Source of the DNA: Vampirovibrio chlorellavorus
GTDB lineage: Bacteria > Cyanobacteriota > Vampirovibrionia > Vampirovibrionales > Vampirovibrionaceae
Assembly: GCF_003149375.1 (NCBI RefSeq)
Contig: NZ_QFWH01000003.1
Location: 124,001 to 188,000, forward strand
Length of the DNA stretch: 64,000 nt
Direction: 5' to 3'
Shown here: positions 1 to 64,000 of the stretch, in pieces
How the letters are laid out: the number at the start of each line of letters is the position of its first letter
How positions within the stretch are numbered: the stretch's first letter is position 1
Made by a program: the position numbers and the translations under genes
The notes under the pieces: model-generated
Seen by the model: the letters and a program-made list of their open reading frames with translations, nothing else
Told to the model about the DNA's origin: nothing
Database searches by the model: none

Positions 1-627
<627 letters not shown>

Positions 628-655
628 AATCGAAGAAAACCGAGAGCGAATCCCC

Positions 656-1816
656 ATGCCGTCTTTTATCCCCTACGGTCGTCAAAGCATCAACGAGGCC
701 GACATTCAGGCCGTGGTTGAGGTGCTGCGGTCAGATTTTATCACTCAGGGGCCAGCCATCGAGCGCTTTGAGCAAGCCGTGGCTCAATACTGTGGCGTAA
801 AATACGCCGTGGCCGTCAGCAACGCCACCGCCGCCCTGCACCTTGCCTGTCTGGCCCTCGAATTGGGGCCGAATGACATCTTGTGGACGGCCCCCAACAC
901 CTTTGTGGCTTCCGCCAATTGCGGGCGCTACTGCGGGGCCAGTGTGGACTTTGTAGACACAAACCCGGCCACCTACGTCATGGACGTGACCGCTCTGGAA
1001 GCCAAGCTGAAAGCAGTCCAATCCAAGGGGCAAGCCTTGCCCAAGATTGTGATTCCCGTGCAGTTTGCCGGACAGTGCGTGGAAATGGATCGGCTGAGCC
1101 AGCTGGCTAATACCTATGGCTTTGCCGTGGTGGAGGATGCTGCCCACGGCATTGGCGGACAGTACCGTCAAAAGCCTATTGGGAGTTGTGAATATTCCGA
1201 AATGACCGTATTCAGCTTTCACCCGGTTAAAATCATCACCACCGCCGAAGGGGGCATGATCACCACCAACCGGGAGGATCTCTACCAAAGGCTGCTGCGC
1301 CTTCGCTCCCACGGGATTACCCGGGACGCACGTTTTATGCGCAACCCCGCCGAAGGCCCCTGGTACTACGAGCAGTTGGAATTGGGCCTGAACTACCGCA
1401 TGACGGATATGCAAGCCGCCTTGGGGCACAGCCAGATGCAACGGCTGGATGAGTTTGTGGCGAGGCGTCACGCTTTGGCTAAACGCTATGACGCCCTCCT
1501 CGCTGATCTGCCGGTCATCTGCCCCCAGCAACACCCGGACAGTTACTCCGCCCTGCACCTGTATCCCGTACAGGTCAGTCGCCCGGAGTTGCGCAGGCCG
1601 GTCTTTGAGGCTTTTAGAGCGGCCCAGATCGGGGCGAATGTGCATTATATGCCTGTTTATCTGCAACCCTACTACCGGGATCTGGGCTTTGAGCCGGGCT
1701 TGTGCCCCAATGCGGAGGCCTACTATCAGCGGGCCATCAGCCTGCCACTGTACTACGATCTCACCGAAGCGGAGCAGGATCGGGTGGTGGAAACGCTGAA
1801 AGCAGCCCTGACATGA
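656..1816 (+). CDS. pseC: UDP-4-amino-4,6-dideoxy-N-acetyl-altrosamine transaminase (PseC)
   Basis: A 386-residue DegT/DnrJ/EryC1-type PLP aminotransferase, full length for the family. It is expected to aminate the 4-keto sugar made by PseB. The N-terminus (PYGRQSINEADIQAV) and the IERFEQAVAQYCGVKYAVAV segment are characteristic. The PLP-binding lysine sits in FSFHPVKIITTAEGG. ATG at 656 follows the dehydratase stop by 28 nt. The gene ends in an ATGA overlap with the next gene, so the three are very probably cotranscribed. Assignment to PseC rather than a general sugar aminotransferase rests on the neighbouring PseB and the overall match. Confidence 0.9.
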   Translation: MPSFIPYGRQSINEADIQAVVEVLRSDFITQGPAIERFEQAVAQYCGVKYAVAVSNATAALHLACLALELGPNDILWTAPNTFVASANCGRYCGASVDFVDTNPATYVMDVTALEAKLKAVQSKGQALPKIVIPVQFAGQCVEMDRLSQLANTYGFAVVEDAAHGIGGQYRQKPIGSCEYSEMTVFSFHPVKIITTAEGGMITTNREDLYQRLLRLRSHGITRDARFMRNPAEGPWYYEQLELGLNYRMTDMQAALGHSQMQRLDEFVARRHALAKRYDALLADLPVICPQQHPDSYSALHLYPVQVSRPELRRPVFEAFRAAQIGANVHYMPVYLQPYYRDLGFEPGLCPNAEAYYQRAISLPLYYDLTEAEQDRVVETLKAALT

Positions 1817-2556
1817 GTTGCGTGATTATTGTTCAGGCCCGCATGACCTCCACCCGACTACCGGGCAAGGTACTGATGCCGGTCTTGGGAAAGCCCCTTC
1901 TGGCTTACGAGCTGGAGCGCCTGCAACGCTGCCAGCAAGCCGACGCCCTGATGGTGGCCACCACCATCAATGCCAGTGATGACCCGGTGGTGGCTTTGTG
2001 TCAGGAACTCAACGTGCCCGTGTTTCGGGGCTCTGAGCAGGATGTATTGAGCCGGTATCACGGAGCCGCCCAGCAGATCAAGGCGGAAACCGTGGTTCGG
2101 GTCACTGCCGACTGTCCCCTGATTGACCCTGCCGTGGTGGATGCCGTGATTGCCCATTTTAAAGCGGCTCAAAAAGGAACACAAAGCGTGCTGGATTATG
2201 CCTCCAACACCCTGGTGCGCAGTTACCCCCGAGGGCTGGATGTGGAAGTTTTCTCGAGGTCGGCGTTGGAAATCGCTCATCAGGAAGCGATGGAGCCGGC
2301 TCATCGGGAACACGTCACGCCTTTCTTCTATCAAAATCCACAGCGCTTTCGTTTGGCCAGTCTGGAGGCTCCCAAAAACTGGGGGCATCACCGCTGGACG
2401 GTAGACACGCCCGAGGACTTTGAGCTGGCCCGGCGCATTCTTGAGGCCCTGTATCCGATCAAGCCCAACTTTGCCTGTCGGGATGTGCTGGCCTTACTGG
2501 AGCAACACCCGGAGTGGGTGGCCTTAAATGCCCACATTGAACAGGTGAAGGTCTAG
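1813..2556 (+). CDS. spsF: SpsF-like cytidylyltransferase/glycosyltransferase family protein
   Basis: A 247-residue nucleotidyltransferase-fold protein. The start MSCVIIVQARMTSTRLPGKV is the SpsF nucleotide-binding signature, and VRVTADCPLIDP carries the expected acidic metal-binding residues. SpsF proteins occur in spore-coat and flagellar glycan loci and often sit in pseudaminate clusters, next to or instead of the PseF CMP-sugar synthetase. I chose ATG 1813 because it overlaps the PseC stop (ATGA) and begins exactly at the conserved N-terminus; the frame is open further upstream, but that part lies inside pseC. The exact nucleotide sugar cannot be told from sequence. Confidence 0.85.
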   Translation: MSCVIIVQARMTSTRLPGKVLMPVLGKPLLAYELERLQRCQQADALMVATTINASDDPVVALCQELNVPVFRGSEQDVLSRYHGAAQQIKAETVVRVTADCPLIDPAVVDAVIAHFKAAQKGTQSVLDYASNTLVRSYPRGLDVEVFSRSALEIAHQEAMEPAHREHVTPFFYQNPQRFRLASLEAPKNWGHHRWTVDTPEDFELARRILEALYPIKPNFACRDVLALLEQHPEWVALNAHIEQVKV

Positions 2557-2812
2557 TTATTTTTCCTGAACTCAATCTGCGTGGCTCGTGACGGCCACCC
2601 AAATGGTTTGTTCTTCGTCTGGCCTTTTGTCGCTGTGGATTTCTGGTGGCAGGGAGGCCTTTGGCGTCACTCCGGTTTTAGAAGGCGCAGTGCTATATGC
2701 GGGTGGCACCGTAGAAATCTGCACTTTGACAACGCACAAGCCATTCGAAGATAATAGAACTATTTTTCAGGTACATCGTGCTGTTAAAGTACGCGTAAAG
2801 CAAGGCTTTGTT

Positions 2813-4600
2813 ATGGGTACTACACTTTCCGGGATTATGCGTGATAAAGACCTTTACATGAGGCTTTTTGCGTACTTGAATCCCTATAAAAAACGGTTTA
2901 TCATCGGCTTACTGGCCACCGTCCCGGCTGCTTCCCTGAATGGGGCGCTTGCTTTCCTGATTGGTCCTTTTATTGACAAGCTGCTGAACAGCCATCAGTA
3001 TAGCATCCTGTTTTTAGTGCCCATCGCCATCCTCAGCGCCAGTTTGCTACAGGGTGTTTGTGATTACATCAGCACCTATTACACCACCTATGTGGGCACC
3101 TCCATCAGTCAGGATATCCGCCTGCAGCTCTACAAGCATTTGTCCCGGATGGATCAACGCTACATCAACCAAAGTTCTCCGGGTGATTTATTAACCCGTT
3201 ACTACTCCGATCCCAGCCGGTTGCAGCAGGCCATCGTCAATCATCTGCAAACCTTTATTCTGGAATCTTTCAGCGCCGCGTTTTTGGCGGCGGTGCTGTT
3301 CTATCGAAGCTGGCAGTTCGCCCTGGTGGCACTGATTATCATTTCTTTCATCTTCATTCCCATCCGTATTATCAGCCAAAAACTAAGGAAGCTGGACAAT
3401 CAGACCCAGGAAATTATGGGGTCCATTTACGATGTGTTCAACGAATCGGTTTATGCTTCCAAGGTCATCACCATTTTCAAACTGAAAAAGTATCAATTGA
3501 AGCGTTTTGAAAAAGGCCTGGATGATTATTTTGGTGTGTCCATGCGCCTCACCCGGGCAGACGCCATTTTAAAGCCGGTGATGCAAATGATTACGGCGGT
3601 GGGTGTCTCGCTGATTATCCTGTTCGGTAGTTTTCAGGTGCAAAAAGGATTAATGACCCCCGGCGAAATGACCTCCTTCCTGGTGGCGCTGGTGCTGCTG
3701 TATAAACCCATCAAGAATGTGGGAACGATTATTGGTAAAATCCAGCGTATTTTCGCCCCGGCCGAAAGGGTTTTTGAAAAACTGGATATTGAGCCCAGCA
3801 TTCAGGAAGTCCCGGACGCGCCGCGCGTGACTGATTTCCAGCATTTAAAGTTTGAAAACGTCAGCTTTGCTTACACTCCAGAGAAGCCCGTCCTCAAGCA
3901 GATTAATTTTGAAATCAAGGCGGGGGAGACCATTGCCCTGGTGGGAGAAAGCGGTGGTGGCAAGTCCACGCTGGTTGATCTGATTCCCCGTTTTATGGAC
4001 CCTCAGGAAGGCCGGATCACGCTGAACGGGCTGGATCTCAAGAGTTTGTCTCTGGATTCGGTATGGGATTTGTTTTCTATTGTGACCCAGGAAACCATGC
4101 TGTTTGATGGCAGTATTCGGGAAAACATCCGGCTGGGCAAGCTGGACGCCACGGATGGCGAGATTGAGCGGGCGTTGCAAGCCGCCAATCTGAAGGAATT
4201 TGTGGACAGTTTGCCCAACGGCCTTGAAACGTCGGTGGGGACTCGTGGGGTGATGCTGTCGGGGGGCCAGAAGCAACGAATCGCCATTGCCCGGGCCTTT
4301 TTGAAAAACGCGCCGGTTGTGATACTGGATGAGGCCACCAGCGCGCTGGATAACGAGTCCGAGGCAGCAGTTCAGGAGGCTATTACCAATATTATGGCCG
4401 ATAAAACTGTGATTGTAATCGCTCACCGATTGTCCACCATTCGCTTTGCCGATCGCATTCTGGTGATCAGCGATGGAAAAATCGCCGAGTCTGGCACCCA
4501 TCAGGAGCTGTTAGACAAACAAGGGATTTACAGCCGACTTTATCATCTGCAGTTTCGTCATGATGTTGAACAATTGCAAGGCTTAAAAAATACGGTCTGA
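2813..4600 (+). CDS. MsbA-like ABC exporter (fused permease and ATPase)
   Basis: A 595-residue half-transporter with an N-terminal six-helix membrane domain (about residues 20-330) and a C-terminal ATPase. Walker A is VGESGGGKST near residue 378, the signature is LSGGQKQRIAIARA, and Walker B is VVILDEATSALD near residue 500, followed by an IAHRLSTIR switch histidine. The family flips lipid A, lipid-linked sugars or peptides outward across the inner membrane. ATG 2813 gives the usual length; the frame is open 75 codons further upstream, but that part does not look like the family. ATG 2837 is an alternative. Position after sugar-nucleotide genes suggests a glycan or glycolipid substrate, which is an inference. 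Confidence 0.88.
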   Translation: MGTTLSGIMRDKDLYMRLFAYLNPYKKRFIIGLLATVPAASLNGALAFLIGPFIDKLLNSHQYSILFLVPIAILSASLLQGVCDYISTYYTTYVGTSISQDIRLQLYKHLSRMDQRYINQSSPGDLLTRYYSDPSRLQQAIVNHLQTFILESFSAAFLAAVLFYRSWQFALVALIIISFIFIPIRIISQKLRKLDNQTQEIMGSIYDVFNESVYASKVITIFKLKKYQLKRFEKGLDDYFGVSMRLTRADAILKPVMQMITAVGVSLIILFGSFQVQKGLMTPGEMTSFLVALVLLYKPIKNVGTIIGKIQRIFAPAERVFEKLDIEPSIQEVPDAPRVTDFQHLKFENVSFAYTPEKPVLKQINFEIKAGETIALVGESGGGKSTLVDLIPRFMDPQEGRITLNGLDLKSLSLDSVWDLFSIVTQETMLFDGSIRENIRLGKLDATDGEIERALQAANLKEFVDSLPNGLETSVGTRGVMLSGGQKQRIAIARAFLKNAPVVILDEATSALDNESEAAVQEAITNIMADKTVIVIAHRLSTIRFADRILVISDGKIAESGTHQELLDKQGIYSRLYHLQFRHDVEQLQGLKNTV

Positions 4601-4649
4601 CGAAACTTTTATCTGGTATAGGGTGTCATCTGGCATTAAGGGCAGTGGT

Positions 4650-5714
4650 ATGAACCTTTTCTCGAAATCAACACTGGATGATTTTCAGCGCCAATCCTTG
4701 GAAGTCTTATGCCAAGATAAAGGCTTGGGAAACACAGAGATTTTTCAGCCTAATGGGTTTTATGGACACGCGGCGGTTCTGAAGCAACATGCTGGACTCC
4801 CTTTGAGCCGCCCCATGAAGGGGATCATTCAGCATGGTTATGATTTTTTAAGCGAAGATTTTATTTTTGGCGGGGAATTTGAAGCGCCACTGCCTGTTTT
4901 TTTTCCGCCTAACCCCACCAGAGCCTGTTTTTACGAAAGGCTTTCAAATGGTAAGCCTGCCATCCCAATCGGCGCTCCTTTTCTCTACGCTCGAGAAATT
5001 ATAGACAATATTCAGTCTCAGCCAAACCGCACTGGGACTATCGTTTTTCCTGTCCATTCAACCCGATTTATTAAAGCTGAATTTGACCATGCCGATTATG
5101 CAGACAAACTGGCACAGCTACCTGAGGCATTTCATCCAATTTCAGTCTCTATCTATTGGCGAGATTACCAGCTTGGAGCGCACCTGCCTTACCTGCAACG
5201 TGGATTTGAAGTGGTATCGGCGGGCCATATGCTGGATCCAGGGTTTATCTTCCGTGTCTATTTAAATTGCCGACGTTTTAAGTATGCCTGCTCTAATGAA
5301 TATGGGTCGTCTTTATTCTACTCTGTGGCCAGTGGTTGCTCTTATTTCTATTATCCATCCGATGATCTCTCTTTCAGTGCTGAGAGTGGTAAAACATTAA
5401 TTCTGGAAGAAGTTTCAGAAACTCAAAGAAAAAAATTTGAACTTTTATTCAGTCAGCCGTTGCCACAGCCTTCTCAAGAGCAACAGGATTTTGTTTTCGA
5501 GCATCTGGGTCTCAGTTCTCTGAAAACGTCTCAAGAGCTGAGAAAGCTTCTTGTTTGGGCTGAATGGCTGGATAAAATCCGGTTTACGCCAATACCAGCG
5601 GTTAACAAGCCAGAGGGTTATCCTGACTGGTATCTGCGTTTGCCCTCATACTGGCGGCGTGCGTTAAGAGGTGACAAGTGGTTGAAAAAGCGGAAACAGG
5701 CAGTTAGAATCTAA
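4650..5714 (+). CDS. Unrecognised protein of a surface-glycan locus
   Basis: A 354-residue soluble-looking protein with no signal peptide or clear membrane segment. I do not recognise the family. It has many aromatic residues and conserved-looking stretches (TIVFPVHSTRF, SIYWRDYQLG, YACSNEYGSSLFYSVASG). This pattern, with a glycine/serine-rich turn near a possible nucleotide site, would fit a GT-B-like or polysaccharide-modifying enzyme, but no diagnostic motif is visible. ATG 4650 is preceded by AAGGGCAG at suitable spacing; a GTG at 4623 is possible. It is codirectional with the exporter and its stop overlaps the convergent glycosyltransferase by 4 nt. Confidence 0.6.
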   Translation: MNLFSKSTLDDFQRQSLEVLCQDKGLGNTEIFQPNGFYGHAAVLKQHAGLPLSRPMKGIIQHGYDFLSEDFIFGGEFEAPLPVFFPPNPTRACFYERLSNGKPAIPIGAPFLYAREIIDNIQSQPNRTGTIVFPVHSTRFIKAEFDHADYADKLAQLPEAFHPISVSIYWRDYQLGAHLPYLQRGFEVVSAGHMLDPGFIFRVYLNCRRFKYACSNEYGSSLFYSVASGCSYFYYPSDDLSFSAESGKTLILEEVSETQRKKFELLFSQPLPQPSQEQQDFVFEHLGLSSLKTSQELRKLLVWAEWLDKIRFTPIPAVNKPEGYPDWYLRLPSYWRRALRGDKWLKKRKQAVRI

Positions 5715-6625
5715 CAACCGGAACTGTTTTTCTGCTTCCATTCCAAGGAATCCAGTTTTGTGCTGATCTGCGCGATCAGTGAATCGGTGTCCCCGATTGG
5801 ATCAGATGTAATCTGGATCATGGATGGATGCCAAATATCATTTGCAGTTCCGGGCCATAGCCGACAATGATTGGCCAGGTAGGGAGAGTTAATCACTCGC
5901 CAGGTTTTTTGACCCAAACCGCCAGCCAGCTCGGCAATGTTGGTATCTACTGAAATGACAAGATCAAGTGCTTCAATCAGTGCGGCCAAATTGTCAAAAT
6001 CATTTTTTAAATCAAGATCAGTCAGGTGTTGTATCGATATGTTAGAGTCTTCAGGTTCTGGCTCAAGTTTATGAATCTCCTGTAGACCATCAAACATGAG
6101 GTTAATAAAGGTATAACCCTCTCTTTTCAGCAGTGGTAGCCAGTCTTTGAGTGCTGTATATTCTCTTTCTCGGTATAAAGCCTGGAATCCACTTCGCCAG
6201 CACAGGCCGATTTTAATGGTGTCTCCCATGTCATCCAATCGATTTTTCCAATAGGCTACTTTATCTCTATCATTGACTAGATACACTCCCTGCTTCTTGA
6301 AATCCTCCCAGCTATTGCGAAAATAATAACCAAGATCGCCAATAAAACAATAATAATCAATGTTGGGGAGTGTTCTAAATAAATCATCATAATTATCCTT
6401 GGCAGGAACCCCAAGAAAACTTCTTTGATATTGTCTTGAAAAGGGACGAATATCTACCGTGGGAAATGATCTTTTAAACAGCTTTTCATGCCTTGGATCA
6501 CAGGTCAAAATGCAATTTTCCGCTATTGCGACCAGATCGTTAAAGGGCGCCAGAAAATAAAGCTCATCTCCTACTCCGCCTTCGGAATAAACCAGAATTG
6601 TTTTCCCCTTCAAGGGTTCAAGCAT
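5711..6625 (-). CDS. Glycosyltransferase domain (GT9/TPR-associated type), probably the 3' half of a split gene
   Basis: A 304-residue product resembling the heptosyltransferase-like (GT9-type) domain that usually follows TPR repeats in one polypeptide. It opens with KTILVYSEGGVGDELYFL, the family's G-rich first strand, then IKIGLCWRSG, and near the end DLVISVDTNIAELAGGLGQKTW, the expected donor-binding region. The ATG at 6625 has no Shine-Dalgarno sequence. The same frame stays open upstream to about 6720 and reads LKAGNFKEAWKTYRSRGRN, which is a TPR-to-transferase linker. This gene and the TPR gene at 6715-7431 are therefore best read as one gene broken by a one-base frameshift. Whether the separate half is translated is uncertain. 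Confidence 0.75.
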   Translation of the reverse strand: MLEPLKGKTILVYSEGGVGDELYFLAPFNDLVAIAENCILTCDPRHEKLFKRSFPTVDIRPFSRQYQRSFLGVPAKDNYDDLFRTLPNIDYYCFIGDLGYYFRNSWEDFKKQGVYLVNDRDKVAYWKNRLDDMGDTIKIGLCWRSGFQALYREREYTALKDWLPLLKREGYTFINLMFDGLQEIHKLEPEPEDSNISIQHLTDLDLKNDFDNLAALIEALDLVISVDTNIAELAGGLGQKTWRVINSPYLANHCRLWPGTANDIWHPSMIQITSDPIGDTDSLIAQISTKLDSLEWKQKNSSGC

Positions 6626-6714
6626 CCAGTGTTTTGCATTTGGAGGTGCTTTCCAGTTGGTGTTACGTCCTCTTGAACGATACGTTTTCCAGGCCTCCTT
6701 GAAATTTCCGGCTT

Positions 6715-7431
6715 TTAAGAGCGGGTATGTTCCAGGACAGAAGCCTTGCTTTTGGGATTTAGACTTAAAGCCTGATCGTAAACGAAAAGGGCCCGTTCAT
6801 ATGAGCCATTTTCTTCCAGTAGCGCTGCCAGTCTTAACAATATTTTCTCAGAGGAAACACGATTCGCCACGGCTTCTTCAAGTAACTGAAGCGCTTCTTT
6901 GTACATTCTATTGAGGAAGTAAGATTCGCCCAATTCCTCAATGATTTGGATATGAATATCTGATGACGTATTATGATTGGCCGTCAGAGCCTGTTCCAGA
7001 TATAAAATGGACTGCTCTAGATGAGAGTGAGTGGCTTCTTCATAGACGCTGGTCGCCCAATATAAATAGGTTTTTCCAATTTCAAACAATAGGCGTGGAT
7101 CCGAGGGTGCTGATTGCAATTCCCGATGAAAATAAGCGAGGGTTTGTTCAAAATAGAAATTGGCCTCCGCATACGCCTCGCTTTTGAGCGTGGTCTGAAT
7201 CAAGATTAATAGAGGGCTTTCACGACGTTCGGTAGAATCCCGGAACAAATAGGTTCTGGAAGCCTTTCTTCCTTTCGATAGCCTGATGAGCAGTCTGAAA
7301 ATTTTCTCTGCGGCATTTTTATTACCTTGCTGTCGCAAGGTACGGACCCATTGGCTTATAACGTTAAAAGGCTTCAGGGCTTTACGGATGCTTTTCAGGT
7401 TTTGTTGAATACGTTTCAAAGATTGCGGCAT
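6715..7431 (-). CDS. Tetratricopeptide-repeat protein, probably the 5' half of a split TPR-glycosyltransferase gene
   Basis: A 238-residue alpha-helical protein with at least three TPR-like units (around LLFEIGKTYLYWATSVYEEA, IIEELGESYFLNRMYKEALQ, LLRLAALLEENGSYERALFV and YDQALSLNP). TPRs bind protein partners. The gene stops just as the next TPR helix should begin, and that helix and a glycosyltransferase domain continue in the -1 frame from about 6720. In related TPR-glycosyltransferases the repeats are thought to present acceptor proteins such as flagellins. A tandem CCTGATAGAA lies just upstream. I am confident of the TPR call and fairly confident of the split. Confidence 0.75.
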   Translation of the reverse strand: MPQSLKRIQQNLKSIRKALKPFNVISQWVRTLRQQGNKNAAEKIFRLLIRLSKGRKASRTYLFRDSTERRESPLLILIQTTLKSEAYAEANFYFEQTLAYFHRELQSAPSDPRLLFEIGKTYLYWATSVYEEATHSHLEQSILYLEQALTANHNTSSDIHIQIIEELGESYFLNRMYKEALQLLEEAVANRVSSEKILLRLAALLEENGSYERALFVYDQALSLNPKSKASVLEHTRS

Positions 7432-7447
7432 TTGCTGATAGACATTT

Positions 7448-7467
7448 CCTGATAGAACCTGATAGAA
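7448..7467. repeat. Tandem 10-bp direct repeat
   Basis: CCTGATAGAA occurs twice head to tail, ending 17-36 bp upstream of the TPR gene's start on the minus strand. It may be a protein-binding site or a chance duplication. The surrounding 7432-7716 stretch holds no other supportable gene. Confidence 0.5.
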
Positions 7468-7699
7468 AAAGTTTCTGGCACCTAGATTCCTAAGAACGCA
7501 AATAGGGCCAGTTCAAATACCTTTATTCTGGCTTGAATTTCCGGGAATGACAAGAGCCAACCCCTCGGGGACGTTGTTTCATCGACTGGCACTGCCACGG
7601 TCCCGAACCGAAAAGCGTTTATCTAATGATGGGGACATCCACGGTGGCGTCTGTCAACAGGGACGACCCAAATTCCCGGGCTTAAGCCAGGCGACCCCT

Positions 7700-7731
7700 A
7701 TTACTCTCCTGCAATATTATTCTCCTGCAAT
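7700..7731. repeat. 16-bp tandem duplication over the ATP-grasp stop codon
   Basis: Two adjacent 16-bp units (ATTACTCTCCTGCAAT and ATTATTCTCCTGCAAT) differ at one base. The second contains the stop codon of the ATP-grasp reading frame. It looks like a recent slippage duplication and fits the other signs of decay in this stretch. Confidence 0.6.
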
Positions 7732-8433
7732 CAAGCAATCGACCAGCCGATCACTGATGGGGTAGCCGGTCACTTCTTCATCGTATACAAATACCGGGGT
7801 GGGGTTGCCTTCAAAAAACACGTACTCCTGCTCCGGTGTCCGACGCAGGTCAATGCCCGTAAAAACCAGATCCAGGGTGCGGGCCAGCTTCAGGCAGTCT
7901 TCGGCAACGGTGGGTGGTAGATCGATTTTGACGCGGGGAGCCTCCGGGTTCTCCCGGAAGTCCAGTGTGCCGCTTTGGATTTCCATGGCGTAAATCTCGT
8001 CCCCCAGCACATAGGCACGAATGTCCGTACCCGGAACAAATTCCTGTAACTTGACCGGGGAGTGCGAGAGCCCGGCCAGGCGCTCTGGCGAAAAATCCGC
8101 TTCGGTCAGCATTTCCGTATGGGCCCAGCCGCGTACGGGCTTATAAATCACTTGCCTGCCCTGCTGCTCGTAAAATTCTCGCAAGCGTTCAGGATGGTTT
8201 GTAATCAGGGTGTCGGGTACCCGGATGCCAGCCTGCTTCAGTAATTTCAACTGGTAACCTTTGTATTTGTGCATTTCGGTGGCTTCCTGGCGGTTGATCC
8301 ACAGGCAGTCGAAGCAGCGAAAAAAGCTGCCAATGGCCGATTCCAGATTCCAGTAGATCGCTTCCTGCAGCACCGGATCGGTTTCTGATGGTGCCAGGTC
8401 TGTGATTCTCCAGCGTTCCAGACAACGATACAT
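7717..8433 (-). CDS. ATP-grasp ligase, C-terminal part of a frameshifted gene
   Basis: A 238-residue fragment with the ATP-grasp core of the MvdC/MvdD/RimK-like group, enzymes that join carboxylates to amines or alcohols and often modify ribosomal peptides. Visible are the VIYKPVRGW lysine region, KLQEFVPGTDIRAYV, and the metal-binding end TGIDLRRTPEQEYVFFEGNP followed by EEVTGYPISDRL. The matching N-terminus (MILILGPKDIHTDRVA) lies in another frame at 8434-8542. Deleting one C from the CCC at about 8436-8438 joins them as GDFPDMYRC. Even joined, about 30-40 residues usually found before the core seem to be missing, so this may be a pseudogene. Confidence 0.6.
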   Translation of the reverse strand: MYRCLERWRITDLAPSETDPVLQEAIYWNLESAIGSFFRCFDCLWINRQEATEMHKYKGYQLKLLKQAGIRVPDTLITNHPERLREFYEQQGRQVIYKPVRGWAHTEMLTEADFSPERLAGLSHSPVKLQEFVPGTDIRAYVLGDEIYAMEIQSGTLDFRENPEAPRVKIDLPPTVAEDCLKLARTLDLVFTGIDLRRTPEQEYVFFEGNPTPVFVYDEEVTGYPISDRLVDCLIAGE

Positions 8434-8542
8434 ATCCGGGAAAGTCCCCTGAGTTAAGCGTTATGACCGCTTCACCCAGTGTTGATATCTGATGGGCAAC
8501 CCTGTCCGTATGAATATCCTTTGGGCCCAGAATGAGTATCAT
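8434..8542 (-). pseudogene. N-terminal fragment of the frameshifted ATP-grasp gene
   Basis: This stretch encodes MILILGPKDIHTDRVAHQ and on to LNSGDFP. It matches the first strand and helix of standalone ATP-grasp proteins, whose N-termini read like 'MILIISP..DIHA..V...L..LG'. It then runs into an unrelated frame instead of the catalytic core. The join to the downstream frame needs a one-base deletion inside a TTTCCC run. The start ATG at 8542 closely follows the small reading frame at 8593-8739. Confidence 0.55.
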
Positions 8543-8592
8543 TGTGTCTTACGGCGCTCCTGAAAAATAGCCAGCCTTTGTTGCCGGTTCGC

Positions 8593-8739
8593 TTAATCGA
8601 GAGTGGTTCGGCAAAACCCGGTGGGAGAATAAACGTTTCGGACAACCGCTGTCACTGCTTGCGGCATTGGGAATTCATCTGCAATATCCGCCTTTGAACT
8701 ATCGGCCGACGCTTCAGAAACTTGAGGGGTTTGGGTCAT
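8593..8739 (-). CDS. Possible 48-residue peptide gene upstream of the ATP-grasp gene
   Basis: An ATG-to-stop frame of 48 codons with a hydrophilic acidic first half (MTQTPQVSEASADSSKADIA) and a P-rich second half. After about residue 31, the +1 frame reads equally coherently (LSETFILPPGFAEPLSIKR and KGWLFF) and runs to the start of the ATP-grasp gene, which suggests another one-base frameshift. Such a small gene directly before an ATP-grasp ligase recalls a precursor peptide of a ribosomally made, modified peptide. There is no good Shine-Dalgarno site and I recognise no precursor family, so this is tentative. Confidence 0.3.
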   Translation of the reverse strand: MTQTPQVSEASADSSKADIADEFPMPQAVTAVVRNVYSPTGFCRTTLD

Positions 8740-9293
8740 ATTCTTAAAATGTATTCACCAAATTGCGGAACAGCATCCCCAGACCCGCCATTGGCTTATT
8801 CCCGCCACTGGTCCGTGGGGCTTTTTTACAATGCCTGTGTTTTTGGCGACTGTATCTTTTTCGGGACGCCATTCAACACAGCGCAGCGGAAATTAGATTG
8901 GCTAATTAACCGGTTTCAGTTAAAATCTCGTTAAAATATCAACGTTTTAAATTGTTATTCCTCCTAAATTTAAACCAGCGTCCTTAAAACTTCGCGGAAT
9001 GAGAGCCAAGGAATTTGCGCCTTTATAAATAACCGGTCCACATCGATGCCAAGCCTGCTGGCTAAATTCAACCCCGTACGGATGGATCAAGCGTTTCGCA
9101 ACCGACTGGCAGAGGAGGGCCTTATATCTCCAGCGACCGGTATCGTTTGTCAGCCTCCCGCATTTCGGCACTCGGAAAAAATGAAAAGAGGAGAAGCGTT
9201 AAAAGAAGATAAGGGGGATAAGACTCACAGGGCGGGCGATTGAGCGTTTCAACCTTTTTTAGAAGCAGAATCCCAGAGGAGTTTCAGTGATTT
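8740..9293. other. Gene-free stretch upstream of the AT-hook gene
   Basis: About 550 bp with only short reading frames that lack ribosome-binding sites or recognisable content. An AT-rich part lies at 8890-8960. It probably holds the promoters of the minus-strand peptide/ATP-grasp locus and of the AT-hook gene, but no promoter is clear enough to call. Confidence 0.5.
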
Positions 9294-9635
9294 ATGGCCA
9301 TTAAATTTGATACATTGGACGAGTTAAAGGCATTTTGCGCCCAGTTTCAACTCATCGAACACGGTGTTGAACCCGCCGGGGTTCCGAAGAAGCGGGGACG
9401 TAAACCCGGCAGCAAAAATAAAGTCATCCTGCCCGCAACGCGGGATGCGGTTGAAGCCCCAGCCACAGGGGCACCCAAAAAACGGGGACGCAAGCCCAAG
9501 CTAACAGCCAATCTGGAGACGCTCTCACCCGGAACTCCCAAAAAGCGAGGCCGAAAGCCGGGTTCCGTGAACAAGGTAAAACGGGTCAGCGCCGGAAAAC
9601 GGGGTCGAAAATCTGCCGTGGCCGGAGATCGTTGA
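9294..9635 (+). CDS. Small AT-hook DNA-binding protein
   Basis: A 113-residue basic protein. A short N-terminal helical region (residues 1-28, LDELKAFCAQFQL) is followed by four AT-hook cores: KKRGRKP at about 32-38, 62-68 and 83-89, and a degenerate KRGRKS at about 102-107. The first and third continue as GSKNK and GSVNK. AT-hooks insert an RGR core into the minor groove of AT-rich DNA, so a nucleoid or regulatory role is likely. AGAGGAG lies 13 nt before the ATG. It sits alone between a gene-poor stretch and a membrane-protein gene. The hooks are almost identical in sequence, pointing to internal duplication. Confidence 0.75.
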   Translation: MAIKFDTLDELKAFCAQFQLIEHGVEPAGVPKKRGRKPGSKNKVILPATRDAVEAPATGAPKKRGRKPKLTANLETLSPGTPKKRGRKPGSVNKVKRVSAGKRGRKSAVAGDR

Positions 9636-9868
9636 TACTTCCCGGCCCTTGCTAGGTGAACGTGCTTTTTGGCCATCGTTTGGCGGTGTATACTGCCTGA
9701 AATCACCTCGCCTAAAGGGCATGTTGGTTTTTCCTGCCTTGAAAGCGCTTCGTCCACAGGGTCTGTGGGCTGCGTCTTCGCCTTATGCAGGGGCTTGAGG
9801 TCTCCCGCAAACAGGCCTGACTGTATTAGAATGGGAACCATAGCCCCCTTCAATTGGATGGTGAGCCC

Positions 9869-10939
9869 GTGAGTCAATTTCGTCAGGACGTGCTTTGGAC
9901 AGTCGGACTGGTTCTATTGGGGTGTCTGCTGTTTGTAGCCCGGGAAGCGCTGGTGGTGGTGTTTGTGGCTTTTATTTTCGCCAGCGCCCTGTTGCCGGTG
10001 GTCGAGTTTCTGGATCAAAAGCTGCCCCGCTGGTTGTCGGTACTCATTCCCTACGTGGTGCTGTTTGCCCTCTTTGTGGGCCTTATTATTCCGGTGGTCA
10101 CCATCACCTGGAACCAGTTGAACGTGTTTATCAGTGATTTGCCGCACTATCTGGACGCCATGATCAACTGGGCCGCACAGTGGAGTTTTATCAGCCGACG
10201 CTATCCCTTGCTGACCAGCTTTAGCCCGGAGCTGTTAATGCGGCATCTGTCCGCGCAAAACGGGCTGGTCCTGTCCGGGTTTACCGGGATGACCCTGCTG
10301 GTTTCCCAGGTGGGGCTGGATTTAATCAGCGCCCTCATTATCAGCATGTTGCTGTTGCTGGATCGGGAAAAAATTGAAGGGTATTTCCTGCACTTTCATC
10401 CCGCCCGTCACCACGAACGACTGCGGGCCTTGATCGATCACCTCATCCGCAGTACCGGCGGGTTTGTGTCCGGGCAAATCCTGTTTATGGCCACCTTTGG
10501 TGGCTTGATTACGTTGGGCCTGTCGGTTATTGGCGGCCCTTTTCCGCCCTTTGCCGTTTTGCTGGGCGCCCTGAGCGGCCTGCTCACCCTGATTCCCATT
10601 TTGGGGCCCAATATCGCTATGGTGGTGGCGCTGGTCATTGCCATTTTCAGCCCCATTGGCTGGTGGGGGGCGTTTTGGGTGCTGACCCTGTTTGTGGTGG
10701 TGCAGGCTTTGGCCAACAACATTATCGGCCCGCTGATTATGGGCCGGGCCGTTGGTTTGCATCCGCTGGCCATTTTGGTGGCCCTGATGGTGGGTGGGCT
10801 GGTGTTTGGACTGGTGGGTCTGGTGCTGGCCATTCCGGTGGTTGCATGTCTCAATATCATTCTGGAAGAATGGTTTATGGACCCCGAGCAGCGCAGCCCG
10901 AACCTGCTTTTGCCGCCCGGTGTTTCCCCGCCCCGATAG
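9869..10939 (+). CDS. AI-2E family (PerM/TqsA-like) membrane transporter
   Basis: A 356-residue multi-pass membrane protein with the hydrophobic pattern of the AI-2E/UPF0118 family: paired N-terminal helices, a central amphipathic stretch with LLLDREKIEGYF, then the conserved C-terminal glycine-rich block LLTLIPILGPNIAM and NNIIGPLIMGRAVGLHPLAI. Family members export small signals or ions, and for most the substrate is unknown. GTG at 9869 is chosen for a GGTGAG sequence just upstream and the usual length; a TTG at 9854 would add five residues. It is followed after about 160 bp by a DUF2721 gene. Confidence 0.88.
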   Translation: MSQFRQDVLWTVGLVLLGCLLFVAREALVVVFVAFIFASALLPVVEFLDQKLPRWLSVLIPYVVLFALFVGLIIPVVTITWNQLNVFISDLPHYLDAMINWAAQWSFISRRYPLLTSFSPELLMRHLSAQNGLVLSGFTGMTLLVSQVGLDLISALIISMLLLLDREKIEGYFLHFHPARHHERLRALIDHLIRSTGGFVSGQILFMATFGGLITLGLSVIGGPFPPFAVLLGALSGLLTLIPILGPNIAMVVALVIAIFSPIGWWGAFWVLTLFVVVQALANNIIGPLIMGRAVGLHPLAILVALMVGGLVFGLVGLVLAIPVVACLNIILEEWFMDPEQRSPNLLLPPGVSPPR

Positions 10940-11096
10940 TTTGGGACACGCCCGTTTTCTTGAGTTTTGTGTTTCCATTTTTTAGCCCCGCTCTGATTTG
11001 AATACCGCTCCGTATCCCCCTGAAGATGATCCCCCCGCATCGCCCGTCCCCCATAAACCCGTTTATTCGCATCGCCTGACAGTTGAAAGGTCTTTC

Positions 11097-11591
11097 ATGA
11101 TTCCCCCCAATGACATTATCACGGAGTCCCTGGGCCCCGCCGTGGCCATAACCGGCATTGCCCTGTTGTTGAATGGCATTAGCGCCCGCTTTTCCATCGC
11201 CTCCACCCGGGTGCGGGAATTAAACCGGGAATTGCTAACCACCACCGATCAGGATCGTATTGCCAACATTCAGCGGCAAATTCCCTTTTTCATGGAGCGG
11301 GTTTACCTGATTCGCAACGCCATGTTTATCCTGTTTGGGGCATTGGGTATGCTGGTGTTTACGGCGGTGTCCATCGCGCTGGCCAAGCTGCATTTTGTGC
11401 ATTGGGAGATGGTGCCGGTGTGGTCGTTTTTAAGCGGGCTGGTACTCATGCTGATCGCGGTCATTCTGGAGGCCTACGAGACCACCATCAACCTGCGCAC
11501 GCTGGATTTGGACGTGGATCACAGCTTCAGCCGCCTGAGTGAACAGGTGCTGAACGCGGAGCAAAGCAACGCCGATAATAGCGGCGACTAG
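11097..11591 (+). CDS. DUF2721 family membrane protein
   Basis: A 164-residue protein whose N-terminal helix (AVAITGIALLLNGISARF), the following RVRELNREL segment and two later membrane helices fit the DUF2721 family, whose function is not known. The middle RQIPFFMERVYLIRNAMF matches the family's typical helix. ATG 11097 has an AAAGG sequence seven bases upstream. It lies codirectional with the AI-2E gene and ends 17 bp from the convergent protease gene. Confidence 0.8.
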   Translation: MIPPNDIITESLGPAVAITGIALLLNGISARFSIASTRVRELNRELLTTTDQDRIANIQRQIPFFMERVYLIRNAMFILFGALGMLVFTAVSIALAKLHFVHWEMVPVWSFLSGLVLMLIAVILEAYETTINLRTLDLDVDHSFSRLSEQVLNAEQSNADNSGD

Positions 11592-11608
11592 TCGCTGTTG
11601 GCTTGTCT

Positions 11609-12226
11609 TTAGCGGCTGATGACCAGCTTGTCCTGCTTGAAGGACAGATCCATGCCCCGGAAGAAGCTCATGCCCAGCAGGCCCGATAGTTGCGGGGTGT
11701 CTCCCAGATCGGTGATCACCGCTTCCACGTTGTTGACCTGCATGCCGCCCAGAGTGACCTGTTTGAGGGTGACCACCGGGGCGTTCAGGGTGCCGTTGGC
11801 CGTGGTGACCGGCAGGGTGGGATGATCCGCCGGGATGTGAATGCCCAGCTCCCGGGCCATTTGCGGGGTGATTACGGTGTAGCTGGCCCCGGTATCCACC
11901 AGAAAGGTGGCCATGTGCCGACGGTTGACCAGGGCGGGCACCACAAAGGTGTTATCGCTTTGCGGTAACAGGGTCACTTCCGCCCGATTCCGGGTGTCGC
12001 CTGGGCGGTTGGCCTGGTTGTTGTCGTCAATTTTTTTCAGGCTTTCCTCGGCCATACTCACGATAAGCGGATTTTTGGAGGTGGAGGCCAGATGGGTGAA
12101 AAAGGCCTTGGCCTCTCGCAGTTCTTTGCCACGGACGGGGTTCACGTCAATGGCGTCGCAAATTTCAGGAACGGCCCAACCCATCAGGGCTGCCATCAGA
12201 ATCACCAGAAGCCGATTTCTGTTCAT
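11609..12226 (-). CDS. Secreted retropepsin-like aspartic protease
   Basis: A 205-residue protein with a signal peptide (MNRNRLLVILMAALMGWAVP) and a C-terminal single-domain retropepsin-like fold. The catalytic motif DTGAS is in ATFLVDTGASYTVITPQMA, and the second conserved element GLLGMSFFRGMDLSF is near the end. Such proteins act as dimers in the periplasm or outside the cell. Residues 30-90 form a helical, charged linker. The gene lies downstream of the two-partner-secretion transporter on the same strand but beyond its terminator, so it likely has its own promoter. Confidence 0.85.
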   Translation of the reverse strand: MNRNRLLVILMAALMGWAVPEICDAIDVNPVRGKELREAKAFFTHLASTSKNPLIVSMAEESLKKIDDNNQANRPGDTRNRAEVTLLPQSDNTFVVPALVNRRHMATFLVDTGASYTVITPQMARELGIHIPADHPTLPVTTANGTLNAPVVTLKQVTLGGMQVNNVEAVITDLGDTPQLSGLLGMSFFRGMDLSFKQDKLVISR

Positions 12227-12352
12227 GCCAATTCCCTCACTTCCCTTTTTTAGTCCCCAATGTCTGGCAAATCGATGCAGGGCGCATCTATCTTCCAGTT
12301 TCCAGTGTCCCGTTTTGATCCGAGCAGTACATCCTACAGATTCAGGAGAGCC

Positions 12353-12380
12353 TGTTTATTAATTTATGAATTAATAAACA
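12353..12380. repeat. 28-bp perfect inverted repeat (copy 1)
   Basis: Two perfect 12-base arms, TGTTTATTAATT and AATTAATAAACA, surround a 4-base centre TATG. It lies about 130 bp upstream of the protease start. A second element of identical geometry (TGTCTACCAATT, AATG, AATTGGTAGACA) occurs at 63358-63385. Base changes in one arm are matched in the other. It could be an operator, a recombination site or an RNA hairpin; it is not followed by a T-run on the plus strand. Confidence 0.8.
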
Positions 12381-12456
12381 AAAATAGATTGTATTCAGTG
12401 TATCAGTTTTTTAAATTCCGGGTATGCCCACACAGCTAAAAATTGCGAATCAAGTC

Positions 12457-12491
12457 AAAAACCCCCCGGCAACAGGTTGCCAGAGGGTTTC
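12457..12491 (-). terminator. Rho-independent terminator of the TpsB gene
   Basis: On the minus strand a stem with AAACCC / GGGGTTT outer arms and a perfect GGCAAC-CT-GTTGCC core is followed by TTTTT. It begins about 30 bp after the stop codon of the TpsB gene. Confidence 0.85.
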
Positions 12492-12521
12492 ATGTGGATT
12501 TAAAGTTCCCAGCGTCAGTGC

Positions 12522-14378
12522 TTATCGAATCCGGGGTTTCAGCAGATCAATGGATTCCAGGGTCGGATCGGCGATATCGGTTTGCAGATCGCCAGTCTGG
12601 ATGGTTCCAACGCTGCGTACCCGAGGGGCATTGGCCTTGATGGGGGTGACTTTATCAGTACGGCTCTTGTAATCGTTGGGCAACAGCTCGCTACGCACCC
12701 CGAAGTGAATGCGGGCGGTGGGCTGGTTGCGGAACGGTTCCTCGTTTTTGCGGTTCAGCAAACCAAAGGCCACATCCAGAAAGCCCTGGGCATAGTCCGT
12801 CAGGTGAGCCCGTAGACCGAAACCGGCGCTAAGCAGAGAGGTTGCGGCGGCGCTGCTGTAGAAGGGACTGCTTTTGTCACGCCAGACCTGACCGTAATCG
12901 GCAAACAGGGCGCCTTGCAGGCGTTCGCCCAGCCAGGGGCTGACACGGGAGAGCAGGGGCAGCGGGTAACGCCATTCGGCGCCCACATTGTAGCCTCTGT
13001 CCCCAATTAGTAGGCCCTGGGTGTAACCGCGCACGCTATTGATACCGCCCAGCTGGAACTGCTCGATGGCGGGCAGGGCGTCGGGGCTCCACTGGGAGTA
13101 GGCCCGCAGGATGAGCAGGTTGTTTTTGGGCAGGCGGGTCACCCGGGTCAGGTAGTTTTCCAGCTTGAAGAAGCTGGTGTTGGCCCCCAGCCATTCCGGG
13201 GCCAGCGTCACTTGCGCCCGGGAAAAGGAGCGCCCGTAGCGATCGTATTTATCGTAGTTCAAGCCCAGGGCCAATGAGCGAATGTCATCGGTGCCCGTCC
13301 TGTCGCCATCAAAAAAGCTGCTGACCCGGCGGGCGTTCAGGCCCAGGTCGGTACTCCAGACGCGCTCTTTGCCCAGCGGCTGGGTGACCAGCAGGCCGTA
13401 GTTGTAGGCGTTCCCAATCAAATCGGGCTGGTTGGGCAAGCGCAAGTCCACGTTCACGTGGCTGAAGCCAAACAATCCGCTGATTTCCGTGCCCTTGCTG
13501 CCCACCGGTAAGGTGTAGGAGGTTGAAGCAATGGTTGACCCGGTGGAGCCGATGTAGCGCAGGTTAAAGCGATCGCCCCGGCCCGTGACATTGCGGTTGG
13601 TAAACTCAGCACCCCAGCGGTATAAGCCGATGAAAGGACGACCGGCGTTATCAGACGTCAAAGCCAGCTGGAAGGGCTGTTGCTCTTTGACATCCAGTCG
13701 GATTTTGGTTTCCCCGGTGCGCTCGCCGGGTAACAGGGTTGCTTTGACCCGGTAGGGCTCTTGCCGGTTGATGCGCAGCAATTCCTGTTCCAGAGCGGGA
13801 ATGTTCAGCGGCTGGCCGGGGGTTTCGCTGATGCGTTTCTCAATGACCTTGGCCTTGAAGTATTTGTTGCCACTCACTTCCATATCGCCCACGATGCCTT
13901 CCAGCACCTTCACGGTAATGGCGCCCCGCTCCAGATTCTGGGGCGGGATGAAGGCCAGCGAGGTCAGATAACCCCGTTTGCGGTATTCCTCGTTAATGCC
14001 TTGCACCAATTGAGCCAAGTCTTCGGGGCTCAGTTTCCGGCCTTCGTAACCCACCACCAGTCGGCGCATTTCCTCGTTGGAAACGATGGTGTTGCCTTCC
14101 ACATCCACCCGATCAACCTGGAACAGATCGCTGGTCACTTGCACGATGGGCGGTTGGGCTTCCACCCGGATGCCGCCGGGTTCGTTCTCTTGCAGGGTGT
14201 CCGCCTGGGCGGGAGCGGCGGTGGGGACTGACTGGAAATAGTAAGGAGATCCGCTTTGCGGGCCCAGCAGCGTTCCCGGGTTGGTTTGGGCGGGAAACAC
14301 CTGGGCCATGGCTGCGCCCGGCAACAGGGTAAGGACACTGGATAGAATAATGGCCTGACGGTGGAAATCGGATCTCAT
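12522..14378 (-). CDS. Two-partner secretion outer-membrane transporter (TpsB, ShlB/FhaC/HecB family)
   Basis: A 618-residue outer-membrane protein: signal peptide (AIILSSVLTLLPGAAMA), linker with a proline-rich part, two POTRA domains (about residues 85-235; FQVDRVDVEGNTIVSNEEM, then MEVSGNKYFKAKVIEKRI), and a C-terminal beta-barrel with many alternating strands. FQLGGINSVRGYTQGLLIGDRGY contains the family's VRGY motif at the barrel tip. It exports a beta-helical partner across the outer membrane. ATG 14378 is preceded by AAGGA at about 10 nt; ATG 14390 is too close to that site. The gene is divergent from its likely substrate gene at 14918. Confidence 0.9.
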   Translation of the reverse strand: MRSDFHRQAIILSSVLTLLPGAAMAQVFPAQTNPGTLLGPQSGSPYYFQSVPTAAPAQADTLQENEPGGIRVEAQPPIVQVTSDLFQVDRVDVEGNTIVSNEEMRRLVVGYEGRKLSPEDLAQLVQGINEEYRKRGYLTSLAFIPPQNLERGAITVKVLEGIVGDMEVSGNKYFKAKVIEKRISETPGQPLNIPALEQELLRINRQEPYRVKATLLPGERTGETKIRLDVKEQQPFQLALTSDNAGRPFIGLYRWGAEFTNRNVTGRGDRFNLRYIGSTGSTIASTSYTLPVGSKGTEISGLFGFSHVNVDLRLPNQPDLIGNAYNYGLLVTQPLGKERVWSTDLGLNARRVSSFFDGDRTGTDDIRSLALGLNYDKYDRYGRSFSRAQVTLAPEWLGANTSFFKLENYLTRVTRLPKNNLLILRAYSQWSPDALPAIEQFQLGGINSVRGYTQGLLIGDRGYNVGAEWRYPLPLLSRVSPWLGERLQGALFADYGQVWRDKSSPFYSSAAATSLLSAGFGLRAHLTDYAQGFLDVAFGLLNRKNEEPFRNQPTARIHFGVRSELLPNDYKSRTDKVTPIKANAPRVRSVGTIQTGDLQTDIADPTLESIDLLKPRIR

Positions 14379-14390
14379 AGGGGACGGCAT

Positions 14391-14917
14391 CCTTTTTGGA
14401 TTGAGTGCTGGTTTTGTGTGAGGTGCAAAAACATAAGGTATAAATGTGGGGGAGGGTGGGACAAATGGTTGTAAACTTGGACGATTGGCGGAGCTTTGAG
14501 GGGAACCGGGATCTTACTATAGAAACCCCCATTGGCAGTGGCAGTGGCAGTGGGATTCTTATATAAGGAAGGTGACGCCAGCTGGATCTGTGGAGTCCGT
14601 TGGGACGCATGGGGGGAGAAGCGTTCAGGAAGATCTTTTTAGGTCTAGCGTATTATAGGAAATCAAAAATAAAAGTAAATTAAAAAAGCAAGAGACAAAG
14701 AAAGATTACGAAAGCTATATCTTTCGGACACACGGACTACCCCCAATTCGACGGCCAGCATGGAGAATCCAGCCCGGCAGTTGCTATCAAAAATTTTTAA
14801 TGTATGATTCACACTTGAATATTCTTAATAAAAACCATTCAAAGTTTTTTCCCTTTTAAATTTGATCCTCACCCGCTTTTGGCCACCCCTTTCCACTTTC
14901 AAGGAGTATTTTATCCG
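14391..14917. other. Intergenic region between the divergent TPS genes
   Basis: About 530 bp without a supportable gene. The half next to the exoprotein gene (14640-14870) is very AT-rich and contrasts with its neighbours, which suits promoters for the two divergent genes and possible binding of silencing proteins. A short GGCAGTG-type repeat (three units of GGCAGT) lies at about 14534-14550. No clear -35/-10 pair was assigned. Confidence 0.5.
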
Positions 14918-16846
14918 ATGGCTTTGTCGACACGTCCCAATGGCCGCTTTCTGGTAGCGTTGTCCCTGACAACCAGCTTGCTGCTTGCCAATTCCCCCCT
15001 GTCATTCGCTGGCCCCGGCGACACCAACAGCACCAATTACGGTGAAAATGTGGCTGGCGGCACCTACTACAACACGACCGGCAACCGAACCACCTTTACC
15101 AACAACGGCAACATGATTGTTGGGGCGGGCACCACCGTGCGGGGTCTGGAAGTGAACAACAACGGTGACCTGACCGGCAACGGCGGACACCTGCACTTTG
15201 ACGCGCGGGGCGGGGTCATGCGGGTAGATGGCACCATTGACGCCAGCGCCGCTCTGGGCCAAAACGGGGCCTATCTGGGTAATGGCGGTAAAGTGACCAT
15301 TGACGCGGGCGCTCTGGTTCAGAACGGTAACATTTTCGCCAACGGGTTAAATGGCGGAACCATCGTATTCAACGTGGGTCAGCTCACCGTGGACCCCGGT
15401 TCCCGGATTGAAGCCCTGGCCACCGGGGCAAATGCCTTGCCCGGCCAAATCAATATTAACGCCACCGGGCAGGTGACCATCCCCAATGGGGCGGTCATTG
15501 ACGCCTCCGGCAACTACGTTGGCGGCTACAATGCCAATGTCATCCAGATTTCCGGTAGTGTGGTCAATCTGGACGGTGTGGTCATGGCCAACGGTCTGAG
15601 CGCCGGGGCCAAGGGTGGGGCCATCGGGATCTATGGTTCCGAGATTGCCCTGGGTAGCAACGCCAAAGTCACCGCCAATGGGGCTGAAGGCGGTCAGGGT
15701 GGGGCCATTAACGTTGCCGCCACTGAAAAAATTGCCATCAGCAGTGGTGCTGAAATTACCGCCAATGGCGGGCTAGGCGCCAGCGGCGGGGCTGTCCTCG
15801 TGGGGGCGGCTCTGGATTCCAGCGGAAACGTGGGGCTCCTGACCAAGTCAGTTGAGAACAACGGTCTCATTGCCGCCAATGGGGGCGATGGCGACAGCGG
15901 CGTGGATGCCGGGAACGGTGGCGTGGTCGTCGTATTGGCGTCCAACAGCGTTAGTAACACCGGTCGCATCAGCGCCGACGGCGGAAACGGTTTTAACGGC
16001 TACAACCCCAGCAATGGGGGAAATGGTGGCAAGGTTGGCTACGGCTCGGATGGCGACGTAGGCAACAGCGGCAGAATTACCGCCAATGGCGGTAATGGCG
16101 GCACCAATCCCAATGTCGAGCAAGGTCCTGTGAGTGAAACGCAGGACGAGCATGGCAATGTCAGCTACCAGCAGGTCTCTCTGGGTCAAAACGGTGGCCG
16201 GGGCGGCAATGGTGGGGAAGTCCGGGTGGCTTTCAATACCAACATCCGCAACGACGGCAGCATTGAAGTGGTCGGTGGCAATGGCGGCAATGGTCAGGAG
16301 GCTCAAGCCAATGAGACCGACTATCAGGGCCAGCCGGTTCATCAGTACGCGCTGGCCGGTAATGGCGGCGACGCCGGTAACGGCGGTAAGGTTCTGTTCC
16401 ACGGTGAGCCCGGACAGGACGTGTTGAACAACGTCAATGTCAACGGCGGCAGTGGTGGCCAGGGTGGTAACGCTTCCACCAGCAGTGCCTGCGGTTGCGC
16501 TACCCCGGGTGCCGGTGGTGCCTGCGGGGCTCCCGGTGAGATTCATGTAACCCCCAAACCGCCGTGCGCCGGGGGCGGCACTTGCTCCCCGCCGCCCAAG
16601 CCCCCGGAGAATCCTTTATTCCCGCTGTACCCCAAAGAGTATGGCACCCTGGGCGATACCCTGCCCCCCAACGCCGGTAACGTGCTGAGCTACAACCGTT
16701 CCATCTTCCTGGCCCGCTCGCCGCTACCCATCATTCAGAAGAAGACCCCTCCGGCGCCTCCGCCACCACCACCGGCTAAAATCATGCTGGTCAAACCCAA
16801 GCCGAAGCCGCCGCAGAAAAAAGTACCGGTGCGTGGCTACTGGTAA
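14918..16846 (+). CDS. Secreted beta-helical exoprotein, probable TpsA partner
   Basis: A 642-residue protein with a signal peptide ending in SPLSFA (cleavage near residue 31). From residue 35 to about 530 it is built of short G/N-rich turns (NGGNGGTNPNV, AGNGGDAGNGGKV, repeated ITANGG, ISADGG, IAANGG steps). This is typical of right-handed beta-helix exoproteins. The C-terminus has four cysteines (ACGC, PPCAGGGTC) and ends in a proline/lysine-rich tail. Pairing with the divergent TpsB suggests it is the exported partner. The usual N-terminal haemagglutination (TPS) domain is not obvious. ATG 14918 follows AAGGAG. Confidence 0.75.
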   Translation: MALSTRPNGRFLVALSLTTSLLLANSPLSFAGPGDTNSTNYGENVAGGTYYNTTGNRTTFTNNGNMIVGAGTTVRGLEVNNNGDLTGNGGHLHFDARGGVMRVDGTIDASAALGQNGAYLGNGGKVTIDAGALVQNGNIFANGLNGGTIVFNVGQLTVDPGSRIEALATGANALPGQININATGQVTIPNGAVIDASGNYVGGYNANVIQISGSVVNLDGVVMANGLSAGAKGGAIGIYGSEIALGSNAKVTANGAEGGQGGAINVAATEKIAISSGAEITANGGLGASGGAVLVGAALDSSGNVGLLTKSVENNGLIAANGGDGDSGVDAGNGGVVVVLASNSVSNTGRISADGGNGFNGYNPSNGGNGGKVGYGSDGDVGNSGRITANGGNGGTNPNVEQGPVSETQDEHGNVSYQQVSLGQNGGRGGNGGEVRVAFNTNIRNDGSIEVVGGNGGNGQEAQANETDYQGQPVHQYALAGNGGDAGNGGKVLFHGEPGQDVLNNVNVNGGSGGQGGNASTSSACGCATPGAGGACGAPGEIHVTPKPPCAGGGTCSPPPKPPENPLFPLYPKEYGTLGDTLPPNAGNVLSYNRSIFLARSPLPIIQKKTPPAPPPPPPAKIMLVKPKPKPPQKKVPVRGYW

Positions 16847-16884
16847 ACGGTACGCTCACCCCGAAAATTGTTGCTCCAAAACAA

Positions 16885-16924
16885 CACCTCCTTTCGTCCT
16901 CGGGCGGAAGGGGGTGATTTTTTA
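16885..16924 (+). terminator. Rho-independent terminator of the exoprotein gene
   Basis: Arms CACCTCCTTTCG and CGGAAGGGGGTG form a long stem and are followed by ATTTTTTAT. It lies about 40 bp after the exoprotein stop. Confidence 0.85.
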
Positions 16925-16945
16925 TGGGGGCGCAAGTTGCGCCAA

Positions 16946-16982
16946 GAAAAAAGCCTTTCTACTGGAACGCAGAAAGGCTTTT
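16946..16982 (-). terminator. Terminator downstream of tRNA-Ala
   Basis: Perfect arms AAAAGCCTTTCT / AGAAAGGCTTTT around a short loop, followed by TTTTTTC on the minus strand, start 11 bp past the tRNA 3' end. The T/A symmetry could let it act on both strands. Confidence 0.85.
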
Positions 16983-16992
16983 CAAATCTTAA

Positions 16993-17068
16993 TGGTGGAG
17001 GCGACAGGAATTGAACCCGCGACATCCTGCGTGCAAAGCAGGCGCTCTACCAACTGAGCTACGCCCCC
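16993..17068 (-). tRNA. tRNA-Ala (anticodon TGC)
   Basis: A 76-nt cloverleaf on the minus strand. The acceptor stem GGGGGCG pairs with CGCCTCC and contains the G3:U70 pair that marks alanine tRNAs. The anticodon loop CTTTGCACG gives TGC, GGTTCAATTCC is the T-arm region, and CCA is encoded. Confidence 0.97.
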
Positions 17069-17145
17069 AAGGCGTGTTTAATATATAGCACACCCTTTGC
17101 TCGACTGGCAAAGGTTTTTTACGGCAAGCCATCGTTTTTAAAGGC

Positions 17146-17685
17146 TTAAGGAATCAATCGCTTCACGGAATCCACCATGCCGGGCGTGGGGGCCGCACTT
17201 TTTTTCCACAAAACCTGCCCCTCGGGCCCCAGCAGGATGAAGGCGTATTCCTCCTGCTGCAGGCCCAGCGATTTTTTAAACGCCTGCGAATTGGTGTACA
17301 ACGGGTAAATGCGTCCCATCAGCGGCTTTTCATTCACCGCCTTGCGCATAAAGGCTTCCACGGAAGGCTTGAAGCTCTTGTACTTGGGATCGATCACGGC
17401 CACTTCCAGCACCTGAACGTTGGCCCCCGTGGCTCGCAGACCATCGAAAAGCAACACGCCCTTCTCCAGCGTGGACTGGTGTCGGGGATGAAACCCCACG
17501 GCCAGCAGCACCCGCTTCCCCCGAAACGCGTCTGGCAGTTGCAGGCGACTGGCGCCATTCAAACTGACCAACTCCTCCCGGGGCAAGGGTGAGGCCAAAC
17601 TTGTCGCTTGCGTATAAAGCCAAAAGCAAGCAATATAAAGTAGAACAAAGGCAGTGTTTCGAGGTGTTCGCCAAAGTCTGATCAT
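17146..17685 (-). CDS. Exported thioredoxin-fold protein (ATP10-like/DUF4174-like)
   Basis: A 179-residue protein with an N-terminal signal or anchor (FVLLYIACFWLYTQATSLAS) and a thioredoxin-like body: RGKRVLLAVGFHPRHQSTLE, VQVLEVAVIDPKYKSF, and the end FILLGPEGQVLWKKSAAPTP. It lacks a CxxC pair, so it is not a standard disulfide oxidoreductase. The layout recalls the Atp10 assembly factor or DUF4174 proteins, but this is tentative. ATG 17685 is preferred, with GGAGG 13 nt upstream; an in-frame ATG at 17709 is possible. It is divergent from the fatty-acid operon. Confidence 0.65.
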   Translation of the reverse strand: MIRLWRTPRNTAFVLLYIACFWLYTQATSLASPLPREELVSLNGASRLQLPDAFRGKRVLLAVGFHPRHQSTLEKGVLLFDGLRATGANVQVLEVAVIDPKYKSFKPSVEAFMRKAVNEKPLMGRIYPLYTNSQAFKKSLGLQQEEYAFILLGPEGQVLWKKSAAPTPGMVDSVKRLIP

Positions 17686-17750
17686 AAGGATGCCTGCACC
17701 TCCATTCATGCAACGTCTGCCCATTTTACAACATTCAGCATACTATTTTG

Positions 17751-17766
17751 TATACCAAAAGGTATA
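17751..17766. promoter_or_regulatory. Upstream operator-like inverted repeat
   Basis: TATACC-AAAA-GGTATA is a perfect 16-bp inverted repeat. Its core TACC-N4-GGTA is the same as in the site at 17855-17866. It lies between the divergent thioredoxin-fold gene and the fatty-acid operon. Confidence 0.65.
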
Positions 17767-17817
17767 AGTTTCTAAACCATTCAAAATCGAAGCAAGAGGG
17801 ATATATTGAAGTTTCAT

Positions 17818-17845
17818 TTGACAGTCAAAGCGGTTCCGTTAAACT
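17818..17845 (+). promoter_or_regulatory. Likely sigma-70 promoter of the fatty-acid operon
   Basis: A perfect -35 TTGACA (17818-17823), a 16-bp spacer and a -10-like TAAACT (17840-17845). The start of transcription would fall at or next to the downstream operator-like site. Confidence 0.6.
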
Positions 17846-17854
17846 TAAATAGTC

Positions 17855-17866
17855 TACCATTCGGTA
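17855..17866. promoter_or_regulatory. Downstream operator-like inverted repeat
   Basis: TACC-ATTC-GGTA lies just after the -10 element and 6 bp before the desaturase ATG. A protein bound here would block initiation and cover the ribosome-binding region. No clear Shine-Dalgarno sequence precedes the ATG. Confidence 0.6.
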
Positions 17867-17872
17867 TATGAT

Positions 17873-18820
17873 ATGAGTACGATTTTAAAAATTCTGGACA
17901 GTGATTACGCGCTCAAAGGCCGTGCCCCCCTCGCCCAACCGTCCAATACCTCCGAGTGGTCCCGAGAGTGGTCGCGTTGGATTCCCTTTGCCTTTTTGCA
18001 CGCGGGGATGTTGGGTGTGTTCTTTTGCGGATGGTCCCCTTTCGTGGTGGGTCTGACCCTGGCCCTGTACTGGGTGCGCATGTTTGCCATTACCGCCTTT
18101 TATCACCGCTATTTTTCGCACCGCACCTTCCAAACGGGTCGTATACAGCAATTTATTTTTGCCGTGTGGGCCATGACCTCCGTGCAGCGGGGGCCTTTGT
18201 GGTGGGCCTCTCACCACCGACGTCATCACCGTTATTCGGATCAGCCCGGTGACCCGCATTCCCCGGTTCGGGAGAGTCTGTTGCAATCGCATATTGGCTG
18301 GATGACCGTGCCCGGAAATTTGCAGACCGATTACTCCCTGATTAAGGACTGGGCCCGTTTCCCGGAGCTGGTGTGGCTGAATCGCTTTGACTGGGTGGTG
18401 CCAGTCCTGTACGCCATCGCCTTGTATGCGCTGGGTGCTTGGTTGGAGTCCGCCTTTCCGGGCTTGGGCACCAATGGCCTGCAATGCCTGATCTGGGGCT
18501 TCTTCGTCAGCACGGTGATCCTGTTTCACGGGACCTGCACCATCAATTCCCTGTCCCACAAGTTTGGCACCCGGCGCTACAACACCCCGGATGACAGCCG
18601 CAATAATCCGTGGCTGGCCATCCTGACTTTGGGAGAAGGCTGGCACAACAACCACCACTTCTACCAGAACTCCGTGCGTCAGGGGTTTTACTGGTGGGAG
18701 TATGATGTGACCTACTACATCCTGAAGCTGATGTCCTGGGTGGGTCTGGTGCATAGCCTCAATCCGGTTCCCGCGGAAGCCTACCAGTCCAGTCCCAAAA
18801 GCAGGACCCGGCAGTCATGA
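17873..18820 (+). CDS. Membrane acyl-CoA/acyl-lipid desaturase (delta-9 type)
   Basis: A 315-residue di-iron membrane desaturase. The three histidine boxes are present: HRYFSH (from about residue 78), HHRRHH (about 114-119) and HNNHH (about 258-262). Four hydrophobic segments fit the family topology. It inserts a double bond into saturated acyl chains using O2. As the first gene of the operon, it would supply the unsaturated chains that the CFA-type methyltransferases downstream use. The ATG is 6 bp from an operator-like site. The 3' end overlaps the next gene by ATGA. Confidence 0.93.
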   Translation: MSTILKILDSDYALKGRAPLAQPSNTSEWSREWSRWIPFAFLHAGMLGVFFCGWSPFVVGLTLALYWVRMFAITAFYHRYFSHRTFQTGRIQQFIFAVWAMTSVQRGPLWWASHHRRHHRYSDQPGDPHSPVRESLLQSHIGWMTVPGNLQTDYSLIKDWARFPELVWLNRFDWVVPVLYAIALYALGAWLESAFPGLGTNGLQCLIWGFFVSTVILFHGTCTINSLSHKFGTRRYNTPDDSRNNPWLAILTLGEGWHNNHHFYQNSVRQGFYWWEYDVTYYILKLMSWVGLVHSLNPVPAEAYQSSPKSRTRQS

Positions 18821-20130
18821 AGAAGCGTCTGGCCATTATCGGCAGCGGAATTTCCGGGCTGGGGTGCCTGTATTTTTTGCATCAGCAGTATCAAATCACC
18901 CTCTACGAGAAAAACGACTACGTGGGCGGGCACACCAACACGGTGGAAGTGGAAGAAGACGGCCAGCAACTGCCCGTGGATACCGGGTTTATGGTCTTTA
19001 ACAAAGTCACTTACCCCAACCTGCTGAAGCTGTTTGAGACGCTGGAAATTCCCATCAAGCCCACCGATATGTCCTTTAGTGTGCGCCACGATACCCATGG
19101 GCTGGAGTGGAACGGGGCCGGGCTGAACAAGCTGTTCGGCCAGCGTAAAAATATTTTCAATCCCCGTTTCTGGCGCATGGTTCAACAAATGGATCGCTTC
19201 ACCAAAGAAGCCCTGGACAATCTGGACAACCCCCGCTACAACACCCTGACCGTGGCGGAACTAATCGCCGAGCGGGGTTATGGGCAGGATTTTCTGGAGT
19301 TGTTTATGGTGCCCATGAGTTCCGCCATCTGGTCCACGGCCCCCCACAAAATGCTGAAGTTCCCGGCCCGCACCCTCATTCGCTTTTTCCACAATCATGG
19401 GTTTTTGGGGCTGGATACCCACTATCAGTGGTACACCGTGGATGGCGGGGCCCGCACCTACGTGCGCAAATTGCTGGCCCTCTGTCAGCCGGAAATTTTA
19501 CTGAACCGCACGGTGCAAGCGGTCACCCCGCATGCCGATGGTACGGTGCGTGTGCAAGCCCAAGGCCCCGATGGGCAGACCGAAAGCCGGGACTTTGACG
19601 CGGTTATTCTGGCCTGCCACGCCGATCAATCTCTGGCCGCGCTGAGCCAACCATCCGACTTGCAACAGCGCTTGTTGGCCCCGTTTCGTTATGAAAGCAA
19701 CCTGGCCACCCTGCACACCGATGCCTCGGTGCTGCCCAGAACCCAACGCTGCCGGGCCTCCTGGAACTATCAAATCAAATCGGCCAAACCTGATCCTCAC
19801 AATCCAGAAATTTTATACGACGCCGCTACCCACTACTGGATGAACAGCCTGCAAGGGGTGTCTGAAAAACAGGATTATATCGTGTCTATCAACGGGCAAC
19901 GCTGGATGCGCCCGGACAGCATTCGGCAAGCCATCGCTTACGAGCATCCCATTTTTGATGAACCCGCTGTGGCCGCTCAGGATCAACTGGCTGAGCTGAA
20001 TGCGGAAGGGCAGCAAACCCATATTTATTTTTGCGGCAGTTATTTTAAGTACGGCTTTCACGAAGACGCCTTTACCGCCGCCCTCAACCTGAGCGGCCAA
20101 CTGGTGGAGACCCTGACATGGCGGCGCTGA
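18817..20130 (+). CDS. FAD-dependent oxidoreductase (COG2907, amine-oxidase-like)
   Basis: A 437-residue flavoprotein with an N-terminal dinucleotide fold (IIGSGISGLG, then an acidic strand end at YEKNDYVGGHTNTV). The family typically occurs beside DUF1365 and CFA-synthase genes. Relatives in Rhodobacter sphaeroides act in furan fatty acid synthesis, where a flavoprotein dehydrogenates a methylated acyl chain; I recall this from general knowledge and the exact orthology is not tested. It overlaps the desaturase by 4 nt and DUF1365 by 13 nt, so translational coupling is likely. Confidence 0.88.
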   Translation: MKKRLAIIGSGISGLGCLYFLHQQYQITLYEKNDYVGGHTNTVEVEEDGQQLPVDTGFMVFNKVTYPNLLKLFETLEIPIKPTDMSFSVRHDTHGLEWNGAGLNKLFGQRKNIFNPRFWRMVQQMDRFTKEALDNLDNPRYNTLTVAELIAERGYGQDFLELFMVPMSSAIWSTAPHKMLKFPARTLIRFFHNHGFLGLDTHYQWYTVDGGARTYVRKLLALCQPEILLNRTVQAVTPHADGTVRVQAQGPDGQTESRDFDAVILACHADQSLAALSQPSDLQQRLLAPFRYESNLATLHTDASVLPRTQRCRASWNYQIKSAKPDPHNPEILYDAATHYWMNSLQGVSEKQDYIVSINGQRWMRPDSIRQAIAYEHPIFDEPAVAAQDQLAELNAEGQQTHIYFCGSYFKYGFHEDAFTAALNLSGQLVETLTWRR

Positions 20131-20957
20131 ATTCCTGCCTGTACGAGTGCCAGGTCTATCATCGTCGGCTGGCCCCCAAAACGCATGATTTCCAGAATCG
20201 TACCTTTTTCTTTTATCTGGATCTGGATGAGCTGCCCCAACTGGAAAATCGCTTTCAGTGGTTCAAGATTGGGCGTCGGGCGTTTTATGAGTTTCGAGAA
20301 TCCGATCATCTGCCCACCCCGGTGGGGAGATCGCTGAAAGAGCGGGCCGTTCAGGCCTTTCAGGAACACGGACTTCAGCAGCCCATCGCCAAAATTGGAT
20401 TGCTGACCAATATGCGCACCCTGGGCTATGTGTTTAATCCCATCAGCCTGTACTTTGCCTTTGATGACGCGGGGCGTTGCATGGGCAGTCTGGCCCAGGT
20501 GGAGAATACCTTTCGGGAAATGAAAGTGTTTCCGATTCTCAATCCTGCACAGAATGCCACCGAAGATCAAACGTATTCATTTTCCAGTGAACGCATCAAG
20601 TATTTTTACGTCTCTCCCTATTCTCAACTGGATCAGCGGTTTCGCTTTCAGGTCAGCCCGCCGGGGGAGCGCATTCATTGTCAGGTGTCCAGTTTGGCCG
20701 GTGAGCAAACATTGCTGGACAGCGGCTTTCGGGGCGAAAAACACCCGTTGACCGACAGCCAGCTCCTACGGCTCAGTCTACGTTACCCGTTGATGACCTG
20801 GCAGGTGATTGCCCTGATCCACTGGCACGCCTTGATTCTGTGGCTCAAGCGCTTGCCGCTTCACTTGAAAGAGGCCCAACCGTTTAACCAGCGGCAAGTC
20901 CTGCGACCCAGACACGATTTACAGCAATTTTACGCACAACAGGAGGCCCGGCCTTGA
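20118..20957 (+). CDS. DUF1365 family protein
   Basis: A 279-residue protein matching DUF1365, with CQVYHRRLAPKTHDFQNRTF near the start, LTNMRTLGYVFNPISLYFAF in the middle and NTFREMKVF after it. Its activity is not known, but it is nearly always linked to the COG2907 flavoprotein and a CFA-type enzyme, as here. ATG 20118 lies inside the end of the flavoprotein gene, and its stop overlaps the CFA start as TTGA. Confidence 0.9.
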   Translation: MAALNSCLYECQVYHRRLAPKTHDFQNRTFFFYLDLDELPQLENRFQWFKIGRRAFYEFRESDHLPTPVGRSLKERAVQAFQEHGLQQPIAKIGLLTNMRTLGYVFNPISLYFAFDDAGRCMGSLAQVENTFREMKVFPILNPAQNATEDQTYSFSSERIKYFYVSPYSQLDQRFRFQVSPPGERIHCQVSSLAGEQTLLDSGFRGEKHPLTDSQLLRLSLRYPLMTWQVIALIHWHALILWLKRLPLHLKEAQPFNQRQVLRPRHDLQQFYAQQEARP

Positions 20958-22258
20958 AAACCCTGGAACGTCCAAGCACCTTGAAAGCACAGGGAAAAGC
21001 GCATCTGCACGCGGTTCCCAGCTTGCCCAAAAACCTGTCCTGGTCGGCTAAAACGGTGGTCAAGCTGTTATCTGCCATGCGCAAAGGACAGCTCACCCTG
21101 TACTTCCCTGATGGCAGCGTGTACCCCATCGGGCAGGAACCGGACAGTTCCTTTCAGGCCGCCATTCAGGTGAATGAGGATCGCTGTTTCAACCGCATCA
21201 TTCAGTATGGGCACATCGGTTTTGCCGAAGCCTATCTGGATGGGGAGTGGGACACCCCCGATCTGGAGGCGGTCATCGCCTGGTTCATCCTGAATATTGA
21301 AGATTCTACGGTGCTGGAAGGCTCCAAAAACAAAGTGTTCTGGGTGAACCTGCTGGGCAAGCTGAACCGGCTCTATCACCTGCTGCGGGCCAACAACGTG
21401 GACAACAGCAAGAAAAATATCCACGAGCATTATGACTTGGGGAACGAATTTTTCCAGATTTTTCTGGACCCCACCATGACCTACTCCTCGGCCCGCTTCA
21501 CCCATCCGGAGCAATCGCTGGAAGCGGCCCAAATCAGCAAGTACGATGCCCTGTGCCAAAAATTGCAATTGCAGCCCAGCGATCGGGTGCTGGAAATCGG
21601 CACCGGTTGGGGGGGCTTTGCCATGCACGCCGCCCGTAATTATGGTTGCACCATCGACACCACCACCATTTCCGAAGAGCAATTCAAGCTGGCCACGGCC
21701 CGTATTGCCGCAGCGGGGCTGAGTGATCAAATTACGGTACATTTGCAGGATTACCGCAAACTGAGCGGGCAGTACGACAAAATTGTCTCCATTGAAATGC
21801 TGGAAGCGGTGGGGGATGCCTATCTGGATACCTATTTCGCCCAATGCTCCCGCTTGCTCAAACCGCACGGGCTGTTGGGCATTCAGTACATCACCTGCCC
21901 GGACAGTCGGTACGAACTACTGAAAAACAACGTGGATTTTATCCAGAAACACATTTTCCCAGGCTCCCTGTTGCCCTCCGTGGGACGGGTGAATCAGGCC
22001 ATCAACCGCACTGGCAATCTGTTCCTGCACGATCTGGAAGATCTGGGCAACAGCTACGCCAAAACCCTGCAACTGTGGTACGACGCCTTCAACGCCAACC
22101 TGAGCGAAGTGCGGCGGCAAGGCTTTGACGAGCGGTTTATCCGCAAGTGGAATTACTACCTGATGTACTGCAAGGCGGCCTTCCGCATGCGTAACATCAG
22201 TGTGGTGCAGGCCATTTATACCAATCCCAATAACCTGTCCCTGTGGCAGGCCTTGTAG
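20954..22258 (+). CDS. cfa: Cyclopropane-fatty-acyl-phospholipid synthase family protein
   Basis: A 434-residue SAM-dependent enzyme. The N-terminal lipid-binding region is followed by NIHEHYDLGNEFFQIFLDP, the SAM-binding VLEIGTGWGGFAMHAA (from about residue 212) and the IVSIEMLEAVGDAYLDTYF block typical of CFA synthases. It adds a methylene, or a methyl, to acyl double bonds in phospholipids. Translation starts at TTG 20954, preceded by a perfect AGGAGG eight bases upstream, in a TTGA overlap with DUF1365. It is one of two CFA-like enzymes in this operon. Confidence 0.92.
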   Translation: MKTLERPSTLKAQGKAHLHAVPSLPKNLSWSAKTVVKLLSAMRKGQLTLYFPDGSVYPIGQEPDSSFQAAIQVNEDRCFNRIIQYGHIGFAEAYLDGEWDTPDLEAVIAWFILNIEDSTVLEGSKNKVFWVNLLGKLNRLYHLLRANNVDNSKKNIHEHYDLGNEFFQIFLDPTMTYSSARFTHPEQSLEAAQISKYDALCQKLQLQPSDRVLEIGTGWGGFAMHAARNYGCTIDTTTISEEQFKLATARIAAAGLSDQITVHLQDYRKLSGQYDKIVSIEMLEAVGDAYLDTYFAQCSRLLKPHGLLGIQYITCPDSRYELLKNNVDFIQKHIFPGSLLPSVGRVNQAINRTGNLFLHDLEDLGNSYAKTLQLWYDAFNANLSEVRRQGFDERFIRKWNYYLMYCKAAFRMRNISVVQAIYTNPNNLSLWQAL

Positions 22259-22283
22259 GGCCACCGGAAAGGAGCCTCCCGCC

Positions 22284-22631
22284 ATGTTAATCTGGAGTTT
22301 GCGCATCTGGTTCTTGCTGGTGTTTGTGGTGCAAACCACGGTCGTGACCCAAGCCATGCTGCACGAGTCTCTGTTTCAGATCCCGCCGGTGGTCAGCAGC
22401 GATGTGTGGTTTATCGCCACGGTTTATGACGCCTATTTCGCCATTATCGCCTTTGCCCTGTGGGTGTGCGCCCGTGAGCGTACCTGGGTCAGCCGTGTGG
22501 TTTGGTTTTTACTGATTGTGGTGTGGGGCAACGTGACCATGGCCCTGTACATGCTGATTCTGCTGTTCCGTTTGCCCACCACGGCCACCGCCGAGGATGT
22601 GTTTCTAAAGCGAGGTGAACCGCATGTTTGA
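22284..22631 (+). CDS. Small membrane protein, DUF1475-like
   Basis: A 115-residue protein with three hydrophobic helices (LRIWFLLVFVVQTTVV, FAIIAFALWVCA and WFLLIVVWGNVTMALYML). VYDAYFAIIAF and WVSRVVWFLLIVVWGN resemble the DUF1475 family, whose role is unknown. AAAGGAG precedes ATG 22284. It ends 8 nt inside the next gene. Its place between the CFA gene and DUF1295 suggests work on membrane lipids. Confidence 0.75.
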   Translation: MLIWSLRIWFLLVFVVQTTVVTQAMLHESLFQIPPVVSSDVWFIATVYDAYFAIIAFALWVCARERTWVSRVVWFLLIVVWGNVTMALYMLILLFRLPTTATAEDVFLKRGEPHV

Positions 22632-23442
22632 TCTGTTGAGCGTTTCTCAAGTCTGGCCCCTGCTTAGTAGCGCCGCTCTGGTCATTCTGGGCCTGATGCT
22701 GATTGTGACCGCCATTGCCAACCCCCTGAAAAACGCGGGCATTGTGGATGTGGCATGGGCTTTTGGCTTTAGCCTGATTGCGGGCACTTACTATGTCCTG
22801 GGGCAAGGGGCACCGGTGCAAAAAACAGTGATGCTGCTGATGGCCACCGCCAGCAGTTGGCGACTGGCCTGGTACTTGCTGAAGCGGGTCATTGCCACCC
22901 ACCCGGAAGAGGATGGCCGCTATCACGCCTTACGGGAACTGTGGGGTCCCGAAAAATCGCCGTGGCTGTTTTTCGCCGTGTACCTGTTTCAGGGTGTGCT
23001 GATGTTGATCGTCTCCAGTCCGTTTTTATTTGCCGCCCAAAACACCAGCCCTTCTCTCAGTCCGCTTCAATGGCTGGCCTTGGCGGTGTGGGCGGTGGGC
23101 CTGATTTTTGAAGCGGTGGCCGATCAGCAGCTCAAGCGCTTTAAAGATCAGCTTGAGAATAAGGGCAAAGTCTGCCAAAGCGGCCTGTGGGCTTATTCCC
23201 GTCATCCCAATTACTTTTGTGAGTGGTTGCAGTGGATGGGCTATTACCTGCTGGCCCTGGGCGCGCCCGGTGGATGGACGACGATCTATAGTCCCATGAT
23301 TATGCTGTTGTTCCTGACCAAATTCAGCGGGGTGGGCGCCACCGAGGCTCAGGCTCTTAAAACCAAGGGCGAGGCCTACCGTCGGTATCAGGAAAGCACC
23401 AGCCCGTTTATTCCCTGGTTTCCCAAGCGGAAGCCCTCATAA
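22624..23442 (+). CDS. DUF1295 family membrane protein (steroid 5-alpha-reductase-like)
   Basis: A 272-residue multi-pass membrane protein. ADQQLKRFK, then GLWAYSRHPNYFCEWLQWMG is the DUF1295/isoprenylcysteine-methyltransferase-like C-terminal signature. WAFGFSLIAGTYY and GRYHALRELWG in the first half also fit. Family members are thought to reduce or modify lipids using a pyridine nucleotide. ATG 22624 follows GAGGTG; a GTG at 22615 would add three residues. It overlaps DUF1475 by 8 nt. Confidence 0.9.
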   Translation: MFDLLSVSQVWPLLSSAALVILGLMLIVTAIANPLKNAGIVDVAWAFGFSLIAGTYYVLGQGAPVQKTVMLLMATASSWRLAWYLLKRVIATHPEEDGRYHALRELWGPEKSPWLFFAVYLFQGVLMLIVSSPFLFAAQNTSPSLSPLQWLALAVWAVGLIFEAVADQQLKRFKDQLENKGKVCQSGLWAYSRHPNYFCEWLQWMGYYLLALGAPGGWTTIYSPMIMLLFLTKFSGVGATEAQALKTKGEAYRRYQESTSPFIPWFPKRKPS

Positions 23443-23513
23443 CCCGGAGGCCTGTATACTTCCGGCTCACTTACTCCATTTTTAACACCCAGACTGCATA
23501 AGGATTTTAGCCC

Positions 23514-24602
23514 ATGTGGATTTATAAATTACTGGAAACCAATCTTGTTCCCGATGCGGTCATTCGCTGGGGCATTCGCAACATGCTGGCCCAAAAAGTG
23601 AAGGAGGAAAGCAAGTCCTCCTGGGAAGCACGGCAACAGGCGGTCATGGATTTTGTGGCCGAGTTAAAAAATAGTCCCATCGCCATTGAAACGGATGCCG
23701 CCAATGAGCAGCACTACGAAGTGCCCAGCGAGTTTTTCGATTTGGTGCTGGGGCCGCGTAAAAAATACAGCAGCGCTTACTGGACGGAATCCACCCGCAA
23801 CTTGGGAGAGGCTGAGGAAACCATGTTGGCCTTAACTTGTCAGCGGGCCGATTTGCAGGACGGGCAAACCATTCTGGAACTGGGCTGCGGCTGGGGCTCC
23901 TTGTCTTTGTGGATGGCCGAGCAATACCCCAACGCCACCATCGTGGGGGTGTCCAACTCTCGCAGCCAAAAGGCCTTTATTGACGCGCAGGCCAAGGCCC
24001 GTGGCTTGAATAATCTGGAAATTCTGACGGCCAACATTGTGCATTTTGAAACGGATCGCCAGTTCGATCGGGTGGTGTCCGTGGAAATGTTTGAGCATAT
24101 GAAGAACTATGAAAAACTGCTGGCCAAAATCAGCCGTTGGCTGAAGCCAGAGGGCAAGCTGTTTGTGCATATTTTCACCCATCCCATTTTTACCTATCAT
24201 TACGAAGATAAAGACGGCACGGACTGGCTGACCCGCTACTTTTTCACCGGCGGCACCATGCCGTCGAATGATCTGTTGCTGTACTTCCAGAAAGATCTGG
24301 CCATTGCCAACCAGTGGATTGTGAATGGCACCCATTATGAAAAAACAGCCAATGCCTGGGCCGAGAATATGTACCAACATCGCCCGGCGGTGGAGAAAAT
24401 TCTGGCCCAGACTTACGGGGCGGAAAACCTGACCAAATGGTGGGTGTACTGGAAAGTCTTCTTCCTGGCCTGCGCCGAATTGTGGGGCTACAAAAACGGC
24501 AACGAGTGGATGGTGTCTCACTATCTGTTTGAGAAAAAAGCCGTGCCCCAAAGCGCCCACGCTGATGCCTCAGGCTTGGGCGCCGCTCAGTTGACCCAGT
24601 AA
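23514..24602 (+). CDS. Second CFA-like SAM-dependent methyltransferase
   Basis: A 362-residue enzyme. EQHYEVPSEFFDLVLGPRKK is followed by the SAM motif ILELGCGWGSLSLWMA (from about residue 120), VSVEMFEHMKNYEKLL and a tyrosine/tryptophan-rich C-terminus. It resembles the branch of the CFA superfamily that includes plant coclaurine N-methyltransferase-like proteins and the UfaM-like lipid methylases, rather than true CFA synthase. It follows DUF1295 by 71 bp with AAGGA upstream and appears to be the last gene of the operon. Substrate by context: a double bond in a membrane acyl chain. Confidence 0.88.
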   Translation: MWIYKLLETNLVPDAVIRWGIRNMLAQKVKEESKSSWEARQQAVMDFVAELKNSPIAIETDAANEQHYEVPSEFFDLVLGPRKKYSSAYWTESTRNLGEAEETMLALTCQRADLQDGQTILELGCGWGSLSLWMAEQYPNATIVGVSNSRSQKAFIDAQAKARGLNNLEILTANIVHFETDRQFDRVVSVEMFEHMKNYEKLLAKISRWLKPEGKLFVHIFTHPIFTYHYEDKDGTDWLTRYFFTGGTMPSNDLLLYFQKDLAIANQWIVNGTHYEKTANAWAENMYQHRPAVEKILAQTYGAENLTKWWVYWKVFFLACAELWGYKNGNEWMVSHYLFEKKAVPQSAHADASGLGAAQLTQ

Positions 24603-24703
24603 CGCCAAAATCCAGCTTGCTTGCTGCGGACCTTTGTCTGCTGCTTGGTGATTTGGTGCATAATAAAATCATCTCGTTTCAGCGTTGAGAGGATTGCTTG
24701 GCC

Positions 24704-26011
24704 ATGCCCATTTACACGGCGGATTGTATGTACGTTCAAGGGCAGTTGCAAACGGGCTGGGCCCTGCACGTGGAAGGCCATCAGATTGCTCAGGTGTTGC
24801 CGGTGGAAACCTTGACGACTGAGCAACAAGCGCAGGTCATTCATTTTGAGAACGGCTTTCTGATTCCCGGTTTGGTGAACTCGCACAATCACTCGTTTCA
24901 ATCGCTGCTGAAAGGGTTTTGCGATGATCAGGATTTTTTCACCTGGCGGGATCAGGCCCTCTATAAGTACGCCAAAATCCTGAGTCGGGACGATATTTAC
25001 ACCGGGGCCCTGTTTGCCTTTGGGGAAATGCTGAAGTGCGGCATCACCACGGTATGCGATTTTTTCTACATTAACGATCAGGCCAATGAGAACGCCCGGG
25101 CCGTGATTCAGGCAGCGCTAGATGTGGGCATCCGCATGGTGATGGCCCGCACCCTGTACGACTGGAAGGGGGCTCCCGCCCGCTTCCGGGAGACGGTGTC
25201 TCAAGCCTGTGAGAATACCCGGCAGTTGCACGCCGAATTCAAGGCGCATCCGATGGTGCAGGTGTTGCCTGCCCCCCATAGTTTGCATGGGGCCAGTCCG
25301 GAGATGATTCTGGCCGGGGCGGAACTGGCCGAGGAACTGGACTCCCCCTTCCATATGCACATTGCCGAAGGTCAGTACGAAAGGCAAATGATCGAGCAAC
25401 AACACGGCAAGCCGCCGGTGGCTTATCTGGATGAACTGGGGGTGCTGAACGATCGGTTGGTTGGCATCCATTGCGTTTGGCTGGATGACGCCGAGATTGA
25501 ACTGATGGCCCAGCGGGGCACGGGCTTGTCTTATAACCCCTCCAGCAACATGTTTTTGGGGGATGGCATCACCCGCATTCGGGAAATGCAGGCCGCCGGG
25601 GTGTGCGTTTCTCTGGGCACCGATGGCGGGTGCAGCAACAACCGGGCCTCCATTATTGAGGAAATGCGCATGACCAGCCTGCTGCAAAAGGTGAAATTCC
25701 ACGATTCCACGGTGACCACGGCTGAGGAGATGATGGTGATGGGCACCCTGAACGGGGGAAAAAATCTGGGCTTGCCCATCGGGGCCCTGGCTGAAGGATA
25801 TGCCGCTGATTTTACGGTGCTGGATCTGAATGACCTTTCCATGCAGCCCCGCCAGAACGCCCTGAAAAATCTGGTGTACGCCAGCCAGCCCTCGGCCATT
25901 CGGGCGGTGTATGTGGCCGGGAAAAAAGTGCTGGAAGCGGGTCGGATTTTAACCGTGCCGGAAGCGGAAATTGTGCGCCGGGTGCAGTTGACCACGGCGG
26001 GCTGGGACTGA
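24704..26011 (+). CDS. Amidohydrolase, 5-methylthioadenosine/S-adenosylhomocysteine deaminase type
   Basis: A 435-residue metal-dependent deaminase of the amidohydrolase superfamily. The metal ligands can be seen as HNH in SHNHSFQ (residue 61 on), HMHIAEG, GIHCVWLDD and the catalytic aspartate in LGTDGG. The family deaminates adenine-type substrates such as SAH or MTA, but guanine- and other base-deaminases look similar. Lying right after genes for two SAM-dependent enzymes, it could remove their inhibitory by-product SAH; this is an inference. ATG 24704 has GAGAGGA about 10 nt upstream. Confidence 0.82.
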   Translation: MPIYTADCMYVQGQLQTGWALHVEGHQIAQVLPVETLTTEQQAQVIHFENGFLIPGLVNSHNHSFQSLLKGFCDDQDFFTWRDQALYKYAKILSRDDIYTGALFAFGEMLKCGITTVCDFFYINDQANENARAVIQAALDVGIRMVMARTLYDWKGAPARFRETVSQACENTRQLHAEFKAHPMVQVLPAPHSLHGASPEMILAGAELAEELDSPFHMHIAEGQYERQMIEQQHGKPPVAYLDELGVLNDRLVGIHCVWLDDAEIELMAQRGTGLSYNPSSNMFLGDGITRIREMQAAGVCVSLGTDGGCSNNRASIIEEMRMTSLLQKVKFHDSTVTTAEEMMVMGTLNGGKNLGLPIGALAEGYAADFTVLDLNDLSMQPRQNALKNLVYASQPSAIRAVYVAGKKVLEAGRILTVPEAEIVRRVQLTTAGWD

Positions 26012-26165
26012 GGACAGGCCCGGGTCTGCTTGATTGAGAACTAATTTTGTAGTAACTAATAGACAATTCAAGTTCCGGTTTTCATTGGTTGTTTGAAGGC
26101 TCGGCTTTTGGCCGTGTTTTCTTTTTTTGTAACTCGTTTGTCCCTTGCCTGGAGTGATCGTTTGC

Positions 26166-27476
26166 ATGCTGTCCTCACTGTTTTTGAATAACCCGTTTGA
26201 AAAGCCCAAATCGCCCTTAAAACAAAGCTATTGGGACAACCGGCGACGAGAGCAAGGGGCCCGCACGGATCAGACTACTCTGGAACCGGTCACCCCGGTT
26301 TTTTCTCAAGCGCCGGCGGAAGATACGTTTTCCCTGACGCCCTTGCCCTTGTTTGAGTCGGAGCCGCCCTTTCCGCTCTTGGAGCGTGCTGAGTCTCTGG
26401 CGTTCAGCCTGCCTGCCCCGAATTTCTCTCCCGACTCCGACAGGGGGAAATCGTCAGCGGAACCGGCGGACGAAGCATGGGTTTCGCCCTTTTGGGCCGA
26501 TTGGCTGGGCCTCTCCGCCCCAGAGCAGTCCCCGGACGCTCCAGCCAGCGCCGCACAGGCCCAGCCAGCCAAAAATAAGGCCCCCAAAAAGCGGAAGGCT
26601 TCCGCTTTCTCCGCTCAGGAGCCGGGCGGGGTGCGAAATCAGCCACGCCGACAGGCCAAGGATGATCATTATTTGAACTCCCTTGCGCTGAAAGAGGACC
26701 TGAGGGAGTCCTCGCAGTCACCGCCGACCGGTCGCTCTATTCAGGAGCCCCTGTCTCCCCGGGCCCTGGATGCCAAGGCGGGCTCCAGGACTGCCTCCCG
26801 ATCGGTTTTCAGGGCGGGGCGTCAATCTTCCCCAAAGACAGGTCAGCCTGCCGGTTCATCCCCTTGGGCCTTAGCCCCTCAGTCGGCGGGGATAACAGCC
26901 AATTCCCTTCGCGCTGAAGTGAGAGCCTTGTTGGCCACAGATGCCACTCCCTCTGCGCCATCGTCTCAGCCCTCATCCCAGCCTTCGTCTGAACCTTCCC
27001 TGTTTGAGCCGGGGCGTCCCAAGCCCGCACTGTCGGCGCTGGCGCAACAACGCGCTGCGTTGAAAGCCAAAAAGGCCTTAGTCCTTGAGGCCTTTTCCCA
27101 GGGACAAACCGATGGGAAAACTCTGCTTACTACCTATCAAGTAACGCCCAAGCATCTGCGAACCTGGGTTTTAGAGTTTCGTCGGCAGCAGGAGGCCAAG
27201 GGGGTGCAGTCTCCCCGGTTGAGCTGGTCCCGCCCCCAGCATGCTGAAAGTCGCTTGAAACGAAACGCCCCCACAGAAAACGTCCTGACAGAAAGGGCGC
27301 TGAAACGAACCTCCCTGAAACGAAAGCCGGAAGCGAGCTTGGATCTTGAGGAGCAGCCAGTAACCGGGCCCGCCAAACGGAAATCGCAGACCCAGCAGGT
27401 ATCCCAAAATGCTCAAAGCGGCCAAGCCTCCCGCCGCCGGGGAGAACTGGGGCGGTTTGTGCCCATTACCCAGTAG
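26166..27476 (+). CDS. Unrecognised low-complexity protein with a small HTH-like segment
   Basis: A 436-residue protein rich in S, P, A, K and R without a signal peptide or membrane helices. Most of it looks disordered. Near residues 300-350, a helical part reads ALVLEAFSQGQTDGKTLLTT then YQVTPKHLRTWVLEFRRQ, which resembles the helix-turn-helix of transposase-like DNA-binding modules. The C-terminus is strongly basic (repeated LKR and KRK). I do not recognise the family. ATG 26166 is likely, though TTG/GTG starts 12-21 bases upstream exist. It is convergent with the next two genes. Confidence 0.6.
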   Translation: MLSSLFLNNPFEKPKSPLKQSYWDNRRREQGARTDQTTLEPVTPVFSQAPAEDTFSLTPLPLFESEPPFPLLERAESLAFSLPAPNFSPDSDRGKSSAEPADEAWVSPFWADWLGLSAPEQSPDAPASAAQAQPAKNKAPKKRKASAFSAQEPGGVRNQPRRQAKDDHYLNSLALKEDLRESSQSPPTGRSIQEPLSPRALDAKAGSRTASRSVFRAGRQSSPKTGQPAGSSPWALAPQSAGITANSLRAEVRALLATDATPSAPSSQPSSQPSSEPSLFEPGRPKPALSALAQQRAALKAKKALVLEAFSQGQTDGKTLLTTYQVTPKHLRTWVLEFRRQQEAKGVQSPRLSWSRPQHAESRLKRNAPTENVLTERALKRTSLKRKPEASLDLEEQPVTGPAKRKSQTQQVSQNAQSGQASRRRGELGRFVPITQ

Positions 27477-27508
27477 CCCTATGCCCTGCCGGAGATCACA
27501 GGGTCGTC

Positions 27509-28339
27509 TCAGGCAAAGGTCAGCTTTCCTTGGGTATCGACCGCAATACGGGCCAGATCGAGCAGTTGGCCCAGTACTTTTCGACGGGCGCTGTCGGTGG
27601 ATGTTCCCAGATCGGTCTGGATTTTTTGCAACAGCTTTTGCACGAACGCTTTGCTCTCGTTGCTTTCCGGTTGCCCCAGGGCTTCCAGCACAAACCCAAT
27701 CAGGCGGGTATTGGGCTGGTTATTTTGCTGGGTCAGCCCCGCCCCACTGAGGGCGGACAACAAAATGTCCTGCCGCGGTGCTGGCAGTTGTTTGAGGTAG
27801 TCGGCTTTTAAAAACGCGGTGGGGTTTATTTCTCCGCTGTCACTCAGATCCTGAATGAGCTTTTGTACAGCGGGCTGGTACTTGTCGGCCCCCTTGGCCA
27901 GTGCAGACATCAGGGCTTCTCCCAGCGCCTCCCGGGTGAAGACCCCGGTCTTGAGATCCGCCCTCACCGCGGCCACATCCTGCTCGGTCAATGTGATGGT
28001 TGTGGCTGTGGGATCCTGCTGCCCTGCTTTTTTGGAAAAGTAATTTTCCAAAGCGCTGAGCGCCGGGTTTTGGGATGGGGTACCGGGTAGGCCCGGCACG
28101 CCTGGTACAAAGGACGAGGGCAACTGGGCCAGCAAGTCCGGCGGGAGCGGCTGACCGGTCATCTGGCTCATCATTAGCATCAGCATCATGAGCATCATCT
28201 GGTTTTGAATGGCCCCGGGCTGCGCATTGCTGTCCGTGCCCGTGACGCCACCGCCATTTTGTAAACTCTTGGCATAGCGCGCGTAATCGCCCAGTGTTTT
28301 TTGGGTGTTCTGTCCAAACGCGCTATTGAAAAAGTCCAT
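27509..28339 (-). CDS. Unrecognised helical protein with a methionine-rich stretch
   Basis: A 276-residue protein. A short N-terminus (MDFFNSAFGQNTQKTL) is followed by a Met/Leu-rich segment around residues 47-62 (MMLMMLMLMMSQM), a proline-rich linker and a C-terminal half of amphipathic helices (ALGEALMSALAKGADKY, GFVLEALGQPESNESK). I see no catalytic motif. The Met-rich run could be a membrane-associated or metal-binding helix. It probably shares a transcript with the next gene, which lies 112 bp upstream on the same strand. Confidence 0.65.
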   Translation of the reverse strand: MDFFNSAFGQNTQKTLGDYARYAKSLQNGGGVTGTDSNAQPGAIQNQMMLMMLMLMMSQMTGQPLPPDLLAQLPSSFVPGVPGLPGTPSQNPALSALENYFSKKAGQQDPTATTITLTEQDVAAVRADLKTGVFTREALGEALMSALAKGADKYQPAVQKLIQDLSDSGEINPTAFLKADYLKQLPAPRQDILLSALSGAGLTQQNNQPNTRLIGFVLEALGQPESNESKAFVQKLLQKIQTDLGTSTDSARRKVLGQLLDLARIAVDTQGKLTFA

Positions 28340-28451
28340 GCCGTGGCCTCAGTCGATGACTAGAGGATGTATCGGTATTTTCAAAAACAACTTTAGGATT
28401 CACCCTGAAGTATAAAGATATGTGAATGCAGTAGCCCGGGCCTGAACGGAA

Positions 28452-29996
28452 TCAAGGTTGGGCAGGCGGATCCCACCATGCCCGCAGGGGGCGACGGAGC
28501 CCTTCTCCCAGACTTTGGGGGATGAACTGGCTGACGGCGTCATCCAGGTACAAGGCGTCTTCCGGGCGGGGCAACTGCTGCCGAGCCTGGGCCTCATAGC
28601 GTTTATCCGCCTGGCGGATGGCTGCCGGGGATTCAAAAGCGTCGTAGAAAGTGTCCCCATCCGGGTCAATCACCAGCTGGCGATCGGCTTCCAGCGCTTT
28701 TTGTTTGTGCAAATCCCGGAGTTCCTGAGCGGGCTTTTTTCCCTGAGTATGCAGGGTTTCCACTTGAACCTGGGCCTTTAGCATTTTTTCGGCGTTGCCC
28801 TTGCCCAGTTCCTGCCCGACTGAATGGGAAAGCTGGTATTCCGCCTTATGAACCTGCGCCGCATGGAACAGCGGTTTTGCCCCTGCCCCTTTGGGGATAC
28901 GGTGATGGGCCATGTGCCCCAGCACCACGGCGGCTTCCCTGGGTTGATTGAGGGCTCCCCGCAGGACATCGCCCGCCGTCCCGGTTTGGTAATAATCCCG
29001 TTCCCGAATGGCGTCATTTAAAGCGGCGGGATCTTGCTGGCGCAATTCGGCATCCAGCTGATGAATCCGTTGATCTCGGGCCTCCAGTTGCTGATGGGCT
29101 TTCTCCCGTGGAGAAAGTTCGTTGCCGAATAACGGTTCCCGGTTCGGTTTGGGCAGTCTGGCCGGGGCTGCTTGCGGGAGGAGTCTGGCGGGTTCTGGGG
29201 CTTGCAGCCGGGTGGCCTTGGCATTAATCTGCTGTGGCGGCAGGGTATTTTTCAGCAGGGCCGCTAAATCCTCCGCCGATTCCGCCTGAAGGGAGCCCGA
29301 TTTGAGTTGACCCTTCTGGTAGTTTCTCAGTTCTCCGTGTTTGTGGGCAAGATCCGCCAGCTTCACGTCTTTGAGTTGCCCGGTTTTTTGCTCATACCGC
29401 TCCGCTTTGCGGGCCACCTTGGCCTGACGGTGGCCCAGGGCGGCTACCTGCGGGGTGGCGGATAACACTTCCGTGCCCGTTCGGGTGTAATCGACGGGAT
29501 TGGGCGTGGTGTATTGCGAGGGATTCAATCCTTTTTTCAGGCCCTTTTGGGCGGCGAACCCGTCGATCAAGCCCCTGCCCAGTTCACTGCTCAGGCCCAG
29601 GGGCCCAAGTTCCTCAGCCAGGGCCCTGGATACGACAGGCCCTTGCAGTTCACGCTCGGCCACGCTAATGCCCACCCGCTGGATGGAGCTTTTGCTTGCG
29701 ACGTCCACCAATTTTTCGGTCAGGGCCGTTTGGGTTTCATCACGTTTTTCAATGGCCTGTACCAGCTGGTTATGGGCTTTAACCTGCTTTTTTTCCGCCT
29801 GATACACATCTTCGCTTAATTCGCGCCTTAATTTTCGCTCGGTGGGCTGTATACCCTCAGAACGTTTGAACTGCCCCTTGCCGCTTTTTCTAGTGCCGGT
29901 TTTGGTGCCCAGTTTAAACGGCCATTTGAATGACCATCGTGTCCCTTGTCCGGTTTCCACAGAATGATTTTTCCACGCTTTGTGATGTGCATGCAT
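28452..29996 (-). CDS. Unrecognised large charged protein, predicted coiled-coil/disordered
   Basis: A 514-residue protein rich in K, Q, E, R and A. The first 45 residues are basic and include [20 protein letters not shown]. Long heptad-like stretches follow (about residues 45-110 and 300-345). [20 protein letters not shown] and [20 protein letters not shown] are typical. No signal peptide or membrane helix is clear, and I do not recognise the family. It lies between SecA and the Met-rich protein on the same strand; the N-terminus ends 70 bp from the SecA stop. A structural role is possible but cannot be shown. Confidence 0.6.
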
Positions 29997-30066
29997 AAAC
30001 GCTTTATTTGTTTATTTTGTGCGTGAAAATATTAATGTGGAAAGACCAATGACCGGGCAGACGCTC

Positions 30067-33000
30067 CTAGAAGGGGTTAATCTTGCTGGGCTTTTTCCGG
30101 GAGCGATTTTCATCGGTACCCTCGCCCGGCTCGGTGGCGGAATCGGCTTCCGCCGGGGAGGGGAGTTCGGCCTCAATGAAGGTGGTGGCCGTAGTCATTT
30201 CCGGAATTTCCTGAATATGCTCCAGCGCTTCGGTCAATGGGGTGTGGTGCATCTCCTCGTCCACACTCAGCACCGGTTCTTCCATCTGGCGCTGCATCTG
30301 GATTTCAATGCGGGTGTTGAAGAGAATCATCACCGTATCCCGCTGGATTTCATAAGTCAGGTTCTGGAACATTTCAAAGGCTTCCCGCTTGTATTCAATC
30401 AAGGGGTCCTTTTGTCCGTAGGCCCGCAGGCCAATGCCCTCTCTCAAGCCGTCCAGGTTGTGCAGGTAGTCAATCCAGCGGTTGTCGATGACCGAGAGTA
30501 AAACATCCCGCTCAATGCGGCGCAGCGGATGCTTGATTTCAGCCACTTTCTCCGCGGGAAGATTGGCCAGTTCCGCGCTGACCTGTTCGTCATCTTCGTC
30601 CAGACCGGCCAGATTCACCCCGTGGGAGGCTTCCAGTTCTTGAGAAATGCGGCTGAGTTCGCTTTCCAGCGTGTCGTAAACCTTGACGCCTTCGGTTTTT
30701 ACAAAGTCCAGCACCTGGGCCTGACTTTTGCCGCTCAGGCTTTCCACGGTGACGATTGGCCCCAGTTGCGGGCAAATGCCATGAATGGTGTTCAGCATTT
30801 CGGCCAGCACGTCCTCGGCCCAGTCTTCCGGGGTGGTGTTGGGCGGCAAGTGGGTGGTTACAATCCGCTCCATGGCCTGTTCCACCATGTGCCTAACGGA
30901 ATCCCGCAGGTTTTCCCCGTTCAGCACCTTTTTGCGCTGATCGTAAATCAGTTGGCGCTGCTCGGTCAGCACGTCGTCGTACTGCAAAATGTTCTTGCGG
31001 ATATCGAAGTAGTAGGCTTCCACCTTGCGCTGGGCCCCTTCAATGGCCCGGCTGACCATCTTGGCCGAGATCGGCATGGTCTCATCCACCCCCAGCATGT
31101 CCATCATGCCCGAGATGCGATCGCCGCCGAACTTGCGCATCAGACCGTCTTCCAGCGACAAAAAGAAGTGGGTGGAACCCGGATCCCCTTGACGAGCGGC
31201 CCGACCCCGCAACTGGTTATCAATCCGCCGAGATTCGTGGCGTTCTGTCCCGATGATGTGTAAACCGCCCTGGGCCTGCACTTCTTCCTTTTCCACATCG
31301 GTCAGCAGCTTCTTGCGGGCAATGGCCGCTTCCAGTTCTTGCGGGTCCACGGCGCGCCAGTCCATGCCCATCAGTTCAAACTCGCTTTTGGCCATTGCAT
31401 CGGCGTTTCCGCCCAGCAAAATATCGGTACCCCGACCGGCCATGTTGGTGGCGATGGTAATGGCCCCCTTACGACCGGCTTGCGCCACGATCATGGCCTC
31501 TTGCTCGTGATGCTTGGCGTTCAGCACCTGATGGGGCAGACCGTTCTGAATGGCGATGACCGTTTTCAGGGTTTTGGCCAGCCCTTCCAGAAACACCGCC
31601 AAATCTTCGGGCTGATCCTTGGCCAGTTCGGTGAAATCTTCCGGGCGGGCCGCTTCCGGGTTGCGCAATTTGCCAGCCATTTTGTTGTACAATTCGGCGT
31701 CCTTATTGGCATCCAGACTGTTCAGCAGGCGGGCGGCCTTTTCTCGCAGGTGCTGGGTCAGGGTGACCGGCTTGGATAGCAGGTGGGAAATCTCTTCGGA
31801 CTTCTCGATGGACACTGTGCCCACCAGCACCGGGCGACCCAGTTGATGGTATTCCACGATCTCTTCCACCACCTTGAGCATCTTGATGCGCTCATTCTTG
31901 TAAATGGTGTCCGGCAGGTTGTTGCGCTGATCGGAGCGGTTGGTGGGGATGGTGGTGACACTGAGGTTGTAAATCTTGCCAAATTCTGCCTCTTCGGTCT
32001 GGGCGGTGCCGGTCATCCCGGAGAGCTTGGGATACAGGCGGAACAGGTTCTGGAAGGTGATGCTGGCCAAGGTCTGGGTTTCATCCTGGATGGCGACACC
32101 CTCCTTGGCTTCCACGGCCTGGTGCAGGCCATCGCTCCAGCGGCGTCCATCCATCAAGCGGCCGGTGAACTCGTCCACAATGACCACTTCGTTGTTTTTG
32201 ACTACGTAGTCCACATCCAGCCGGAACAGTTCCTTGGCTTTCAGGGCCTGCAGCAGGTGATGGGCCATGTTGTGCTGAATGTCAAACAGGTCGTCCACTC
32301 CCAGGATTTCCTGAGCCCGATCGATGCCCTCTTCGGTTAACACCACGTTGCGACCCTTTTCGTCCACGGTGTAATCCCGTTCCGGCTGCAATAAGGGGGC
32401 AATCCGGGCCATGGTTCGGTACATATCCGCCGATTGCTCCAATCGTCCGCTGATAATCAGCGGGGTGCGGGCTTCATCAATCAGGATGCTGTCCACTTCG
32501 TCGATAATGGCAAAGTTAAACGGACGCTGAACCAATTGGCTTTTGGAACCGGCCATATTGTCCCGCAGGTAGTCGAATCCAAATTCGTTATTGGTGCCGT
32601 AGGTAATGTCTGCGGCGTAAGCGGCCTTTTTATCGGCGAAAGCGTTGAAACTGCGCTGCTGGGACAGCACCATGCCGGTACTCAGTCCCAAAAAGTTGTA
32701 GACCTTGCCCATCCACTCAGCGTCCCGGCGGGCCAGGTAGTCGTTTACGGTGATGACATGAACCCCTTTGCCGGTCAGGGCGTTCAGATAGGCGGGCAGG
32801 GTGGCCACCAGCGTCTTTCCTTCCCCGGTTCGCATTTCAGCGATGCCACCATCGTGCAATACCATGCCGCCCAGCAATTGCACGTCAAAATGGCGCATGT
32901 TCAGCACCCGGCGGCTGGCCTCCCGCACCACGGCAAAGGCCTCTGGCAAAATCATGTCCAGCATCTCTTTTTCCAGCTGGCGATCCCGCTTTTCGGTTTC

Positions 33001-33177
33001 CCCACGCTCCCGTCCCGCCAGCATTTGCCGAAAGTAGTCCGTCTTGCCTCGCAGGTCATCATCGCTGAGGGCTTGCATTTCCGCTTCCAGATCGTTGATA
33101 TGATCCACGATGGGCTCACGGGCTTTGATTTTACGCTCGTTGGGATCGGGCAGGATCTTGCGGATTAAGTCGAACAT
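30067..33177 (-). CDS. secA: Preprotein translocase ATPase SecA
   Basis: A 1036-residue SecA, the motor that pushes unfolded precursors through SecYEG. Walker A is AEMRTGEGKTLVATLPAYLN and the helicase motifs NDYLARRDAEWMG, IDEVDSILIDEARTPLI and GRGTDILLGGN are intact; RGRAARQGDPGSTHFFLS follows. The protein is longer than usual. An insertion of about 70 residues sits in the second nucleotide-binding domain, between SIEKSEEISHLL and GLPHQVLNAKH (about residues 468-540). The C-terminus ends in a charged KKPSKINPF tail without the Cys/His zinc motif seen in many SecAs. ATG 33177 is chosen because it begins at the conserved MFDLIRKI; the open frame upstream has no family match. Confidence 0.95.
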   Translation of the reverse strand: MFDLIRKILPDPNERKIKAREPIVDHINDLEAEMQALSDDDLRGKTDYFRQMLAGRERGETEKRDRQLEKEMLDMILPEAFAVVREASRRVLNMRHFDVQLLGGMVLHDGGIAEMRTGEGKTLVATLPAYLNALTGKGVHVITVNDYLARRDAEWMGKVYNFLGLSTGMVLSQQRSFNAFADKKAAYAADITYGTNNEFGFDYLRDNMAGSKSQLVQRPFNFAIIDEVDSILIDEARTPLIISGRLEQSADMYRTMARIAPLLQPERDYTVDEKGRNVVLTEEGIDRAQEILGVDDLFDIQHNMAHHLLQALKAKELFRLDVDYVVKNNEVVIVDEFTGRLMDGRRWSDGLHQAVEAKEGVAIQDETQTLASITFQNLFRLYPKLSGMTGTAQTEEAEFGKIYNLSVTTIPTNRSDQRNNLPDTIYKNERIKMLKVVEEIVEYHQLGRPVLVGTVSIEKSEEISHLLSKPVTLTQHLREKAARLLNSLDANKDAELYNKMAGKLRNPEAARPEDFTELAKDQPEDLAVFLEGLAKTLKTVIAIQNGLPHQVLNAKHHEQEAMIVAQAGRKGAITIATNMAGRGTDILLGGNADAMAKSEFELMGMDWRAVDPQELEAAIARKKLLTDVEKEEVQAQGGLHIIGTERHESRRIDNQLRGRAARQGDPGSTHFFLSLEDGLMRKFGGDRISGMMDMLGVDETMPISAKMVSRAIEGAQRKVEAYYFDIRKNILQYDDVLTEQRQLIYDQRKKVLNGENLRDSVRHMVEQAMERIVTTHLPPNTTPEDWAEDVLAEMLNTIHGICPQLGPIVTVESLSGKSQAQVLDFVKTEGVKVYDTLESELSRISQELEASHGVNLAGLDEDDEQVSAELANLPAEKVAEIKHPLRRIERDVLLSVIDNRWIDYLHNLDGLREGIGLRAYGQKDPLIEYKREAFEMFQNLTYEIQRDTVMILFNTRIEIQMQRQMEEPVLSVDEEMHHTPLTEALEHIQEIPEMTTATTFIEAELPSPAEADSATEPGEGTDENRSRKKPSKINPF

Positions 33178-33345
33178 GAAGGGGTCTCTCTGACTTTGGG
33201 CATGCTGTGACGGGCGCTGACCGCTCAAATTCAGGCGGGCTTTGCTGAAAACTCTTAATAGTATACGCAAAATCCGCCCGGATTGTCATCGCTCTGCCAA
33301 AAAGCCTTATCGGGCTGGCGCCCAGCGGGCTTCATAAAAATTTTC

Positions 33346-33379
33346 ATCGGGGTGTTTACAAAATTCTATCAGGGTGTTT
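33346..33379. repeat. Direct repeat with 22-bp period upstream of secA
   Basis: ATCGGGGTGTTT (33346-33357) and ATCAGGGTGTTT (33368-33379) match at 11 of 12 bases and are 22 bp apart, two helical turns. They lie in the 300-bp divergent region between secA and a small gene, so they could be tandem binding sites on one face of the DNA. Confidence 0.5.
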
Positions 33380-33477
33380 TAATGACACTAACCTAAGTGT
33401 TTGAAAGACAAAAACCTGACTCGTCTACCAACTTTTTCCCTGGAAGGAAACCAATTTCAGAAAGTGAGTGTTTTCGT

Positions 33478-33690
33478 ATGAATGCCTTTGGAGCCGCCCT
33501 TAAAACCCTCCTGAACCCAGTGGTCAGTCAACCCGCCCGGGCCATCACTCCGACGTTCAAAGGCGCCACCGCCAGCGGCAGTGCCAATCTGTGCGTGGAC
33601 ACCTTTAACGGAACGCCCCTGTTCACGGGCTCCAGTTCCCTGGCGAAATATCAAACCCACAGTTTGGGTCACCTGGATACCTTTGCCTGA
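33478..33690 (+). CDS. Small unrecognised protein
   Basis: A 70-residue frame starting MNAFGAALKTLLNPVVSQPA, rich in A, T, S and G, without membrane helices and with one cysteine. Only a weak purine-rich sequence precedes the ATG. The frame also stays open upstream to 33397. It is followed by a bidirectional terminator, which supports it as a transcribed gene. No family was recognised. Confidence 0.4.
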   Translation: MNAFGAALKTLLNPVVSQPARAITPTFKGATASGSANLCVDTFNGTPLFTGSSSLAKYQTHSLGHLDTFA

Positions 33691-33799
33691 TTGCCCTAAC
33701 CTGATTACCCTGAATCGTGTGACGCAGGTTTCATTCATTCATTGTTTTAACGCAATCTAAAATCCCGAAAAACACATATTTCCCCTCAGATTTTACCCA

Positions 33800-33843
33800 T
33801 CAAAAAACCGGCCGAGCGTGATGCCTAGCCGGCTTTTCTTTTT
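33800..33843. terminator. Bidirectional terminator at the end of the ATP synthase operon
   Basis: AAAACCGGC and GCCGGCTTTT arms surround a short loop, with A-runs on one side and T-runs on the other. It can end the minus-strand ATP synthase transcript, whose last stop is 9 bp away, and the plus-strand small gene. Confidence 0.8.
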
Positions 33844-33851
33844 GAGCTTGT

Positions 33852-34790
33852 TTATTTCAGCGCTTCGGCGCCACCGACGATTTCCAGAATTTCCTGGGTA
33901 ATGGCGGCCTGGCGAACCTTGTTGTACTGAATGGTCAGGCGGTTGATCATGTCTCCGGCGTTGCTGGTGGCGTTGGACATGGCCGTCATCCGGGCGGCTA
34001 GCTCGCTGGCGGACCCTTCCAGTAACAACGTGTACAGCAGATTGCTGACAAACATGGGCACCATTTTATCCAGAATGCTGACCGCATTGGGCTCCAGCAA
34101 CAATTCAGGCTTCAACTCGCTGGGAGAGACGCTGTAGTGGCTGTCATTCAGGCTGGGAATCAGCTCTGGCTCCCAGTCGATAAACGAGCGCACCGGGATG
34201 ACCGGACTGATCTGGACCTTGTAGGAAATCATGGACACAAAATGTGTGGATAAGACATCGATGGTGTCAATTTTTTCATCCAGAAACGCCTGGGTCATGG
34301 TCTGGGCAATCAGGTTGGCGTCTTCCACGGTGGGAGCCGCGGAGATACCGGCGCTCCGCCCTAGAATCTCCGAGTTGGAGTATCGGGCAAATGCCTGAAT
34401 GGCCTTGTTACCCACCAGGTAGAACTTGGGGGTTAAGCCACGGGCCTTGATCTCCTTTTCCAGGCGAAACGCCTGACGAATGACCGCCGAGTTGTAGTTG
34501 CCGCACAGGCCCCGGTCAGAACTGATCACCACGATGCCCACATTGTGAATTTGCCGGGATTGCAGCAAATCCGCGTAGCGAGAGCCACTGATGTCCTGAT
34601 TGTGGTTTTTCAGCGCATTGAAGACATCACTGAAAATCTGGCGGAATTCCGACGCGTAAGGGCGCGCCGCTTTCACGCGGTTTTCAGCGCGCTTGACCTT
34701 GGCCGCGGCCACCATGCGCATGGCTTGGGTGATTTTTTGGGTACTCTTGACGCTTTTAATCCGGCGTCGGATGTCTTTCAGGTTGGGCAT
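33852..34790 (-). CDS. atpG: ATP synthase gamma subunit
   Basis: A 312-residue central-stalk subunit. MPNLKDIRRRIKSVKSTQKI and the C-terminal SASELAARMTAMSNATSNAG, then RLTIQYNKVRQAAITQEI are diagnostic. It is the rotor that couples proton flow to catalysis. Chloroplast and cyanobacterial gammas carry an inserted regulatory loop with, in chloroplasts, a redox-active cysteine pair. Here the middle region (SPVIPVRSFIDWEPELIPSL) has no such cysteine loop, and the only cysteine is in DRGLCGNYN. It is the last gene of the operon, 24 bp after atpA. Confidence 0.96.
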   Translation of the reverse strand: MPNLKDIRRRIKSVKSTQKITQAMRMVAAAKVKRAENRVKAARPYASEFRQIFSDVFNALKNHNQDISGSRYADLLQSRQIHNVGIVVISSDRGLCGNYNSAVIRQAFRLEKEIKARGLTPKFYLVGNKAIQAFARYSNSEILGRSAGISAAPTVEDANLIAQTMTQAFLDEKIDTIDVLSTHFVSMISYKVQISPVIPVRSFIDWEPELIPSLNDSHYSVSPSELKPELLLEPNAVSILDKMVPMFVSNLLYTLLLEGSASELAARMTAMSNATSNAGDMINRLTIQYNKVRQAAITQEILEIVGGAEALK

Positions 34791-34814
34791 GGGTTGCTTC
34801 CTTCGCTGACCTTC

Positions 34815-36962
<2,148 letters not shown>

Positions 36963-36963
<1 letters not shown>

Positions 36964-37550
36964 CAGCGCTGGCCTCCCTTGATTTGTGACAGTTCATCCA
37001 GAAAACTTTCAACGGAACGCTTTTGGTCAGCGGCGTTTAATTGAGCGGCCAGCTCGGTTCGGGCATCGGCCAGCGCGTCACTCAACAAACGGCGCTCCAG
37101 ATCCTTGATGGCTGCCCGGCGCTCCAGTTCCATCCGCTTTTTGGCGTTTTCCACAATTTTGGTCGATTCGTTACGGGCGTCGCTCAGAATCTGGTTGGAC
37201 ATGGCCTCCGCCGAAGTGCGGGCTGTGGTTAAAATTTCGTTGATCTCATCGGTCAAGGCGCCGGTCTTCCGCTTGGCCTCTTCCAGTTGGGCCAGGGCAT
37301 TCTTTTTTTGCAACTCAACGGCCTCGACTTCCGCGGCCAGTTTTTGGCGCTGGGCGTCAATGCCCCCGAAGAGATTCAGCTTTTTGGCGACAAATCCCAG
37401 AATCAGCACTACCAACAGGACGTTGAACACATTGGAGTGCTCCAGTTGCTGGAGGAAGGTCATGGGGTGTTCACCGCTCTCGTGGTGCGCCTGCAGCCAG
37501 AACACGGAGGCTTGCTGCAAGAAGGGATTGATTGTTTGTGTAAGTAACAT
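36963..37550 (-). CDS. atpF: ATP synthase subunit b
   Basis: A 195-residue stalk protein. After a 36-residue N-terminal part comes one membrane helix (VFNVLLVVLILGFVAKKLNL), then a long charged helix that forms the peripheral stalk. It pairs with b' from the adjacent gene, an arrangement seen in cyanobacteria, chloroplasts and some other bacteria. A start further inside (M at residue 30, 37463) would remove the odd N-terminal extension and is possible. Confidence 0.92.
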
Positions 37551-37579
37551 TCCTGCTGTACTCGCTCCTGTGTGGATGA

Positions 37580-38026
37580 CTAACTACCCGTGGCGGAACC
37601 GATTTTTCCACCGGTTTTGACTTTGGCAATGACGGCTCGGGTCAGGGAGGCGCGTTCCGATTCCAGCTCTCCGTAAGTGTTTTCCCGCCAGATGGATAGA
37701 TCCGCCATTTGGCGATCGGTTTCCCGTTGGGCGTCATTACGGGCGTGAATCACCAGGTGTTGGGCCGAGGTCTTGGCCTCCTGACGAATTTGCTGGATGA
37801 GTTGATGGGCTTCCAGACGAGCCTGTTTGATGCCAGCCTGATACTCGCTGTGCAGTTTCTCAAACTGCTTTAAAAAATCTTTCGCGGATTGCTCATCCTG
37901 GGTCAGTTTGCGCTCACGCTCATTTTTAATGGCCATAATCGGGTCGAAATAAATGGCCTTCATTAAGGCAACAAAAATAGCAAAACTAAGCAGGACGAAA
38001 AGAAATGTGGCGTTAAAAGTGGGCAT
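37580..38026 (-). CDS. atpF': ATP synthase subunit b'
   Basis: A 148-residue second b-type subunit. It has an N-terminal membrane helix (ATFLFVLLSFAIFVALMKAI), the YFDPIMAIKNERERK motif found in b' proteins, then a charged helix. It forms a heterodimer with b. The gene lies between c and b, as in the cyanobacterial operon, and is separated from c by 135 bp that hold no gene. Confidence 0.93.
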   Translation of the reverse strand: MPTFNATFLFVLLSFAIFVALMKAIYFDPIMAIKNERERKLTQDEQSAKDFLKQFEKLHSEYQAGIKQARLEAHQLIQQIRQEAKTSAQHLVIHARNDAQRETDRQMADLSIWRENTYGELESERASLTRAVIAKVKTGGKIGSATGS

Positions 38027-38161
38027 AAGGGAAAGGGTTCCTGTGGCGCAAAGCTGAACTTGAAACTTCCGGTTACACGGTTTGATGGGTGGTTGTAGCC
38101 GCCTGTCTGGCTGGGAGCATCCAGCGGACTGACAAGCGGCTACAAGTCAGAAACGCTTTAT

Positions 38162-38398
38162 TTAGCCGCCGAACTTCTGGAACAGCAGGAAAAAGGTTAC
38201 GAAACCGAACAAACCCAGCAATTCCACAACACCCAGGGTGATGAAATATTGGGTGGTGATGTTGCCCTGAACTTCGGGTTGACGGGCAACGCTGTTGAAG
38301 AAGGCGGCGGTCATCAAACTGATACCGATGGCGGGGCCAATGGCGGCGATCCCAACGGCGAGGGCACCAGCTAATAACGCGACTGCTGCTGTTTCCAT
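38162..38398 (-). CDS. atpE: ATP synthase subunit c
   Basis: A 78-residue proteolipid of two helices joined by the polar ARQPE loop (residues 38-42). The ion-binding glutamate is E59 in ITLGVVELLGLFGF. The glutamine and serine/threonine partners needed for sodium binding are absent (IGPAIGISL in helix 1, leucine after E59), so proton use is expected. The glycine-rich face of helix 1 is less regular than in standard cyanobacterial c subunits, and the protein is clearly divergent from them. Confidence 0.95.
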   Translation of the reverse strand: METAAVALLAGALAVGIAAIGPAIGISLMTAAFFNSVARQPEVQGNITTQYFITLGVVELLGLFGFVTFFLLFQKFGG

Positions 38399-38479
38399 TA
38401 TTTAGAGTCTCCTTTATCTATCAGGGGGAATAATACAAACCAAAATCAAGTGTTGTGGAATCGGGGAACGAAACCGGCT

Positions 38480-39172
38480 CTAGTGATGGTCCTCCGACAA
38501 GAGGCTGATGTAAACCGAACTGAGGATGGCGAAGATGTATGCCTGAACCACGGCCACAAACAGCTCCAGGAAGATGACAAAGCTGGGCAGTACGTAGGGC
38601 GTGACTCCCAGCGCGATGCCCGACAGGATCTCTCCAACCAGAATGTTGAAATAGAGTCGGACCAGCAAGGAGCCGGGACGGGTCACATCTTCTAAAATGT
38701 TCATGGGCAGGAAGAATAAACCGATGTACCACGGGTCTGGAGAGATGTAGTGCTTGAAGTAGCGGGGGCCCTTCTTGAAAAGCCCGTAACCGAAGTACAT
38801 CAGTACGGTACAAATGGCCAGGGCGGATGTGGTATTGATATCGGCAGTGGCGGCCTTCAGTTCGCCCGCCGGGATGTGGAACAGCCGCAGGGGCAGCTGG
38901 CCCATCAGGTTTGCCGTCATAATGAACAGAAAGAGGGAGCCCACAAAGTACAGGAAACCATCGCCTCGCTTACCGGCGGTGGCCATGGTAATGCCCCGGC
39001 AAATATCGTAGAACCCTTCGCCCACTACTTGCAGCTTACCGGGAACCACACTCAAGTTGCGGGTGGACAGCCAGGCAGCCGACAAAACCACCGCCATACC
39101 CAACCAAACCATGATCAGGGTGTTGAGGTTGACTGATTGACCAGCGAGTTGAATGACCCATTCGTGTTCCAT
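38480..39172 (-). CDS. atpB: ATP synthase subunit a
   Basis: A 230-residue membrane stator with five or six helices. The essential arginine lies in GSLLVRLYFNILVGEIL, where most homologues have SLSFRLFGNI. LELFVAVVQAYIFAILSSVYI is the conserved last helix. It forms the proton half-channels beside the c ring. The motif is slightly altered (VRLYFNI instead of FRLFGNI), which with the divergent c subunit suggests co-evolution. Confidence 0.95.
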   Translation of the reverse strand: MEHEWVIQLAGQSVNLNTLIMVWLGMAVVLSAAWLSTRNLSVVPGKLQVVGEGFYDICRGITMATAGKRGDGFLYFVGSLFLFIMTANLMGQLPLRLFHIPAGELKAATADINTTSALAICTVLMYFGYGLFKKGPRYFKHYISPDPWYIGLFFLPMNILEDVTRPGSLLVRLYFNILVGEILSGIALGVTPYVLPSFVIFLELFVAVVQAYIFAILSSVYISLLSEDHH

Positions 39173-39382
39173 GACAATCCTTTAATACCTTTAAACTGAT
39201 TTAAAAGAAGCTGACGCAAATCGTGGTTTCTGCGCAGACCCGGTAAAGAACCGGGCAGACAGAAGCGCTTGGGGCTGTTTTGTGAATCCTACCGTATTCC
39301 TGTCCGTTTTTGTGAATGCCTACCGTCCTGACGAGCGTTTTTTCAAGCCTGACCAGCGTTTTCAAGAGGCTACCAGAAGCGG

Positions 39383-39835
39383 TTATGAAGGCGTTTCAGC
39401 GGAAATGTCTTCTGCCTTTACCAATGCCTTGCCAAATAATGCCCATAGTGCCTGAATTGCGCAATCCACGGTAAGAATCACTTTGTAACTTAAAAATCCG
39501 CCAATGACAATAGCAAGATCGTTGGCCTTGCCGTGAGATACCTGAACCAGTGCGTAGGCGAATAAACAGGCTCGAATGGTTGAAAACGCCATCTGGATGC
39601 CTTTTTTGGGGTTTTCGGCGTTGAAGGTCAGGCTCCACAGGTAGCCAAGGCCAAGCAGCATTCCGGTTGAGCCCAGCTTCAGCCACTGTGGGTAAAACAA
39701 GGTCAAAGCAAGCAGCAACACGGCGTTCAGGGTTAAAGTGCCAAGCCAAAGCCTTTTTTTCATCGCCAAAAAAGGTTTGCTGATTACCTCAGCGCTCGGA
39801 GGGGGGAGATTTGGGGTCGTGGGTCGGGTCATCAC
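39383..39835 (-). CDS. atpI: ATP synthase subunit I (AtpI)
   Basis: A 150-residue membrane protein with four helices (WLGTLTLNAVLLLALTLFYP, GMLLGLGYLWSLTF and others), including the basic NPKKGIQMAF loop. AtpI helps assemble the c ring. The frame starts inside the AtpZ gene (47-nt overlap). A start at M25 (39763) would place it 26 bp after the AtpZ stop, and neither has a strong Shine-Dalgarno site. Confidence 0.8.
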   Translation of the reverse strand: MMTRPTTPNLPPPSAEVISKPFLAMKKRLWLGTLTLNAVLLLALTLFYPQWLKLGSTGMLLGLGYLWSLTFNAENPKKGIQMAFSTIRACLFAYALVQVSHGKANDLAIVIGGFLSYKVILTVDCAIQALWALFGKALVKAEDISAETPS

Positions 39836-40307
39836 GGTTCAGTTCTGTGTCCAGGTTGGGTGGAAGGTCGTCATTCTCTTCGGGAGGGGCGTTCTCGAGT
39901 TTCTGGTACAATTCATGCAGGGCATTCAGTGTGGTGTTGGCCCTGGCGGGAGGCGGACTGCTTGACTGGCCTGTCTTTTCTGGTTGGTGCTGTGGATCAA
40001 TCGTCTTGGGGGTGTCATCCGCTTCCGTGTGGGAGGACAGATTCGGTTCCGCCCTGGGTGCCTGCGTTTTTCTCAAGGATTGCGGCGGGGGGGACGGGGT
40101 GGCGGACTTCTTCCGGGTTGGCCAGCGCTCTTTTTGCAGGGCTTGTTCGGCCAGGCTGCGCTTGTACAGGATGCGAATGCCCATAACCATGCCCAGGATG
40201 CCTAGTAAAACTGTCCACAGCGGAGAGATGCCATAGGTGCGGGTTAGCCAATTTCCCAGCAGAAGGCCACCAAGAATGGGTAGGATGAGCTGGATGGCGT
40301 ATTCCAT
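39789..40307 (-). CDS. atpZ: AtpZ-like ATP synthase gene 1 protein with a long tail
   Basis: A 172-residue protein, first gene of the operon. Residues 1-50 (ILPILGGLLLGNWLTRTYG, then LWTVLLGILGMVMGIRILYK) form the two-helix AtpZ/ATPase_gene1 domain, associated with assembly or magnesium/calcium transport for the enzyme. The remaining 120 residues are polar, rich in P, S, T and Q, and are not typical of AtpZ. The promoter must lie in the 300-bp divergent region to yajQ, but I could not assign it safely. Confidence 0.8.
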   Translation of the reverse strand: MEYAIQLILPILGGLLLGNWLTRTYGISPLWTVLLGILGMVMGIRILYKRSLAEQALQKERWPTRKKSATPSPPPQSLRKTQAPRAEPNLSSHTEADDTPKTIDPQHQPEKTGQSSSPPPARANTTLNALHELYQKLENAPPEENDDLPPNLDTELNRDDPTHDPKSPPSER

Positions 40308-40606
40308 GGTGTGTTTGACCTTGCACGTTCCGGGTGGTGGGCGCCGCTGACTTTAAAGCTGCGGAGGCGTATTGTTGCGGGTATTTTTGGTCTACAATCA
40401 GTCAATGTAATACAAACCGTTTGGCTTGTAAAAATGCTCGTCGCTTTGGCTGATTACCGAAGCCAATATGGCAGTCGGCCTGATTGCCGCCTGATAGTGC
40501 ATTCTAGCTTGTGCAATCTCTTGTGGCATCTGATCGGATCGCGCGTCGGGCATGGATTGATTTTTGTTTTTTGTTTTGAGTGACCTTTGGAAAGGAGCCT
40601 GCCAAT

Positions 40607-41107
40607 ATGGCCAAGGATGCCAGCTTTGATATTGTTTCCGAATTCGATCAGCAGGAGTTGGTGAACGCGCTGGATCAAACCCGCCGGGAAATCGCTTCCC
40701 GCTTTGACCTGAAAGATTCCGGCAGCGATGTGGAGATGGAAGAGGGCAAGAAAATCGTGGTGACCACCACGGATGAATTCCGGGCCCAGAATATCTATGA
40801 TATTTTAGAAGCCAAAGTGGTTAAGCGGGGTCTGAGTCCCTTGATTCTGGATCGTCAGGAGCCGGAAGCCGCTTTGGGCGGGAAAGTCCGTCAGGTCATC
40901 AACCTGAAGCAGGGCATTGAAACCGATATGGCCAAGAAAATCGTGGCCCATATCAAGGAAGCCAAGCTGAAAGTGCAGGCCAGCATTCAGGGCGATCAGG
41001 TGCGGGTGACCGGCAAAAGTCGAGATGATCTGCAAGAGGTTATCAAGCACGTGCGAGAGTTCGGCGATCGCCAGAGCATGCCCCTGCAGTTTACCAACTA
41101 TCGCTAG
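40607..41107 (+). CDS. yajQ: YajQ family nucleotide-binding protein
   Basis: A 166-residue protein of the YajQ/UPF0234 family, with two ferredoxin-like halves. ASFDIVSEFDQQELVNALDQ, RREIASRFDLKDS and the C-terminal FGDRQSMPLQFTNYR are diagnostic. Some members bind cyclic di-GMP and act as effectors, and others bind nucleic acids. ATG 40607 is preceded by AAAGGAG at 9 nt. It is divergent from the ATP synthase operon. The coding region contains the palindrome GCGATCGC. Confidence 0.95.
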   Translation: MAKDASFDIVSEFDQQELVNALDQTRREIASRFDLKDSGSDVEMEEGKKIVVTTTDEFRAQNIYDILEAKVVKRGLSPLILDRQEPEAALGGKVRQVINLKQGIETDMAKKIVAHIKEAKLKVQASIQGDQVRVTGKSRDDLQEVIKHVREFGDRQSMPLQFTNYR

Positions 41108-41172
41108 GGGCAGGCTTGGCCCGTTTCTCCCTCTTATTCTCCGGTCTTGGCTCCTCTGGATTTTGTTTTGCC

Positions 41173-41216
41173 TCCAAAAAGAAAAGCCGTCCAGCCGTTT
41201 GGCTAAACTGGACAGC
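41173..41216 (-). terminator. Terminator downstream of the 52-residue protein gene
   Basis: On the minus strand GCTGTCCAG and CTGGACGGC form a stem followed by TTTTCTTTTT. The only codirectional gene upstream is the small gene at 41350-41508, so it supports transcription of that gene. Confidence 0.75.
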
Positions 41217-41349
41217 GGGGTAGTACGGAATTGGTAGGAAGGAATAAAGACAGGAGAGAGTGTTGTGTTTAAATTTTGACTGCGCCACAAGGGCTGGCTG
41301 AATTTGAGTGCTAAATGAGCCCTAGGGAATGACTGTTCAGGCAAAGCGG

Positions 41350-41508
41350 TCAGGCATAAATACCCATAAACCAGATAGTACCGGTGACAAACAGCCCGGC
41401 CAGTGATAGTTTGCCCAGATTCAGGGCCAAATCCTGCCAGGCGTGCAGGGTGCCGATGGGCTGCGAATTTGAGGCTGGTGTTTGATAGTGGGTTTTAAAT
41501 TGCAGCAT
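41350..41508 (-). CDS. Small single-pass membrane protein, 52 residues
   Basis: An ATG-to-stop frame of 53 codons beginning MLQFKTHYQTPASNSQPI and ending in a hydrophobic helix (LSLAGLFVTGTIWFMGIYA). A GGGA sequence lies upstream of the ATG and a terminator lies 130 bp downstream. No family was recognised. Its tail-anchored layout, with the helix at the C-terminus, is common in small regulators of membrane complexes. Confidence 0.45.
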   Translation of the reverse strand: MLQFKTHYQTPASNSQPIGTLHAWQDLALNLGKLSLAGLFVTGTIWFMGIYA

Positions 41509-41969
41509 GATAAAATTCCCGTAAGTAAGACACTGCCTGACTGGCAGCAGTAACAGGATGGCGTATTGCTCTTTGCTTAAGGTCTGGATCCGTACCGAAC
41601 GGTCAGCCTTGGGCCGGGTTGGCTTTTATAGCGTGGCGTCCAGCGGAATTCTCAACAAACGCCGTACTTTTCCAGCACCCTGATTGTGACTTTCTTGTTG
41701 ATTAATGACGGTCAGGTTTGAGTTTGTTCCCAATTCGCTCAAAGCGGCATCACAGAAGGAGGAAAACGCAGTGGCCCTGGGGGAGTCGGCTCTGCAATCC
41801 GGCAGGTCAACTCGTGCGAATCTTTTGTTTTTAGTATCCTGTTGTATGTATTCGGTTATATCGAGACACGTGTCTCGAAACACGGACCTCCCTTTTCCTA
41901 GGATTTTCTACTCCAATCTTTGTTTTAAAGTTCTTTTTTAATGCCCAATATAAGCACGGTGGATAACGC
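41509..41969. other. Gene-free stretch upstream of rimO
   Basis: About 460 bp between divergent genes. The only longer plus-strand frame (41705-41941) lacks a ribosome-binding site and similarity. It contains an 18-bp palindrome (separate entry) close to rimO. Confidence 0.5.
41861..41878. promoter_or_regulatory. 18-bp perfect palindrome, operator-like
   Basis: TCGAGACAC-GTGTCTCGA is a perfect palindrome without a spacer. It lies about 90 bp before rimO and follows AT-rich promoter-like sequence (TTGTTT and TATGTA/TTATAT), so it could overlap a transcription start. Length and symmetry fit a TetR-type operator. Confidence 0.65.
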
Positions 41970-43334
41970 ATGACTCCTCCCTCCCTCACCTCAGACGCTC
42001 CCACGACCGAAATCCCTCAGGCCGGTAGCTGCGGCAAGAAAAAAGTGGGCTTTGTCCATTTAGGCTGCCCTAAAAATCTGGTGGATACCGAAACCATGCT
42101 GGGCATTCTGGATAAAGACCAGCACCAGATTGTGGCCAGCGAGGAAGAGGCGGACATTGTGCTGGTCAACACCTGCGCTTTCATCGACTCCGCCCAGAAA
42201 GAGTCGGTCAGCGTGCTGGCCAATCTGGCCGAGCAGGGCAAGGAGCTGTTGATCACCGGCTGTCTGGCCCAGAAGTTTCAGGGCGAGCTGCTGGATTTGT
42301 TCCCGGAAGCCAAGGCCGTGGTGGGCATCAACAACGTGGCCGAGATTGGCGACGTGATGAAGCGGGTGGAAAGTGGCGAGCGGGTGCTGGCCATGCAGCA
42401 GGATCCCACCTATATATTGGAAGAAGACACCGTGCGGCGGCACATTACGGTGGGTTCCTACACCTATCTTAAAATCGCCGAGGGCTGCGATTACAAATGC
42501 TCCTTCTGTATTATCCCCAGCATGCGGGGCGCTTTCCGCAGCCGCAGTGTGGAAAACATTGTGGAAAACGCCCGGGAAATGGCCCAGCGGGGCGTCACCG
42601 AAATCATTCTGGTGGGGCAGGACACTACCAGCTACGGCAAGGACATCGGTTCCAGTCTGCCTGCCCTGCTGCGGGCCCTGAACGAGGTGGAAGAGATCGA
42701 GTGGATTCGCTTTATGTACGCTTATCCCAATCTGGTCTCCGATGAACTGCTGGAAACCATTAACGACTGTGACAAAGTGGTGAAGTATCTGGATTGCCCC
42801 TTGCAGCACAGTCACCCAGACGTGTTAAAGCGCATGCGCCGCCCGGTGACCGATCTGGTGGAGTTTGCCGCGCGGGCTCGGGCCAAGATCAAGAACGTCA
42901 AGCTGCGCACCTCCTTTATTGTGGGCTTCCCCGGCGAGACGGAAGAGCATTACCAGCACCTGAAAGAAATCATTGAGCAGGTGCAGTGGGATCGCCTCGG
43001 TGTGTTTGAGTATTCCGACGTGGATACCGCCCACAGCAAGACGCTGGACGGTAAGGTCAAGAAGAGTGTGATCAAGCAGCGTCGTAACGAGCTGATGGCC
43101 TTGCAGCAGCAGATCGCCTTCGCCAAAAATCAGGAAATGATTGGGCAAACCGTGGATGTGTTGATCGACATGGTCAACCAGTACGGCACTCTGATTGGGC
43201 GCACCCAGTGGGACGCCCCGGAGGTGGATAATACCGTGCAGGTCAAGGGGCAGGCCGTCCCGGGTGAGATTGTGAAGGTCAAAATCACCCATGTCACCCC
43301 CTACGATTTGAAGGGCATTATCGCCGCCGAGTAG
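41970..43334 (+). CDS. rimO: Ribosomal protein S12 methylthiotransferase
   Basis: A 454-residue radical-SAM enzyme that adds a methylthio group to an aspartate of S12. The N-terminal domain has KVGFVHLGCPKNLVDTE, ADIVLVNTCAFIDSA and LITGCLAQKF with the three auxiliary-cluster cysteines. The radical-SAM motif is CDYKCSFC, and a C-terminal TRAM domain follows (about residues 385-450). The LGCPKNLVD sequence separates RimO from MiaB. ATG 41970 gives a normal length. Confidence 0.97.
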   Translation: MTPPSLTSDAPTTEIPQAGSCGKKKVGFVHLGCPKNLVDTETMLGILDKDQHQIVASEEEADIVLVNTCAFIDSAQKESVSVLANLAEQGKELLITGCLAQKFQGELLDLFPEAKAVVGINNVAEIGDVMKRVESGERVLAMQQDPTYILEEDTVRRHITVGSYTYLKIAEGCDYKCSFCIIPSMRGAFRSRSVENIVENAREMAQRGVTEIILVGQDTTSYGKDIGSSLPALLRALNEVEEIEWIRFMYAYPNLVSDELLETINDCDKVVKYLDCPLQHSHPDVLKRMRRPVTDLVEFAARARAKIKNVKLRTSFIVGFPGETEEHYQHLKEIIEQVQWDRLGVFEYSDVDTAHSKTLDGKVKKSVIKQRRNELMALQQQIAFAKNQEMIGQTVDVLIDMVNQYGTLIGRTQWDAPEVDNTVQVKGQAVPGEIVKVKITHVTPYDLKGIIAAE

Positions 43335-43631
43335 CCGGGCTATTTACGTTTCCCGGCGTTGGGCAGGGTCTGCCCGCATTGGGCTGCCCAAACTGGAAAT
43401 GGCTTTTTTGCCATCTGGTGCGGTGGTGTGCTTGGGCCCTGATGGAATTGGCGCCATGATGGGATTCAATCTTGTGTAACGTTGTGCTTCAACTTTCGCG
43501 TGACGACAGGGCCGGAAGGCTAATATAATAAAGTTGTGTCTGTCGTAGTCTGGTGTATTGCTCGTATTTTTCAGCAACACCAGCCACACGCCGCAAAGCC
43601 GAACCCAAGCGCTATCCGGGGCAATATCCGC

Positions 43632-44021
43632 ATGAGAGAGCAATCCAGGCCCATGATTATTCAGGGAAATTTTAAACCGGCCAGAAGTGGCTGGCTGCTC
43701 AGGATGTCCAGCCGGGTACTGTCCCTGTTTCTGGGGGTTTTGGTCATTGGGGCCCTTGGCTCCTATGGGATCAAGGTGCAGTTTGAGGACTCGATCAACA
43801 AGCTGGCCAAGCACACCCGGGATATGAACGAACAGAACAAGGAATTGCAGGTCAAGCTGAACCACATCCGTTCCTACAAGAACGTGGAAGCGGCTGCGGC
43901 CCGGGTACCCCATCTGCACATGCCGGAAACGGTGATTGATGTGCCGCCATCGGCAACGGTGATTCAGTTGCCCGCTCTGCCCCCTGTCAAGCAGGAGTTT
44001 CCACGTGTCTACGGGTACTAG
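43632..44021 (+). CDS. FtsL-like septal membrane protein
   Basis: A 129-residue bitopic protein: a short basic cytoplasmic N-terminus, one membrane helix (VLSLFLGVLVIGALGSYGI, about residues 28-46), then a coiled-coil (EDSINKLAKHTRDMNEQNKE) and a proline-rich end. Size, topology and its place directly before FtsI match FtsL, which joins FtsB and FtsQ to activate septal wall synthesis. FtsL is poorly conserved, so position is much of the evidence. Starts at 43632 and 43653 are both possible. It overlaps the next gene by 17 nt. Confidence 0.65.
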   Translation: MREQSRPMIIQGNFKPARSGWLLRMSSRVLSLFLGVLVIGALGSYGIKVQFEDSINKLAKHTRDMNEQNKELQVKLNHIRSYKNVEAAAARVPHLHMPETVIDVPPSATVIQLPALPPVKQEFPRVYGY

Positions 44022-45951
44022 GGACGGTTACCGCCAGCGACAACGGCAGCATTTGCAGCAGCGACGCACGTCATCGCCGCCGCGTCCTCCCCGTGAGCCC
44101 CGGTCCCGGGATACTTTTTCTCCCAAGCGCTTCCGCATTTTATTGCTGATTCTGGGCTTTATCCTGATGGCCATGATCGGCAAACTGTTCTACATCCAGC
44201 TGATTGACGCCAATCACCTGAAGAAGAAGGCGCAGCTATCACGCAATCAGGCCCTCACCCTGTTCAATCGGGGGCGTATCGTGGATCGGGGCGGTATGGT
44301 GCTGGCGCAGGACACGGTTCTCTACGATTTGTTCGTGCATCCCAAGTATTTTTTCAAGATGCCGGTGGCGCAAATTGCCACAGCATTGGCTCCGGTGCTG
44401 GAGATGGATGAGACAAAGCTGCTGGAAAAACTTTCGGAGCCTTACACCACGATCGGGGTGAAAAAGAACCTGACCAAGCCCCAAATGGAAGCCATTCTGG
44501 CCGTGCGAACCCCCGTGGTGGCCCAGGACCCCAAGACTAAAAAGTTGATTCTGGATGACAATGGCCGTCCGGTGGTGCGTCAGGTGCGCTTGCCGGGTCT
44601 GGATTTTGTGAAAAAGAACGTGCGGAACTACCCGCAGGGCAATCTGGCGGCTCACGTGCTGGGTTACGTGAATGATGAGGCCCAGGTCAGCTCCGGGGTG
44701 GAGTCTTCCGCCGCTAAAATCCTCAAGAAAAAGCCCACTGACCTGAACAATACCTATCTGGACGGTCGGGGCAACGTGGTGGACCTGGGCAAGCTGGATC
44801 CCAAAAATCTGGTGACCTTGCCCAAGGCGCAGGACGTGCAATTGACCATTGACGCCCGTCTGCAATACGTGGCCGAGCGGGAACTGGCCGCTGGTTTGGC
44901 CCGTAGCCACGCCAAGCGGGGCACGGTCATTATGATGGATCCCCGCACCGGGGAGCTACTGGCCTTTGCCGTATTGCCCACTTACTCGCCGGATCGTTTC
45001 TACAAGGCTTCCGCTGAGGAATTGAAAAACTGGGCCATTACCGATGTGTATCCCCCCGGCTCCACGTTCAAGATTTTGACGGTGGCTTCCGGTCTGGAGC
45101 TGGGGAAAATCAGCCGGGACAGTCGTATTCTGGACACGGGCAAGATGAAAGTGGGTGGCTGGACCATTCAGAACTACGATTACGGCAAGCATGGCGCTCC
45201 CGGCATGATTGACCTGACTTACCTTCTGATGCACTCCAGCAATATCGCCAGCGCCAAAATCTCCCTGATGCTACCCGCTCAGCAGCATCATGCGATGCTG
45301 AAACTGATGGGGATTGGCTCCAGAACCGGCATTGATATTCCCGGCGAGTCGGCAGGGATTATTCTACCGCCCAAGTCCTGGGATGAATCCACGCATGCTT
45401 CCATTGGCTACGGCTACGGCATGGCGGCCACCCCCCTACAGATTGCGTCCGCGGTGGCGGCGATTGCCAACGGGGGGATCTGGAACTCTCCGCATGTTAT
45501 GAAAGGCTCACCGGTCACCCATCGACGTATTTTCAGTGAAAAAACCTGTGCCGATATGCGCTACCTGCTGACCCGCAGTATTCAGGACGCCAAAACCTCC
45601 ACCGTGCGGGTGGATGGCGTGGAAGTGGCCGGAAAAACCGGAACCTCTCGTAAGCCCCGAGCCGAAGGCGTTGGCTACAGCCCCGATGTGTACACCTCCT
45701 TTGTGGGCTTTTTTCCGGCCAAAAGTCCCAAGGTGCTGATTATGGTGGTGGTGGACAGCCCGCAGATGGCTGAATCCTGGGGGAGTACCGTGGCTGGGCC
45801 CATTTTTCGCAATATCGCTCAGGAAACGGTCAGCTATTTGGGCCTGAATGCTGCTAAAATAGCACGTACAAGCGTTGCTTCTACCAGCGGATTGGGGGGT
45901 GTTCACTCGATGGCCGGGGTTCCGGTGCCCGCATCGACGCACACCCACTGA
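44005..45951 (+). CDS. ftsI: Septal peptidoglycan transpeptidase (FtsI/PBP2B type)
   Basis: A 648-residue class B penicillin-binding protein. A basic proline/arginine-rich cytoplasmic tail (residues 1-40) precedes the membrane helix (ILLLILGFILMAMIG). The catalytic triad motifs are STFK at S353, SSN at 411-413 and KTGTS at K544. It cross-links peptidoglycan at the division site. It starts at GTG 44005 with CAGGAG eight bases upstream, inside the FtsL-like gene. The neighbouring mur genes support FtsI over the elongation PBP2. Confidence 0.93.
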   Translation: MSTGTRDGYRQRQRQHLQQRRTSSPPRPPREPRSRDTFSPKRFRILLLILGFILMAMIGKLFYIQLIDANHLKKKAQLSRNQALTLFNRGRIVDRGGMVLAQDTVLYDLFVHPKYFFKMPVAQIATALAPVLEMDETKLLEKLSEPYTTIGVKKNLTKPQMEAILAVRTPVVAQDPKTKKLILDDNGRPVVRQVRLPGLDFVKKNVRNYPQGNLAAHVLGYVNDEAQVSSGVESSAAKILKKKPTDLNNTYLDGRGNVVDLGKLDPKNLVTLPKAQDVQLTIDARLQYVAERELAAGLARSHAKRGTVIMMDPRTGELLAFAVLPTYSPDRFYKASAEELKNWAITDVYPPGSTFKILTVASGLELGKISRDSRILDTGKMKVGGWTIQNYDYGKHGAPGMIDLTYLLMHSSNIASAKISLMLPAQQHHAMLKLMGIGSRTGIDIPGESAGIILPPKSWDESTHASIGYGYGMAATPLQIASAVAAIANGGIWNSPHVMKGSPVTHRRIFSEKTCADMRYLLTRSIQDAKTSTVRVDGVEVAGKTGTSRKPRAEGVGYSPDVYTSFVGFFPAKSPKVLIMVVVDSPQMAESWGSTVAGPIFRNIAQETVSYLGLNAAKIARTSVASTSGLGGVHSMAGVPVPASTHTH

Positions 45952-46036
45952 TTTCAACCCCGGAAGGTTTCAATCGGCATTGCCACAGAACGCATGCCAC
46001 CAGAGTTACGGTTAACGCACTGAGAGACATAACGTG

Positions 46037-47569
46037 ATGAAATTGACCGATCTTTCCCAGTACCTGTCAGAGCCCAAGAGGGTGACCCCGGATTTGTTCA
46101 CCCGACAAGCGGAGCAACCGATTGACGGGGTGACCAGCGATTCGCGTCAGGTCAAGGCGGGTACCGTGTTTGTGGCGCTTGGGGGTAGCCGTACGGACGG
46201 GCATCAGTTTTTACAGAGCGCCGCCCAGCAAGGCGCGGTGGCCCTGATTATCGAGCAGGATCGTCAATCCGGCCTGTCCTTGCCTGCCAATATCCCGGTG
46301 ATTGCCGTCCCCAACACCTACAGGGCCCTGGCTGAAGTCAGCGCCGCCCTGCACGACTTCCCCGGGCGCAAGATGCGTCTGGTGGGGGTGACCGGCACCA
46401 ATGGCAAAACCACCGTCACGCACCTGATTGAGCAGATGCTGGCGGATCAGGGTGAGAAAGTGGGGCTGATTGGCACGTTGGGGCAAAAGACCAGCAAGCG
46501 CCAAGCGTACGACTCTACCGGGCACACCACGCCTATGGCCACTGAATTGCAGGAAATTTTGCACGAGATGAAGGACGAGGGCAACGACTACGTGGTCATG
46601 GAGGTCAGCTCTCACGCTTTGGACCAGTACCGGGTGCATCATTGCGACTTTGAAGTGGCCGTGTTGACCAACCTGACCCAGGATCACCTGGATTACCACA
46701 AAACCATGGAGAATTACTGGAAGGCCAAGGCCCTCCTGTTTAGTCGTCTGGAAGTGGCTCCCGACAAGCCCCGGGCCGCGGTCATCAATCTGGATTCCGA
46801 TTATGCCCGGGAGTTCATCGCCGCCTGCCCGGAAGGGGTGACCCTGTATACCTACGGCATTCACAGCCCGGACGCCAACGTGCGCATTGAGAACGCCGAC
46901 TACAGTATCGCTGGCTCCTCTTTCACCGTGGTCACGCCAGCGGGTAAGGCCCAAGTGAAGCTGAAGCTGGGTGGACAGTTCAGCGTGTACAACGCTTTGG
47001 CCGCTTTGGCCAGTGGTCTGGCGCTGGGGATTTCGCTGGAAGCCTGCGTGAAATCGCTGGAGCGGGTGCCCGGCATTCGGGGCCGCTTTGAAGTGGTCTC
47101 TGAAAAGCCTTATGTCATTGTGGATTACGCCCACACCCCCGATGGTCTGGAGAACGTGCTGAACGCCGCCCGAGTGGTCACGCCCAAGGATGCCCGTCTG
47201 ATCGCCGTGTTTGGTTGCGGGGGCGATCGGGACGCCACCAAGCGCCCCAAAATGGGGGGCATTGCCGAGCGCTTGGCCGATGTGCTGGTGATTACCTCCG
47301 ATAACCCCAGAACCGAAGACCCCCAGCAGATTATTACCGATGTCATTTCGGGCATTCAGCGCTTTGATTCCGCCCGCATGATTGTGGACGCCGATCGGCA
47401 GGCGGCCATTCATCAGGCCATCGATCTGGCCCAGCCCAACGACATCATCGTGGTGGCGGGCAAAGGCCACGAAGATTACCAGATTCTGGGCGATCGCACC
47501 ATTCACTTCGATGATCGGGAAGTGGTGCAGGACTACGTGAAGCAAAAACGCGAACTGTCGTCGGTTTAG
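46037..47569 (+). CDS. murE: UDP-MurNAc-tripeptide synthetase, meso-DAP-adding
   Basis: A 510-residue Mur ligase. The P-loop GVTGTNGKTTVTHL, the carbamylated-lysine region (ENYWKAKALLFSRL) and the substrate signature DNPRTEDP are present. DNPR selects meso-diaminopimelate, so the wall has Gram-negative-type stem peptides. It adds DAP to UDP-MurNAc-Ala-Glu in the cytoplasm. An ATG at 46037 and a GTG one codon earlier are both possible. DapB at 52.4 kb makes the DAP precursor in the same cluster. Confidence 0.96.
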   Translation: MKLTDLSQYLSEPKRVTPDLFTRQAEQPIDGVTSDSRQVKAGTVFVALGGSRTDGHQFLQSAAQQGAVALIIEQDRQSGLSLPANIPVIAVPNTYRALAEVSAALHDFPGRKMRLVGVTGTNGKTTVTHLIEQMLADQGEKVGLIGTLGQKTSKRQAYDSTGHTTPMATELQEILHEMKDEGNDYVVMEVSSHALDQYRVHHCDFEVAVLTNLTQDHLDYHKTMENYWKAKALLFSRLEVAPDKPRAAVINLDSDYAREFIAACPEGVTLYTYGIHSPDANVRIENADYSIAGSSFTVVTPAGKAQVKLKLGGQFSVYNALAALASGLALGISLEACVKSLERVPGIRGRFEVVSEKPYVIVDYAHTPDGLENVLNAARVVTPKDARLIAVFGCGGDRDATKRPKMGGIAERLADVLVITSDNPRTEDPQQIITDVISGIQRFDSARMIVDADRQAAIHQAIDLAQPNDIIVVAGKGHEDYQILGDRTIHFDDREVVQDYVKQKRELSSV

Positions 47570-47581
47570 GGGGTGGCCACT

Positions 47582-49039
47582 GTGAGTATTGCGACGGACA
47601 CCCTGAATCAACCGCTGACCCTGGACAAAGCCCGGCCCGTCCACTTTGTGGGCGTGGGTGGCGTGGGTATGAGCGGTCTGGCCAAGGTATTGATTGAGTC
47701 CGGCTTTCAGGTGAGCGGGTCGGATGCCGCTGAAAGCGCCTACACCAAAGCCTTGCGGGCCTTGGGCGGAACCATCCACATTGGGCATGCCGCGAATCAG
47801 GTGCCCGTACAAGCGCAGTTGGTGGTGTCCTCCTCCATCGATCGCCAGAACCCGGAAATCGCCCTGGCGTTGGAGCATGGGCTGGAAATCCACCATCGTT
47901 CAAGCCTGCTGCGAGAAGTGATGCAGGGCGGCCTGCTGGGCCATGAAACCACCATCGGCATTACGGGCACCCACGGAAAAACCACCATCACCGGCATGAC
48001 CGGGCTGGCCCTCAAGCTGGCCGGACTGGAGCCGACCGTGGTGGTGGGCGGTAAAATGCCCCAGCTGGACACCAACGCCATTCTCAGCCCGGATGGCAAA
48101 TACGCCGTGGCCGAGCTGGATGAGAGCGACGGCACCATTTTGCAGTATCAGCCCACCTTGTCCGTGGTGGCCAATCTGGAGCTGGATCACGCTGATCACT
48201 ACACCAACGGGCTGCAAGGCGTACTGGATACCTTTCGCACTTACCTGAACGCCCTGAAACCGGGCAGCAAGGTGTTGTTTAACGTGACCTGCCCCAATAC
48301 CAAGGCCCTCATGCAGGATTGTCCGGCTAGTGTGGAGCGGATTCTGCTGGCCCCGGGCGATGTGTTTACCGGTCAGGAGACGGAGACTACTTATTGGCTC
48401 AAAAACGCCCGTCCCTACGCCAAGGGCTGCTATCAGGCCTACGTGTACCGTAATTCCAAAATGCTGGGTGAGCTGAACATGTCCGTTCCCGGCAAGCACA
48501 ACCTGTTTAACGGCCTGTGCGCGGTGGCCGTGGGCGATCAGCTGGGGGCGGATTTTGACTCTCTGGCCGAGGCCCTGACCGCCTTCACCGGTATGGGGCG
48601 TCGCTTTGAGAAAGTGGGCGAGTGGAATCACGCCCTACTGGTGGACGATTATGCCCATCACCCCAGCGAGGTTCTGGTCACCCTGAAGGCGGCCCGGGAA
48701 TCCCTGCAAGGCACCAATGGGCGGGTGATTGCCGTGTTTCAGCCGCATCGCTACTCTCGTCTGCAAGCCCTGTGGGATGAGTTTTTAACCTGCTTTGGCG
48801 ATGCCGATTTGCTCTTTCTGACCGATGTGTACGCCGCGCACGAGCCGGTCATTCCCGGGCTGACCGCTGATGCCTTTGCCCAGAAGGTCAAGCACCCTAA
48901 GGCGCAGTATGTGCCGTTGGCTCCTGATTTTGAGCCGGTTCGGGAGGCCCTGAAAGCGGTCATTCAGCCGGGGGACATCGTGCTGTCCATGGGGGCGGGC
49001 AATATCACCCAACTGCTGCGGCACTGGATCTCCCCATGA
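47582..49039 (+). CDS. murC: UDP-N-acetylmuramate-L-alanine ligase
   Basis: A 485-residue Mur ligase that adds the first amino acid of the stem peptide. VHFVGVGGVGMSGLAKVLIE at the N-terminus and TGTHGKTTITGM are diagnostic, and DDYAHHPSEV is also seen. GTG 47582 is chosen because GGGGGTGG lies eight bases upstream; the GTG at 47573 would overlap that site. The end overlaps murB as ATGA. Confidence 0.96.
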   Translation: MSIATDTLNQPLTLDKARPVHFVGVGGVGMSGLAKVLIESGFQVSGSDAAESAYTKALRALGGTIHIGHAANQVPVQAQLVVSSSIDRQNPEIALALEHGLEIHHRSSLLREVMQGGLLGHETTIGITGTHGKTTITGMTGLALKLAGLEPTVVVGGKMPQLDTNAILSPDGKYAVAELDESDGTILQYQPTLSVVANLELDHADHYTNGLQGVLDTFRTYLNALKPGSKVLFNVTCPNTKALMQDCPASVERILLAPGDVFTGQETETTYWLKNARPYAKGCYQAYVYRNSKMLGELNMSVPGKHNLFNGLCAVAVGDQLGADFDSLAEALTAFTGMGRRFEKVGEWNHALLVDDYAHHPSEVLVTLKAARESLQGTNGRVIAVFQPHRYSRLQALWDEFLTCFGDADLLFLTDVYAAHEPVIPGLTADAFAQKVKHPKAQYVPLAPDFEPVREALKAVIQPGDIVLSMGAGNITQLLRHWISP

Positions 49040-49959
49040 GTACATGTGTTCCCCAAGTGCTAATGGGCGCCCAGTTTACCACCTACCGCATCGGTGGCCC
49101 GCTGGATGAAGCCTATCAACCCACCACAGAAGCGGAGCTGGTGGCCATTTTGCGGCAAACTCAGGCCGCTGGAAAGCCCCTGACCATTCTGGGCTGGGGC
49201 GGCAACAGCATTATCGCCAGCGCTGGCATTCGGGGGGTGACCATTATCACCCGTAAGCTGGACTGGGTGGAACCCATTACGGACACCCGCATGGCTTTCG
49301 GGGCCGGTGTGCATTTGGCCAAGGCCGCCAGTACGGGTCTGAAATATGGTCTGACCGGTGGGGAGTTCATGATCGGCATTCCCGGCACCATTGGCGGGGC
49401 GTTGCGGATGAATGCCGGGGCCTTGGGGCAGGAGACTGCCAATCTGGTGCGCAGCGTGAATCTTTACAACCTGGAAACCGCACAGGTGGAAACCTGGCTG
49501 CCCGAGCAACTCGGCTTTCAGTACCGCAAAAGCGCCATTGATCCCAAAAAGCACGTGGTGCTGAGCGCGGAGCTGGAATTTCAGCCCGGCAATCCCGCCG
49601 AGATCAGCGCCACCATGACCCAAAGCGTGCAGTTCCGTAAAAGCCACCATCCCAAGGAGCCCAACGGGGGCAGCGTGTTCAAGAACCCCTCCAGGGACAT
49701 GCCCGCCGGGAAACTGATGGAGGAACTGGGGGCCAAGGGGCAGTGGCGGGAAGGCGGCGCTATGGTCAGCCCCTTGCACGGCAATTTCATCGTGAATGTC
49801 GACCACGCAACGTCTTTGGATGTGTTGCGGCTTATGCGGCGGATGCAGCAGGCCATTAAAGACCGCTATGGGCTGGATGCGCACCCGGAGAACCTGCTTC
49901 TGGGCGATGCCAGCCCCGAAGAGCAGGCCCTGTGGCAGGCCTTGACCGCCGGGCATTAA
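49036..49959 (+). CDS. murB: UDP-N-acetylenolpyruvoylglucosamine reductase
   Basis: A 307-residue FAD enzyme that reduces enolpyruvyl-UDP-GlcNAc to UDP-MurNAc. The FAD-binding part is LTILGWGGNSIIA, then GEFMIGIPGTIGGALRMNAG. The catalytic serine lies in GGSVFKNP, and the tyrosine of QYRKS and the late glutamate in HPENLLLGD complete the site. The ATG overlaps the murC stop by 4 nt. The protein is of the shorter type II class found in many bacteria. Confidence 0.95.
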   Translation: MSTCVPQVLMGAQFTTYRIGGPLDEAYQPTTEAELVAILRQTQAAGKPLTILGWGGNSIIASAGIRGVTIITRKLDWVEPITDTRMAFGAGVHLAKAASTGLKYGLTGGEFMIGIPGTIGGALRMNAGALGQETANLVRSVNLYNLETAQVETWLPEQLGFQYRKSAIDPKKHVVLSAELEFQPGNPAEISATMTQSVQFRKSHHPKEPNGGSVFKNPSRDMPAGKLMEELGAKGQWREGGAMVSPLHGNFIVNVDHATSLDVLRLMRRMQQAIKDRYGLDAHPENLLLGDASPEEQALWQALTAGH

Positions 49960-50002
49960 AACTTAAAATTCGTTTCAATCTTTATCCACAAGGATATTTT
50001 CA

Positions 50003-50959
50003 ATGACCAGTACCCAGCAGAATTCGATTTTGAACCATCATACCCGCATCGGGGTGTTGTATGGCGGCCTCTCTTCGGAGCGGGAGGTGTCCCTGCGCTC
50101 CGGCAAGAACTGTTACGAGGCCTTGCGGCGATTGGGCTACGAAAACGCCACCCTGATTGATGTGGATCAGCACATTGCCCGCACCTTGGCCGATCAGAAA
50201 ATTGAGGTGGCTTACATCGCCCTGCACGGCAAGTACGGGGAAGATGGCTGTATTCAGGGTGTGCTGGAGCTGATGGGCATTCCTTATACCGGCTGCCGGG
50301 TGGCGGCCAGCGCCCTGACCATGAACAAGGCCCTCACCAAGAGCGTGCTGAAGGATGCCGGGTTGCCGGTCATTGATTCGGTGGTGTTTAAGTCCGCCGC
50401 GGTCAACGGCAAGCCCATAGAGATGACCATTCCTTACCCGGTCATGGTGAAGCCCCTGAACGAGGGCTCCAGCATCGGCATGAGCAAGGTGGATGCCCCC
50501 GAGGACTTGAAACCGGCCTTGAAAACCGCCTTGAGCTATTGCGACGAGGTGATGGTGGAGCGCTACGTGTACGGAAAATCCATTACCGTGGGGGTGGTGG
50601 AAGTGAACGGTCAACCGAAAGTGACCCCCATTCTGGAGCTGCGGCCAACCCAGTCGGAATGGTACGACCTGGAGGCCAAATACACGGAAGGCGGTACCGA
50701 GTTTATTCTGCCTGCTGAACTCTCCCCCGCTGTGACCGAGGCCATTCAAGAGGCTACCTTGCGAGCCCATCGGGCCGCTGGCTGCCGGGGCGTCTCCCGC
50801 ATTGATTTTGTGGTGGCGGATGATAACCGGTTTTATATTCTGGAAATTAACACCATTCCGGGCATGACCGACCTCAGCGATCTGCCCGCCCAGGCCAAGG
50901 CCATGGGAATTGATTACGATCAGCTGGTAGAATGTATCCTGAAAACTGCCGTCAGCTAG
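50003..50959 (+). CDS. ddl: D-alanine-D-alanine ligase
   Basis: A 318-residue ATP-grasp enzyme making D-Ala-D-Ala for the stem peptide. GVLYGGLSSEREVSLRSG, ALHGKYGEDGCIQGVLELMG, PYTGCRVAASALTMNKALTK and the metal-binding NTIPGMTDLS are all present. It starts 43 bp after murB. The omega-loop and active-site tyrosine region (EGSSIGMSKV) look normal. Confidence 0.95.
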   Translation: MTSTQQNSILNHHTRIGVLYGGLSSEREVSLRSGKNCYEALRRLGYENATLIDVDQHIARTLADQKIEVAYIALHGKYGEDGCIQGVLELMGIPYTGCRVAASALTMNKALTKSVLKDAGLPVIDSVVFKSAAVNGKPIEMTIPYPVMVKPLNEGSSIGMSKVDAPEDLKPALKTALSYCDEVMVERYVYGKSITVGVVEVNGQPKVTPILELRPTQSEWYDLEAKYTEGGTEFILPAELSPAVTEAIQEATLRAHRAAGCRGVSRIDFVVADDNRFYILEINTIPGMTDLSDLPAQAKAMGIDYDQLVECILKTAVS

Positions 50960-50975
50960 AAAAGTCCAAGCGCTT

Positions 50976-52271
50976 ATGTCCCCCATTGAACAGCCGGAAG
51001 ATGCCGCCAACCGCGAGGCCGATCAGCCCGCCAGTTCCATGCGGGATTTGACACGGGCCTTGTCCCGAACTGCCGATGACACGGCGGAGGCGGAGGCCGA
51101 ACCGCTGGCCAGCGGACAGAGCGTTTTCTCCAGTCGCAGCGGTATTCAGGACCCCCTGGTGAAAACGCCGGTGACGGAAGGGGAGCTTCCGGCGCCGGAT
51201 GAGGAAGCGGCTTATTGCCCCCTCAGCGAGCGGCCACTCAAGCGGGGTAAGAAAGGCAAGGGCAAGCGCAAGGATAAATCCGCAAAAAATAGCGCGGCCA
51301 CTCGTCCAGAGCCCCCGGCGGTTAAATCCAGACGGCAGCAGGAACGGGCCCGTCGGCGGCAGGAAAATTATTTGCAAAAGCGGCGCAAGGAGAAAAAGCT
51401 CCGGGTTTTTTACGGGCGGATTCGTTCCATTCTCAAGTTGTGTTGCGCGTTTTTATGGGCCTTTTTGTTATGGGAAATGTTTCAAAGCCCCTTGTGGGTG
51501 ATGAGCGCCCCTCGCTATCAGGTCAGTCATCAGCAACTGTTGCGACCCGCGCAATTGGCCCCGCTGGTGCAGCCCTGGGTGGGCAAGCCCCTGTACGCCA
51601 TCCACACGGGAAAACTGGCGCAACAGATTGAACAGCGCTTTGCCGTGGTGGAGCGGGCAGAGGTGCGTCGGGTGTTATTCCCGGCCAGCTTGCGTATCCA
51701 GATTATTGAGAAGCAACCCTGGGCGGGTCTGTATTTGCCGTCCAGCTACGATAAGGCCCATCCGGCCAAGCCCACTGCCGCTCAACCCGATGCTGACCCT
51801 GGAAACGCTTCCTCGGAGAAAATCCGGCGGCGCTGGTGGGAAACACCTTTTGGCATGGCCGCCGAAAACGAGCTGATTGGGCTGTCTGGCTACGCCATTA
51901 AGCCCGAGCTGTTTGCCCCGGCAGAGAAAGTGCTGGTGAACCCGCGGGTTACGCTTAAGCCCGCTTACTGGCGGCAATTGCGGGAGGTGGCCTGGCAGGC
52001 CCGGCAAATCAAGGGCTTGCATCTGGAGGCCGTGGATATTCGCAACCCGAATCAGGTGATTTTGCGCTATCAGGAAATTCCGGTGATTCTGGGGCTGCTC
52101 AACAGCACGGCTTCCCAGCGTTTGGCCCGGCTGATTCCTCTGCTGCCCAAAATCCGGGAGTATCGGGATGTGATTGAATCGGTGGACTTGAAGTGGGAAG
52201 AGCAGGTGACTTTCCACAAGCGTCCCAACGCCCGGCTTAAAGAAACCAAAGAGCCTCAGGTGCAGGGCTAG
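50976..52271 (+). CDS. ftsQ: FtsQ/DivIB-type division protein with a long cytoplasmic tail
   Basis: A 431-residue bitopic protein. An unusually long, basic, disordered N-terminus (about 150 residues, with KRGKKGKGKRKDKSAK) is followed by one membrane helix (LKLCCAFLWAFLLWEMF). The POTRA domain has YQVSHQQLLRPAQL and ERAEVRRVLFPASLRIQIIE, and the FtsQ beta domain follows to the end. It links FtsL/FtsB to the divisome. Most FtsQ proteins have a tail of 20-60 residues, so this one may hold additional binding sites. ATG 50976 is 17 bp after ddl. Confidence 0.85.
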   Translation: MSPIEQPEDAANREADQPASSMRDLTRALSRTADDTAEAEAEPLASGQSVFSSRSGIQDPLVKTPVTEGELPAPDEEAAYCPLSERPLKRGKKGKGKRKDKSAKNSAATRPEPPAVKSRRQQERARRRQENYLQKRRKEKKLRVFYGRIRSILKLCCAFLWAFLLWEMFQSPLWVMSAPRYQVSHQQLLRPAQLAPLVQPWVGKPLYAIHTGKLAQQIEQRFAVVERAEVRRVLFPASLRIQIIEKQPWAGLYLPSSYDKAHPAKPTAAQPDADPGNASSEKIRRRWWETPFGMAAENELIGLSGYAIKPELFAPAEKVLVNPRVTLKPAYWRQLREVAWQARQIKGLHLEAVDIRNPNQVILRYQEIPVILGLLNSTASQRLARLIPLLPKIREYRDVIESVDLKWEEQVTFHKRPNARLKETKEPQVQG

Positions 52272-52372
52272 CGGTTAATAGCCTTTCTCGTTCCCGGGGA
52301 AACACATTGCGTGTGGGGCGTCTTTCGGTTAAAACCGAGCTATTGTTGTTGATGGACGGGGCAGGTGCCTTT

Positions 52373-53194
52373 ATGGAAGCACAGATGCAAGCAAAGCAGA
52401 TTCGGGTGGCCGTTTGCGGGGGCAAGGGTAAAATGGGCCGGGAGGTGGTTAAAACCGTGGCCCAGGACGCCGAACTCTCTCTGGCGGGCGTGGTTGACCC
52501 CAGCGCTTCCGATGAAACGGTCAAGGCCTACTTCGATATTGACGCTGATCCGGGGATGCTGTTTGATTGCAGCCTGAAGGATATGCTGGCTCGTGAAAAG
52601 CCCGATGTGTGCGTGGATTTTACCAATCCGGAGGTGGTGTTCGCCAACACCATGGCCATGATTGAGGCCGGTTGCCGTCCGGTCATCGGCACCACCGGGC
52701 TGACCGCCGAGCAACTGAAAACCATTGACGACGCCCTGCGTGCCCAAAATCTGGGGGGGCTGGTGGTGCCCAACTTCGCCATCGGGGCGGTGCTGATGAT
52801 GAAATTCGCCCAGGAAGCGTCCAAGTACTTTGATCACGCCGAGATCATCGAGCTGCACCACAACAAAAAGGCGGATGCTCCCAGTGGTACGGCTTTAAAA
52901 ACCGCTGAACTGATGCGGGAAAGTCAGGCCCGCTTTGGGCGCAGCAACGCCCCGGAGACCGAGCTGATTGCCGGGGCCCGGGGGGCTTGTGGCCCTGCGG
53001 ACATTCACATTCACAGCGTGCGACTGCCCGGTTTCATCGCCCATCAGGAAGTGATTTTGGGCAGTCCCGGCCAGATTTTGACCATTCGGCACGACAGCAT
53101 GGACCGAAATTGCTTTATGCCCGGCGTGGCTCTGGCCGTCAAGAAAAGCATGACCCTGACCGGTTTGGTCTATGGGTTGGAGCATATTTTGTAA
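52373..53194 (+). CDS. dapB: 4-hydroxy-tetrahydrodipicolinate reductase
   Basis: A 273-residue NAD(P)H enzyme of the lysine/DAP pathway. VAVCGGKGKMGREVVKTV is the dinucleotide fold, and ELHHNKKADAPSGTAL contains the catalytic histidine and lysine. It supplies DAP used by MurE upstream. ATG 52373 has GCAGGTG a few bases upstream; ATG 52352 and earlier starts are possible but add no conserved sequence. The 100-bp gap to ftsQ suggests it may have an extra promoter. Confidence 0.93.
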   Translation: MEAQMQAKQIRVAVCGGKGKMGREVVKTVAQDAELSLAGVVDPSASDETVKAYFDIDADPGMLFDCSLKDMLAREKPDVCVDFTNPEVVFANTMAMIEAGCRPVIGTTGLTAEQLKTIDDALRAQNLGGLVVPNFAIGAVLMMKFAQEASKYFDHAEIIELHHNKKADAPSGTALKTAELMRESQARFGRSNAPETELIAGARGACGPADIHIHSVRLPGFIAHQEVILGSPGQILTIRHDSMDRNCFMPGVALAVKKSMTLTGLVYGLEHIL

Positions 53195-53341
53195 CCGGGA
53201 TATCCACCCCAATGGCTTTTAAAGGCTGCCTGACCGTATAAAGTGAGGGCGTCCGCTGCGCCCGTTGGCCCGGTGCAATCACAGCACGACTGGCCCACCT
53301 GCCAGCTCAGGGTCTCCCCGTCCACTCTAAACGTCTGGAGT

Positions 53342-54232
53342 TTAGGGGGCTTGCTGCTGCCCCTTGAATGTTTCGGTGAAGGCTTTGGCCACTGGGGTTT
53401 GGGCCAAGCCGCCCTCGGCGGTTTCCTTCAGGCTGGGGTGCATCAGCTTGCCCACCGCCGCCATGGCTTCCACCACCTGATCCATGGGAATAAAGCTCTT
53501 CACCCCGGCCAGAGCCATGGTGGCCGAGGCCGCCGCTTGAACGCCCGACAGGCCGTTGCGCACTACGCAGGGCACTTCCACCAAACCCGCCACCGGGTCG
53601 CAGACGAGCCCCATCAGGTTTTGCATGGAGATGGCCGCCGCATGTACCACTTGTTCCGGGGTGCCGCCCATCATTTCCACCAGACCGCCCGCAGCCATGC
53701 CGGAGGCCACGCCCACTTCCGCCTGACAACCGGCAGCGGAGCCGGACAGGAACATGCGCCGGGCGGTGATTTCTCCGATGATCCCAGCAGTAATCAGCCC
53801 CTTCAGGGTTTGCTGGGGGGGCACGTTTTTATCCTGCTCCACGGCAATCAGGGCGGCGGGCACCGAACCACTGCCCCCTGCGGTGGGACAGGCCACGATA
53901 CGCTTCATACGGCTGTTTTCTTCCAGCGTGGCCAGCCCAAAGGCGATCATTTTCATTTCAACGGGAGATAAAAAGCATTGCGGCTGGTTCATAAAATCCA
54001 TGATCCGTCTGGCGTCTCCCCCGGTCAGGCCGCTCATGGACTTTTCGGTGGAATGAATGCCGCTGGTCACGGTGTCCCGCATTTGTTGCAGGATGGCTTC
54101 CATACCCGCCAGGATTTCCGCTCGCTGCTTGCCGGAGTAGGCCTCCTCATAGCGCAAGGCCGCTTCAGCCACGCCGCATTGATGCTCCTGACAGTAGGTC
54201 AACAGTTCTTGAAACGAATTGAAGTTGGGCAT
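53342..54232 (-). CDS. sdaAA: L-serine dehydratase, alpha subunit
   Basis: A 296-residue subunit of an iron-sulfur serine dehydratase (serine to pyruvate and ammonia). Cluster-binding cysteines are visible in IVACPTAGGSGSVPAAL, LVCDPVAG and EVPCVVRN. It is the two-subunit (Bacillus-like) type, with beta encoded 65 bp upstream on the same strand, so they form an operon. The start MPNFNSFQELLTYC fits the family. Confidence 0.93.
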   Translation of the reverse strand: MPNFNSFQELLTYCQEHQCGVAEAALRYEEAYSGKQRAEILAGMEAILQQMRDTVTSGIHSTEKSMSGLTGGDARRIMDFMNQPQCFLSPVEMKMIAFGLATLEENSRMKRIVACPTAGGSGSVPAALIAVEQDKNVPPQQTLKGLITAGIIGEITARRMFLSGSAAGCQAEVGVASGMAAGGLVEMMGGTPEQVVHAAAISMQNLMGLVCDPVAGLVEVPCVVRNGLSGVQAAASATMALAGVKSFIPMDQVVEAMAAVGKLMHPSLKETAEGGLAQTPVAKAFTETFKGQQQAP

Positions 54233-54296
54233 GGGTGGGAATCCTGAACTTTCTATGGAATGGAAACGTGCCAGACAGAGTGGCGCTCTGAAGGGG

Positions 54297-54974
54297 TCAG
54301 GCCGGTAATTGATCGATGCACCGGGCCGTGTGAATGTCGGGGATGCCTTGAATGGCCGCCACGGCTTTGGCAGGCGGCATGGAATCCAGGGTGATGATCA
54401 TGAACGCCTCCACCCCGCGTTGGTTGCGGTTGCAGGTCAGGGTGGCGATGTTGATTTGCTGTTCCGCCAGAATTTTGGTCACTTGCCAAATCATGCCCGG
54501 CTGATCCTTGTAAAAGAGGATGAGAGTGGGCATTTCTCCCCGGATGTTGACGTTGTGGCCGTCGATTTTGGACACGTACACCTTGCCGCCACCGATGGAG
54601 TGCCCGACCACCGTAAGCATCTGGCCGTTTTGCAACCGCATGTTGAACACCACGGTGTTGGGAGAATAGTTGTTTGCCCCTAAAAACGGGGTGATGGTGT
54701 AGTGAAGGCCCTGGGCTTCAGCCAGCGCGAAGGCGTCCCGGATGCGCTCATCGTTGACCCCGTAGCCCAGAATGCCGGCGATGAGGCCGCGATCCGTGCC
54801 GTGGCCCTGATAGGTTTGGGCGAAGGAATTGTAAAGCACAAACTCTACTTCCTGAATGGGTTGATCGGCCACCAGCCTTGCCAGATTGGCCAGCCGAACC
54901 GCCCCGGCGGTATGGGAACTGGAGGGGCCCACCATGATCGGGCCGACAATATCGAATAGAGAGCCACCACTCAT
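54297..54974 (-). CDS. sdaAB: L-serine dehydratase, beta subunit
   Basis: A 225-residue subunit. SLFDIVGPIMVGPSSSHTAG is the family's serine-binding signature. The C-terminal part (from about residue 150) is an ACT domain that typically senses serine, with MIWQVTKILAEQQINIATLT. ATG 54974 is preferred as it directly precedes the conserved part; GTG 54983 is an alternative. First gene of the sda operon. Confidence 0.92.
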   Translation of the reverse strand: MSGGSLFDIVGPIMVGPSSSHTAGAVRLANLARLVADQPIQEVEFVLYNSFAQTYQGHGTDRGLIAGILGYGVNDERIRDAFALAEAQGLHYTITPFLGANNYSPNTVVFNMRLQNGQMLTVVGHSIGGGKVYVSKIDGHNVNIRGEMPTLILFYKDQPGMIWQVTKILAEQQINIATLTCNRNQRGVEAFMIITLDSMPPAKAVAAIQGIPDIHTARCIDQLPA

Positions 54975-54983
54975 GCCAAACAC

Positions 54984-55424
54984 GCTTTCATCTTTGTGAA
55001 GGATATTTCAATTTTGACACAGAATTTTTGCAAAAAGGCTACTCAATTTTTTGAACGTGTGGTATTAATTATAGAAGTGACTTTTTAGTTTGAATAGTAG
55101 ATTTTTTCCCCTGGCATCTCAAGTTGTTGAACCATGTTTCAGGGCAAGTCCACGGGTACGGCACAAGTATAATCATCGAAGAGATTCACTGCCGAGCGGC
55201 TTCAGGATAGTCATAGCAAAGTTATTTTAGTAGTAGTAGTTGATTCGCTAAACTTCCAATCTTCAGCAAGCGCCGAGTGAGAAAGCCCAGGTAAACCATA
55301 TAAAAAGTCGTCGTTTTGGAATTTGAATAGAGTTGAAGGGTTATACGAATCCGCCCTGTCACAGCGTTCTTTGGGTATCAATCTGAATCTGGATTCGATT
55401 AAGTCAAGCGGATAGAAATTCATT
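54984..55424. other. Intergenic region between the divergent sda operon and the zinc-ribbon gene
   Basis: About 440 bp, AT-rich at 55000-55110. A TTGACA sits at 55013 but without a convincing partner at the right spacing. No supportable gene was found; the short minus-strand frame at 55211-55498 enters the next gene and has no similarity. Confidence 0.5.
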
Positions 55425-56774
55425 ATGTTCACAAACCAATGCTCTAAATGTGGAGAGGTCTTTGAGACCAAGAATCCCAAGCGGGTGATTTGTCCCAACT
55501 GCCTGTACCCGGAAGGTGCGGCGCCCGGTGGACGTCCCAGTGGTCCTCCCCAGTACCAGCAGCCACAGCGTCCCTACCAGCCTCAGGGGGGATATGCCCC
55601 ACAAGGCGGCTACGGGCAACATGGTGGATATAATCCGCAAGGCGGTGGCGGGTATGGTCCGCCGCAAGGAGGAGGCTATCAACAGCGTCCTCAGGGGTAC
55701 GGCCCGCCGCAGGGTGGGTATCAGCAGCGTCCTCAAGGATACGGCCCGCCGCAAGGGGGCGGATACCAGCAGCGTCCACAGGGCGGCGGTTATGGCCCGC
55801 GTCCGGGTGGTCCACGTCCCGGTGGTTTTGGTGGCCCGCGTCCTGGTGGCCCACGCCCCGGTGGTTTTGGCGGTCCACGCCCGGGTGGCCCACGCCCCGG
55901 TGGTTTTGGGGGCCCCCGTCCGGGAGGACGTCCCGGTGGTTTCGGTGGCCCGCGTGGTGGACGCCCCGGTGGCCCGCCCAAGAAATTGCTGGTCACCAAA
56001 GAGCAGTTGATTGAGATTGAAAAGCTCTACAAGAATTGCTTGCCCCTGCCCAATCCGGATGTCCACGAGGTGATTGGCGAGCAGATTAATCTGGCGCCCA
56101 GCAAGGTATTTTTCGGAATTAATCTGGTGCGGGAAAAAATGCGCCTGCCCAAGCTGGAATACCCCAAGCGCAAGCTGGCGGTTACGCCCGAGCAATTAAT
56201 GGCCATTGAAACCCTCTATGAGCCGTATTTGCCTTTGCCGCCCTTGGGCATTCATAAAATTATTTCCAAGCAGTTGCGCATGGATGAGTGGCGGGTCCAC
56301 GTGGCCATCGGCCTCATTCGTAAAAACCGCAACTTGACCCGCTGGAACGAAGAACGGGATGATCTCCCGCCGGAGATGAAAGAGGCCCAGCAGCGTTCTC
56401 GGGAAGAGCGTGAGAAAGCGGAGCTTGAAAAAGCGGCAGCCAAAGCCCAGGCGGCCAAAGAGGCCGCTGAGCGTAAAGAGGCCAAAGTCTCTGAATCCGC
56501 TGAGGAAAGCGCCCCTGCTGAACCTGTTGTGGCGGTAAGCGCTGACGCCCCAGAGGCTGCTGAGGCCGCCGAAGAAGTGGTCGAAGCGGTTGTGGCCACC
56601 AAGCCAGCGCCCAAACCTCGGGCTACCCGTACTAAAAAAGCAGCGGTGGCCGAAGTGGTTGAGCTGTCCCCGGCGGACGACGGTGCGGACGCATCCGACG
56701 GTGAAACTGAGGAAGCCCCGGCCCCGGTGGCGAAACCCAAAGCGCGGGCCACTCGGGCCGCCAAAGAGAAATAA
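55425..56774 (+). CDS. Unrecognised zinc-ribbon, Gly/Pro-rich protein with a duplicated helical domain
   Basis: A 449-residue protein of four parts. (1) Residues 6-26: a zinc ribbon, CSKCGEVFETK then CPNC. (2) Residues 30-185: low-complexity sequence of GYGPPQGG/YQQRPQG units, then RPGGPRPGGFGGP units. (3) Residues 187-249 and 250-310: two copies of one domain (KLLVTKEQLIEIEKLY and KLAVTPEQLMAIETLY; LPLPNPDVHEVIGEQI and LPLPPLGIHKIISKQL). (4) Residues 320-449: an alanine/glutamate-rich helical tail ending in basic ATRTKKAA and ARATRAAKEK. Parts 1, 2 and 4 suggest nucleic-acid binding and possibly condensation. I do not recognise the duplicated domain. The gene has its own terminator and appears monocistronic. 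Confidence 0.85.
   Translation: MFTNQCSKCGEVFETKNPKRVICPNCLYPEGAAPGGRPSGPPQYQQPQRPYQPQGGYAPQGGYGQHGGYNPQGGGGYGPPQGGGYQQRPQGYGPPQGGYQQRPQGYGPPQGGGYQQRPQGGGYGPRPGGPRPGGFGGPRPGGPRPGGFGGPRPGGPRPGGFGGPRPGGRPGGFGGPRGGRPGGPPKKLLVTKEQLIEIEKLYKNCLPLPNPDVHEVIGEQINLAPSKVFFGINLVREKMRLPKLEYPKRKLAVTPEQLMAIETLYEPYLPLPPLGIHKIISKQLRMDEWRVHVAIGLIRKNRNLTRWNEERDDLPPEMKEAQQRSREEREKAELEKAAAKAQAAKEAAERKEAKVSESAEESAPAEPVVAVSADAPEAAEAAEEVVEAVVATKPAPKPRATRTKKAAVAEVVELSPADDGADASDGETEEAPAPVAKPKARATRAAKEK
55795..55975 (+). repeat. In-frame tandem repeats coding for RPGGPRPGGFGGP units
   Basis: Roughly 39-bp units are repeated about three times with a shorter fourth copy, with mainly third-position differences. This implies selection for the peptide and repeat expansion. 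Related GPPQGG/YQQRPQG units lie just upstream (about 55650-55790). Confidence 0.85.
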
Positions 56775-56807
56775 ATTTCTCTGGCTACCATTTTCTCGAA
56801 AATACTG

Positions 56808-56850
56808 ATAATCAGGCTGTCCTCTTTAAGTAGGATGGCCTGATTTGTTG
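56808..56850 (+). terminator. Terminator of the zinc-ribbon gene
   Basis: Arms AATCAGGCTGTCCT and AGGATGGCCTGATT form a long stem, followed by TTGTTGTT. It starts about 35 bp after the stop. Confidence 0.75.
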
Positions 56851-56901
56851 TTACGAAGGTCTTTCTCTATACCCTTCTCTGTCTGTGGGTTGGATGCCCA
56901 T

Positions 56902-56937
56902 CAAAAAAGCCGCCTCTGGTAATAGAGACGGCCTTAA
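56902..56937 (-). terminator. Terminator of apt
   Basis: On the minus strand GGCCGTCTCT and AGAGGCGGC pair around ATTACC and are followed by TTTTTT. It is 25 bp after the apt stop. Confidence 0.85.
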
Positions 56938-56959
56938 AGAGAAAATTCCGAGTTTGTGT

Positions 56960-57505
56960 CTAGAACTGGATCATGGCGTGGGTGTGTACCAGCGTGGGGA
57001 GTTGCTCCCGACCGTGCAGGAACTCCAGTTCAATCAGGAATTGAATGCTGACCAGTTCGGCCTTCAGCTTTTCCAGCAATTTGCAGGAAGCGGCAGCGGT
57101 ACCGCCGGTGGCCAGCAAGTCGTCAATCAAGGCCACCCGAGCGCCCGGCTCCACGGCATCGGCGTGGATTTCAATGGTGTCGGTGCCGTATTCCAGGTCA
57201 TACTCGTGTTGCTCAACCAGACCCGGCAATTTGCCCTTTTTACGGATGGGAATAAAGCCAGCGCCCAGTTTGTAAGCCAGCGCGGCGCCCAAAATAAAGC
57301 CACGGGACTCAATGCCCGCCACGTATTGAATCTTTTTATCTTTCAGCTGGTAGTAGAAATAGTCCACCACCTGATTGAGCAAGACGGGGTCTTTAAGAAC
57401 CGGGGTAATGTCCTTGAACAAGATGCCGGGCTTGGGGAAGTCGGGAATTTCACGGATCGCCGCCTTGATTTTGTCAACGGCGATATGCTCCTGAGTGGTT
57501 GGCAT
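56960..57505 (-). CDS. apt: Adenine phosphoribosyltransferase
   Basis: A 181-residue purine-salvage enzyme that makes AMP from adenine and PRPP. IREIPDFPKPGILFKDITPV is the adenine-site region and VALIDDLLATGGTAAA is the PRPP-binding loop. GIESRGFILGAALAYKLGAG is also present. It lies downstream of recJ on the same strand, 64 bp away, and has its own terminator. Confidence 0.96.
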   Translation of the reverse strand: MPTTQEHIAVDKIKAAIREIPDFPKPGILFKDITPVLKDPVLLNQVVDYFYYQLKDKKIQYVAGIESRGFILGAALAYKLGAGFIPIRKKGKLPGLVEQHEYDLEYGTDTIEIHADAVEPGARVALIDDLLATGGTAAASCKLLEKLKAELVSIQFLIELEFLHGREQLPTLVHTHAMIQF

Positions 57506-57569
57506 GAGTGCGGGGTTCCTGTCGCTTCTGATTAATGACTGAGAGTTGAAACTTGCGAATTCAGTGTGA

Positions 57570-60236
57570 TTACACTGGGGCTGAGACCTCTGGCTGCGAG
57601 CCTGGCTCGTAATTGATCGCGGAGGCCATCAGGGCCGTTGATGAATTTAACACAAAGTCACTCAATATGGATGCGTTCAATGTGGATTTAATGGTGGCAA
57701 TGGGGGTTTTGAGAACCCAGGCCCGGAATTTGCCGACTTCTTTCAGGGCTTGCTGGAAAACGGCATACTCCAGCCGTCGGGTGATGTCCTCCTGACTGCT
57801 GGCGTTTTGGGGGAGGAGCCTCACTTGTAGTTTCTGCAAATTGCCAGTTTCGGCGACACAGCTTTCCAACAGGTTCAGTTTTTCCAGCAGCATCAGACCG
57901 TGGGTGACCACCGCTTCGGTGGTGGCCAGCTGAGAAGCGAATGCAGGGACTTCCAGCACCTGGCTTTCCTCGCCCCGACGCAAAATCTGCACAATCAGCT
58001 TCAGATAATTCTGCTCGGAGGCAAAAATGGGCACGCTTTGGTATTTTCCGCCCACCAGATGAATGACCTCGGGCCGAACCCGCTTGAGCAGAGCCTGAAA
58101 GCTCTCCGCTGAAGGGGGCAAGTCCCACAAAATGAGTTCCTGAGCTGGGGTTAATTGAGTGCGGGTTTTCAGTAGACTTTCATTCAGGAAGGGAATATCC
58201 GGCTTTTTACCCTCGTGATAGATCAAAACGCTGCGTTGATCCTGCAAAGGCAGCATCAATTGCCCAATGAACACATCAATGGATTCCCGCCCCCGGTGAT
58301 CAATCCATTGGGGCCCGCTGGGTTGGCTCTCGGACTCTGCCTGTGAGGGGACGGTTTTAACGATCGTTGTCACTTCGGGCTTGAGGGCTGCCACCTTGGC
58401 TGGCTGGACGGCTGTTTGGGCGGGCTCAATTGCCGGAGCGTTTTGGGTTTCGGTACTGAGTCTGGCGGCCTGATCGGTTTTGTAATCTTCAATAATCAAC
58501 TGGACTTTGGTGGTGCCATTAAAGCTGTTGAGCCCCGGAACCACTACAAAGCTGTAGGGGGCTCGGGCGTCAAAGCGCTCTTTGCGGCCAAAGTTCCAGA
58601 TGATGGCCTCCAGCGGGGTGTTGGATTCCCCTTTTTGGCCGTTTGGATTGGCCAGCACCAGCTTGATATGCCGTTCGTCCTCGCCCATAAAGCGTTGGGC
58701 GGCCACATTCACATTCTCCAGCACGAATTTGGGCGACGGGTTTGCCATGCCAAAGGGGGCCAGCTTGTCGATGAGCGTGAGCAGGTGGGGATTAACCTGG
58801 CTCCAGACCAGCTTGGCGTCCACTTCCACTGACGGGCGCATCTGTTCCTCGGTAATTTTGGCTTGGCAGATCTGGTGCAAGTCTCGCTTGAAGGCCTCTA
58901 GTCGATCCAGCTTCAGGGCAAAGCCACCCGCTCCCGCGTGGCCGCCAAACCCCAAAAAGTAGCGCTCCAGGGCCAACAGTTCGTCATGCAGGTGAAACCC
59001 CGGAATCGAGCGCGCCGAACAGCGCACCTCGGCCTTGCTCTCATCGACCACCATCATGAACACCGGCACATGGTACTTTTCAATCAGCCGGGAAGCCACA
59101 ATGCCGATGATACCCGGGTTCCAGTCCGGGCTGGCCAGTATGATGGCCCGTTTGTCATCCAGACCGCCGCTTTTTTGCAAATGCGCTTCGGCTTCCAGAT
59201 AGGTCTGATCGCAGAGATCCCGGCGCTTGCGATTTAAAAACTCCAAGTGGGCGGCAATGACCCGGATGCGCTCCGGGTCTTGCGAGGTAATCAGCTCCAC
59301 CCCCTGATCGGCCCGTTCCAGCCGGCCTAAGGCATTCAAGCGGGGGCCAATGGTGAAGCCCAGCGTCTCACTGGTAATGGGGGCGTCGGCCTTGGCTCCC
59401 GCCTGCTCCAGGATTTCGTTAAAGCCGGGACGCTGTCTGCGGTTCAGAACCTGCAAGCCCCGGTACACCAGCCAGCGGTTTTCATGCACCAGCGGCACCA
59501 TATCTACCACCGTGCCTACGGCCACAATGTCCAGCAGGCTTTCGGCGGCCCGTTGGGCTTCATCGGCGGGCATGGATTTTTCCAGCAGAATTTCACACAG
59601 TTTATAGGCCACCCCGGCGCCGCACAGGTGCCCCATGGGGTGGTTGGCATCCACTTCCGTCAAAAGCCGTTGAGAGTTGATATTGGCCAGCGCCGGGGGC
59701 AAATTTTCCGGCAGGGCGTGGTGATCGGTGACGATGGTGTCCACACCCAGCCCGTTGAGCAGGCTGACTTCCGGAAAGTTGGTAATGCCGGTGTCCGTGG
59801 TGATGACCAGCTTGAGTTTGCGGGAGCTGGTCAGGCGAACCAGCGCCGCGGTGTTTAAACCGTGTCCTTCTGTGGCCCGATCCGGGATATAAAAGCTGAC
59901 GTTGGCCTTCAGGTGCTTTTTCAGCGTTTCATACAGTACAGACGTCCCGGTAATGCCGTCCACATCAAAATCCCCGTAAATGAGGATGGGCTCCTGAGCC
60001 TCAATAGCCTTGAGGATGCGGTTGACGGCGGGCTCCATATCCGGCAGGGCCCAGCCGCTGGTGGGTTGATAATCTTGCAGGTTTAAAAAGGCCCGAATGT
60101 CATCCGGGGTGCGTAAGCCCCGGTTGGCCAGCAATTGGGCAAGAAGGGGTGAGCCTTCCGTAGCGTCCAGAATCTCTTGGGGGAATGGGGTGCCTGATTG
60201 GTGGATATGGTCTCGGAACTGCCAGATAGAAGCCAA
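57570..60236 (-). CDS. recJ: Single-strand DNA exonuclease RecJ
   Basis: An 888-residue DHH-family nuclease acting 5' to 3' in recombination and repair. The motifs are YGDFDVDGITGTSVLY, TTDTGITNF, VTDHHALPENLPPA and the DHHA1 part with GGHAGAGGFAL. The catalytic core plus OB fold ends near residue 590. About 300 more residues follow, with a proline/valine linker (APAIEPAQTAVQPAK) and a separate C-terminal domain. This is longer than the E. coli enzyme (577) and resembles RecJ forms with added C-terminal domains. The upstream region holds 10-bp direct repeats. Confidence 0.95.
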   Translation of the reverse strand: MASIWQFRDHIHQSGTPFPQEILDATEGSPLLAQLLANRGLRTPDDIRAFLNLQDYQPTSGWALPDMEPAVNRILKAIEAQEPILIYGDFDVDGITGTSVLYETLKKHLKANVSFYIPDRATEGHGLNTAALVRLTSSRKLKLVITTDTGITNFPEVSLLNGLGVDTIVTDHHALPENLPPALANINSQRLLTEVDANHPMGHLCGAGVAYKLCEILLEKSMPADEAQRAAESLLDIVAVGTVVDMVPLVHENRWLVYRGLQVLNRRQRPGFNEILEQAGAKADAPITSETLGFTIGPRLNALGRLERADQGVELITSQDPERIRVIAAHLEFLNRKRRDLCDQTYLEAEAHLQKSGGLDDKRAIILASPDWNPGIIGIVASRLIEKYHVPVFMMVVDESKAEVRCSARSIPGFHLHDELLALERYFLGFGGHAGAGGFALKLDRLEAFKRDLHQICQAKITEEQMRPSVEVDAKLVWSQVNPHLLTLIDKLAPFGMANPSPKFVLENVNVAAQRFMGEDERHIKLVLANPNGQKGESNTPLEAIIWNFGRKERFDARAPYSFVVVPGLNSFNGTTKVQLIIEDYKTDQAARLSTETQNAPAIEPAQTAVQPAKVAALKPEVTTIVKTVPSQAESESQPSGPQWIDHRGRESIDVFIGQLMLPLQDQRSVLIYHEGKKPDIPFLNESLLKTRTQLTPAQELILWDLPPSAESFQALLKRVRPEVIHLVGGKYQSVPIFASEQNYLKLIVQILRRGEESQVLEVPAFASQLATTEAVVTHGLMLLEKLNLLESCVAETGNLQKLQVRLLPQNASSQEDITRRLEYAVFQQALKEVGKFRAWVLKTPIATIKSTLNASILSDFVLNSSTALMASAINYEPGSQPEVSAPV

Positions 60237-60342
60237 GTGGAAATCTCCTGTGGGTGAGCGTGATTCAGAATTGCCCTGTTTCTATTGTACGCCCTGCCAC
60301 TATTTGCGATACGAGTAGCAGCTTAAAAGGCCAATGATCACG

Positions 60343-60372
60343 GATACAAACCGATACAAACAGTTACAAAAA
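60343..60372. repeat. Three tandem 10-bp repeats upstream of recJ
   Basis: GATACAAAC occurs at 60343-60351 and 60353-60361, followed by GTTACAAAAAC at 60363-60372. A 10-bp period places the units on one face of DNA. They lie about 110-140 bp before the recJ start. Confidence 0.5.
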
Positions 60373-60456
60373 CCGGTTCGTACAATCCAGAAACAGCATA
60401 CCCGAGGCATCTCTGAGTTGAACACAGGACAATGCTCGGTTTTTCAAACCCAGTCG

Positions 60457-60837
60457 CTAGTGTTTGGGAGACTTTGGCTCCGGGCTTGATGCCTGAGACT
60501 CATCAGCCTGCGTTTCCAGCGGGGCCGCCACGGGAGAATCCAGGGATTTGGCGGTGGCGTCCTTGGCTGATTTGCCAGCTTTGCTGGCGTTGGGTTTCAC
60601 GAATTCCAGCTGGATTTCCGGCTTGAAGACCATTTTCAGGATGACCAGCACAATCCCCCACAGCAAGAATCCTTGATACAGGTTGATTTCAGGGCCTTTG
60701 ACCCCTTCAAAAACCAGAGCGTTCCACAGAACCATCATGAAGGAGGCCGGGAGGGCCAGAAATACCAGCACAATGCCCAAAATGGCCAACAAGAACACCA
60801 AGACGCTGGAAAGCCCCCGGAAGTGAAATACGTGCAT
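60457..60837 (-). CDS. Small unrecognised membrane protein
   Basis: A 126-residue protein with two hydrophobic helices (SVLVFLLAILGIVLVFLAL and LYQGFLLWGIVLVILKMVF) and a polar, Lys/Ser/Pro-rich C-terminal tail of about 50 residues (SKAGKSAKDATAKSL, SQASSPEPKSPKH). I do not recognise the family. The N-terminal MHVFHFRGLSSVL suggests the start at ATG 60837, with GGAGAAA upstream. It lies between ligA and recJ on the same strand. Confidence 0.7.
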   Translation of the reverse strand: MHVFHFRGLSSVLVFLLAILGIVLVFLALPASFMMVLWNALVFEGVKGPEINLYQGFLLWGIVLVILKMVFKPEIQLEFVKPNASKAGKSAKDATAKSLDSPVAAPLETQADESQASSPEPKSPKH

Positions 60838-60961
60838 GAATGGTTTCTCCAATTTACCTGCCGGTCACTGTGGTTGGCCAAGAATTGGCATTAACTCTTT
60901 TCGGTGCCGGAGGAACGCTTTACGGATGGGGAAAAGGGACGGGTTGGATGAGTCGGACCAC

Positions 60962-63100
<2,139 letters not shown>

Positions 63101-63218
63101 TCAGAACTTTCAGAATTTGGGAGTGTACATTTTAAATGCCTTTGGGTATAGTTTCATCCACAGGTTGTGGAAACGTTTTTTTAAACGCTTCCGTCCCTTC
63201 CCAGGGAAACCCTCTGTT

Positions 63219-63309
63219 GGAGCGGTGTCCGAGTGGTTTAAGGTGCAGTCCTGGAAAGACTGTGTTGGTCTAAAGCCAACCGGGAGTTCGAATCTCCCCC
63301 GCTCCGCCA
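63219..63309 (+). tRNA. tRNA-Ser (anticodon GGA)
   Basis: A 91-nt cloverleaf with acceptor GGAGCGG/CCGCTCC, a G discriminator and encoded CCA. The anticodon loop TCCTGGAAAGA gives GGA. The long variable arm (TGTTGGTCTAAAGCCAAC) and the T-arm GGGAGTTCGAATCTCCC are typical of serine tRNAs. A T7 run starts two bases after CCA. Confidence 0.97.
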
Positions 63310-63357
63310 CTTTTTTTCGTGTTCGTGTATCCTTCCCTTTTTCTGGGTTCATTCTTT

Positions 63358-63385
63358 TGTCTACCAATTAATGAATTGGTAGACA
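63358..63385. repeat. 28-bp perfect inverted repeat (copy 2)
   Basis: Arms TGTCTACCAATT and AATTGGTAGACA around AATG. It has the same length, the same TGT/ACA ends and the same AATT-xATG-AATT centre as the element at 12353-12380, with matched substitutions between the two arms. Confidence 0.8.
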
Positions 63386-63400
63386 CACCTCGGCAGGTAC

Positions 63401-63420
63401 GCCTACTTTAATATGTAGGC
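63401..63420. repeat. Inverted repeat GCCTAC-N8-GTAGGC
   Basis: A 6-bp-arm inverted repeat with an AT-only spacer TTTAATAT, 15 bp after the 28-bp element. Confidence 0.55.
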
Positions 63421-63452
63421 TTAATCTGCAAAAACGGCGCGCACGATGGTTA

Positions 63453-63474
63453 TTGATCGGTAGTTGTCGATCAA
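63453..63474. repeat. Inverted repeat TTGATCG-N8-CGATCAA
   Basis: A 7-bp-arm inverted repeat, third in a row after tRNA-Ser. Another TTGATGATCAA-like palindrome follows at about 63479. The 63310-63720 stretch holds no other supportable gene. Confidence 0.55.
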
Positions 63475-63720
63475 TGGTTGATGATCAAGAGTCCAGCTTC
63501 AAGGCTCGTGCTTCAAGTGGAATCCCCTCTAAAAACGCTGTTTCAAATCCCAGTGTGCAAATCCCGGTCTTCAAGTCCAGTGTCCTGGAAGGTACAGGTT
63601 CGAGGGACAGCGCATGGCACCCCATGAAGTCCTTTCCTCTGGCGGCTGATGCGAGAACCGGGCTGGCTGGAACGTCGTCTTTGAATTGGTTTTTCTCTGT
63701 TTGTATCAGGAGGTTTGGCA

Positions 63721-64000
63721 ATGATTACTTTGGGTAACGCGCTTCGGTTTGGGGGACATCATAGTCAGGAGACCCTGCGGACCAGTCGATTCTTGTTGGG
63801 CTCTCCGGTCGCTTCTATTGGCAGCCCCTTTGGTAGCGATGTGTCCCTGTCCTCCAGACGCAGTGAGTCTCTGGAGCGATCCCCCAGAGGGGAGCGGAAA
63901 CCGGCTGTCAGGGGCGAATTAACCAAGCTCGCATATCAACAGGCCATTCACAGTACGCAAGCCTACATGGCCCAAACGCTGAAGCTGGTGAACATGATGA
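63721..64000 (+). CDS. Unrecognised protein, N-terminal part (cut by window end)
   Basis: An open frame of 93 codons running off the window. It starts at ATG 63721, eight to nine bases after a perfect AGGAGG, so translation is well supported. The N-terminus (MITLGNALRFGGHHSQ) is followed by a Ser/Gly/Arg-rich linker (SVASIGSPFG-like and SSRRSESLERS) and the beginning of a helical region (LAYQQAIHSTQAYMAQTLKL). No family was recognised. The style resembles the disordered proteins at 26-30 kb. Confidence 0.65.
   Translation, partial: MITLGNALRFGGHHSQETLRTSRFLLGSPVASIGSPFGSDVSLSSRRSESLERSPRGERKPAVRGELTKLAYQQAIHSTQAYMAQTLKLVNMM

Follow-up and report, generated by a model that had tools for sequence, protein, structure and literature searches.

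Paired TACC-N4-GGTA palindromes in Vampirovibrio chlorellavorus as predicted operators of a photolyase-linked TetR-family repressor

Related systems and the desaturase operon

The described systems that come closest to the locus analysed here are compared on the basis of excerpts of the respective papers. In Pseudomonas, the class II LitR regulator controls PhrB, UfaM and FolE, together with neighbouring genes that include SDR and FAD oxidoreductases (PMC9758184). The furan-fatty-acid pathway of Rhodobacter sphaeroides comprises UfaM, UfaD and UfaO, the genes of which are under the control of ChrR; UfaD is a NAD-FAD protein and UfaO carries a DUF1365 domain (PMC7380195). PfmR (TTHB023) of Thermus thermophilus is a TetR repressor with operators of the TACC-N4-GGT type, two of which are found at its own gene, and has a regulon that includes fatty-acid genes, as is the case here (PMC7022988).

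The window, a stretch of 64,000 nucleotides (C3:124001-188000) of a genome of 2.79 Mb on 14 contigs, holds a plus-strand operon that starts with a fatty acid desaturase gene (17873-18820; PF00487, E 8.9e-23). It continues with the genes for a NAD/FAD protein of the flavin amine oxidase type, the candidate UfaD (18817-20130; PF01593 and PF13450), a DUF1365 protein, the candidate UfaO (20118-20957; PF07103, E 3.7e-65), and a CMAS methyltransferase, the candidate UfaM/Cfa (20954-22258; PF02353, E 1.7e-85). The further members of the operon are a small DUF1475 membrane protein (22284-22631, the start being an internal ATG chosen by eye; PF07343, E 4.2e-9 on the ORF 22200-22631), a steroid-reductase-like membrane enzyme with DUF1295 (22615-23442; PF06966) and a second CMAS-type methyltransferase (23514-24602; PF02353, E 4.9e-45).

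According to the domains, CMAS, NAD/FAD and DUF1365 enzymes thus occur together in the desaturase operon. These are the enzyme types of the Rhodobacter furan-fatty-acid pathway, the match being one of domains and the product a prediction. The likeness to the Rhodobacter sigmaE-ChrR/Ufa system extends to a role in the membrane and in photo-oxidative stress, but Rhodobacter employs a sigma factor of the ECF type paired with an anti-sigma factor, whereas the operon described here has a sigma70-like promoter with palindromic operators (PMC7380195). ChrR (TIGR02451) was detected in none of the 18 genomes of the order, with a control match in Caulobacter, and sigmaE-ChrR was therefore ruled out as the regulator.

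With the LitR/CarH regulon of Pseudomonas putida and P. mendocina, the gene set shares a photolyase, a UfaM-type methyltransferase, a FAD oxidoreductase, a short-chain dehydrogenase and folE, a likeness of gene content in which light induction is known for the Pseudomonas side only. LitR/CarH are regulators of the MerR type that respond to light via a LOV or B12 route, whereas the candidate regulator here is a TetR protein (PMC9758184). Four MerR_1 matches were obtained in the genome, of which one is a 153-aa frame and the other three are ORFs (205, 203 and 379 aa) that by eye have no obvious B12 domain; among these three there appears to be no evident candidate for LitR. CrtR of Corynebacterium glutamicum is comparable as a non-LitR regulator of light-inducible genes with no evident photoreceptor in the excerpt, but it is a MarR-family protein acting on carotenoid genes (PMC6739363).

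Among the operators described in the available text, that of PfmR is the nearest to TATACCN4GGTATA, although its half-sites have a context of the TACCGACCGGTNGG type. In addition, the excerpt makes no link between PfmR and a photolyase, whereas here the photolyase gene overlaps that of the TetR (PMC7022988). The parts of the system are of known kinds (a TetR repressor, palindromic operators and a photo-oxidative regulon) but their combination was not found in print: a literature search for a TetR linked to a photolyase and to light or fatty acids yielded no description of such a system, and a term search in the available text of the V. chlorellavorus genome paper showed photolyase and TetR both to be unmentioned (PMC4451040).

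Two palindromes around the desaturase promoter

The promoter scan placed a sigma70-like promoter on the plus strand before the desaturase gene (17818-17845; TTGACA-16-TAAACT), as a consensus match only, with TTGACA at 17818-17823, TAAACT at 17840-17845, a spacer of 16 and 10 of 12 matching positions. TTGACA is unchanged in all four aligned genomes. Operator 1 (17751-17766), TATACC-AAAA-GGTATA, is a perfect palindrome with the 12-mer core TACCAAAAGGTA at 17753-17764. Operator 2 (17853-17868), TCTACC-ATTC-GGTATA, has one mismatch to TATACCN4GGTATA and the core TACCATTCGGTA at 17855-17866. Neither has a strand. The second 16-mer starts 7 bp downstream of the -10, while its core ends 6 bp upstream of the ATG at 17873. 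A sequence-only reading of this DNA had described two TACC-N4-GGTA sites around the promoter, with TTGACA between them and the second site 6 bp from the first ATG, and all of this was recovered at the same positions. The two sites are the sole TACC-N4-GGTA copies within the 64-kb window, where 0.27 would be expected; at least two copies were present in 4 of 100 shuffles of the window.

Given its location just downstream of the -10, operator 2 is the proposed block on the desaturase operon promoter. Operator 1 is the proposed site for the promoter of a divergent gene on the minus strand (17146-17685, with the start taken from the 179-aa orthologue in G014). The latter encodes an exported protein that we take to be thioredoxin-like or DUF4174-like; there was no Pfam or NCBIfam match at the default threshold and none convincing at E 1. 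It is a remote homologue (27% identical over 121 residues) of the product of a G009 gene (L112) that runs divergent from TetR; the frame used in this comparison and in the domain search at E 1 started two codons upstream of the likely ATG. By eye, a candidate -10 of the divergent gene (TAAAAT; 17723-17728, minus strand) can be recognized with operator 1 just upstream, and in the alignment site 1 adjoins a conserved TAAAAT/TAGAAT element on the divergent strand. The promoter scan output for the window region contained no minus-strand promoter.

Some further observations concern the same region. The desaturase ATG at 17873 has no evident Shine-Dalgarno sequence. Transcription likely starts some 20-25 bases upstream of this ATG, and operator 2 would fall inside the 5' end of the operon mRNA. 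Elsewhere in the window (12522-16846) there is a two-partner secretion-like pair, made up of an outer membrane transporter of the ShlB/FhaC type with Pfam matches on the minus strand and a divergent, glycine- and asparagine-rich repetitive protein of 655 aa with no Pfam match.

Recurrence of the palindrome and the TetR-photolyase locus

Genome-wide, the bare 12-mer TACC-N4-GGTA is not enriched: it occurs at 20 places, where Markov models of orders 1 to 3 predict 13-26. Of the 20 places, 13 are within ORFs of at least 80 aa, the remaining 7 being intergenic. The 16-mer TATACCN4GGTATA has exactly two copies against an expectation of 0.014-0.045 under the Markov models, and allowing one mismatch gives four copies, operator 2 among them, against 0.9-2.0. 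The possibility raised in the sequence-only reading, that the motif is randomly distributed in the genome, hence applies to the 12-mer and not to the 16-mer. Over the 18 genomes of the order, 11 exact 16-mers were found versus 3 for the reversed control; nine are intergenic and two lie in coding sequence (L102 and L109). One-mismatch sites are hardly enriched (71 versus 57 for the control, summed over 10 family genomes), so that the weaker regulon members are to be taken as leads, not as findings.

That the sites are chance palindromes of an AT-rich intergenic region would agree with the near-chance rate of the 12-mer, but it is next to negligible as an explanation considering the count of the 16-mer, on which a chance origin was rejected, the conservation of the half-sites while the centres change and the functional coherence of the remaining sites. 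Half-site conservation in our tally of 27 sites is partly there by construction, since these were picked as intergenic and regulon-like.

The exact 16-mers of the genome are operator 1 and a copy at C3:40995, located between a TetR gene and a divergent FAD oxidase gene, with another TACC-N4-GGTA exactly 100 bp away. The TetR gene (C3:41281-41952; L034:7282-7956) is about 100 kb from the window sites. Its stop codon overlaps the ATG of a photolyase gene (ATGA), an arrangement that is also found in the L111 relative, and the genes that run divergent from it encode the flavin amine oxidase, CbiX and a NmrA/DUF2867 protein (SDR-DUF2867). Some 2.7 kb downstream of the photolyase gene there is a peptide methionine sulfoxide reductase gene (L034:12049-12525), before which no site was seen.

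The TetR protein has an N-terminal TetR_N helix-turn-helix (PF00440, 54.2 bits versus a cut-off of 24). The structure predicted for the L111 orthologue has nine helices and a pLDDT of 93.2. It displays the all-helical TetR fold with a C-terminal ligand domain, and its nearest matches, each over about 180 residues, are QacR (Z 20.1) and FadR (Z 19.9). The equal likeness to QacR and the acyl-CoA-binding FadR fits a predicted lipophilic ligand. The sequence similarity to PfmR is remote: the phmmer match (E 8.4e-10, residues 16-167) is one that other TetR proteins equal, and the structural match (Z 17.4) is not the best.

Three TetR_N proteins are encoded in the genome; the other two genes were discarded as candidate regulators, as they lie beside efflux-type genes and have no site. 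The TetR is present in 10 of 240 genomes of the class, all within the order. In a scan of named genomes the close loci are those of Vampirovibrio MAGs, and the more distant matches (about 24-36% identity) are mostly from Chloroflexi and other TetRs. G015, a genome of the same genus, corresponds to locus L113 of a V. chlorellavorus MAG, in agreement with a probable origin of the window in Vampirovibrio.

We consider it likely that the sites are operators of this one TetR-family repressor, the gene of which overlaps the photolyase start, and that it represses a photo-oxidative set of genes. The sequence-only reading had attributed both sites to one regulator, and the palindrome at the TetR promoter, together with its recurrence before orthologous TetR and desaturase genes, supports this.

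In six of the nine TetR orthologues of the order the best match within 400 bp upstream has at most one mismatch (0-1), which was equalled in 0-2 of 500 shuffles. In G013 the site is a weak one, equalled in 25 of 500 shuffles, and G010 and G012 have no good site within these 400 bp. A further 20 TetR-N loci from the order served as controls, and their best matches contain 3-5 mismatches; the G011 match (22% identical), which has no site, was counted among these control loci and not among the nine orthologues.

For the desaturase, four of the seven orthologues with at least 56% identity have a site (G000, G017, G014 and G015). In the first three both sites are present, at -121/-122 and -20 from the ATG. 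The half-sites of site 1 are fixed while the central four bases vary, from AAAA (G000) to AAGG (G017) and AGGG (G014). The proximal site lies at -20 to -22 in all four genomes; it is the only one in G015 (at -22; desaturase 65% identical), where the promoter is otherwise hardly alignable. In G009 the desaturase gene follows those of TetR and SDR-DUF2867 on the same strand. Conservation in relatives, which the sequence-only reading had made a check, was thus obtained for the most part: it holds for the four orthologues and, as the gene follows TetR, for G009, but G010 and G012 keep the desaturase operon and TetR (a partial match in G012) and have no site with up to two mismatches at a distance of 500 bp or less from the desaturase gene.

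The other arrangements in relatives bear on the identity of the regulator, that of G015 being the most informative. In this genome TetR is encoded on a different contig, where its gene has a one-mismatch site, and the photolyase/amine-oxidase promoter, away from TetR, has two sites 99 bp apart; the photolyase and oxidase share 64% and 55% identity with the G000 proteins. With the TetR moved and the photolyase promoter keeping its pair, the sites therefore track target promoters and regulator separately. Alternatively, they might belong to one of the other two TetRs or to a non-TetR factor, with the TetR-photolyase gene merely a target. The binding of TetR is indeed deduced from sequence, and G017 has both desaturase sites with no TetR detected in a genome that is 76% complete. 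Nevertheless, we judge this very unlikely, considering that the site stays with the TetR gene even after its move in G015, that the 20 other TetR-N loci are without it, and that exact intergenic sites are found in genomes with this TetR, plus the incomplete G017.

Function of the paired sites and the proposed regulon

The sequence-only reading had suggested cooperative repression or looping by one regulator. In such a model two dimers would flank the promoter, and the desaturase operon would be controlled through both sites. In fact, a spacing near 100 bp recurs, at the desaturase (102 bp in G000, 102 bp in G017 and 101 bp in G014), at tetR (100 bp in both G000 and G014) and at the G015 photolyase (99 bp), and the excerpt on PfmR likewise reports two sites at its own gene, at -153 and -7 (PMC7022988). 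Yet only six of the ten pairs are spaced at 99-102 bp, the other four being 113 bp (tetR of G016) and 171, 156 and 143 bp apart (G009), so that there is no common helical phase. Moreover, with 10.5 bp per turn, a distance of 99-102 bp amounts to about 9.4-9.7 turns, which places the two sites nearly on opposite faces of the helix. Nine of the ten pairs are located between divergent genes, and the G015 desaturase, which has no divergent gene as its upstream neighbour, has the proximal site only. Looping or cooperative binding is therefore unlikely, and each site probably acts on a promoter of its own. One operator per promoter is judged likelier than looping from these arrangements, although the rule is not strict because several divergent regions hold a single site.

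With one operator for each promoter, a TetR dimer bound to operator 2, directly downstream of the -10, would keep the desaturase/UfaD/UfaO/Cfa operon from being transcribed, whereas one bound to operator 1 would act mainly against the divergent thioredoxin-like gene. This TetR would further repress itself and the photolyase, as well as the divergent FAD oxidase followed by CbiX and SDR-DUF2867, and probably also folE2/PTPS, peroxiredoxin/ABC and additional oxidoreductase genes. In response to light, singlet oxygen or a signal from membrane lipids, TetR would be released and a programme against photo-oxidative damage switched on. Such signals, of which membrane lipid state and singlet oxygen were also proposed in the sequence-only reading, are suggested by gene content, namely the photolyase, the enzymes of the furan-fatty-acid type, folE2, peroxiredoxin and oxidoreductases. 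Since the gene set is close to that of LitR, ChrR was found in none of the 18 order genomes and there is no evident LitR among the three MerR ORFs, we take TetR to be the putative regulator of the photo-oxidative programme in this lineage.

A more far-reaching proposal, which we offer as tentative, is that TetR is a new photo-oxidative stress switch, found only in Vampirovibrionales, that took over the LitR or sigmaE-ChrR regulon and senses light damage, either by way of an oxidised membrane lipid that acts as ligand and that its operon makes or consumes, or by way of the photolyase/cryptochrome of the overlapping gene. The assignment of the operators to TetR would itself mean that a photo-oxidative and furan-fatty-acid programme, known so far in connection with light sensors of the MerR type or with an ECF sigma factor, has been rewired to a TetR repressor. 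This would have happened in non-photosynthetic relatives of the Cyanobacteria, among them the alga predator Vampirovibrio. As the operator is defined, the regulator gene named and the list of targets short, both binding and the inducing signal are directly testable.

The other candidate members are in line with this functional theme. A site was found before folE2-PTPS (G000, G017 and G015), before a FixH/YtkA-like protein of 159 aa (G000, G014 and G017), before an ABC transporter (G013 and G012), before SDR-DUF2867 (G012), before SDR plus FAD proteins (G009 and G012) and before a DUF1731 epimerase (G016). In G000, TACC-N4-GGTA precedes a peroxiredoxin gene that itself lies just upstream of related ABC genes. 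One-mismatch sites within ORFs of relatives (e.g. L226, L229, L230 and L234) were left out of this list.

Two further loci were observed. A one-mismatch pair in G009 (L218:1503 and 1646, on C160), 143 bp apart and not between divergent genes, precedes the gene of a fasciclin-domain protein. An intergenic TACC-N4-GGTA at L247:1501 (C9:101941 of the genome) lies 89 bp upstream of an ORF whose product is presumably RuvB-like.

Follow-up and report, generated by a model that had tools for sequence, protein, structure and literature searches.

An intact gene for a 449-aa protein, located in the window (the whole stretch of 64,000 nucleotides of Vampirovibrio chlorellavorus DNA that was analyzed), was found to represent a single-copy core family of the orders Vampirovibrionales and Gastranaerophilales. 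From the N- to the C-terminus the protein joins a zinc ribbon, a low-complexity region of about 150 residues rich in Gly, Pro, Gln, Arg and Tyr, two repeats of 62–65 residues and a tail rich in Ala, Glu and Lys (Table 1). The way in which these parts are combined, their presence throughout two orders and the constraint on composition appear to be undescribed, and the individual parts are of known kinds. We tentatively favor, at slightly less than an even chance, a function as a lineage-specific core RNA-binding factor, possibly a condensing one, of translation or ribosome assembly. RNA as the ligand, the role in ribosome assembly and condensation are what we infer; nucleic-acid binding as such is supported indirectly by the predicted helix-turn-helix fold, the putative zinc ribbon, the net positive charge and the AT-hook-like tails of about half of the members.

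Table 1. Features of the gene, its upstream region and a gene adjoining it at related loci (window positions unless a locus is named).
Feature	Position	Strand	Basis or remarks
Whole gene, 449 aa	55425..56774	+	Intact ORF, ATG at 55425, stop ending at 56774; single-copy core gene of Vampirovibrionales and Gastranaerophilales
Zinc ribbon, residues 6-26, CSKCGEVFETKNPKRVICPNC, motif CxxC[GS]xxFETKNP	55440..55502	+	Conserved Cys and FETKNP; Pfam zinc-ribbon profiles match residues 6-26 weakly
Disordered low-complexity region, residues about 30-185, G/P/Q/R/Y-rich	55512..55979	+	Composition; 42-bp and 39-bp tandem units
Repeat 1, residues 187-248, three-helix helix-turn-helix; PLPNPD loop, KVFFGINLVR third helix	55983..56168	+	Alignment and AlphaFold
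Repeat 2, residues 249-313, three-helix helix-turn-helix; PPxGxHKI, DEWRVHVxIGLIR third helix, RWNxxR end	56169..56363	+	Alignment and AlphaFold
Ala/Glu/Lys-rich tail, basic patches PKPRATRTKK and KPKARATR	56364..56771	+	AT-hook-like in relatives, missing in some
Upstream leader with conserved blocks, complementary pair CGAATCC/GGATTCG	55060..55424	+	Comparison of four Vampirovibrio genomes
Divergently transcribed small zinc-ribbon gene	L059 5024-5500		Same place in L065, L068-L070, L072, L073, L079, L080, L082, L083, L093, L102

Composition and distribution of the family

A preliminary description, made from the letters of the window alone, had proposed a zinc ribbon and a basic Ala/Glu-rich tail, and both were borne out. 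The putative ribbon has the spacing C6-x2-C9-x13-C23-x2-C26, that is, two CxxC knuckles of a predicted metal site, and its four cysteines as well as FETKNP were invariant in the 12 representatives aligned; family-wide, the motif CxxC[GS]xxFETKNPKRxxCPxCL was close to invariant. The tail carries the two basic patches listed in Table 1. Neither the window protein nor most of the other members contain the RGRP core of an AT-hook: among the best 80 of 414 loci, RGRP was present in 13 and RGRK in 31, AT-hook-like tails being found in about half, and some members stop just past the second repeat. Since the tail varies between members, the conserved core consists of the zinc ribbon, the Arg/Tyr-rich linker and the tandem domain.

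The family was found at one locus each in all of the sufficiently complete genomes of families f1–f3 (the order of the window) and in all of the sampled genomes of f6 and f10; the sole negative in the genus of the window was an assembly of 76% completeness, split into some 350 contigs. The named records with the family belonged to Vampirovibrionales and to Gastranaerophilales/Melainabacteria. The domain, searched alone, was not found in families f4, f5, f7, f8 and f9 of the same class or in the sampled photosynthetic Cyanobacteria. No credible extra copies or diverged relatives were detected in the sister families, where the best weak matches were short and lay in unrelated or wrong-frame sequence. 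As the loci viewed were the best 80 of the 414 that were confirmed in genomes, rare occurrence elsewhere is possible. A phage or defence origin was rejected, with no PHROG or PADLOC match and no member encoded by the viral contigs searched.

The architecture, whose lack of conservation would have weakened the preliminary description, was strongly conserved: the two-repeat profile matched exactly two stretches in each listed positive genome, a lone copy was never seen, and the tandem domains were 65–72% identical across orders (99% between the window protein and V. chlorellavorus NCIMB 11383). The universal, single-copy occurrence, the fixed number of repeats and this level of identity argue for a core function. 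Codon adaptation of the domain to the ribosomal genes, ranking second among the 48 ORFs of the window, points weakly to high expression. In the literature that was searched, homeodomain-like or zinc-ribbon proteins from the Vampirovibrionales/Gastranaerophilales group were not encountered. The gene occurs in all well-sequenced genomes of two orders, among them a lineage of the gut and a predator of algae, and in none of the photosynthetic cyanobacteria sampled, which makes it a candidate for core biology specific to this lineage.

Additionally, a separate protein was noted in families f4 and f9 (loci L128–L131 and L138). It combines a MerR-type helix-turn-helix and a related zinc ribbon (CQTCGKxFEHxNPKLRDCLDC) with a long middle part of low complexity and a C-terminal domain that is conserved (RSYRKAIEETRQITGSIKRRLERPDLPE...HQGWRHLSEY). 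It was rejected as a relative of the 449-aa family, the ribbon being related but the protein different, and seems to be a further undescribed nucleic-acid protein specific to its lineage.

Duplication and fold of the tandem domain

The two copies of one domain recognized in the preliminary description were confirmed. In the window protein they shared 40% identity over 58 columns, with a Smith-Waterman score of 110 against 23±4.5 in 2000 shuffles (maximum 49), and the family profiles of the two repeats (72 sequences) matched each other with a profile-profile probability of 98.7% (E 1.7e-16); the duplication is well past chance. In these 72 sequences the residues of the third helix were close to invariant, and the mean net charge was +2.5 for repeat 1 and +2.2 for repeat 2. 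Repeat 1 has a hydrophobic third helix (KVFFGINLV), and the loop residues PLPNPD and PPxGxHKI are largely invariant. The domain had been called unrecognized, which held up well: NCBIfam, PHROG and PADLOC gave no match to it, a PDB sequence search gave none below E 0.15, and the single hit was a weak one to the Pfam Homeodomain (PF00046, E 5e-5 for the tandem region). This profile matched 16 of 21 members (best 9e-7); at a gathering cut-off of 22.9, the trimmed tandem of the window protein reached 23.4 bits, the single repeats 15.2 or none, and the full protein gave no match.

AlphaFold, run from the family alignment, predicted two three-helix bundles (pLDDT 82, pTM 0.52) whose relative placement is uncertain; a single repeat was modeled with pLDDT 89 and pTM 0.77 and helices at 7–20, 28–36 and 40–53. 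Against the PDB, Foldseek placed the double homeodomains of DUX4 first for the tandem model (E 0.028, probability 0.89), followed by the winged helices of SelB with SECIS RNA (match 3) and the CRISPR-repeat binding protein 2lvs. The single repeat is predicted to adopt a three-helix fold with a helix-turn-helix; homeodomains were among its top structural matches, but NarL/GerE-type structures scored equally (E about 0.4).

The likeness to DUX4 and the homeodomain comprises the tandem three-helix arrangement, a similar first helix (TxEQLxxIExLY here, TxxQLxxLExxF in homeodomains) and the equivalent of Arg53. By contrast, the rest of the signature W48-F49-x-N51-x-R53 was replaced in the 72 sequences by Gly/Ala48, Ile49 and Leu51, and the protein is bacterial and fused to a zinc ribbon and a disordered region. 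Profile-profile comparison with homeodomains, for which the set was small (7 sequences), was no better than column shuffles, 11 of 150 and 40 of 150 of which scored equally. We conclude that the tandem domains are of a helix-turn-helix type that is homeodomain-like and lies outside the homeodomain family. A true homeodomain, or a gene acquired from a eukaryote, was rejected because of the replaced signature and the poor profile-profile score, and also because the gene tracks two orders in single copy. The other two folds retrieved differ as well. SelB shares the tandem helix-turn-helix, a place in translation and RNA binding (proposed here, SECIS in SelB), but its domains are winged helices with strands and no sequence relation, and the family protein has no GTPase. 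The archaeal protein 2lvs (Cbp1-type) is likewise small, with tandem helix-turn-helix domains, but binds CRISPR DNA repeats and lacks a zinc ribbon and a disordered region, and its E-value was weak.

The Arg- and Tyr-rich linker

The preliminary description had reported an RG/PG-rich stretch. The low complexity and the PG-type repeats were found, with tandem DNA arrays of 42-bp (2.8 copies) and 39-bp (4.3 copies) units; RG richness was not, as true RG/RGG motifs were few (one RG in the window stretch) and Arg occurred mainly in RPGG and QRP contexts. Among the best 80 of 414 loci, the predicted disordered region varied between 63 and 227 residues.

Its composition was compared with that of the neighboring genes at the 65 loci with enough neighboring sequence. 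The ratio R/(R+K) reached 0.88 in the region, the neighbors having 0.31, and the region was ahead at each of the 65 loci. The ratio followed GC content in the neighbors (r 0.92) but hardly in the region (r 0.36). Arg was retained and Lys excluded in every lineage, the genomes with 30% GC included, and in the AT-rich Gastranaerophilales the Arg codons of the region were mostly AGA. As AGA is one base from the Lys codon AAA, the retention of Arg would be due to selection or to the repeats being renewed time and again. Tyr was enriched (8.1% against 3.8% in the neighbors), and the mean content of the 65 members was 12.9% R, 2.1% K and 2.7% ILVM, a composition of the condensing type, with Arg and Tyr stickers, little Lys and few hydrophobics. 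Across orthologues the linker has gone from a Gly/Pro/Gln to an Asn/Gln/Ser sequence, a complete change in which Arg and Tyr persist; by its composition, the putative disordered region is conserved in kind, not in sequence.

In prion-like domains Tyr is a strong sticker and Lys is destabilizing (PMC11820118), a grammar with which the enrichment of Tyr and the exclusion of Lys agree. The suggestion that the protein condenses with nucleic acid thus gained support in every lineage, as a prediction from composition. That such proteins are rarely described in bacteria seems roughly fair, with a precedent in Rho of Bacteroides thetaiotaomicron, whose low-complexity insertion differs in composition between taxa and condenses (PMC10284900). 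Both are core bacterial nucleic-acid proteins with a low-complexity region of varying composition; Rho, unlike the family protein, is an ATPase helicase, there is no homology between them, and condensation of the family protein is predicted from composition only. The orthologue series, with its changed linker and constant Arg and Tyr, would allow the grammar of condensation to be tested in bacteria.

Gene neighborhoods and the possible function

In the window the gene is flanked on the minus strand by sdaA-type serine-dehydratase genes upstream and apt downstream (named by recognizable motifs), and so forms a single-gene unit in the Vampirovibrio genome. The leader before it holds the genus-restricted conserved blocks GGAGTGACTTTTTAGTTTGAATAGTAGATT, GCCGAGTGAGAAAGCC and GAGTTGAAGGGT...CGAATCC...GGATTCG. 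A structured RNA leader was considered and rejected, since the blocks are conserved but folding stability was not in excess (z +1.48) and Rfam gave no match.

Elsewhere the neighbors were often genes of translation. In 43 of the best 80 of 414 loci, rimM starts −14 to +12 bp from the end of the gene and is followed by trmD, a co-operon with ribosome maturation not seen in Vampirovibrio, and dtd often precedes the gene; NCBIfam confirmed RimM, TrmD and D-aminoacyl-tRNA deacylase. In other arrangements, the gene lies upstream of ffh (L102, L054/L056), of rpsF-ssb-rpsR with one small gene between (L064), of secE-nusG (L051/L052) or of gatB (L057/L091), the products Ffh, S6, S18, SecE, NusG and GatB being confirmed. 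These sit in separate branches of the domain tree, so the linkage to expression and translation genes arose more than once. In the large L059-type clade, the genes immediately downstream were not translation-related.

This recurrent linkage speaks for an RNA and translation factor, together with the single-copy universality, the composition of the linker, the weak sign of high expression and the third helix, whose near-invariance fits a constant target more readily than operators that vary. The protein would serve translation, most likely by chaperoning RNA or in the assembly of ribosomes. Its target, held by the helix-turn-helix repeats and the zinc ribbon, would be structured and slow to change, either rRNA or a surface of RNA and protein like that of the ribosome. 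The disordered linker would contribute multivalent contacts to RNA and might enable the protein to condense with it. Should the family act on ribosomes, these bacteria would assemble or regulate them using a component missing elsewhere. Several points count against this reading: the fold is mainly a DNA-binding one, though the SECIS-RNA-binding SelB was match 3; RGRP and RGRK tails are present in the proportions given above; the Vampirovibrio neighbors are not ribosomal, nor are the downstream genes of the L059-type clade related to translation; and operon linkage indicates co-expression, not mechanism. A bolder version, in which the tandem domains read RNA and the prion-like linker forms ribosome-assembly condensates, as a new bacterial class that is the counterpart in kind of nucleolar assembly bodies and was invented once in the ancestor of the two orders, is considered quite improbable.

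The main rival, possible but clearly less probable, is a DNA-binding architectural or regulatory protein, either a nucleoid or a global transcription factor. Its tandem domains would grip DNA like a double homeodomain, the AT-hook-like tail would add minor-groove contacts, the disordered region would cluster DNA or RNA polymerase, and the operon position would reflect co-regulation with growth. The Pfam match, the top PDB folds (DUX4 and other DNA-binding helix-turn-helix domains), the RGRP/RGRK tails and the secE-nusG neighbors, which belong to transcription too, agree with it. Nevertheless, the DNA-contact positions W48 and N51 hold Gly/Ala and Leu instead in virtually all of the 72 sequences, the tail is missing in many members, the best Foldseek E was only 0.028 and the linkage to translation genes recurs. 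The preliminary claim of nucleic-acid-binding ends holds in part, the predicted fold, the putative zinc ribbon, the charge and the AT-hook-like tails of about half of the members agreeing with it. Helix-turn-helix domains sometimes bind proteins, and a scaffold that does not touch nucleic acid, docking through its tandem domains on an invariant protein (ribosome, RNA polymerase or SRP) with the disordered region as a flexible linker, would account for the hydrophobic third helix of repeat 1 and the many invariant loop residues. It is nonetheless unlikely: Arg retention with Lys exclusion would be unexpected in a mere spacer, and both repeats carry a net positive charge.

The place before rimM-trmD in Gastranaerophilales also raises KhpA, a small KH-domain RNA chaperone whose gene usually lies between rpsP and rimM (rpsP-khpA-rimM-trmD cluster). 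No KhpA or KhpB match over the cut-off was obtained in the 12 genomes of the two orders tested (G000, G004, G005, G011, G020, G025, G030, G035, G054, G071, G086 and G245), nor in f5, f7 and f8, and KhpA was present in f4, f9 and two of the three cyanobacteria tested. A functional replacement of KhpA by the family, which would share its position and, as proposed, an RNA role, is still very improbable: fold and size differ, neither the sequence nor the fold resembles a KH domain, and the distribution is only partly complementary, the f5, f7 and f8 genomes lacking both, so that loss of KhpA needs no replacement.

Two minor observations concern the neighborhoods. In L051 and L052, secE-nusG is followed by a phosphoglycerate-mutase-like gene, not rplK, so in this Vampirovibrionales genus the common secE-nusG-rplKAJL cluster seems to have been split. 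Throughout one Gastranaerophilales clade, the gene is adjoined by a divergently transcribed one, whose product is a small zinc-ribbon protein that has a helical tail (LINCKKCGSLF...RDICDNC) and is a possible regulator or partner.
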